Source: a virus. From it: DNA of 20,917 bases. Shown one piece after another: positions 1-20,917 of this stretch. The stretch lies in IMG/VR virus record IMGVR_UViG_3300021356_000207, positions 1 to 20,917 of that record; one strand, written 5' to 3'. The notes under the pieces are model-generated. The model worked only from the letters and a program-made list of their open reading frames with translations, searched no databases and was not told where the DNA came from. The translations under genes and the position numbers were made by a program. Positions within the stretch are counted from its first letter, which is position 1. The number at the start of each line of letters is the position of its first letter.

Positions 1-81
1 ATGCGCAAACCAGGATCTAAAGGCGCGCCGACCAAGGCGCAATTCAAGAAAGCGGCTAAGACCGCAAAGGGGAAGAAGTAA
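1..81 (+). CDS. Tiny lysine-rich basic protein (26 aa)
   Basis: The reading frame starts with ATG at the first base of the window, so it may be complete or the tail of a longer gene. It encodes 26 residues rich in Lys and Ala and ends in GKK. It has no recognisable domain. Its TAA stop overlaps the ATG of the next basic mini-gene (TAATG), so the two are probably translated together. Both have the Lys/Ala/Gly composition of small basic peptides seen at the ends of phage structural operons. A DNA-binding or virion role would be inference. The start and any upstream extension cannot be judged here. Confidence 0.5.
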   Translation: MRKPGSKGAPTKAQFKKAAKTAKGKK

Positions 82-194
82 TGCCTTACGGCAAGAAGAA
101 AGCCGCGACCAAGTCTACATTCAAAACGTGCAAGGGCTGCACATCGCCAGCGGCATGTAGCAAGGCCAAGGCTTGCAAGGGCAAAAAGAAATAA
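81..194 (+). CDS. Tiny Lys/Cys-rich protein (37 aa)
   Basis: This ATG-started frame overlaps the previous stop by one base. The 37-aa product has 12 lysines and four cysteines (C17, C20, C26, C32), beginning with a CxxC pair, and basic clusters at both ends (KKK near the N-terminus, KGKKK at the C-terminus). The cysteine spacing could hold a metal ion or form disulfides, but I recognise no named zinc-finger family. The tandem arrangement with another basic peptide, and its orientation matching the late head genes, suggest the end of a late operon. Function is unknown. Confidence 0.6.
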   Translation: MPYGKKKAATKSTFKTCKGCTSPAACSKAKACKGKKK

Positions 195-212
195 GGGGGT
201 GGTCTAGGAGCC

Positions 213-257
213 ATGCGCGACAAGGAACACAATGCGCATGGCTACCCAGATAACTAA
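213..257 (+). CDS. Possible 14-aa peptide
   Basis: An ATG frame of 14 codons follows AGGAG at 206-210, with only two bases between them, and ends with TAA two bases before the convergent recT stop. The sequence is polar and has no known relatives that I recognise. The Shine-Dalgarno-like stretch is the only support; it may be chance. Confidence 0.15.
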   Translation: MRDKEHNAHGYPDN

Positions 258-258
258 C

Positions 259-1065
259 CTACAGAAGCTCCGCTTCCTCTACTGCCACCTCACCATAATC
301 CTCTGGCCCTTCAGGCATTGGTGGCTCTTCCTCAAAGACCTCAGCCTCAATGATAGCGGCGGAACGCGTGGTCGTTTTGTCTTGCGACGGTTTGTCGGCT
401 TCCTGTACGTCTGTTGCATAGGTGTAGTTCTCGTTGTCGTGTTCGAGCATCTGGTCCAGGTCAGCTGACGACGGCAGATACTTCGCGATACGGCGCAGCA
501 CAGACTTCTTAGCCATTTCCTCAGGCCACTCAGACCACGGGCCTCGACCACTTGCGCGACTGACACCTCGCACCTTAGCTATCTGCTCCATATTCATCAG
601 CTCAACAACCGAGCCGCCGTCCTTCATTTTGGCGACGGCGTAAACACCAATCATAGGACCGCGCTCACCAAACCAATCAGGCTGGTGGTCAGGCACGTCG
701 TCGTTCGCCGGGTTGTAGGCAAACTTGTCCTTCTCATGCACCGTCTGCGCGGTAATGGTGCTTATCTGTCCGCTGTTGCGCAGCTTCTTGAGCAACCCAG
801 CAACCATAGGCATGTACTGCGCTGACCCTTTGAACTGGACGATAGCCGCCTCGCGTCCGTCTAGAATCAGACCGTCCTGCGCCGCCTTTTGGCACGCCGC
901 GTAAATAGAGGAGCGATTGCACTTCAGGATGCCGGGGTTGTTTTGCACCGCCCCAACGATGGTGCGCATGAACTTCTGACTGGGGATGTGCGCTGGCAGC
1001 ACAGACTTGAACTGACGCTCGTGCAATGCGAGGTCTTTGGTGAATACTGCAATTTCGTTGCTCAT
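259..1065 (-). CDS. recT: RecT-family single-strand annealing protein
   Basis: This is a 268-aa RecT-type recombinase, which anneals complementary single strands during phage recombination and replication. The core, about residues 20-200, carries the family's recognisable course: LPAHIPSQKFMR, then a stretch with NNPGILKCNRSSIYAACQKA and DGLILDGREAAIV, then MPMVAGLLKKLRNSGQI and a basic SVLRRIAKYLP segment. The C-terminal ~60 residues are very acidic and low in complexity, ending in EEAELL. Such tails are usual for this class and may contact SSB (inference). The ATG overlaps the exonuclease stop (TAATG) and has GGGAG eight bases upstream, so the two proteins are translationally coupled. The gene ends one base away from a convergent mini-ORF. 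Confidence 0.95.
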   Translation of the reverse strand: MSNEIAVFTKDLALHERQFKSVLPAHIPSQKFMRTIVGAVQNNPGILKCNRSSIYAACQKAAQDGLILDGREAAIVQFKGSAQYMPMVAGLLKKLRNSGQISTITAQTVHEKDKFAYNPANDDVPDHQPDWFGERGPMIGVYAVAKMKDGGSVVELMNMEQIAKVRGVSRASGRGPWSEWPEEMAKKSVLRRIAKYLPSSADLDQMLEHDNENYTYATDVQEADKPSQDKTTTRSAAIIEAEVFEEEPPMPEGPEDYGEVAVEEAELL

Positions 1066-1988
1066 TATTTCTTCTCCCGAATGGTGAATTGACGATAGCC
1101 CTTGCGACCGCCGTATGTCTTGCCGACCATGTCAGCCGTGATGAGGGTAGGCTCGGTGTCCTTGGTGCGGCCACAACTCAACGTCAGGTTATCTGAGGTC
1201 ACCTTGTTGATGTCGTCGCCAATGAGGTCAAGCATTTTCGCTTTCAGTTTCTTGGCTTCGTCGTCTGCTTTCTTTGCTTCAGCCTTCCACGTTTTGTAGC
1301 GAGCCATAAAGTCAGATAGCTGCTCATCAGCTTCTATTGTTCCGGCGCCGCCGCCTGGGTGTAGCTCAATAATTACGTCGGCGTCCATCTCATAATTTGG
1401 CGTAGGCTCGACACCCGCCTCGATGCTGCGCCAGAACTCGGATGCTTTCTTGCGAATGCCTGCGCCCACCTTAGGGTTGCGCTCGCGGAAGATGAGGTGA
1501 AGCGAGTTACCGCCAACCAGTGCGGCGATGATGGCACCGGGGCGTTGCGCAATCTCAAGCTGGTGCTGCACCTGCACCTCGATGTGGTCAGGCGCTTCGT
1601 CTTCAGTCCAGTTGTCTCGGTAAACCCACTGGTCGACGTTCTTGCACTCAATAAGCCAGCCAGCGTATTCACCCTCAACCACCTCGTAATCGAATGACGA
1701 GCCGAGACGGGCGTAAGGGTCGCGCATGTAGTCCTTCAGGGGCTTAATCGCGGCGTTAAGCTCCATGCCTGCCAGCTGGGCTATGCCTGACTCTAGGGCG
1801 CGACCTGCGCGCATCCTGAAGTTATCGGGGAACTCAGGTGTCTCTCCTGAGCGCTTGCGGTGCCAGAGTTCAAACTCGGTCATGTACGGGCTAAGGCCGA
1901 ATAAGGCAGCAGTCTCAGTGCTGGTCAGGTCTTGCTTTCGCATGCCGAGCCAGTGCTGCTCGTTCTCCGGGGTGATGCGTTCAATCAT
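1065..1988 (-). CDS. YqaJ-type viral exonuclease (RecT partner)
   Basis: This 307-aa protein is a lambda-exonuclease/YqaJ-like nuclease that would resect double-strand ends to make the single strand used by RecT. Near the N-terminus it has TSTETAALFGLSPYMT, the family's substrate-contact motif. RAGRALESGIAQL follows, then the catalytic core SSFDYEV...WLIECKNV (the D and E-x-K residues) and EVQVQHQLEIA with the conserved glutamine. A Lys/Glu-rich helical stretch is near the C-terminus. An upstream in-frame ATG at 2039 would add 17 residues, but it would place the promoter and operator inside the gene. ATG 1988 follows an AAGAGA ribosome-binding stretch and is preferred. It is first in the leftward recombination operon. 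Confidence 0.92.
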   Translation of the reverse strand: MIERITPENEQHWLGMRKQDLTSTETAALFGLSPYMTEFELWHRKRSGETPEFPDNFRMRAGRALESGIAQLAGMELNAAIKPLKDYMRDPYARLGSSFDYEVVEGEYAGWLIECKNVDQWVYRDNWTEDEAPDHIEVQVQHQLEIAQRPGAIIAALVGGNSLHLIFRERNPKVGAGIRKKASEFWRSIEAGVEPTPNYEMDADVIIELHPGGGAGTIEADEQLSDFMARYKTWKAEAKKADDEAKKLKAKMLDLIGDDINKVTSDNLTLSCGRTKDTEPTLITADMVGKTYGGRKGYRQFTIREKK

Positions 1989-2002
1989 TGGTGTATCTCT
2001 TG

Positions 2003-2018
2003 TTGTCACGAGTGACAA
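2003..2018. promoter_or_regulatory. Palindromic operator, class 1
   Basis: TTGTCACGAGTGACAA is a perfect 7-bp inverted repeat around GA, 14 bp upstream of the exonuclease ATG. The same TTGTC-N6-GACAA frame occurs exactly at 14419 and 14484. It directly follows the proposed leftward -10 box, so a bound repressor would block transcription of the recombination genes. The symmetry and recurrence are seen in the sequence; operator function is inferred. Confidence 0.75.
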
Positions 2019-2046
2019 TGATGAATCAATATGACACATGCGTCAA
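2018..2046 (-). promoter_or_regulatory. Leftward promoter of the recombination operon
   Basis: On the minus strand TTGACG (2046-2041) is followed after 17 bases by CATCAT (2023-2018), a fair sigma70 pair (5/6 and 4/6). The class 1 operator begins at the -10 box. The -35 lies in a second, imperfect palindrome (ATGAC-N6-GTCAA, 2031-2046) related to the site at 11565. The promoter would drive the exonuclease and recT. Confidence 0.5.
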
Positions 2047-2060
2047 CAACGAATTGAAAG

Positions 2061-2126
2061 GCGAAAGTTACCTACCTCGGGGAGCGAAAGTTACCTACCT
2101 CGGGGAGCGAAAGTTACCTACCTCGG
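2061..2126. repeat. Three tandem 23-bp direct repeats (iteron-like)
   Basis: Units begin at 2061, 2084 and 2107, with the core GAAAGTTACCTACCTCGG identical in all three. The first two full 23-bp units are identical; the third diverges after CTCGG. The 23-bp period is about two helical turns. They fill the gap between the endolysin stop and the recombination promoter. A fourth copy, 16 of 18 core positions matching, sits alone at 12168. There are no variable spacers, so this is not a CRISPR array. Confidence 0.9.
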
Positions 2127-2142
2127 AGGTGCTTGGAGTCCG

Positions 2143-2598
2143 TCAAGATAGCTCGAAGTGCGGCGCATCAATGAACGGTCTGCGACCTTGCGACCTGCGT
2201 TTATCAACGTAGCTGTTCATGGCCTCTTCCATAGTCCCCCGCCAGACACTGATGTTGCTCACAGTCCAGGCGCCGCCCCAGCGTACCGAGGCAGTGTGGT
2301 GAATGGCTGCTTCTTTGAATGCGTCTGCAATCTCGTCGTACAGAGCAAGCTCCCAGCTAATGCGCGGCCCGATGTACGCAACGACATCAACCGCAAGCCC
2401 GGTCAGGTGTTTGCTGTGCATGGTCTTGGTTGCACCACGGTCGTATAACTCCTGCTGCGCTCTAACGGTTCTGAGTCCGCAGGTCACGCCAAAGTCGACC
2501 TCGGTGAGATTGATAGCCTCATGGACGATGGAGCATAACTGCGGGTGTACGCCTTCAAGACGCTGTAGTGACTTTTTCGACAGCCTGTACGTTGACAT
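2143..2598 (-). CDS. M15-family endolysin (L,D-peptidase type)
   Basis: The 151-aa product is a zinc-dependent M15/VanY-like peptidase that cuts peptide cross-bridges of peptidoglycan to release phage. SKHLTGLAVD fits the S-x-H-x-x-G-x-A-x-D zinc-binding motif, and DAPHFELS at the C-terminus supplies the third ligand histidine. GLRTVRAQQELYDRGAT is the typical preceding helix. It is one-domain, with no signal peptide and no cell-wall-binding domain. ATG 2598 begins STYRLSKKSLQRLEGVHP, the usual N-terminus of this family. ATG 2613, five codons upstream, is possible, and neither has a clear ribosome-binding site. The gene sits alone and leftward, upstream of the recombination operon rather than in a late lysis cassette. 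Confidence 0.88.
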   Translation of the reverse strand: MSTYRLSKKSLQRLEGVHPQLCSIVHEAINLTEVDFGVTCGLRTVRAQQELYDRGATKTMHSKHLTGLAVDVVAYIGPRISWELALYDEIADAFKEAAIHHTASVRWGGAWTVSNISVWRGTMEEAMNSYVDKRRSQGRRPFIDAPHFELS

Positions 2599-2652
2599 TA
2601 TATTTGACGCCATAGACAATAATGAGGTTCGGATTCTAACACCCAAATTCAC

Positions 2653-2856
2653 ATGAGAGACAACAAGAAACACCTGAAGCAGAGCATTATTGATAACGTT
2701 CGCAAGCACGGGAATGTTGCGAAGGTGTGCCGTCAGTTCTCGCTTACACGGCAGTGCGTTTACCTATGGAAGCAGCAGGACGCTGAGTTTTCCAGGGACT
2801 TCATCCAAGCCGTTGCCGATGGCCGTAAGGCTATGCGTGCGTTCCTTGCTGGCTGA
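2653..2856 (+). CDS. Small helix-turn-helix protein
   Basis: The 67-aa product has a homeodomain-like helix-turn-helix: IIDNVRKHGNVAKVCRQFSL followed by TRQCVYLWKQQDAEFS, like the N-terminal DNA-binding part of some terminase small subunits and transposase HTH proteins. The basic N-terminus and the aromatic W in the recognition helix fit DNA binding. Its stop overlaps the helicase start (TGATG). No Shine-Dalgarno lies close to the ATG. A weak promoter (TAGACA, 16 bases, TCTAAC) would place the transcript start only a few bases upstream, so a nearly leaderless message is possible. Role is probably regulatory or in DNA processing for the helicase operon; the target is unknown. Confidence 0.7.
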   Translation: MRDNKKHLKQSIIDNVRKHGNVAKVCRQFSLTRQCVYLWKQQDAEFSRDFIQAVADGRKAMRAFLAG

Positions 2857-4244
2857 TGCCTTTACGAGACTACCAACAGGTCATTATCGACAAGGCAAGG
2901 CGAGCGCTCACACGACACAAACGCGTTCTAATCCAGGCACCGACCGGGGCAGGTAAAACCGTACTCGCGTCGTTCATCATGCAAAGCGTAGCCGAGCGCG
3001 GTCAGCGCGGGTTCTTTATCTGCCATCGCCGCGAGCTGATAGACCAGACATCAGGCACGTTCACCAAGTTTGGCATCCCGCATTCTTTTATCGCCGCTGG
3101 TTATTCGCACGACCCCACTAGGCTGGTGCAGATATGTAGCGTCGATACGCTTAAGAACCGACTAGCGAAAGTTATCCGCCCCGACTTGTGCATCTGGGAT
3201 GAAGCTCACCACCTCGCAGCAGGCGGCTGGGCCCGAGTGCATGACTGCTACAGCGATGCGTTCCACGTAGGGCTGAGTGCGACACCTGAGCGGCTAGACG
3301 GGCAAGGGTTGCGCCCTTGGTTCGATACGATGGTGCTTGGGCCAACTGTGTATGAACTAATTGAGTCGGAGCAGTTGGCGAAGTATAGGCTATGGTCTAT
3401 GCCTCCACCTGATATGTCTCAGGCCAGAACGAGGTTTGGCGAGTACGCTAAAGCTGACGTGGCTGCGGCTATTCAAGATTCTCAGGTTATGGGTGACGCC
3501 GTTACTCACTGGAAGAAACACGCCCTCGGTCGCAAGACGATAGGGTTTGCCGTGTCGGTAGACCATTCCGAGCAAATGGTGCAGAGGTTTGTGGGCGCCG
3601 GGATATCTGCGGTTCACCTGGATGGCTGCACACCAAAGAGTGAGCGCAAGGAAAAGCTGAGGGACTTTGCGCTAGGTCATATAGACGTCGTCTGGAACGT
3701 TAACCTGTTCAGTGAGGGGTTCGATGTGTCGGCCAACAGCGGCATAGATGCGACCGTAGGCGCAGTTATCGACATGTCTCCCACTAAGTCATTGGGTCGC
3801 TGGCTGCAACGCTGTGGGAGGGCGCTCAGGCCGCAAGATGAAGCGGTTATCCTAGACCATGCTGGGAATGCGTTGCGTCACGGGCTGCCTTGCTCGCCAC
3901 GAGACTGGTCCCTTGATAGCAAGCCTCGCGTTAAGCGTTCATCCGATGAAGTCGCTGGGCCTAGTGTGACCATCTGCAAGAAGTGCTATTTCACTTACAG
4001 CCCTACGATGTACGACCGATGCCCGTGCTGCGGTTACAGGGAGCCTAACAAATTTATAAGCCCTGAGATTGACGGCGAGCTAGAGGAGCTTAAGCGCACC
4101 GAGGCTAGGACTAAACGCAAAGAGCAAAGCAACGCCAAAACGATGGAGGAACTCATAAGGATAGGGGTGCAGCGGGGATACAAGAGCCCCCGTGGCTGGG
4201 CTCACCACATCATGAAGGCAAGAGGTAACCGAGGTGGGCGCTAG
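2856..4244 (+). CDS. SF2 DEAH-box helicase
   Basis: This 462-aa superfamily 2 helicase is of the type found beside phage replication genes. Motifs in order: Q-like N-terminus LRDYQQ, Walker A APTGAGKT (28-35), DEAH (115-118), SAT (141-143), and motif VI QRCGRALRP (318-326). After the second RecA domain comes a zinc-finger-like CxxC...CxCC cluster (C374, C377, C389, C391, C392), then a charged helical tail with YKSPRGWAHHIMKARG. It probably unwinds branched or double-stranded DNA during replication or recombination. It is coupled to the upstream HTH gene by TGATG and overlaps the downstream nuclease gene by 11 bases. Confidence 0.93.
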   Translation: MPLRDYQQVIIDKARRALTRHKRVLIQAPTGAGKTVLASFIMQSVAERGQRGFFICHRRELIDQTSGTFTKFGIPHSFIAAGYSHDPTRLVQICSVDTLKNRLAKVIRPDLCIWDEAHHLAAGGWARVHDCYSDAFHVGLSATPERLDGQGLRPWFDTMVLGPTVYELIESEQLAKYRLWSMPPPDMSQARTRFGEYAKADVAAAIQDSQVMGDAVTHWKKHALGRKTIGFAVSVDHSEQMVQRFVGAGISAVHLDGCTPKSERKEKLRDFALGHIDVVWNVNLFSEGFDVSANSGIDATVGAVIDMSPTKSLGRWLQRCGRALRPQDEAVILDHAGNALRHGLPCSPRDWSLDSKPRVKRSSDEVAGPSVTICKKCYFTYSPTMYDRCPCCGYREPNKFISPEIDGELEELKRTEARTKRKEQSNAKTMEELIRIGVQRGYKSPRGWAHHIMKARGNRGGR

Positions 4245-4602
4245 GGAAACGGAGATTACTAACAGGGTCCGGCTTGCACTGGCTAACACCTCGCGGCTGT
4301 TTCGCAACCACGTTGGTATGGTTAAAGACGAGAACGGGCGCGTTCACACATTTGGTTTAGTCAAAGGCAGCAGTGACCTCATTGGCTGGACAGCGATAGA
4401 AATTACCCCTGAAATGGTGGGCCGCAAAGTTGCGGTGTTTACGGCGTGCGAGGTAAAATCAGAGCGTGGTCGTGTGTCTAAAGAGCAGCAAAACTTTATA
4501 GACCAAGTCAACGCCCAGGGTGGTGTTGCATTTGTTGCACGTTCTGCTGACGACGCATGCGACCATATCAGTGAGGCGCTAGGGAGGCTGGCTGGTGATT
4601 AA
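4234..4602 (+). CDS. VRR-NUC domain nuclease
   Basis: The 122-aa product matches the compact VRR-NUC endonuclease fold: GARETEITNRVRLAL at the N-terminus, then KGSSDLIGWT with the catalytic D, then FTACEVKSERGRVSKEQQNFIDQV with the E-x-K pair, and GGVAFVARSADDA near the end. The family acts on branched DNA and commonly accompanies SF2 helicases in phages, as here. The start is GTG inside the helicase end, with AAGAGG upstream at good spacing. The overlap suggests co-translation with the helicase. Confidence 0.88.
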   Translation: MGARETEITNRVRLALANTSRLFRNHVGMVKDENGRVHTFGLVKGSSDLIGWTAIEITPEMVGRKVAVFTACEVKSERGRVSKEQQNFIDQVNAQGGVAFVARSADDACDHISEALGRLAGD

Positions 4603-5059
4603 ACTCCTGACTAAGATGTCTTGGGCGCGGTTTATGGCGGCGCTCTGCATCCTAGTTTTATCGGGGTATGCCACTAGTACCGCTGCTCAGATTGACGCCA
4701 GCAAAGAGCGTTTGGCTGCTTTTGAAGCGACCGCTCAGGATACTTTTAACGTCGCCATTTGGTTGCGCACTAGCGGACTGTTGAGCGATGAGGATATTGA
4801 GCGACTAGGTGCGCTGTTTTCGCGGATGGATCTAATTCGCACGCTGGCGTATCAATCGCTGGCTGAGGGTGATGCAGATGGGGTCAGCCAGTACTTGTCT
4901 AGCGCTCAAGAGATTCTGTCGGCTATCAACTCCATTCTTGGGGAGTCAATAAAGAATGCAGTTAAACACTCTCATGACCGCTCGGCCACCTACAACAAGA
5001 CTAGCATGCCGTGCAACTCGGTGAAGAAAACATCATCAAGGCTCTATGGGGCGCGTTAG
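4595..5059 (+). CDS. Membrane-anchored or exported helical protein
   Basis: The frame opens with GTG overlapping the nuclease stop; ATG 4616 is an alternative eight codons on. A basic start is followed by a hydrophobic segment (FMAALCILVLSGYATSTAAQ, about residues 13-32) that ends in a plausible signal-peptidase region. The remainder is soluble and helical (DTFNVAIWLRTSGLLSDEDIERLGALFSRMD). The last ~30 residues are polar and overlap the next gene by 49 bases. No named domain is recognised. Position before another membrane-anchored coiled-coil protein would suit a lysis-associated pair (spanin or holin-like), but this is only inference. Confidence 0.65.
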   Translation: MIKLLTKMSWARFMAALCILVLSGYATSTAAQIDASKERLAAFEATAQDTFNVAIWLRTSGLLSDEDIERLGALFSRMDLIRTLAYQSLAEGDADGVSQYLSSAQEILSAINSILGESIKNAVKHSHDRSATYNKTSMPCNSVKKTSSRLYGAR

Positions 5060-5382
5060 TCGTTATGGTTGGCGTGTTGTGGAAAGTCGTTAAAGGCGAG
5101 CACGTTGAGATTAAGCAGCGGCTCGACTACCTTGAGACAACGAAGGTCAGCCGGGACGACTTAGACTCCCTGAAAACCCTAGTCATCAACAGTATGGATG
5201 CCGCCGAGCGGCGCGGCGCTGACCTCAGGCAGACTGTAGAGACGACACGCCAAGAGGCCAGAGAGTCAGCGTCTCGGATACATGAAAAGGTTGAGGCCGC
5301 ACTGACCCACCTGGACCGTAAGATAGAGAACCAGGCCCAGAACGTTCTGGACATAGCTAGGAATAGAAATGAAAGAAATTAA
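5011..5382 (+). CDS. Membrane-anchored coiled-coil protein
   Basis: The 123-aa product has one transmembrane helix near the N-terminus (ALWGALVVMVGVLWKVV, about residues 11-27) followed by a long charged coiled coil with heptad-like spacing (from EIKQRLDYLETT to the basic end). The topology resembles phage holin- or spanin-type accessory proteins, but no family is clear. The GTG start lacks a strong ribosome-binding site. It is chosen because it keeps the membrane helix, which the ATG at 5065 would remove. The gene overlaps the preceding one by 49 bases and the following 57-aa gene by 14. Confidence 0.6.
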   Translation: MQLGEENIIKALWGALVVMVGVLWKVVKGEHVEIKQRLDYLETTKVSRDDLDSLKTLVINSMDAAERRGADLRQTVETTRQEARESASRIHEKVEAALTHLDRKIENQAQNVLDIARNRNERN

Positions 5383-5542
5383 ATCCCTAGACGACGTACA
5401 CCCGGACCTGTATGAGGCCTGGCATGAGCGCGCAGGCATTCTTGAATACGTCGACGGACTGAGCAGAGAAGATGCCGAGGCCGCCGCCTGGGTTTGGTTT
5501 AACACTGAGAGAGAGAACCTGTCGCGGTCCATTGCGATGTGA
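5369..5542 (+). CDS. Conserved-looking small acidic protein (57 aa)
   Basis: ATG 5369 follows AGGA and overlaps the end of the coiled-coil gene. The 57-aa acidic product contains EAWHERAGILEYVDGLSRED and EAEAAA-like helices. This resembles the short E-R-A-x-I-x-E-(F/Y)-D-G-x-x-(S/P)-R-E-x-A-E motif seen in small proteins of plasmids and phages. Its function is not known. Its TGA ends exactly where the convergent leftward gene's stop begins, leaving no intergenic base. Confidence 0.7.
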   Translation: MKEIKSLDDVHPDLYEAWHERAGILEYVDGLSREDAEAAAWVWFNTERENLSRSIAM

Positions 5543-5560
5543 TTATCCTATTTCGCAATG
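5530..5560. terminator. Hairpin across convergent stop codons
   Basis: CATTGCGA (5530-5537) and TCGCAATG (5553-5560) are exact 8-bp inverted repeats around a 15-base loop. The loop holds the TGA of the rightward 57-aa gene and the stop of the leftward gene. There is no long T-tract on either side, so an intrinsic terminator is not assured. A bidirectional stop or mRNA 3'-end protection is the natural reading. Confidence 0.4.
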
Positions 5561-5932
5561 AGAGCCGCACCCATCCTCTATATCTATCTCATCGAAAAAG
5601 CCCATCTGTAACTGCGGCATAACATCAATAAATTCAGTGAAGGGCTTTTGCGCTTCAGCCAAAATGTCTTGCGTCGAGCGATGACGCCGGAAAAATAACC
5701 TGTCCTGCTCGCCTGCTCGCACCCTGCGATATTTCCGCTCCATTCGGTTCATAAATTCAAAGCGATGCGGCTCATGCTTGGCTATCGTCCACAGCTTCCG
5801 GTCGCTTTTTTTCCAGCAAGTCACGCAGTTACCTAAATGTTCGGGCAAGTCTAAATCGAAATTTTGATTGGCCCACCAGTGACGGACCTGCTCTTTTGTG
5901 CAGTGCGTCATAGTAATCAATGGGTAAACCAA
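5543..5932 (-). CDS. PAPS-reductase-like protein, C-terminal part after frameshift
   Basis: This frame encodes the second half of a phosphoadenosine-phosphosulfate-reductase-like protein. VYPLITMTHCTKEQVRHWW is followed by FDLDLPEHLGNCVTCWKKSD, with the family's C-x-x-C segment, and by a C-terminal GCGSHCE. The only upstream initiation codon is a TTG at 5932, in the middle of the domain, so separate initiation is unlikely. It continues the protein encoded just upstream in another frame: moving +1 at about 5933 joins ...PRAR to LVYPLI as expected for the family, giving about 280 residues. Either the gene is broken, the sequence has one extra base, or the ribosome shifts here. Confidence 0.75.
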   Translation of the reverse strand: MVYPLITMTHCTKEQVRHWWANQNFDLDLPEHLGNCVTCWKKSDRKLWTIAKHEPHRFEFMNRMERKYRRVRAGEQDRLFFRRHRSTQDILAEAQKPFTEFIDVMPQLQMGFFDEIDIEDGCGSHCEIG

Positions 5933-6383
5933 CCCTAGCTCTTGGGCGTTTTTCGCTCATTCGGTCGAACTCGTCTGGCCGAATGCCAATGGCTGTCATA
6001 TGGTTTTTCTTAAAACCAAGAGATGCCCGAAGCGACTCCATTGGGAATGTTTTCAATCTTTCGGAGCACTGGTTGTATGACGCGTTAGGAACGCCTGACT
6101 TTGCAATAAAAGCCTCAAACGGCTCGCCATTTCGCGATGCGCTTTTGTAATCGACAACTTTATGGGTGACTCCTATTCCATGCCTAGGATTGATGACGGC
6201 TTCAACCCACGTCAAATCGAGCCCCCATTCTTGGTCGCATCGATGAGCAAAATCCAGCGTGTTTTCGTGCTCCAGACCTGTGTTAGCAAAGACAAATCGA
6301 AAGTCATATTCGTCTGCTTTGTTGTTCAGCAGCCACCAGCACATATAAGCAGAAGTCCGGCCGCCACTAAAACTCACAAACAT
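5829..6383 (-). CDS. PAPS-reductase-like protein, N-terminal part before frameshift
   Basis: This is the N-terminal half of a PP-loop ATP pyrophosphatase of the PAPS reductase/DndC-like class common in phages. FVSFSGGRTSAYM holds the PP-loop SGGxTS. It is followed by FANTGLEHENTLDF, the NASYNQCSERLKTFPM segment and AIGIRPDEFDR. In the continuous frame the last 32 residues after PRAR (R154 counted from the GTG at 6395) are unlike the family, and a stop follows at 5829. The true second half lies in another frame (5543-5932). ATG 6383 follows AAGGAG closely; a GTG at 6395 is an alternative. The primase stop is just upstream. Substrate is unknown; no dnd or cysteine-synthesis genes are nearby. 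Confidence 0.8.
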   Translation of the reverse strand: MFVSFSGGRTSAYMCWWLLNNKADEYDFRFVFANTGLEHENTLDFAHRCDQEWGLDLTWVEAVINPRHGIGVTHKVVDYKSASRNGEPFEAFIAKSGVPNASYNQCSERLKTFPMESLRASLGFKKNHMTAIGIRPDEFDRMSEKRPRARVGLPIDYYDALHKRAGPSLVGQSKFRFRLARTFR

Positions 6384-6396
6384 TGTCTCCTTCACT

Positions 6397-8430
6397 CTAC
6401 TCGCCCTCTTCCTTCGGTCTAACGTAAGCCCATATCTGCCTGCCGTTTTGGCGGCGTCTTACTCGCTTCCAACCCTCGTGGGTGAGCACCTTCCCGATAC
6501 GCATCTGCATGCCGTGGTTCTGTTGGGCTTTCGGTATGTCCATCTTGCGCATGAGTTGCTGAACGGTGACCATGTCGCGCCCCGGTAGCTCGGCAATGAT
6601 AACCTCTTGCCACGGGTCAGACTCATAGCGGTCTGCCTGCTCCTGCTCCGCCAACTTGGTCTCGTAGTCGGTCAGCCACCATTGTTCGCCCTGTAAATAC
6701 CAGTGCACGGCCTCAGCCCATATCTGCTCGCGGTTGTCGATAATCCTTTGCAGGTTGGTCTTCCCTGTCTTCACTGGCTGGAAACGTCGAGCGCCTGTAC
6801 TGTCGCGAAGGTAGCCCTGCTCGGGGTTCAGTGTACCCACCATGATGCTAGTGCGCGGCACCTCGATAACACTGCGCCCAAACGGCGGTCGATATCGGTC
6901 AATGCGTCGGCTGAGAAAGTCCTTCAGTGTGTTGTGGTCCGCCTTGTTAATGCTCGCAAGCTCGGCGACCTCGATGACCCACTTGCCAGCCATAGTCATG
7001 GCTGCGTCTTTGCTGGAAATGTCCGGCAGTCCTGCGGTGTAGTACTCCTCACCAAAAAGCGCCTCGATACAGGTCGACTTTTGTTTGCCCTGTACACCCT
7101 CGAGAACCAGCATGTGGTCGACTTTGCATCCGGGGTTTAGAATCCGAGCGACTGCGGATAACGGCCAACGTCTGCCCACGCAACGGTTGTATTCGTTGTC
7201 AGCAGCCCCGAAGCAGTCAATTAGCAGCATGCCTATGCGCGGCTTGCCGTCCCACTTCAGGGACATCAACCAGTCAGCCAGCGGGTTGAACTTGTTTTTC
7301 TCCGCAATGGTGTTCAGGCAGTTGTGTGTGAGCTGTAGCGATATCTTGCACTCTTGGCGTTCGAGCCATGCCAGAGCCAAGACGTCGTCGGCGTCGTTGC
7401 GTCCACGCGGGTAGGTTTCTCCCTGCTCGTGCCAAGGCGGCGGCGCGGCGATGGTGACCTCGCGAGTTAGTGAGTTCAGTTTGAAACAACCCGTCGTCTC
7501 CGGGTGCCACCCCAACAGGGTCAGCGCGTTGTTGACTCCAGCCACGATGTCGCCCTTGCTGTTTGTAAGCAGCAGGCTCCTGATGCCGTCGGTGCTGGTT
7601 TCGGCCACCGCCTTCGGTTCGGGTTCGGGTTCAGGCTGCGGTTCAGGCTGCGGTTCGGGTGCTGGCGCTGGTGCTGGCTCCCATACAGGTGATGCCGCGC
7701 ACAGTTTAACGAGCTCGGCGCGGGTTCCGCCTGCGGCTAGCCAATCGCTCACGTCCCCCTTGTCGGGTAGGTCTGGCAGTTCGACAACATGCACGCTTCT
7801 TGCCGTCCCGTGCAGGTGTTGTGCGACGTTCTGGGCGTGTTTCCTTCCTGGTTCGTCGTTGTCCGGCAGAATAAACACCGTGCGCCCTGCGAAGTACTGG
7901 CTGTAACTCGCTTGCCATTTCTCAGCACCCCCGGCGCAGGTCGTTGCGGTAACGCCAATCGCTGCTAGTGCGTCGGCGTCCTTTTCACCCTCGCACACGA
8001 TGATACCCTTGGTGCTGTTCAGCAGTTCGGGCAGTCGATACGGGACGCGGGTGACGCCCTTCAGGTTCCAGGCCCAGCCGTTACCGTCGGGGCGCCGCTG
8101 CCTAAAATCCTTGGGCTCATATCGCAACACCTGGTAGAGCAACTCGCCGTCTTCGCTGGCGTAGTCGTACTCAGCCGCTATGGTGCGTCGTGCTTTGCCG
8201 TTCCCGCTCCCGTTTGTGCGCGTGGGCGTCGGCCATAGTCCTCGGGACTTCAGCGCGTCGATAACGTCGGTCTGCCCGCAGCCTGCGAAGCACTTAACGA
8301 CCACCCCTTTATCACCGTCGGCAATGCTCAGGCTCGGCGTTCGGTCTTCATGCGCTGGACAGCAGGCCATCCAGCCGTCGCTCGTTTTTTTAGGGCGATT
8401 GAGCCCGTTCGCGATTGTTTCCGCGTCCAT
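6397..8430 (-). CDS. Primase-helicase (CHC2 zinc, Toprim, VirE/DUF5906-like ATPase)
   Basis: This 677-aa replication protein combines primase and helicase. Residues 20-60 hold the primase zinc ribbon (CPAHEDRTPSLSI, ligands about C24, H27, C47, C51). Residues 142-205 form a Toprim domain with CEGEKDADAL and the metal-binding DND at 190-192. A low-complexity Pro/Glu/Gln linker (about 251-272), encoded by short repeated GC-rich triplets, separates this from a VirE/DUF5906-like P-loop ATPase. Its Walker A is the variant EGVQGKQKST (about 444-453), with WVIEVAELA acting as Walker B and RRFQPV near the end. It would synthesise primers and unwind the phage origin. A weak AGCAGA ribosome-binding site precedes ATG 8430. 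Confidence 0.93.
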   Translation of the reverse strand: MDAETIANGLNRPKKTSDGWMACCPAHEDRTPSLSIADGDKGVVVKCFAGCGQTDVIDALKSRGLWPTPTRTNGSGNGKARRTIAAEYDYASEDGELLYQVLRYEPKDFRQRRPDGNGWAWNLKGVTRVPYRLPELLNSTKGIIVCEGEKDADALAAIGVTATTCAGGAEKWQASYSQYFAGRTVFILPDNDEPGRKHAQNVAQHLHGTARSVHVVELPDLPDKGDVSDWLAAGGTRAELVKLCAASPVWEPAPAPAPEPQPEPQPEPEPEPKAVAETSTDGIRSLLLTNSKGDIVAGVNNALTLLGWHPETTGCFKLNSLTREVTIAAPPPWHEQGETYPRGRNDADDVLALAWLERQECKISLQLTHNCLNTIAEKNKFNPLADWLMSLKWDGKPRIGMLLIDCFGAADNEYNRCVGRRWPLSAVARILNPGCKVDHMLVLEGVQGKQKSTCIEALFGEEYYTAGLPDISSKDAAMTMAGKWVIEVAELASINKADHNTLKDFLSRRIDRYRPPFGRSVIEVPRTSIMVGTLNPEQGYLRDSTGARRFQPVKTGKTNLQRIIDNREQIWAEAVHWYLQGEQWWLTDYETKLAEQEQADRYESDPWQEVIIAELPGRDMVTVQQLMRKMDIPKAQQNHGMQMRIGKVLTHEGWKRVRRRQNGRQIWAYVRPKEEGE

Positions 8431-8444
8431 AATTGTCTGCTTGA

Positions 8445-8690
8445 TTATTTAACGAAGGGAGGCTGGAACTCGTACTCGTCGCCGGGCTCGGGTATCGGCT
8501 TGCCTAGCAGAGTAACCTTAACCAGTGGCGCTGGAGTTTCCTCTTCGAGCTTTTTCTTGCGCTTGCCTGAGACGTAAATGAATGAATCCACGTCGAAATA
8601 CTTAGCGACGTCGGCAGCAAACTGCGCGGCCTCCGGGTCGAGTTCCTTGAGTCGCTTCCAGGCCTTAACGTTCTCTTCGCGGTCAGTCAC
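8445..8690 (-). CDS. Hypothetical basic/charged protein (81 aa)
   Basis: I place the start at GTG 8690, which overlaps the previous stop (GTGACTGA) and has AAGGTGG at good spacing. A longer frame from 8786 would lie over the upstream gene. The product has a helical N-terminus (REENVKAWKRLKELDPEAAQFAADVAKYFDV), a basic GKRKKK stretch and a Pro-rich end (YEFQPPFVK). No family is recognised. It ends 14 bases before the primase start and is probably co-transcribed with it. Confidence 0.65.
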   Translation of the reverse strand: MTDREENVKAWKRLKELDPEAAQFAADVAKYFDVDSFIYVSGKRKKKLEEETPAPLVKVTLLGKPIPEPGDEYEFQPPFVK

Positions 8691-8886
8691 CGACCACCAC
8701 CTTGCCCGGTTCAACTTCGGGCGTCCTGAATCCATCGGCGTATGGGTCGCGACCCTCGACAAATGGTTGCGCCTTAGGTGGCACATAATCCTTGTTCTGT
8801 CGCATGCGCATGTCGTGCAGCCCTGAATTTACGCGATGCATTCGAAACACACCCCGGTTGAACGGCTCACCCTTTAATGATGCCAC
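8683..8886 (-). CDS. Hypothetical protein (67 aa)
   Basis: The GTG start at 8886 lies inside the previous gene's end and follows AGGGGGT. ATG 8841 after GGGGTG is an alternative that would remove 15 residues. The product is polar, with RMRQNKDYVPPKAQPF and GRDPYADGFRTPEVEPGK, and looks partly disordered. No family is recognised. Its overlaps on both sides show it belongs to the leftward replication block. Confidence 0.6.
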   Translation of the reverse strand: MASLKGEPFNRGVFRMHRVNSGLHDMRMRQNKDYVPPKAQPFVEGRDPYADGFRTPEVEPGKVVVGD

Positions 8887-9064
8887 GTAGCACCCCCTTT
8901 AATTTGTTGTCGTCAGCGTTCTCAGCCGCTTGAATACGCGCCGCTAGTCGAGTCGTTATCTCAAGCAGCGTCGGGTCCATATAGCCCTGATACTTAGAGC
9001 CGAGGACGCGCTCAACCAGTTCGTCGTCGGTCATATCGGCTAGTTTTTTATCATGCTCATGCAT
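8867..9064 (-). CDS. Hypothetical small helical protein (65 aa)
   Basis: ATG 9064 follows GGAGG by seven bases; a GTG one codon upstream is less likely. The product is helical: MTDDELVERVLGSKYQGYMDPTLLEI and TTRLAARIQAAENADD. No domain is recognised. The start overlaps the stop of the preceding gene, and its end overlaps the next start by 20 bases. Confidence 0.65.
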   Translation of the reverse strand: MHEHDKKLADMTDDELVERVLGSKYQGYMDPTLLEITTRLAARIQAAENADDNKLKGVLRGIIKG

Positions 9065-9287
9065 CACTTAACCTCCGGGCGCGGCGTATCGCACACGCGC
9101 TAATAGCTGTTCTAATTTTCGAGCAGGCCTCGTCGTCCCGGTGAGGCTGTGTGCAGATAATGCGCAGCGCCTTGAACAGCCTAGTCATGGTGACGTCGTC
9201 GGCCATCACCTCGCGCAGTGCTCTATCGTCGCCGCATGAGAGACGGTCGAGGAAGTCCACAAAATGCCAGTGTTCAAAGTCTTTCAT
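9057..9287 (-). CDS. Hypothetical protein (76 aa)
   Basis: The ATG overlaps the upstream HTH gene's stop (ATGA), with GGTGAGGG just before it. The product opens MKDFEHWHFVDFLDRLSCGDDRALREVM and ends in a basic helix (IRRARRLSD). The family is not recognised. Position directly downstream of two HTH genes makes a regulatory accessory role possible, but nothing in the sequence proves it. Confidence 0.6.
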   Translation of the reverse strand: MKDFEHWHFVDFLDRLSCGDDRALREVMADDVTMTRLFKALRIICTQPHRDDEACSKIRTAISACAIRRARRLSDA

Positions 9288-9568
9288 CCCTCACCACCCG
9301 CGTTGCGTTGCGTCTGTATTCCTGCGCAACTACCTGCATTTCGCATCGCATCCGCGTGCAGGTCGAGTAACCTCAACCCCAGCGTCATGCGCGGTTCTTT
9401 GACGTCGCCCCTGGCGAGTCGCTGCAAGCCCTGAGCGTTACAGTTCAGGTGTCGGGCTATCGTCGCCACCTTCCAGCGTTTGCGCCCTGATATCTCCAGG
9501 ATGAGGCGCGACCAATCCATAGTGGTTAGGCGCTGGTAGAGTTCTTCGCCGGGCGTCGCTGTGCTCAC
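9284..9568 (-). CDS. Cro/CI-like helix-turn-helix protein (second paralogue)
   Basis: The 94-aa product has the small XRE-type HTH seen in phage Cro-like proteins. WKVATIARHLNCNAQGLQRL forms the two helices, followed by GDVKEPRMTLGLRLLDLH, the typical conserved K/x-P-R...G-x-R-L-L-x-L end. It is a paralogue of the gene immediately upstream; both share DW...ILxI, RRW/KRW, EPR-(V/M)-T and a leucine-rich last helix. The GTG start shares one base with the upstream TAG. Likely a DNA-binding regulator; the TTGTC-N6-GACAA and TTGAC-N6-GTCAA palindromes are candidate targets (inference). Confidence 0.75.
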   Translation of the reverse strand: MSTATPGEELYQRLTTMDWSRLILEISGRKRWKVATIARHLNCNAQGLQRLARGDVKEPRMTLGLRLLDLHADAMRNAGSCAGIQTQRNAGGEG

Positions 9569-9813
9569 TACTCCCCCTCCCCCGCATGGTCGCGGTACAT
9601 GTCGTACAAATGCACGGCCACCGTCACCCGAGGCTCGGCAATCTCAGACCTATGCAGCCGCCCTATCTCGGCGCTCAATACCTGCACGTTATCGCCGCAA
9701 CCGCGTTCGTTGACCAGATACCGCGCTAGGTCGGCATTTCTCCACCGTCGCGCAACCCTGATGGTTAGGATTACCTTCGGCCAGTCGGCGTTTGCTAGCA
9801 TATATGCCATCAT
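9568..9813 (-). CDS. Cro/CI-like helix-turn-helix protein (first paralogue)
   Basis: This 81-aa protein is the tandem partner of the HTH gene below it. Its core reads DWPKVILTIRVARRWRNADL, then LSAEIGRLHRSEIAEPRVTV and a final HLYDMY helix. Relative to the partner it has an insertion of about six residues (near NERGCGDN) between the two HTH helices, which may alter the turn. ATG 9813 overlaps the preceding stop (ATGA) and has GGGAG at ideal distance; ATG 9828 would lie inside the previous gene. A regulator role is likely. Confidence 0.68.
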   Translation of the reverse strand: MMAYMLANADWPKVILTIRVARRWRNADLARYLVNERGCGDNVQVLSAEIGRLHRSEIAEPRVTVAVHLYDMYRDHAGEGE

Positions 9814-10259
9814 TCTGACTTCTCCCATTTAAGCTTCATCTGCTGATGTTCGGTGTCAATGCGCGGCCGAGACTGCACATTCCAATTGCCGCCGCCAGAC
9901 TCCCCCAAACAAGTCCACCCAGCGCCGCGCAGTGACGCCCCTCCCTCGCTTGGTAACGTGTAGGTTATGAGCCGCCTATACCCAAGGGCCTTTGTCGCTC
10001 TCCACGCGGCCCCATAGAGAAATGAGCAGGCGTTTCTTGTTCCGTCGGTGCAGCACCTATTCACCTCAAGTGTCCATCCGTCATCTGCATGACGCGAAAC
10101 CGGACGCCCAACAATCGCGACGCCGCAAATGTCGCCGCACTTGCTAGCCGCTAAACTAAATTTATGCCCGACTGTCGGCTTGTGGTTGCGATGGTGCAGC
10201 AAAACGAAGGCGTTAGCTTCTCTAAGCGTTGTTGGAACGATAACGAGCGGCGCCATCAT
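9810..10259 (-). CDS. XF1762-like protein (GNAT-like fold)
   Basis: The 149-aa product matches the phage family often labelled XF1762. LREANAFVLLHHRNHKPTVGHKF is followed by CGVAIVGRPVSRHADDGWTLEVNRCCTDGTRNACSFLYGAAWRATKALGYRRLITYTLPSEGGASLRGAGW, each part strongly characteristic. The overall pattern resembles a small acetyltransferase, but no substrate is known. The start overlaps the previous gene (ATGA), with TGGAG eight bases upstream. The family is common in phage accessory blocks, in keeping with the small genes around it. Confidence 0.82.
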   Translation of the reverse strand: MMAPLVIVPTTLREANAFVLLHHRNHKPTVGHKFSLAASKCGDICGVAIVGRPVSRHADDGWTLEVNRCCTDGTRNACSFLYGAAWRATKALGYRRLITYTLPSEGGASLRGAGWTCLGESGGGNWNVQSRPRIDTEHQQMKLKWEKSE

Positions 10260-10534
10260 TTACTTATCTCCAAAACAGCCGCGCATAAAGCCTCGGGGTT
10301 ATCTTGCGCCGCCGTGCGATATGTCATCGCATCACCCAGCCATGCCCAACTCCACGTGGCCGTTGCACACTCTAAAACCCGCCAAGCGTCGGCGGGGTCG
10401 TGGATAGGGTCGAACTCATTGATGTTTGGCAACCCCTTGAAATAAGTCGTATAAATTACTCGTTCGCCCTCGGATTCGGCGTCATGCAACCCGATAAAAT
10501 GCGCGATCTTAACTATGTCGTCAGATGTCATCAT
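10256..10534 (-). CDS. Hypothetical protein, possible phage ABA-sandwich type
   Basis: The 92-aa acidic protein contains FDPIHDPADAWRVLECATAT and ends ALCAAVLEISK. The alternation and the DPxADAW...RV stretch recall the small phage ABA-sandwich proteins of unknown role, but the match is by eye only. The ATG overlaps the upstream stop (ATGA) and follows GGGAG at eight bases. It is one of a string of small coupled genes. Confidence 0.6.
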   Translation of the reverse strand: MMTSDDIVKIAHFIGLHDAESEGERVIYTTYFKGLPNINEFDPIHDPADAWRVLECATATWSWAWLGDAMTYRTAAQDNPEALCAAVLEISK

Positions 10535-10716
10535 TTAATAATCTCCCGCTGTTCTGCCACGTCAAACGGGCACGCGAATTGTGATGGCCGCACGCGTTCG
10601 CCCTGTATCGTCGCGGTTTCACGTCGACATATGCTGCACTGCAACACGCTGTAACCGTGGCCCTTTATGCTGCCCTTCTCGACTGCTACCCAGTCGCACG
10701 CCGTCGCGCTATTCAT
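10531..10716 (-). CDS. Small Cys-containing protein (61 aa)
   Basis: The product has a CSIC pair in the middle (LQCSICRRET) and a further Cys at ACPF, with an early C7. This could form a zinc knuckle but lacks a standard finger. Sequence is otherwise unrecognised. The ATG overlaps the preceding stop by eight bases and has a weak ribosome-binding site, so translation may depend on coupling. Confidence 0.55.
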   Translation of the reverse strand: MNSATACDWVAVEKGSIKGHGYSVLQCSICRRETATIQGERVRPSQFACPFDVAEQREIIK

Positions 10717-10975
10717 CGCTCGGTACCCCGTAGGCTAGTGCTGCCGTGTGCAGCTTTTCACTGCGAGTCAGATAACCGTCGTCGCCCCTGCGTGAGTGCC
10801 AAAAATCGGACCCGGCGTCGCGCCAGCTATAGTGTGCGCACACTGCTTCGCGTAACCGCTCTTCGTTCGCCATGAAAAAGTCCTGGCAATCATCTATAGC
10901 CGTGCGCGTTTCAGCCCTGCTTAACTTACGTTTGGCAGCCACCGTATAGCCCCATAAAAACTCAGCTGGTATCAC
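10709..10975 (-). CDS. Conserved phage protein of unknown function (88 aa)
   Basis: I choose GTG 10975, which overlaps the previous stop (GTGA) and has GGGAG eight bases upstream; a longer frame to 11158 would overlay two other genes. The product carries ETRTAIDDCQDFFMANEERL and RDAGSDFWHSRRGDDGYLTRSEKL. It resembles the widespread phage family with D-C-x-x-F-x-x-x-N and G-x-D-F-W-x-x-R...G-F-W motifs. Function of the family is unknown. It lies in the accessory block. Confidence 0.7.
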   Translation of the reverse strand: MIPAEFLWGYTVAAKRKLSRAETRTAIDDCQDFFMANEERLREAVCAHYSWRDAGSDFWHSRRGDDGYLTRSEKLHTAALAYGVPSDE

Positions 10976-11073
10976 CGAAACAACTCCCACGGTTGAACGC
11001 CAACGAAGGCGGAAGCGAAGATTATAGGCGCAACGATATACACCACTGCAAAAATGAACACCTTTGCTAACAT
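10972..11073 (-). CDS. 33-aa single-span membrane peptide
   Basis: The product is almost entirely a transmembrane helix (VFIFAVVYIVAPIIFASAFV), with Met-Leu-Ala-Lys at one end and a short polar tail WELFR. AGAGG lies seven bases before the ATG, and the start overlaps the upstream stop while the end overlaps the next GTG, so the gene fits both neighbours exactly. Possible roles include an inner-membrane modulator (superinfection exclusion or lysis control), but no family is recognised. Confidence 0.65.
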   Translation of the reverse strand: MLAKVFIFAVVYIVAPIIFASAFVGVQPWELFR

Positions 11074-11258
11074 TTGAAAACCTCTGAATTGGGTAGAGCA
11101 ACCCCTGATGGGCGCTCCCCGTGCCAATATAAAAACCAGTGCGCCAACTGTCGCGCATTCATCACCTCGAACCCGTCGCCGCTCCACACGATAAACCGCA
11201 CGTCGTCGTGCAACGTCGCCAGGGCCTTTGCGCGCTCGGCTGCCGTTTCCCACCTCAT
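11067..11258 (-). CDS. Hypothetical protein (63 aa)
   Basis: ATG 11258 overlaps the upstream stop (ATGA) and has CAGGGCG upstream; an earlier ATG at 11315 lies deep in the previous gene and is rejected. The product runs ETAAERAKALATLHDDVRFI, then VWSGDGFEVMNARQLAHWFLYW. No domain is recognised. Confidence 0.6.
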   Translation of the reverse strand: MRWETAAERAKALATLHDDVRFIVWSGDGFEVMNARQLAHWFLYWHGERPSGVALPNSEVFKC

Positions 11259-11533
11259 GACGTCGCGCCCTGATGCTTGGGCGGGAATACGTCGGTGATA
11301 TGCGACACCATCCACCGTCGCGCCTCATAGCTAACCCGTCGGCCCTGCTTGATAGGTAACGGACCGCCAGCAGCTGCGTAGAGTCGCCCCCACTCGTACC
11401 GGAATTGGTCGCCACCGTCGGCGTAGTGCCGTAACGGCAGGCCCTGCTTGTTCTCCGTCGCGCCTAGTCGGAATGCCTTACTACCCATAATCGATAGCAG
11501 CGTGACTGCGCGTGCATTGTTGATGTTACTCAC
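11255..11533 (-). CDS. Hypothetical protein (92 aa)
   Basis: GTG 11533 follows GGGGA. The product has an even mix of charged residues with RYEWGRLYAAAGG and YEARRWMVSHITDVFP. No family is recognised. It is first after a regulatory gap (11534-11620) that holds a palindrome and a promoter-like stretch, so it may head its own transcript. Confidence 0.6.
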   Translation of the reverse strand: MSNINNARAVTLLSIMGSKAFRLGATENKQGLPLRHYADGGDQFRYEWGRLYAAAGGPLPIKQGRRVSYEARRWMVSHITDVFPPKHQGATS

Positions 11534-11564
11534 TGGGTTCCCCTTTTCCCGTGTGCCTGTCTGA

Positions 11565-11580
11565 TTGACAGGTGTGTCAA
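11565..11580. promoter_or_regulatory. Palindromic operator-like site, class 2
   Basis: TTGACAGGTGTGTCAA is an inverted repeat with 6-bp arms around GGTG. It fits TTGAC-N6-GTCAA, the class 1 palindrome with the T and A of the half-site exchanged. It overlaps by one base a minus-strand TATATT (11585-11580) that could serve as -10, with a weak -35 TTGCGC 18 bases away. The same -10-then-palindrome order is seen at 2018 and 14484. Confidence 0.5.
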
Positions 11581-11586
11581 ATATAA

Positions 11587-11607
11587 GCGCGCAGAAACCC
11601 CACGCGC
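11587..11607. other. GC-rich hairpin in intergenic gap
   Basis: GCGCG (11587-11591) and CGCGC (11603-11607) pair around an 11-base loop, just downstream of the 82-aa gene's stop. The left arm with its flank reads TAAGCGCGC, identical to the left arm of the hairpin at 13211. It may mark an RNA processing or transcription-end point; there is no clear T-tract. Confidence 0.35.
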
Positions 11608-11620
11608 AAGCCCTGATGGA

Positions 11621-11869
11621 TTAGTAACGCTCGACCCAGAAAGCTCTAGGGTTGATGCCGTCACCCTGTATTGTCCATTCGCCGTCGTGGTGTTCGTACG
11701 TCGTCAAAAACCATTCTGCGATATCTCGGGCCTCGGCGTCGTCGTCGCACTCATACACATAGCTGTACCCGTCGTGGTCTTCGATAGTGACCTTGTCAGC
11801 GTCGGCTAGCGTGTTGTGCTCAGCCGTGCCGTGGCCGTATGTCTCAACGTGAAAAATCGAATAATTCAT
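11621..11869 (-). CDS. Small very acidic protein (82 aa)
   Basis: The 82-aa product has 19 Asp/Glu against four Lys/Arg, giving a strong negative charge, with segments such as VYECDDDAEARDIAEWFL. Such composition is typical of DNA-mimic anti-defence proteins and agrees with ArdA lying nearby, but no known mimic family is recognised. ATG 11869 lies two bases after the upstream stop. It ends a short group of genes before the 11587 hairpin. Confidence 0.62.
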   Translation of the reverse strand: MNYSIFHVETYGHGTAEHNTLADADKVTIEDHDGYSYVYECDDDAEARDIAEWFLTTYEHHDGEWTIQGDGINPRAFWVERY

Positions 11870-11871
11870 AG

Positions 11872-12144
11872 CTAGTAAACCGCATCCAATTCGTGAACCG
11901 TGCCGTGATGCAGCGCGTCGAGAACATCGTCGGCCACCATGCGAGCAAGCCTACCGTCGCGCATCGCCGCGAGGTTAAGTGCCGCGACCGTGTACGGGTA
12001 GCCGCCACAAGAGTCAAACGACCACCACCCGGCCACGCTATCCTCAGCATCATAGCGGGTCATATAGTCGCGCACGCTTAGCACGTCGTGCGGTACGGTT
12101 ACGGGTGTGAGCCCAAAGAGCTCCTCGAACGTTGGTGTGTTCAT
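11872..12144 (-). CDS. Hypothetical protein (90 aa)
   Basis: ATG 12144 is chosen because GGGAGA precedes it at about nine bases; TTG 12153 is the alternative. The product has PTFEELFGLTPV, then SVRDYMTRYDAEDSVAGWWSFDSCGGYPYTVAALNLAAM. It is acidic; the family is not recognised. The solitary copy of the 23-bp repeat lies immediately upstream. Confidence 0.62.
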   Translation of the reverse strand: MNTPTFEELFGLTPVTVPHDVLSVRDYMTRYDAEDSVAGWWSFDSCGGYPYTVAALNLAAMRDGRLARMVADDVLDALHHGTVHELDAVY

Positions 12145-12167
12145 CGTTACCAATCTCCCAAAAAAAA

Positions 12168-12185
12168 GTGAAAGTTACCTGCCTC
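12168..12185. repeat. Solitary copy of the 23-bp repeat core
   Basis: GTGAAAGTTACCTGCCTC matches 16 of 18 positions of the core of the tandem repeats at 2061-2126, in the same orientation. As there, it lies in a gap just upstream of a leftward gene. It is preceded by a run of eight A's (12160-12167). Confidence 0.7.
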
Positions 12186-12206
12186 TACAGTGCCGTTCGA
12201 CCTGTG

Positions 12207-12695
12207 TTAAACATTCGCAAAAACGTGAGTGTAGCTGTACTCGGTCACGCGGTAAGAGATGTAGCCGTGACGCAATTCGTTCTTCGCGTACATCTCGAAG
12301 TCAAAATACCGTAGCGCGACGTCGGGCAATTCCATGTTCTCGCTCACGTAGGTGCACGCGAAGTCAGCGAATGAACCGTATTCGCCCTGGTAGTCGTCCA
12401 TGAGGCGCTGCGCTTCACTGAGACTCTCGCCGAGCTGTATCGCTGCTATGCCTGCTTCGTCGTGCTCCTCGATAAACTCAGCCATCTCGCATAGTTCGTC
12501 GATATCGTTATGCTCGTCCACGTAGACCGGGAAGTCGTGGTTATGGATTACGTATTCCTCGGCGTTGGGCACTGGCGAACGCTTCAACATCGTGGCGATG
12601 CTATCGTGCACGTCGTCTGGTGTGGTGACCTCAATCCATTGGCCATGTGTGAGCCCTGCGTGGTGTGCGGCTATGCATGCTGCGTAGATTTTCAT
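12207..12695 (-). CDS. ardA: ArdA antirestriction protein
   Basis: The 162-aa product is an ArdA-family DNA mimic that blocks type I restriction enzymes. Typical parts are KIYAACIAAHHAGLTHGQWIEV at the start, NAEEYVIHNHDFP, EMAEFIEEHDEAG and MDDYQGEYGSFADFACTYVSE, followed by PDVALRYFDFEMYAKNEL. It is strongly acidic, as the family requires to imitate bent DNA. ATG 12695 gives the standard N-terminus and has AGGA nine bases before it; the frame extends 25 residues further but into the preceding gene. ArdA acts early in infection, which suits its place in the leftward block. Confidence 0.9.
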   Translation of the reverse strand: MKIYAACIAAHHAGLTHGQWIEVTTPDDVHDSIATMLKRSPVPNAEEYVIHNHDFPVYVDEHNDIDELCEMAEFIEEHDEAGIAAIQLGESLSEAQRLMDDYQGEYGSFADFACTYVSENMELPDVALRYFDFEMYAKNELRHGYISYRVTEYSYTHVFANV

Positions 12696-12709
12696 GAGTG
12701 TGGTTCCTG

Positions 12710-12958
12710 TTAGTTTTCGACAGTGATAAGCGCGTAGTGACCGATTGGTGCTAGCCCTTCTGTACGCCATCCGTTCTCAATTATCTGGCGTCCGTCATAC
12801 ATTGCTTCGGTCTTAATGCTTATCGCGGTAACGGGTAGCGCGTCGGCATGCCGTGATGCGCCCGTTACCGTGGCAAACATTCGCGACGCTGGCACGTCTT
12901 CGGGCAGAGCTTCAAGTGTGGTCGGTACTATCGAACCGTCATAGTCGAGGTAATACAT
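12710..12958 (-). CDS. Hypothetical protein (82 aa)
   Basis: ATG 12958 follows GGGAG by about ten bases. The product starts YYLDYDGSIVPTTLEALPED and holds RQIIENGWRTEGLAPIGHYALITV. It is mildly acidic; no domain is recognised. It directly precedes ardA (14 bases to that ATG) and follows another small gene by three bases. Confidence 0.6.
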   Translation of the reverse strand: MYYLDYDGSIVPTTLEALPEDVPASRMFATVTGASRHADALPVTAISIKTEAMYDGRQIIENGWRTEGLAPIGHYALITVEN

Positions 12959-12961
12959 GCT

Positions 12962-13174
12962 TTATTTTCTCCCTTTATCCCGAACGCGCTCGGCCTTGCG
13001 CAATGCTTCGCTTACCGTCGCGGCCGTGACAAAAACAACTTGCCACGGCTTCGGGTAAAACCCGCACGTGCCACACTGGCCTTCCGGCCTTACTGCCCAA
13101 CGATTGCCGCTTAATTTGTCAGCCTCATATTTCATCGACCAAGATCCCCCGTTACGTGATGCCTCAACCGTCAT
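12962..13174 (-). CDS. Small CxxC protein (70 aa)
   Basis: ATG 13174 follows AGGA by nine bases. The 70-aa product contains GQCGTCGFYPKPWQVVFVTA with a single CxxC, and a basic C-terminal helix (EALRKAERVRDKGRK). It is not enough for a classic zinc finger. No family is recognised. Confidence 0.6.
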   Translation of the reverse strand: MTVEASRNGGSWSMKYEADKLSGNRWAVRPEGQCGTCGFYPKPWQVVFVTAATVSEALRKAERVRDKGRK

Positions 13175-13210
13175 GGTTTTGATTCCTGTTACTGAGTGAG
13201 TCTGAGAGTC

Positions 13211-13236
13211 TAAGCGCGCTAGTGTCTGCGCGCCTA
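13211..13236. other. GC-rich hairpin in intergenic gap
   Basis: TAAGCGCGC (13211-13219) and GCGCGCCTA (13228-13236) form a nine-base stem with one mismatch and an eight-base loop, 19 bases beyond the stop of the Cys-rich protein gene. The left arm is the same nine bases as at 11584-11592. It could be a terminator without a T-tract or an mRNA processing site. Confidence 0.45.
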
Positions 13237-13255
13237 AACCGATTATTTATATCTG

Positions 13256-14041
13256 CTAAGCAGCACGACTAAACGCTGCAGCACCTGAGCCGTGGACGTA
13301 GATAGCAACGCTCTTGCGCGCTTTGCTAGTCGCACCCTGGCATAGCTGACAGGATGCGCACGTGCTCTTGTTGCCTGCTTCAGCGGATGCCGGACACAAT
13401 ACCTCTGCTTTCTTGTCGAACGTTGCGCCAGTCGGCATGACACGGAATGTGCGCCATCCCTGATTGGTAGCGGTTGCGTGGTCAAGCTCAGTGTCAGCAC
13501 TCGCCATAATCAGCGCTTGCCAGGCATGCGATGCGCTCGAGCGCCATTGGTGTGTGTATCCGGTCCAACCCTTGGCGTGTGCGGTCAGGCTTTGCCAGGC
13601 CGTGAGCGGCGCCGCCATGGGGTCGCCATAACTACCCATGCGCACCACGCGCCCGCGTCCGATATCGGCTATGGCTGCAGAAAAATCAAAGAGGGGTCCG
13701 CGAACGATGGGCGAGTCACTGATATCTGGATAGTTACCACGATGGTAAGCCTTCCAGACACTGAGCGGCGCGTTATGCGTCTGCACGTAGCAGGTACGCG
13801 TCTTCGTCCAGCGTGTGCCGTCATGCTCGCCACGGTGTGGGCAGCTGCCGCAGATGCTTGAGTCTTCGCCAGTTTTAATCGCGATATGTGGCGCGACGTC
13901 TTCGCGAAGTATCCAGGTCTGCAGCATGTCGCCAGTTTTCGCGTTGGCTGAGCTTTTAGCCGTGCCAGTGACGATAACGACGATAGGCGCGCCATCTAGT
14001 GCACTCGGTCCGCGATAGATGATGTATCCGTTGGGTTTCAT
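13256..14041 (-). CDS. DUF7227-like Cys-rich phage protein
   Basis: The 261-aa product matches a phage and mobile-element family of unknown function (DUF7227-like). YIIYRGPSALDGAPIVVIVTG and TGDMLQTWIL are followed by SSICGSCPHRG (C64, C67) with C84, then RMGSYGDPMAAPLTAW, GYTHQWR, GWRTFRVMP, and LCPASAEAGNK...CASCQLC (C216, C228, C231, C234). The two conserved Cys clusters could bind a metal or an iron-sulfur centre, but this is inference. ATG 14041 has GGAGG eight bases before it. It is the second gene from the start of the leftward block, so it is expressed early. Confidence 0.72.
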   Translation of the reverse strand: MKPNGYIIYRGPSALDGAPIVVIVTGTAKSSANAKTGDMLQTWILREDVAPHIAIKTGEDSSICGSCPHRGEHDGTRWTKTRTCYVQTHNAPLSVWKAYHRGNYPDISDSPIVRGPLFDFSAAIADIGRGRVVRMGSYGDPMAAPLTAWQSLTAHAKGWTGYTHQWRSSASHAWQALIMASADTELDHATATNQGWRTFRVMPTGATFDKKAEVLCPASAEAGNKSTCASCQLCQGATSKARKSVAIYVHGSGAAAFSRAA

Positions 14042-14044
14042 CGC

Positions 14045-14383
14045 TTAAACCTCCAATGCTGCTGCGTGGTCGACTAGGTCGTAAACCGCGTCACATGCGC
14101 GAATTCGTGCAGCCTCATCATCTAAGCGCGTGGCTTGTTCAATGCTCGCAACGAGTGAGGTTAGCGCGCCGCCAGGCTCTACAGCGCGGTCGGCTATCAG
14201 CATGTGTGCCGTGTGGAAGATTGAGCCCCATGCTTTTTGCGCGGCTAGCGTGCGCTCTTGTCGTCCCGTGAGGGCGATGTTCGACAGGAACGCGAGAAAT
14301 TCGGCAATCTCGCCTAGCGGGTTAGGTTCGCCAGATGCTGCGCGGTCGCAGATGAATTGTGCGATGTGTGTGTGCGTGGTCAT
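14045..14383 (-). CDS. Hypothetical protein, first gene of leftward block (112 aa)
   Basis: ATG 14383 is chosen because the longer GTG start at 14425 lies in the operator. The product is helical: IAQFICDRAASGEPNPLGEI, FLAFLSNIALTGRQERTLAAQ, then an acidic DDEAARIRACDAVYDLV. No domain is recognised. It is the gene next to the divergent control region and so should be under direct operator control. It ends three bases before the DUF7227-like start. Confidence 0.6.
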   Translation of the reverse strand: MTTHTHIAQFICDRAASGEPNPLGEIAEFLAFLSNIALTGRQERTLAAQKAWGSIFHTAHMLIADRAVEPGGALTSLVASIEQATRLDDEAARIRACDAVYDLVDHAAALEV

Positions 14384-14418
14384 GGTTGTGTGCCTGCTTG
14401 GCTGTGAATGTGAGTCTA

Positions 14419-14434
14419 TTGTCACCTATGACAA
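14419..14434. promoter_or_regulatory. Palindromic operator, class 1
   Basis: TTGTCACCTATGACAA keeps the exact TTGTC-N6-GACAA frame and lies 35 bp upstream of the leftward ATG 14383. It is 49 bp from the next palindrome at 14484. No convincing -10 sits directly next to it on the minus strand. Confidence 0.7.
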
Positions 14435-14455
14435 CGACCACGACCAGAACCAATA

Positions 14456-14484
14456 TTGTTTGGCTGCTAAACATTATTTGTATT
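14456..14484 (+). promoter_or_regulatory. Rightward promoter for 14543-15285
   Basis: TTGTTT (14456-14461) and TGTATT (14479-14484) are separated by 17 bases, each 4/6 to consensus. The operator at 14484 begins at the last base of the -10, as at the leftward promoter at 2018. It would drive the two genes to the right. Confidence 0.45.
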
Positions 14485-14499
14485 TGTCACATGTGACAA
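14484..14499. promoter_or_regulatory. Palindromic operator, class 1 (perfect)
   Basis: TTGTCACATGTGACAA is a fully symmetric 16-mer. It lies just after the proposed rightward -10 and 43 bp before ATG 14543. Together with 14419 it places two repressor sites in the divergent gap, a usual layout for an early-gene switch. Confidence 0.8.
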
Positions 14500-14542
14500 G
14501 CAAGGAGATAATAGCTCCACATTCACAAAGCGGAGCACGCAA

Positions 14543-14812
14543 ATGAAAAGCAACCTAACTGACGCGCTATGTACTCGGGCAATAGCTCTAGACAACCTTA
14601 ACGAGGCACGCCTAGCAGCTGCAGAGTTACGCGAGAAACTGGGAGGTGATGAACTACAGCGCGTGGGTTTCCGATGCGACGCGGTTTATTGGTCCGAGAC
14701 TATGAGGCACGCGGCGCTTGGCGCAATACATGAGCTACTCCAAAGGTACTGCGATGAATACAGTGCAGCTTGTGACCGAGTCGTCGAGCTAAAAGCGAGC
14801 AGCAAGCCATGA
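14543..14812 (+). CDS. Hypothetical helical protein (89 aa)
   Basis: ATG 14543 follows CGGAG by seven bases. The 89-aa product is largely helical and charged: LDNLNEARLAAAELREKLGG, then LGAIHELLQRYCDEYSAACDRVVELKAS. No domain is recognised and no HTH is visible, so it is not an obvious repressor. It is coupled to the next gene by ATGA. It is first in the rightward direction from the operator region. Confidence 0.65.
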   Translation: MKSNLTDALCTRAIALDNLNEARLAAAELREKLGGDELQRVGFRCDAVYWSETMRHAALGAIHELLQRYCDEYSAACDRVVELKASSKP

Positions 14813-15285
14813 GAGTCCGAGTCTATTACAACCTGAGCCGTTCGGTGTGGTCCATCAAAGCGATGGAAGGCGAACACAAAGGGCGTGTTATCGGCTACGC
14901 CAACAGCGCGCTGTTACGCAATGCGCACACGGTTGTCAGCGAAGCCAGTCGCCAGCGTGTGCTGCGCGAGCAAAGGAAAAACGTTCACGCGTACATAGAT
15001 GGGGAGCTAGCGGTTACGTGCGGGTACCGTGAGCGCCTAATGACTCCGAGCGAGTCGAATGCTCTTTACCATCATCAATCTGGTATGAGTTATTTTTTTG
15101 GCTATGAATACGTCTCCTACAACCCGTACCGGGTCAGCCATTTTGTATGGGAAGACACTGGCGAGAGTACCAAAGGGGAGCGGCTGCCCGAGGTATATTT
15201 GAGGCATGACCGCAAGGTGCAGGCAGTACCGAGTGATGCTCCTACCTGGAAGCAGGAACACGGGGCGAAGTGGGAGCACTCGTAA
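14809..15285 (+). CDS. Hypothetical phage protein (158 aa)
   Basis: The ATG overlaps the preceding stop (ATGA). The product opens RVRVYYNLSRSVWSIKAMEGEHKGRVIGYA, then VVSEASRQRVLREQRKNVHAYIDGEL, a pattern (N-L...W-S-I, R-V-I-G, R-V-L-R-E-x-R-K-N-V-H-A) that I recall from phage hypothetical proteins. Its function is unknown. The C-terminus is aromatic and polar (MSYFFGYEYVSYNPYRVSHF). The AT- and G-rich non-coding stretch follows. Confidence 0.68.
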   Translation: MRVRVYYNLSRSVWSIKAMEGEHKGRVIGYANSALLRNAHTVVSEASRQRVLREQRKNVHAYIDGELAVTCGYRERLMTPSESNALYHHQSGMSYFFGYEYVSYNPYRVSHFVWEDTGESTKGERLPEVYLRHDRKVQAVPSDAPTWKQEHGAKWEHS

Positions 15286-15310
15286 GTTATTGATTTATAA
15301 GGGAGATACC

Positions 15311-15378
15311 CCCCCTCTCCTACTATATATAATATATATTAATTATTTATGTATATAAGGTATATATAGGAAAGGGGG
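15311..15378. repeat. Long inverted repeat with AT-rich core
   Basis: CCCCCTCTCCTA (15311-15322) and TAGGAAAGGGGG (15367-15378) are inverted repeats with one mismatch in 12. With one bulged base a further six or seven AT pairs extend the stem. Between them lies a 44-base stretch of nearly pure A/T (15323-15366). It could extrude as a cruciform or fold in RNA. It lies between the last early rightward gene and the terminase genes. Confidence 0.75.
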
Positions 15379-15430
15379 CGTATATAGGGCACATAGGTAT
15401 AGAGGGCGTAGGGGTAATAGGAAAAGGGGG
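15374..15430 (+). other. G-tract array
   Basis: Five runs of three or more G occur in 57 bases (15374, 15387, 15404, 15411, 15426) with loops of 8, 14, 4 and 11 bases. A G-quadruplex on this strand is possible though the loops are long. GGGCGTA occurs twice. No gene is seen here, and the array runs directly on from the right arm of the inverted repeat. Confidence 0.5.
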
Positions 15431-15485
15431 AATAGTAGGCACAGTGGGAGCAGTGAGCGGCATTCTTTACGCGTGTGTCAAACAC

Positions 15486-15514
15486 TTGCATGGTTTTGAA
15501 TATGCGAATAGAAT
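15486..15514 (+). promoter_or_regulatory. Promoter of the head-gene operon
   Basis: TTGCAT (15486-15491), 17 bases, then TAGAAT (15509-15514): 4/6 and 5/6 matches with ideal spacing, 37 bases upstream of the terS ATG. No class 1 palindrome overlaps it, so this transcript may be timed differently from the early genes. Confidence 0.5.
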
Positions 15515-15551
15515 CGCGAGCGTTCACACTGAAAAATTACAGCGGTTTTGT

Positions 15552-15824
15552 ATGGCGGGCGGCGGACCGAGAGCAGGCGCGGGAAGACCGAAAGGCGTAC
15601 CGAATAAAGTCACGCGCACAATCAAGCAGGCCGTGCTCGAATCATTCGAGGCCGTAGGCGCTGCCGAGTATCTCAAGCAGGTTGCGCACGACGACCCTAG
15701 AACGTACCTTCAAGTTGTGGCGAAAATCATTCCAGCTGAGCTGCACGCCAAACACTCCGGTGACGTATCGCTGACAGTTGTCTCTGGCATTGACTCGCCA
15801 CCAGGCAGCAAGCATGACGACTGA
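15552..15824 (+). CDS. terS: Small terminase subunit
   Basis: The 90-aa product begins AGGGPRAGAGRPKGVPNKVT, the basic Gly/Arg-rich start shared by many small terminase proteins, followed by helices (IKQAVLESFEAVGAAEYLKQ, then DDPRTYLQVVAKIIPAEL). It would recognise the phage DNA for packaging. ATG 15552 is chosen over the longer frame from 15444, whose first part has no family likeness. There is only a weak ribosome-binding stretch. The stop overlaps the large terminase start by 11 bases. Confidence 0.85.
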   Translation: MAGGGPRAGAGRPKGVPNKVTRTIKQAVLESFEAVGAAEYLKQVAHDDPRTYLQVVAKIIPAELHAKHSGDVSLTVVSGIDSPPGSKHDD

Positions 15825-17124
15825 GCAGCGTGTCGAGACGGGATATCGTCCCCGAGCCATCCAGCGCGCAATTCACGAGGAAATGGCACGCAAACGCTTC
15901 TCGATTGTTGTAGCGCATAGACGTTTCGGCAAAACCGTGCTGGCCGTGAACACGCTTATTGACGCAGCACTGCGGGCGGGACGCGATGCCAAGTTTGCCT
16001 ACGTCGCGCCTTACTTCCGCCAAGCTAAGGACGTGGCATGGGATATCCTTCAGAAATATACCGAGAGCGTACCAGGCTGCACGACGAACCAAGCCGAGTT
16101 GTCGGTAACGCTGCCCCACGGCGCTCGTGTGAAGCTCTACGGCGCGGACAATCCTGACAGCTTGCGCGGTATCGGCTTAAATGGCCTTGTAATCGACGAA
16201 CTGGCGGATATCCGGCCTAACACATGGGGAGAGGTGTTGCGGCCAACACTGGCGAGTGACCGAGGCTTTTGCCTCATGATAGGAACGCCAAAGGGCGTTA
16301 ACCTGTTCTCGGAGCTTTTCTACGCCGCGCTAGACGACGACGCATGGTTTGCCGGGCACTACCCTGCGAGCAAAACAGGCATCCTGGCGGACGATGAACT
16401 GGCGATGATTCGCGCAACGTCTACCGAGTCCCAGTACGCGCAAGAAATGGAGTGCGATTTTAACGCGGCAGTCGACAATGCGCTGATACCGCTCGATGCT
16501 GTACTAGCTGCTGCCGGGAAGCATTTGCCCGATGCTGACTATGCTGGCGCTGCCAAGGTTATCGGAGTCGACGTTGCTCGGTTTGGCGATGACCGGAGCG
16601 TGATATTCAAGCGCCAGGGGCTCTACGCTCATGAGCCTATCGTCTACAACGATATCGACAACATGGAGCTTGCCGGGCGCGTGGCGAACCAAATAGCCGA
16701 ATTTCAACCGGATGCCGTGTTCGTAGATGGTGGGCGCGGCGAAGGTGTTATTGACCGATTGCGAATGCTCGGCCACAACGTTATCGAGGTTGCGTTTGGT
16801 GGCAAGGCGTCAAACCCACACTACTACAATAAACGCTCAGAGATGTGGGGCGAGCTCGCGGAATGGCTGCGTAGTGGTGGCGTATTACCTGACCATGGCG
16901 CGCTAAAGACTGACCTATGCGTGCCCACCTACGACATGAAAACGGGCAAGTTTAGGCTCGAATCGAAAGACGATATCAAGAAGCGTGGCATGAAGTCTCC
17001 CGACGTTGGCGATGCACTCGCGTTGACGTTCGCGGAGTCCGTCATGCCGAAAGGTATCAGGAATCTATCTAACTATCGCGGTCGTGTGACGCACGACTGG
17101 GACCCATTTGCCGAGGCAGTTTGA
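15814..17124 (+). CDS. terL: Large terminase subunit (ATPase-nuclease)
   Basis: This 436-aa motor packages DNA into the prohead and cuts it. Walker A AHRRFGKT (34-41), Walker B LVIDE (125-129) and the GTP coupling motif (157-159) mark the ATPase. The RNase H-like nuclease has acidic residues at D253 (GVDVARFGDD), D305 (VFVDGGRGEGVIDRL) and near D397/D400 (SPDVGDALALTF). Length and motif order are complete. ATG 15814 follows AGG at eight bases and overlaps the terS stop. An earlier in-frame ATG at 15778 would add 12 residues. Confidence 0.95.
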   Translation: MTTEQRVETGYRPRAIQRAIHEEMARKRFSIVVAHRRFGKTVLAVNTLIDAALRAGRDAKFAYVAPYFRQAKDVAWDILQKYTESVPGCTTNQAELSVTLPHGARVKLYGADNPDSLRGIGLNGLVIDELADIRPNTWGEVLRPTLASDRGFCLMIGTPKGVNLFSELFYAALDDDAWFAGHYPASKTGILADDELAMIRATSTESQYAQEMECDFNAAVDNALIPLDAVLAAAGKHLPDADYAGAAKVIGVDVARFGDDRSVIFKRQGLYAHEPIVYNDIDNMELAGRVANQIAEFQPDAVFVDGGRGEGVIDRLRMLGHNVIEVAFGGKASNPHYYNKRSEMWGELAEWLRSGGVLPDHGALKTDLCVPTYDMKTGKFRLESKDDIKKRGMKSPDVGDALALTFAESVMPKGIRNLSNYRGRVTHDWDPFAEAV

Positions 17125-17125
17125 T

Positions 17126-17380
17126 ATGTGCGTTGGACCATTAGCAGCACCGAAAAAAGCAGCACCGCCACCATTGCCGCCACCACCCCAAGCAATGACC
17201 GAGGCAAAGGCACCCAAAGAGCCGAAGCCTAAGGACGTAGAGCGGAGACGACGCGAAGAGCGCAGACGCATAACATCACTACGCGGTGACCGCTCGACCA
17301 TGCTCACGGGCAGTCAAGGCGTACTAACCCCGGCCAGCATCGGCGGCGCTACGTTGCTCGGCGGCGGGATGCCTAGCTAG
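17126..17380 (+). CDS. Small Pro/Arg-rich head-operon protein (84 aa)
   Basis: The ATG lies one base after the terL stop region. The product opens CVGPLAAPKKAAPPP, has a Pro/Lys-rich middle, an Arg/Glu helix (DVERRRREERRR) and ends in RGDRSTMLTGSQGVLTPA with GGATLLGGGMPS. The G-R-x-S-T-x-L-T...L-L-G ending is typical of small proteins placed between terminase and portal in BPP-1-like phages. It is probably a virion or head-assembly factor; exact role unknown. Confidence 0.75.
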   Translation: MCVGPLAAPKKAAPPPLPPPPQAMTEAKAPKEPKPKDVERRRREERRRITSLRGDRSTMLTGSQGVLTPASIGGATLLGGGMPS

Positions 17381-19075
17381 ATGAAAGAAACCAAAAGGCC
17401 GCACATACACCTACACCGCCGCATCACTGACATGCGTGCGGAGCGGTCTTCATGGGTACCGCACTGGCGAGAGCTGACCGCGAATTTCAGTCCGAGACGC
17501 GGGAAGTTTACCGAGTCTGACCGCAACAAAGGCCAGAAACGAAACATATTGCCCAACAATACGCCATTGTTCGCTAAGCGCGTGCTGGTATCCGGGCTCA
17601 TGACTGGCGTGAGTTCACCCGCTCGCCCGTGGTTCAAGCTGAGCCTGTCGAATCGCGACCTAGAGCAATTCGGTCCCGTGCGCGAATGGTTGGATATGGT
17701 CGAAGAGATGCAATACCGCGTGTTTGCGGCGTCGAATCTGTACCGCGCACTGCCCGACGTGTACGACGAACTCAGCACGGTAGGCACGGCAGCGATGCTG
17801 CAAGAGTCTGACTACAACGACGTAACGCGGTTCACGACGTACACAGCTGGCGAGTTCATGCTGGACACAAACGGTGCTGACCGCGTGGACACGTTCGGTC
17901 GAGAGTACGACGCGACGGTCTGGCAGCTAATCAGCGAGTTCGGCGTAGACAACGTATCGCGCCGGGTGCGTGACCTGTACGAGCGCGGGGACTACACGTC
18001 CACGTTTCGCGTTCACCACGTCATAGAGCCCACGAACACATGCGAACTTGAAGGCGTGAAGCTGCCTGACGACGCGGCGTGGCGTTCGATTTACTACGAA
18101 CTGGGCGCACACAAAGACGAATCCGAAGACCAGCTGTTGCGGGTGCGTGGATACCGCCGTTTCCCGATATTCGCGCCACGATGGGCTGCGCGGTCTGGCG
18201 ACGTGTACGGATATGCCCCGGCGATGGATGCGCTAGGCGATGCGAAGTCGCTACAGATACAGGAAAAAGAGAAGGCGAAGGCGGTTGCCAAGCAAAACAA
18301 CCCGCCGATGAAGGCTCCGAAGTCACTCGAAAACGTCCCGGTATCGCTGCTCCCTGGCGCGGTGAATTTCACCGAAGACCCGAACAACGTGTTCTCGTCG
18401 CTGTATCAGGTGCAGGCACGTCCTGACCTGTTGGCGGTAGATATCGAGCGCACTGAGATGCGGATTAACCGCGCACTGTACGCAGACCTGTTCTTGATGA
18501 TATCGCGCCAGGACGACGTACGAACGGCGACAGAGATTGCGGCACGCCAGGAAGAGAAGCTATTGCAGCTCGGGCCCGTATTGGAGGGCCTGCACGACGA
18601 ATTGCTTGAGCCGCTGGTCGAAAACACGTTCGAGATGCTGATGGAACTCTCCGAGCCTGGCTGGTCTGGTATGGGTCCGGCGTTACTGCCGCCACCGCCC
18701 GAGGAGCTGCAGGAAGAGAACATCGAAGTTGAGTTCGTATCGGTATTGGCGAACGCGCAACGCATGGTCGACACCGGAGCGATGGAACGCTGGATTGGCT
18801 TTGTCGGAAATATGGCGGCGATGAAGCCCGAGGTACTCGATAAGGTCGACGTAGACGAGGCCGCAGACGAGATGGCCGAGAAGCTGGGCGTGCCCCCTCG
18901 CGTAGTAAACAACAACGAGGATGTAGCAGCTGTGCGTGAAGGCCGAGCACAGATGCAGCAGATGCAGCAGATGTCTGGTTTGGCGCAGCAGGCGGTAGAC
19001 GCGGCGAAAACGCTGGGTGACACGCCGACCACGGGCGGAAACGTGCTGAATGACGTGCTTGGGGTGGGTCAGTGA
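17381..19075 (+). CDS. Portal (head-to-tail connector) protein
   Basis: The 564-aa product matches the podovirus head-to-tail connector family. RRITDMRAERSSWVPHWREL, then NNTPLFAKRVLVSGLMTGVSSPARPWFKL, YDELSTVGTAAML, GYAPAMDALGDAKSLQIQEK and ALYADLFLM followed by an EIAARQEE helix are characteristic. It forms the dodecameric ring through which DNA enters and leaves. The C-terminus is acidic, then Gln/Met-rich (QMQQMQQM) and Gly-rich. The ATG directly follows the previous stop (TAGATG). The order terL-small protein-portal is as in related phages. Confidence 0.93.
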   Translation: MKETKRPHIHLHRRITDMRAERSSWVPHWRELTANFSPRRGKFTESDRNKGQKRNILPNNTPLFAKRVLVSGLMTGVSSPARPWFKLSLSNRDLEQFGPVREWLDMVEEMQYRVFAASNLYRALPDVYDELSTVGTAAMLQESDYNDVTRFTTYTAGEFMLDTNGADRVDTFGREYDATVWQLISEFGVDNVSRRVRDLYERGDYTSTFRVHHVIEPTNTCELEGVKLPDDAAWRSIYYELGAHKDESEDQLLRVRGYRRFPIFAPRWAARSGDVYGYAPAMDALGDAKSLQIQEKEKAKAVAKQNNPPMKAPKSLENVPVSLLPGAVNFTEDPNNVFSSLYQVQARPDLLAVDIERTEMRINRALYADLFLMISRQDDVRTATEIAARQEEKLLQLGPVLEGLHDELLEPLVENTFEMLMELSEPGWSGMGPALLPPPPEELQEENIEVEFVSVLANAQRMVDTGAMERWIGFVGNMAAMKPEVLDKVDVDEAADEMAEKLGVPPRVVNNNEDVAAVREGRAQMQQMQQMSGLAQQAVDAAKTLGDTPTTGGNVLNDVLGVGQ

Positions 19076-19371
19076 TAGACCACGACGACGAAAAGCAGGT
19101 AGGTCGCGCTCAGTCGAAGCACCGAAAGCGGCGCCAGGTTGAGTTAGACGACCTGAAACAGGTGTTAAACACGCCATCGGGGCGTCGATTTATCACGCGG
19201 CTGCTTGACCAGACGGGATTGTTGGCGTCTGACATGTTCACGGGGAACAGCACGACGTTTTACAACCTGGGCAAGCGGGACGTAGGGCTCTGGGTATACA
19301 ACGAAATGATGAAGGCAAAGCCTGAGTCGATGATTGAAATCATGAACGACAGGCTGACGGAGAAACAATGA
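19072..19371 (+). CDS. Bbp19-like head protein
   Basis: The GTG overlaps the portal stop (GTGA). The 99-aa product has a basic N-terminus and then DLKQVLNTPSGRRFITRLLDQTGLL, TTFYNLGKRDVGLWVYNEM and ESMIEIMNDRL, the pattern of the Bbp19-type proteins encoded between portal and scaffold in BPP-1-like phages. A structural or assembly role is presumed. It overlaps the scaffold start by four bases. Confidence 0.8.
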   Translation: MIDHDDEKQVGRAQSKHRKRRQVELDDLKQVLNTPSGRRFITRLLDQTGLLASDMFTGNSTTFYNLGKRDVGLWVYNEMMKAKPESMIEIMNDRLTEKQ

Positions 19372-20018
19372 GCGAAGAAACGGGTTTAGACGGCGCAGAC
19401 ATCACCGAAGCCGTCGAATCGGACTCTGAAGCGGTAGAGACTGCCGACAACGCCGCAGAGGAGCAAGAAGCTGTTGAAGTGCAGGCCACAGACACTGAGG
19501 ACACCGACGATAAAGGTGACGAAGGCGAAGGCGACGACGATGCAGCAGAGGTGCCTGAGGAGTATGCGGATTTTGATCTACCCGAAGGCATGGAAGTCGA
19601 CACGGAAATGCTTGGCGCGTTCAAAGATGAGGCCAAAGAGTTAGGGCTGACTCAGGAACAGGCGCAAAAACTGGTCGACCGATATGTCAAGGGTGCAGAT
19701 TTAGCCGCTGAAAAGCAGGTTGAGCAGTGGAATAACATCCAGAAAGAGTGGGTCAACGCCGTTAAAGCTGATGATGAGATTGGCGGCAAAGACATGGACG
19801 AGAAGATTGCAGTGGCTAACCAGGCCATCACGCAGTTTGGGACCAAGGAACTCGTGGATGCCTTGCAGATGCACGGTTACGGGAACCACCCGGAAGTCGT
19901 GCGATTTATGTATCGCGTCGGCAAACAGTTGACGCAATCGGAGGCGAAAACAGCGTCTCCTGCGTCGAATGAAACCATCGTTGACCGTTGGTACGGCAAC
20001 ACTTCAGAAGGAAACTAA
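19368..20018 (+). CDS. Capsid scaffolding protein
   Basis: The 216-aa product has a very acidic, disordered N-terminal third (Glu/Asp/Ala runs) followed by YADFDLPEGMEVDTEMLGAF, a helical LGLTQEQAQKLVDRYV and a C-terminal DRWYGNTSEGN. Such a layout is typical of phage scaffolds placed directly before the major capsid gene; the C-terminus would bind the capsid. No protease motif is visible. The ATG overlaps the Bbp19-like stop (ATGA). Confidence 0.85.
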   Translation: MSEETGLDGADITEAVESDSEAVETADNAAEEQEAVEVQATDTEDTDDKGDEGEGDDDAAEVPEEYADFDLPEGMEVDTEMLGAFKDEAKELGLTQEQAQKLVDRYVKGADLAAEKQVEQWNNIQKEWVNAVKADDEIGGKDMDEKIAVANQAITQFGTKELVDALQMHGYGNHPEVVRFMYRVGKQLTQSEAKTASPASNETIVDRWYGNTSEGN

Positions 20019-20021
20019 CTA

Positions 20022-20917
20022 ATGGCTACCATTGGAAACACCTTCCTTGGCTTGGCGGATATCTACAAAAGCCAAACCAAGACGGGTCAAATGGCCGACA
20101 TTATCAATATGTTGGCGCAAACGAATGCGATGATGGACGACGCTGTCGTTCGCCAGTGCAACCAAGGCAAGACTCACACGCACACTGTGCTGTCGGGCCT
20201 GCCGAGCGTTACCTGGGGTAAGCTCTACACGGGTATCCCTAACAGTAAAGCTCAGCGCACCCAGGTCGAAGACACCACGGGTTTCGTGGAAGGTCGTTCA
20301 ACCGTTGATGCACGGCTTGCTGAAGTTGAGCCCAACCTCAACGCATTCCGGCTACAAGAAGCGCAGGCGTACCTTGAGGCGATGTCTCAGGAACACCAGC
20401 GTGCGGTTATCTACGAGAGCCAGGACTCCAGCCCGGAGAAAATCACCGGATTGGCACCACGTTTTAGCAGCCTGTCTGCCGAGAACGGTTCTCAGATTGT
20501 TGACGGCGGCGGCACGGGTTCTGATAACACCTCCGTGTGGTTCATCACCTGGGGTCTTGACTCCTGCCACCTGATTTACCCTGAAGGCACCAGCGGTGGT
20601 CTGATTCGCGAAGACCACGGCAAGCAGCGCGTTCTGGACGGTTCTGGCAACGCTTATTACGCGTTTGAAGAAACCTTCCGTATGCACAGTGGTGTGGCAG
20701 TCCGTGACTGGCGTAAAATTGTACGCGTGGCTAACATCGACGTTAGCGACATGCAGGCAGGCACTGTGGATTTGTATGGACTGATGCGTAAAGCGTATTA
20801 CCAGATTCACGGCATCCGCACGCTGGACAACGGCACTGTAAGCGGTGGCATCGACGGTAACTTTGGCCGAGGCCGCACGGTTATCTACTGCAACAAAGAC
20901 GTGTTTGAGGCGCTCGA
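20022..20917 (+). CDS. Major capsid protein (3' end cut by window)
   Basis: The frame is open from ATG 20022 to the window end (298 codons seen). AAGGA lies about nine bases upstream. TIGNTFLGLADIYKSQTKTG, then NMLAQTNAMMDDAVVRQCNQ, THTVLSGLPSVTWGKLYTGI and EVEPNLNAFRLQEAQAYLEA are typical of the BPP-1-type major capsid protein (Bbp17-like, HK97 fold). The middle holds YESQDSSPEKITGLAPRF and a FITWGLDSCHLIYPEG segment. The position right after the scaffold agrees. Confidence 0.9.
   Translation, partial: MATIGNTFLGLADIYKSQTKTGQMADIINMLAQTNAMMDDAVVRQCNQGKTHTHTVLSGLPSVTWGKLYTGIPNSKAQRTQVEDTTGFVEGRSTVDARLAEVEPNLNAFRLQEAQAYLEAMSQEHQRAVIYESQDSSPEKITGLAPRFSSLSAENGSQIVDGGGTGSDNTSVWFITWGLDSCHLIYPEGTSGGLIREDHGKQRVLDGSGNAYYAFEETFRMHSGVAVRDWRKIVRVANIDVSDMQAGTVDLYGLMRKAYYQIHGIRTLDNGTVSGGIDGNFGRGRTVIYCNKDVFEAL

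Follow-up and report, generated by a model that had tools for sequence, protein, structure and literature searches.

Control regions of related and model phages

Shared operators at several promoters are a common phage strategy. In lambda (OL/OR) and in P22 (CI/Cro), as at the locus described here, palindromes of about 16-17 bp cover the -35 and -10 elements of divergent promoters, more than one operator is present, and recombination genes lie within the regulon. Our phage differs from these lambdoid sets in the sequence of its sites, in having no recognised CI-like repressor or integrase, and in carrying putative operators also at separate yqaJ and helicase promoters. The operators and stoperators of mycobacteriophage L5 likewise represent one type of site found at several places in the genome; they are asymmetric and numerous, whereas the sites reported here are few, palindromic and promoter-bound. 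Podophage ctEw122 (MW202640) has related TerL, portal, MCP, RecT and YqaJ proteins and also carries paired palindromes between divergent operons. In this phage, unlike ours, these are two TGTTG-N9-CAACA palindromes, one of them next to a P22-Cro-like gene, and one of the divergent operons leads to exonuclease-RecT. Judging from the two sequences, the layout is common to both phages and the sequence of the palindromes is not, a shared arrangement with differing sequence being usual for phage control regions.

The DNA analyzed here (the window) is an entire IMG/VR virus record of 20,917 bases. The portal, TerL, scaffold-like protein and MCP that it encodes are similar to those of podophages, among them BPP-1 (for the portal) and two assembled genomes, MW202640 and MW202722. 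G001, a contig of a near-identical relative, extends the window by 19.8 kb leftward and contributes tail and virion genes. The genome is incomplete, and among the scanned window proteins and the G001 ORFs (read by eye) we recognised no integrase or CI-like repressor; lysogeny is therefore not supported by the window or the adjoining 19.8 kb. Two Planctomycetota MAG contigs were found among genome contigs, and because both are without the motif they do not settle the host. The window also encodes a PAPS reductase-like gene (5543-6395) in two overlapping frames, 5543-5932 and 5829-6395, which suggests a frameshift or a sequencing error.

An intergenic palindrome at predicted promoters

Scanning the whole window for TTGTC-N6-GACAA returned three exact matches, at 2003, 14419 and 14484, precisely where the original prediction had placed them; as the record and the window are identical, this is also the count for the full record, with no match within genes. 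Dinucleotide shuffling gives an expectation of 0.05 per window, which replaces the 0.02 originally proposed, and none of 100 shuffles contained three matches. The reversed control pattern is absent from the window, and the half of no other 6+6 palindrome recurs three times there (maximum of two per half in 60 shuffles). All three sites are intergenic, as predicted, in a gene model that leaves only 963 of 20,917 bases (4.6%) outside genes, although for the site at 2003 this depends on yqaJ starting at ATG 1988. The set thus has the general mark of operators, an intergenic palindrome that recurs above chance. The palindrome is real, but its core is longer than first proposed: TTGTCA-N4-TGACAA is common to all three sites, and two of them have the extended form TTGTCAC-NN-GTGACAA (7-2-7 or better). 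No known regulator or operator with a matching motif was found in the titles and abstracts of the literature; the operator sequence appears to be new, in a kind of system that is ordinary and well known. The features discussed below are as follows.

259-1065, minus strand: RecT-like annealing protein (phrog_148, E=4.1e-70)
1065-1988, minus strand: yqaJ/RecE-type exonuclease, start ATG 1988 (phrog_434, E=6.6e-55)
2003-2018: op1, TTGTCACGAGTGACAA, exact match, predicted operator at the yqaJ-recT promoter
2018-2046, minus strand: predicted sigma-70 promoter of yqaJ-recT, TTGACG-17-CATCAT, its -10 ending on the first base of op1
2592-2620, plus strand: predicted promoter of the HTH67-helicase-VRR_NUC operon, TTGACA-17-GACAAT, with op2 covering the spacer and -10
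2604-2619: op2, TTGACGCCATAGACAA, one mismatch, operator-like, in the helicase-operon promoter
2653-2856, plus strand: HTH67, a 67-aa stand-alone HTH protein (HTH_28, E=0.0024, below the Pfam cut-off; phrog_4044, E=3.3e-5)
11565-11580: op5, a possible site, TTGACAGGTGTGTCAA, variant palindrome (6-4-6) in an intergenic gap covered by no relative
14045-14383, minus strand: orphan gene under P_left, no family and no relative found
14403-14427: arm of a 25-nt inverted repeat (partner 14503-14527, 80%), a putative duplicated promoter-leader module
14418-14446, minus strand: P_left, predicted, TGGTCG-17-GACAAT, weak -35, with a leader to ATG 14383; putative inverted duplicate of P_right
14419-14434: op3, TTGTCACCTATGACAA, exact match, overlapping the P_left -10
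14484-14499: op4, TTGTCACATGTGACAA, exact match and perfect 8+8 palindrome, providing the P_right -35
14484-14512, plus strand: P_right, TTGTCA-17-GATAAT, the top-scoring sigma-70-like prediction in the window
14543-14812, plus strand: orphan gene under P_right; an L5 gp82-like gene follows at 14809-15285

Promoters were predicted with a simple sigma-70 weight matrix using E. coli frequencies. Only seven predictions, occupying 0.9% of the window, score at least 10, and four of them, including the top three, overlap op1, op2 or op4; the overlap of P_right with op4 is not fully independent, because the palindrome itself is the -35 and part of the score is built in. The sites therefore lie on core elements of predicted promoters. 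The proposal that two sites begin on the final -10 base fits 2003 (minus strand, CATCAT); at 14484 the palindrome instead forms the -35 of a much better promoter, with GATAAT 17 bp further on.

The yqaJ ORF extends in frame past op1 up to an ATG at 2039, but the shorter form is supported by a conserved leader with a Shine-Dalgarno sequence ahead of ATG 1988. Our scan found YqaJ relatives in L119 (96% identical) and L120 (78% identical). Op1 is exact in L119, a near-identical relative, and in L120 it reads TTGTCA-ACGC-TGACAA, is equally far from the yqaJ start and lies at a predicted promoter in the corresponding place (TTGACA-17-CAATAT). Its arms are identical in 12 of 12 positions between the window and L120, while all four centre bases differ and the rest of the 120-bp leader is only 49% identical. 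Half-sites kept while centre and flanks drift are the signature of a dimer-binding palindrome, as selection on such a site predicts. Counting against the operator reading, the motif is absent in YqaJ relatives at 41-47% identity.

Further elements lie upstream of this promoter. Directly next to it, three head-to-tail 23-bp repeats (GCGAAAGTTACCTACCTCGGGGA) occupy window positions 2061-2129; L119 has four copies and L120 none, and they may be activator sites or iterons. In L120, a 42-aa ORF that weakly matches HTH_3 lies just upstream, at L120 positions 2630-2758; the window lacks this ORF.

Op2 separates a divergent M15 endolysin gene, which starts at 2598, from the HTH67-helicase operon, which starts at 2653. 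L120 carries an exact version, TTGTCGCAAAAGACAA, at the corresponding position, and both boxes of TTGACA-17-GACAAT are kept in the window, L119 and L120. Since the right arm of op2 doubles as the -10 box, its conservation is not independent evidence for that arm.

At 14.4 kb, op3 and op4 are centred 65 bp apart, about six helical turns. The 25-nt inverted repeat matches at 20 of 25 positions, against a maximum of 17 in 60 shuffles, and aligning its arms matches -10 with -10, -35 with -35 and leader with leader, as for a promoter present twice, with GACAAT leftward and GATAAT rightward. On this alignment, the gap reads as an inverted duplication of one promoter that gave the predicted divergent pair P_left and P_right. 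Scans with the primase and gp82 recovered no relative of this early region, nor did a scan with the 14045-14383 gene, so that comparative support is limited to op1 and op2. The leftward early operon also encodes a Mom-like DNA modification protein (9810-10259).

A fifth site may be present at 11565, where arms of the form TTGACA/TGTCAA directly follow a minus-strand TATATT, as op1 follows its -10.

A putative regulon and its candidate binder

Taken together, the palindromes are quite probably operators through which a single dimeric regulator, most likely encoded by the phage, controls at least four promoters. This regulator would bind TTGTCA-N4-TGACAA at the yqaJ-recT promoter and at both divergent 14.4-kb promoters, and would reach the helicase-operon promoter through the weaker copy, op2. 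By covering core promoter elements it would block RNA polymerase, and the genes would be shut down or timed. We infer protein binding, repression, a single protein and its phage origin. The original prediction had one repressor governing recombination and divergent early genes: operators beyond chance and a multi-promoter regulon stand, and the regulon is wider than proposed, as the helicase-operon promoter also has a site, while the term repressor, rather than activator, reflects the overlap of the sites with core promoter elements. Such a circuit would tie recombination genes to early control; for this uncultured podophage group, the sites supply a defined operator sequence and a putative regulon that spans four promoters or more.

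Could the palindromes instead serve a hijacked host regulator, such as a stress regulator, so that the state of the host times the early and recombination genes? The recombination genes are plausible stress-controlled targets, and it fits this reading that neither a CI-like repressor nor an integrase was recognised in the window or in the 19.8 kb that G001 adds on its left. We nevertheless consider it unlikely, as the literature search, at the level of titles and abstracts, retrieved no known regulator with such a site, and in a relative with another specificity the paired palindromes are accompanied by a Cro-like gene. A reading in which a replication initiator binds the sites and the 14.4-kb pair lies on either side of an origin would be in line with the AT-rich DNA between op3 and op4 and with similar TTGTC-N-GACAA arrays inside replication-like genes of unrelated phages (L041, L266, L272). 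Iterons form a clustered array at an origin; here the sites occur singly or in a pair, 12 kb separates them, and each lies outside genes on promoter elements, while op1 and op2 sit at promoters in the relatives as well, which makes an initiator very improbable.

The op3 transcript folds well (z -2.6), as it would if the palindromes acted as RNA hairpins in leaders, in translation control or termination. This is highly doubtful for the set, because op1 RNA is unfolded at the palindrome (z -0.06) and its L120 counterpart folds weakly (z -0.8), op2 and op4 lie upstream of the transcript by the predicted starts, and neither an Rfam match nor a T run was found. Recurrence by chance without function could draw on the single copies seen in many unrelated phages (at least 118 stretches with the palindrome), but with the 0.05 expected, the intergenic bias and the arms conserved in L120, its probability is negligible.

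The genes on both sides of the putative divergent operators are orphans without an HTH match, where a lambdoid phage would have a CI-like gene. The two proteins encoded at 9284-9813, proposed as HTH binders, did not bear this out, having no Pfam match even at E<=10, no HTH match of any kind and no PDB relative. They are tandem paralogues (37% identical over 70 aa); of the two, the 9284-9568 protein was modelled, with an unusable fold, and the two fold models of this analysis, this one included, were too poor for structure searching. HTH67 is a better candidate than this pair, given its weak HTH_28 match, its conservation in both operator-keeping relatives (100% identity in L119, 66% in L120) and its place directly downstream of op2. 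Its phrog match corresponds to terminase small subunits. By the logic of autoregulation we tentatively propose HTH67 as a possible binder. That a phage with no recognisable lysogeny genes places recombination, helicase and both early operons under this terminase-small-subunit/transposase-type protein, acting as an autoregulated master switch, is a more doubtful proposal; were HTH67 the binder, a small terminase/transposase-type HTH domain would be serving as a phage master regulator. Otherwise, the binder would be a host regulator or a phage protein that escaped recognition, and the operator sequence offers a handle for finding it.

The motif in other contigs

The 14-base palindrome was detected in at least 118 stretches of the collection. 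One of them, L075, is a near relative and derives from the contig of L119; none of the other matches listed resembles the window at the DNA level. Searching for pairs of sites yielded 31 contigs, all without close relationship to the window; of those we inspected, several turned out to be dispersed repeats or arrays within replication-like genes. L272 was recovered from the L119 sample but is unrelated, and the L126 site TTGAAACATGTGAAAA is not homologous and was rejected as a counterpart.

Other contigs show further repeat patterns. Several copies each of identical 16-mers, TTGTCTGTTCTGACAA or its complement, are repeated in a group of viral contigs, namely L246, L247, L251, L255, L262, L263, L265, L269, L271, L273 and L274. 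L002, L003, L026, L064 and L091 contain TGTCACCGGTGACA-type palindromes every 1-2 kb, at least some of them in coding sequence. Finally, the unrelated phage contig L254 has seven exact TTGTC-N6-GACAA sites within 2.6 kb (6176-8751) upstream of structural genes, which makes this stretch a candidate multi-operator control region.
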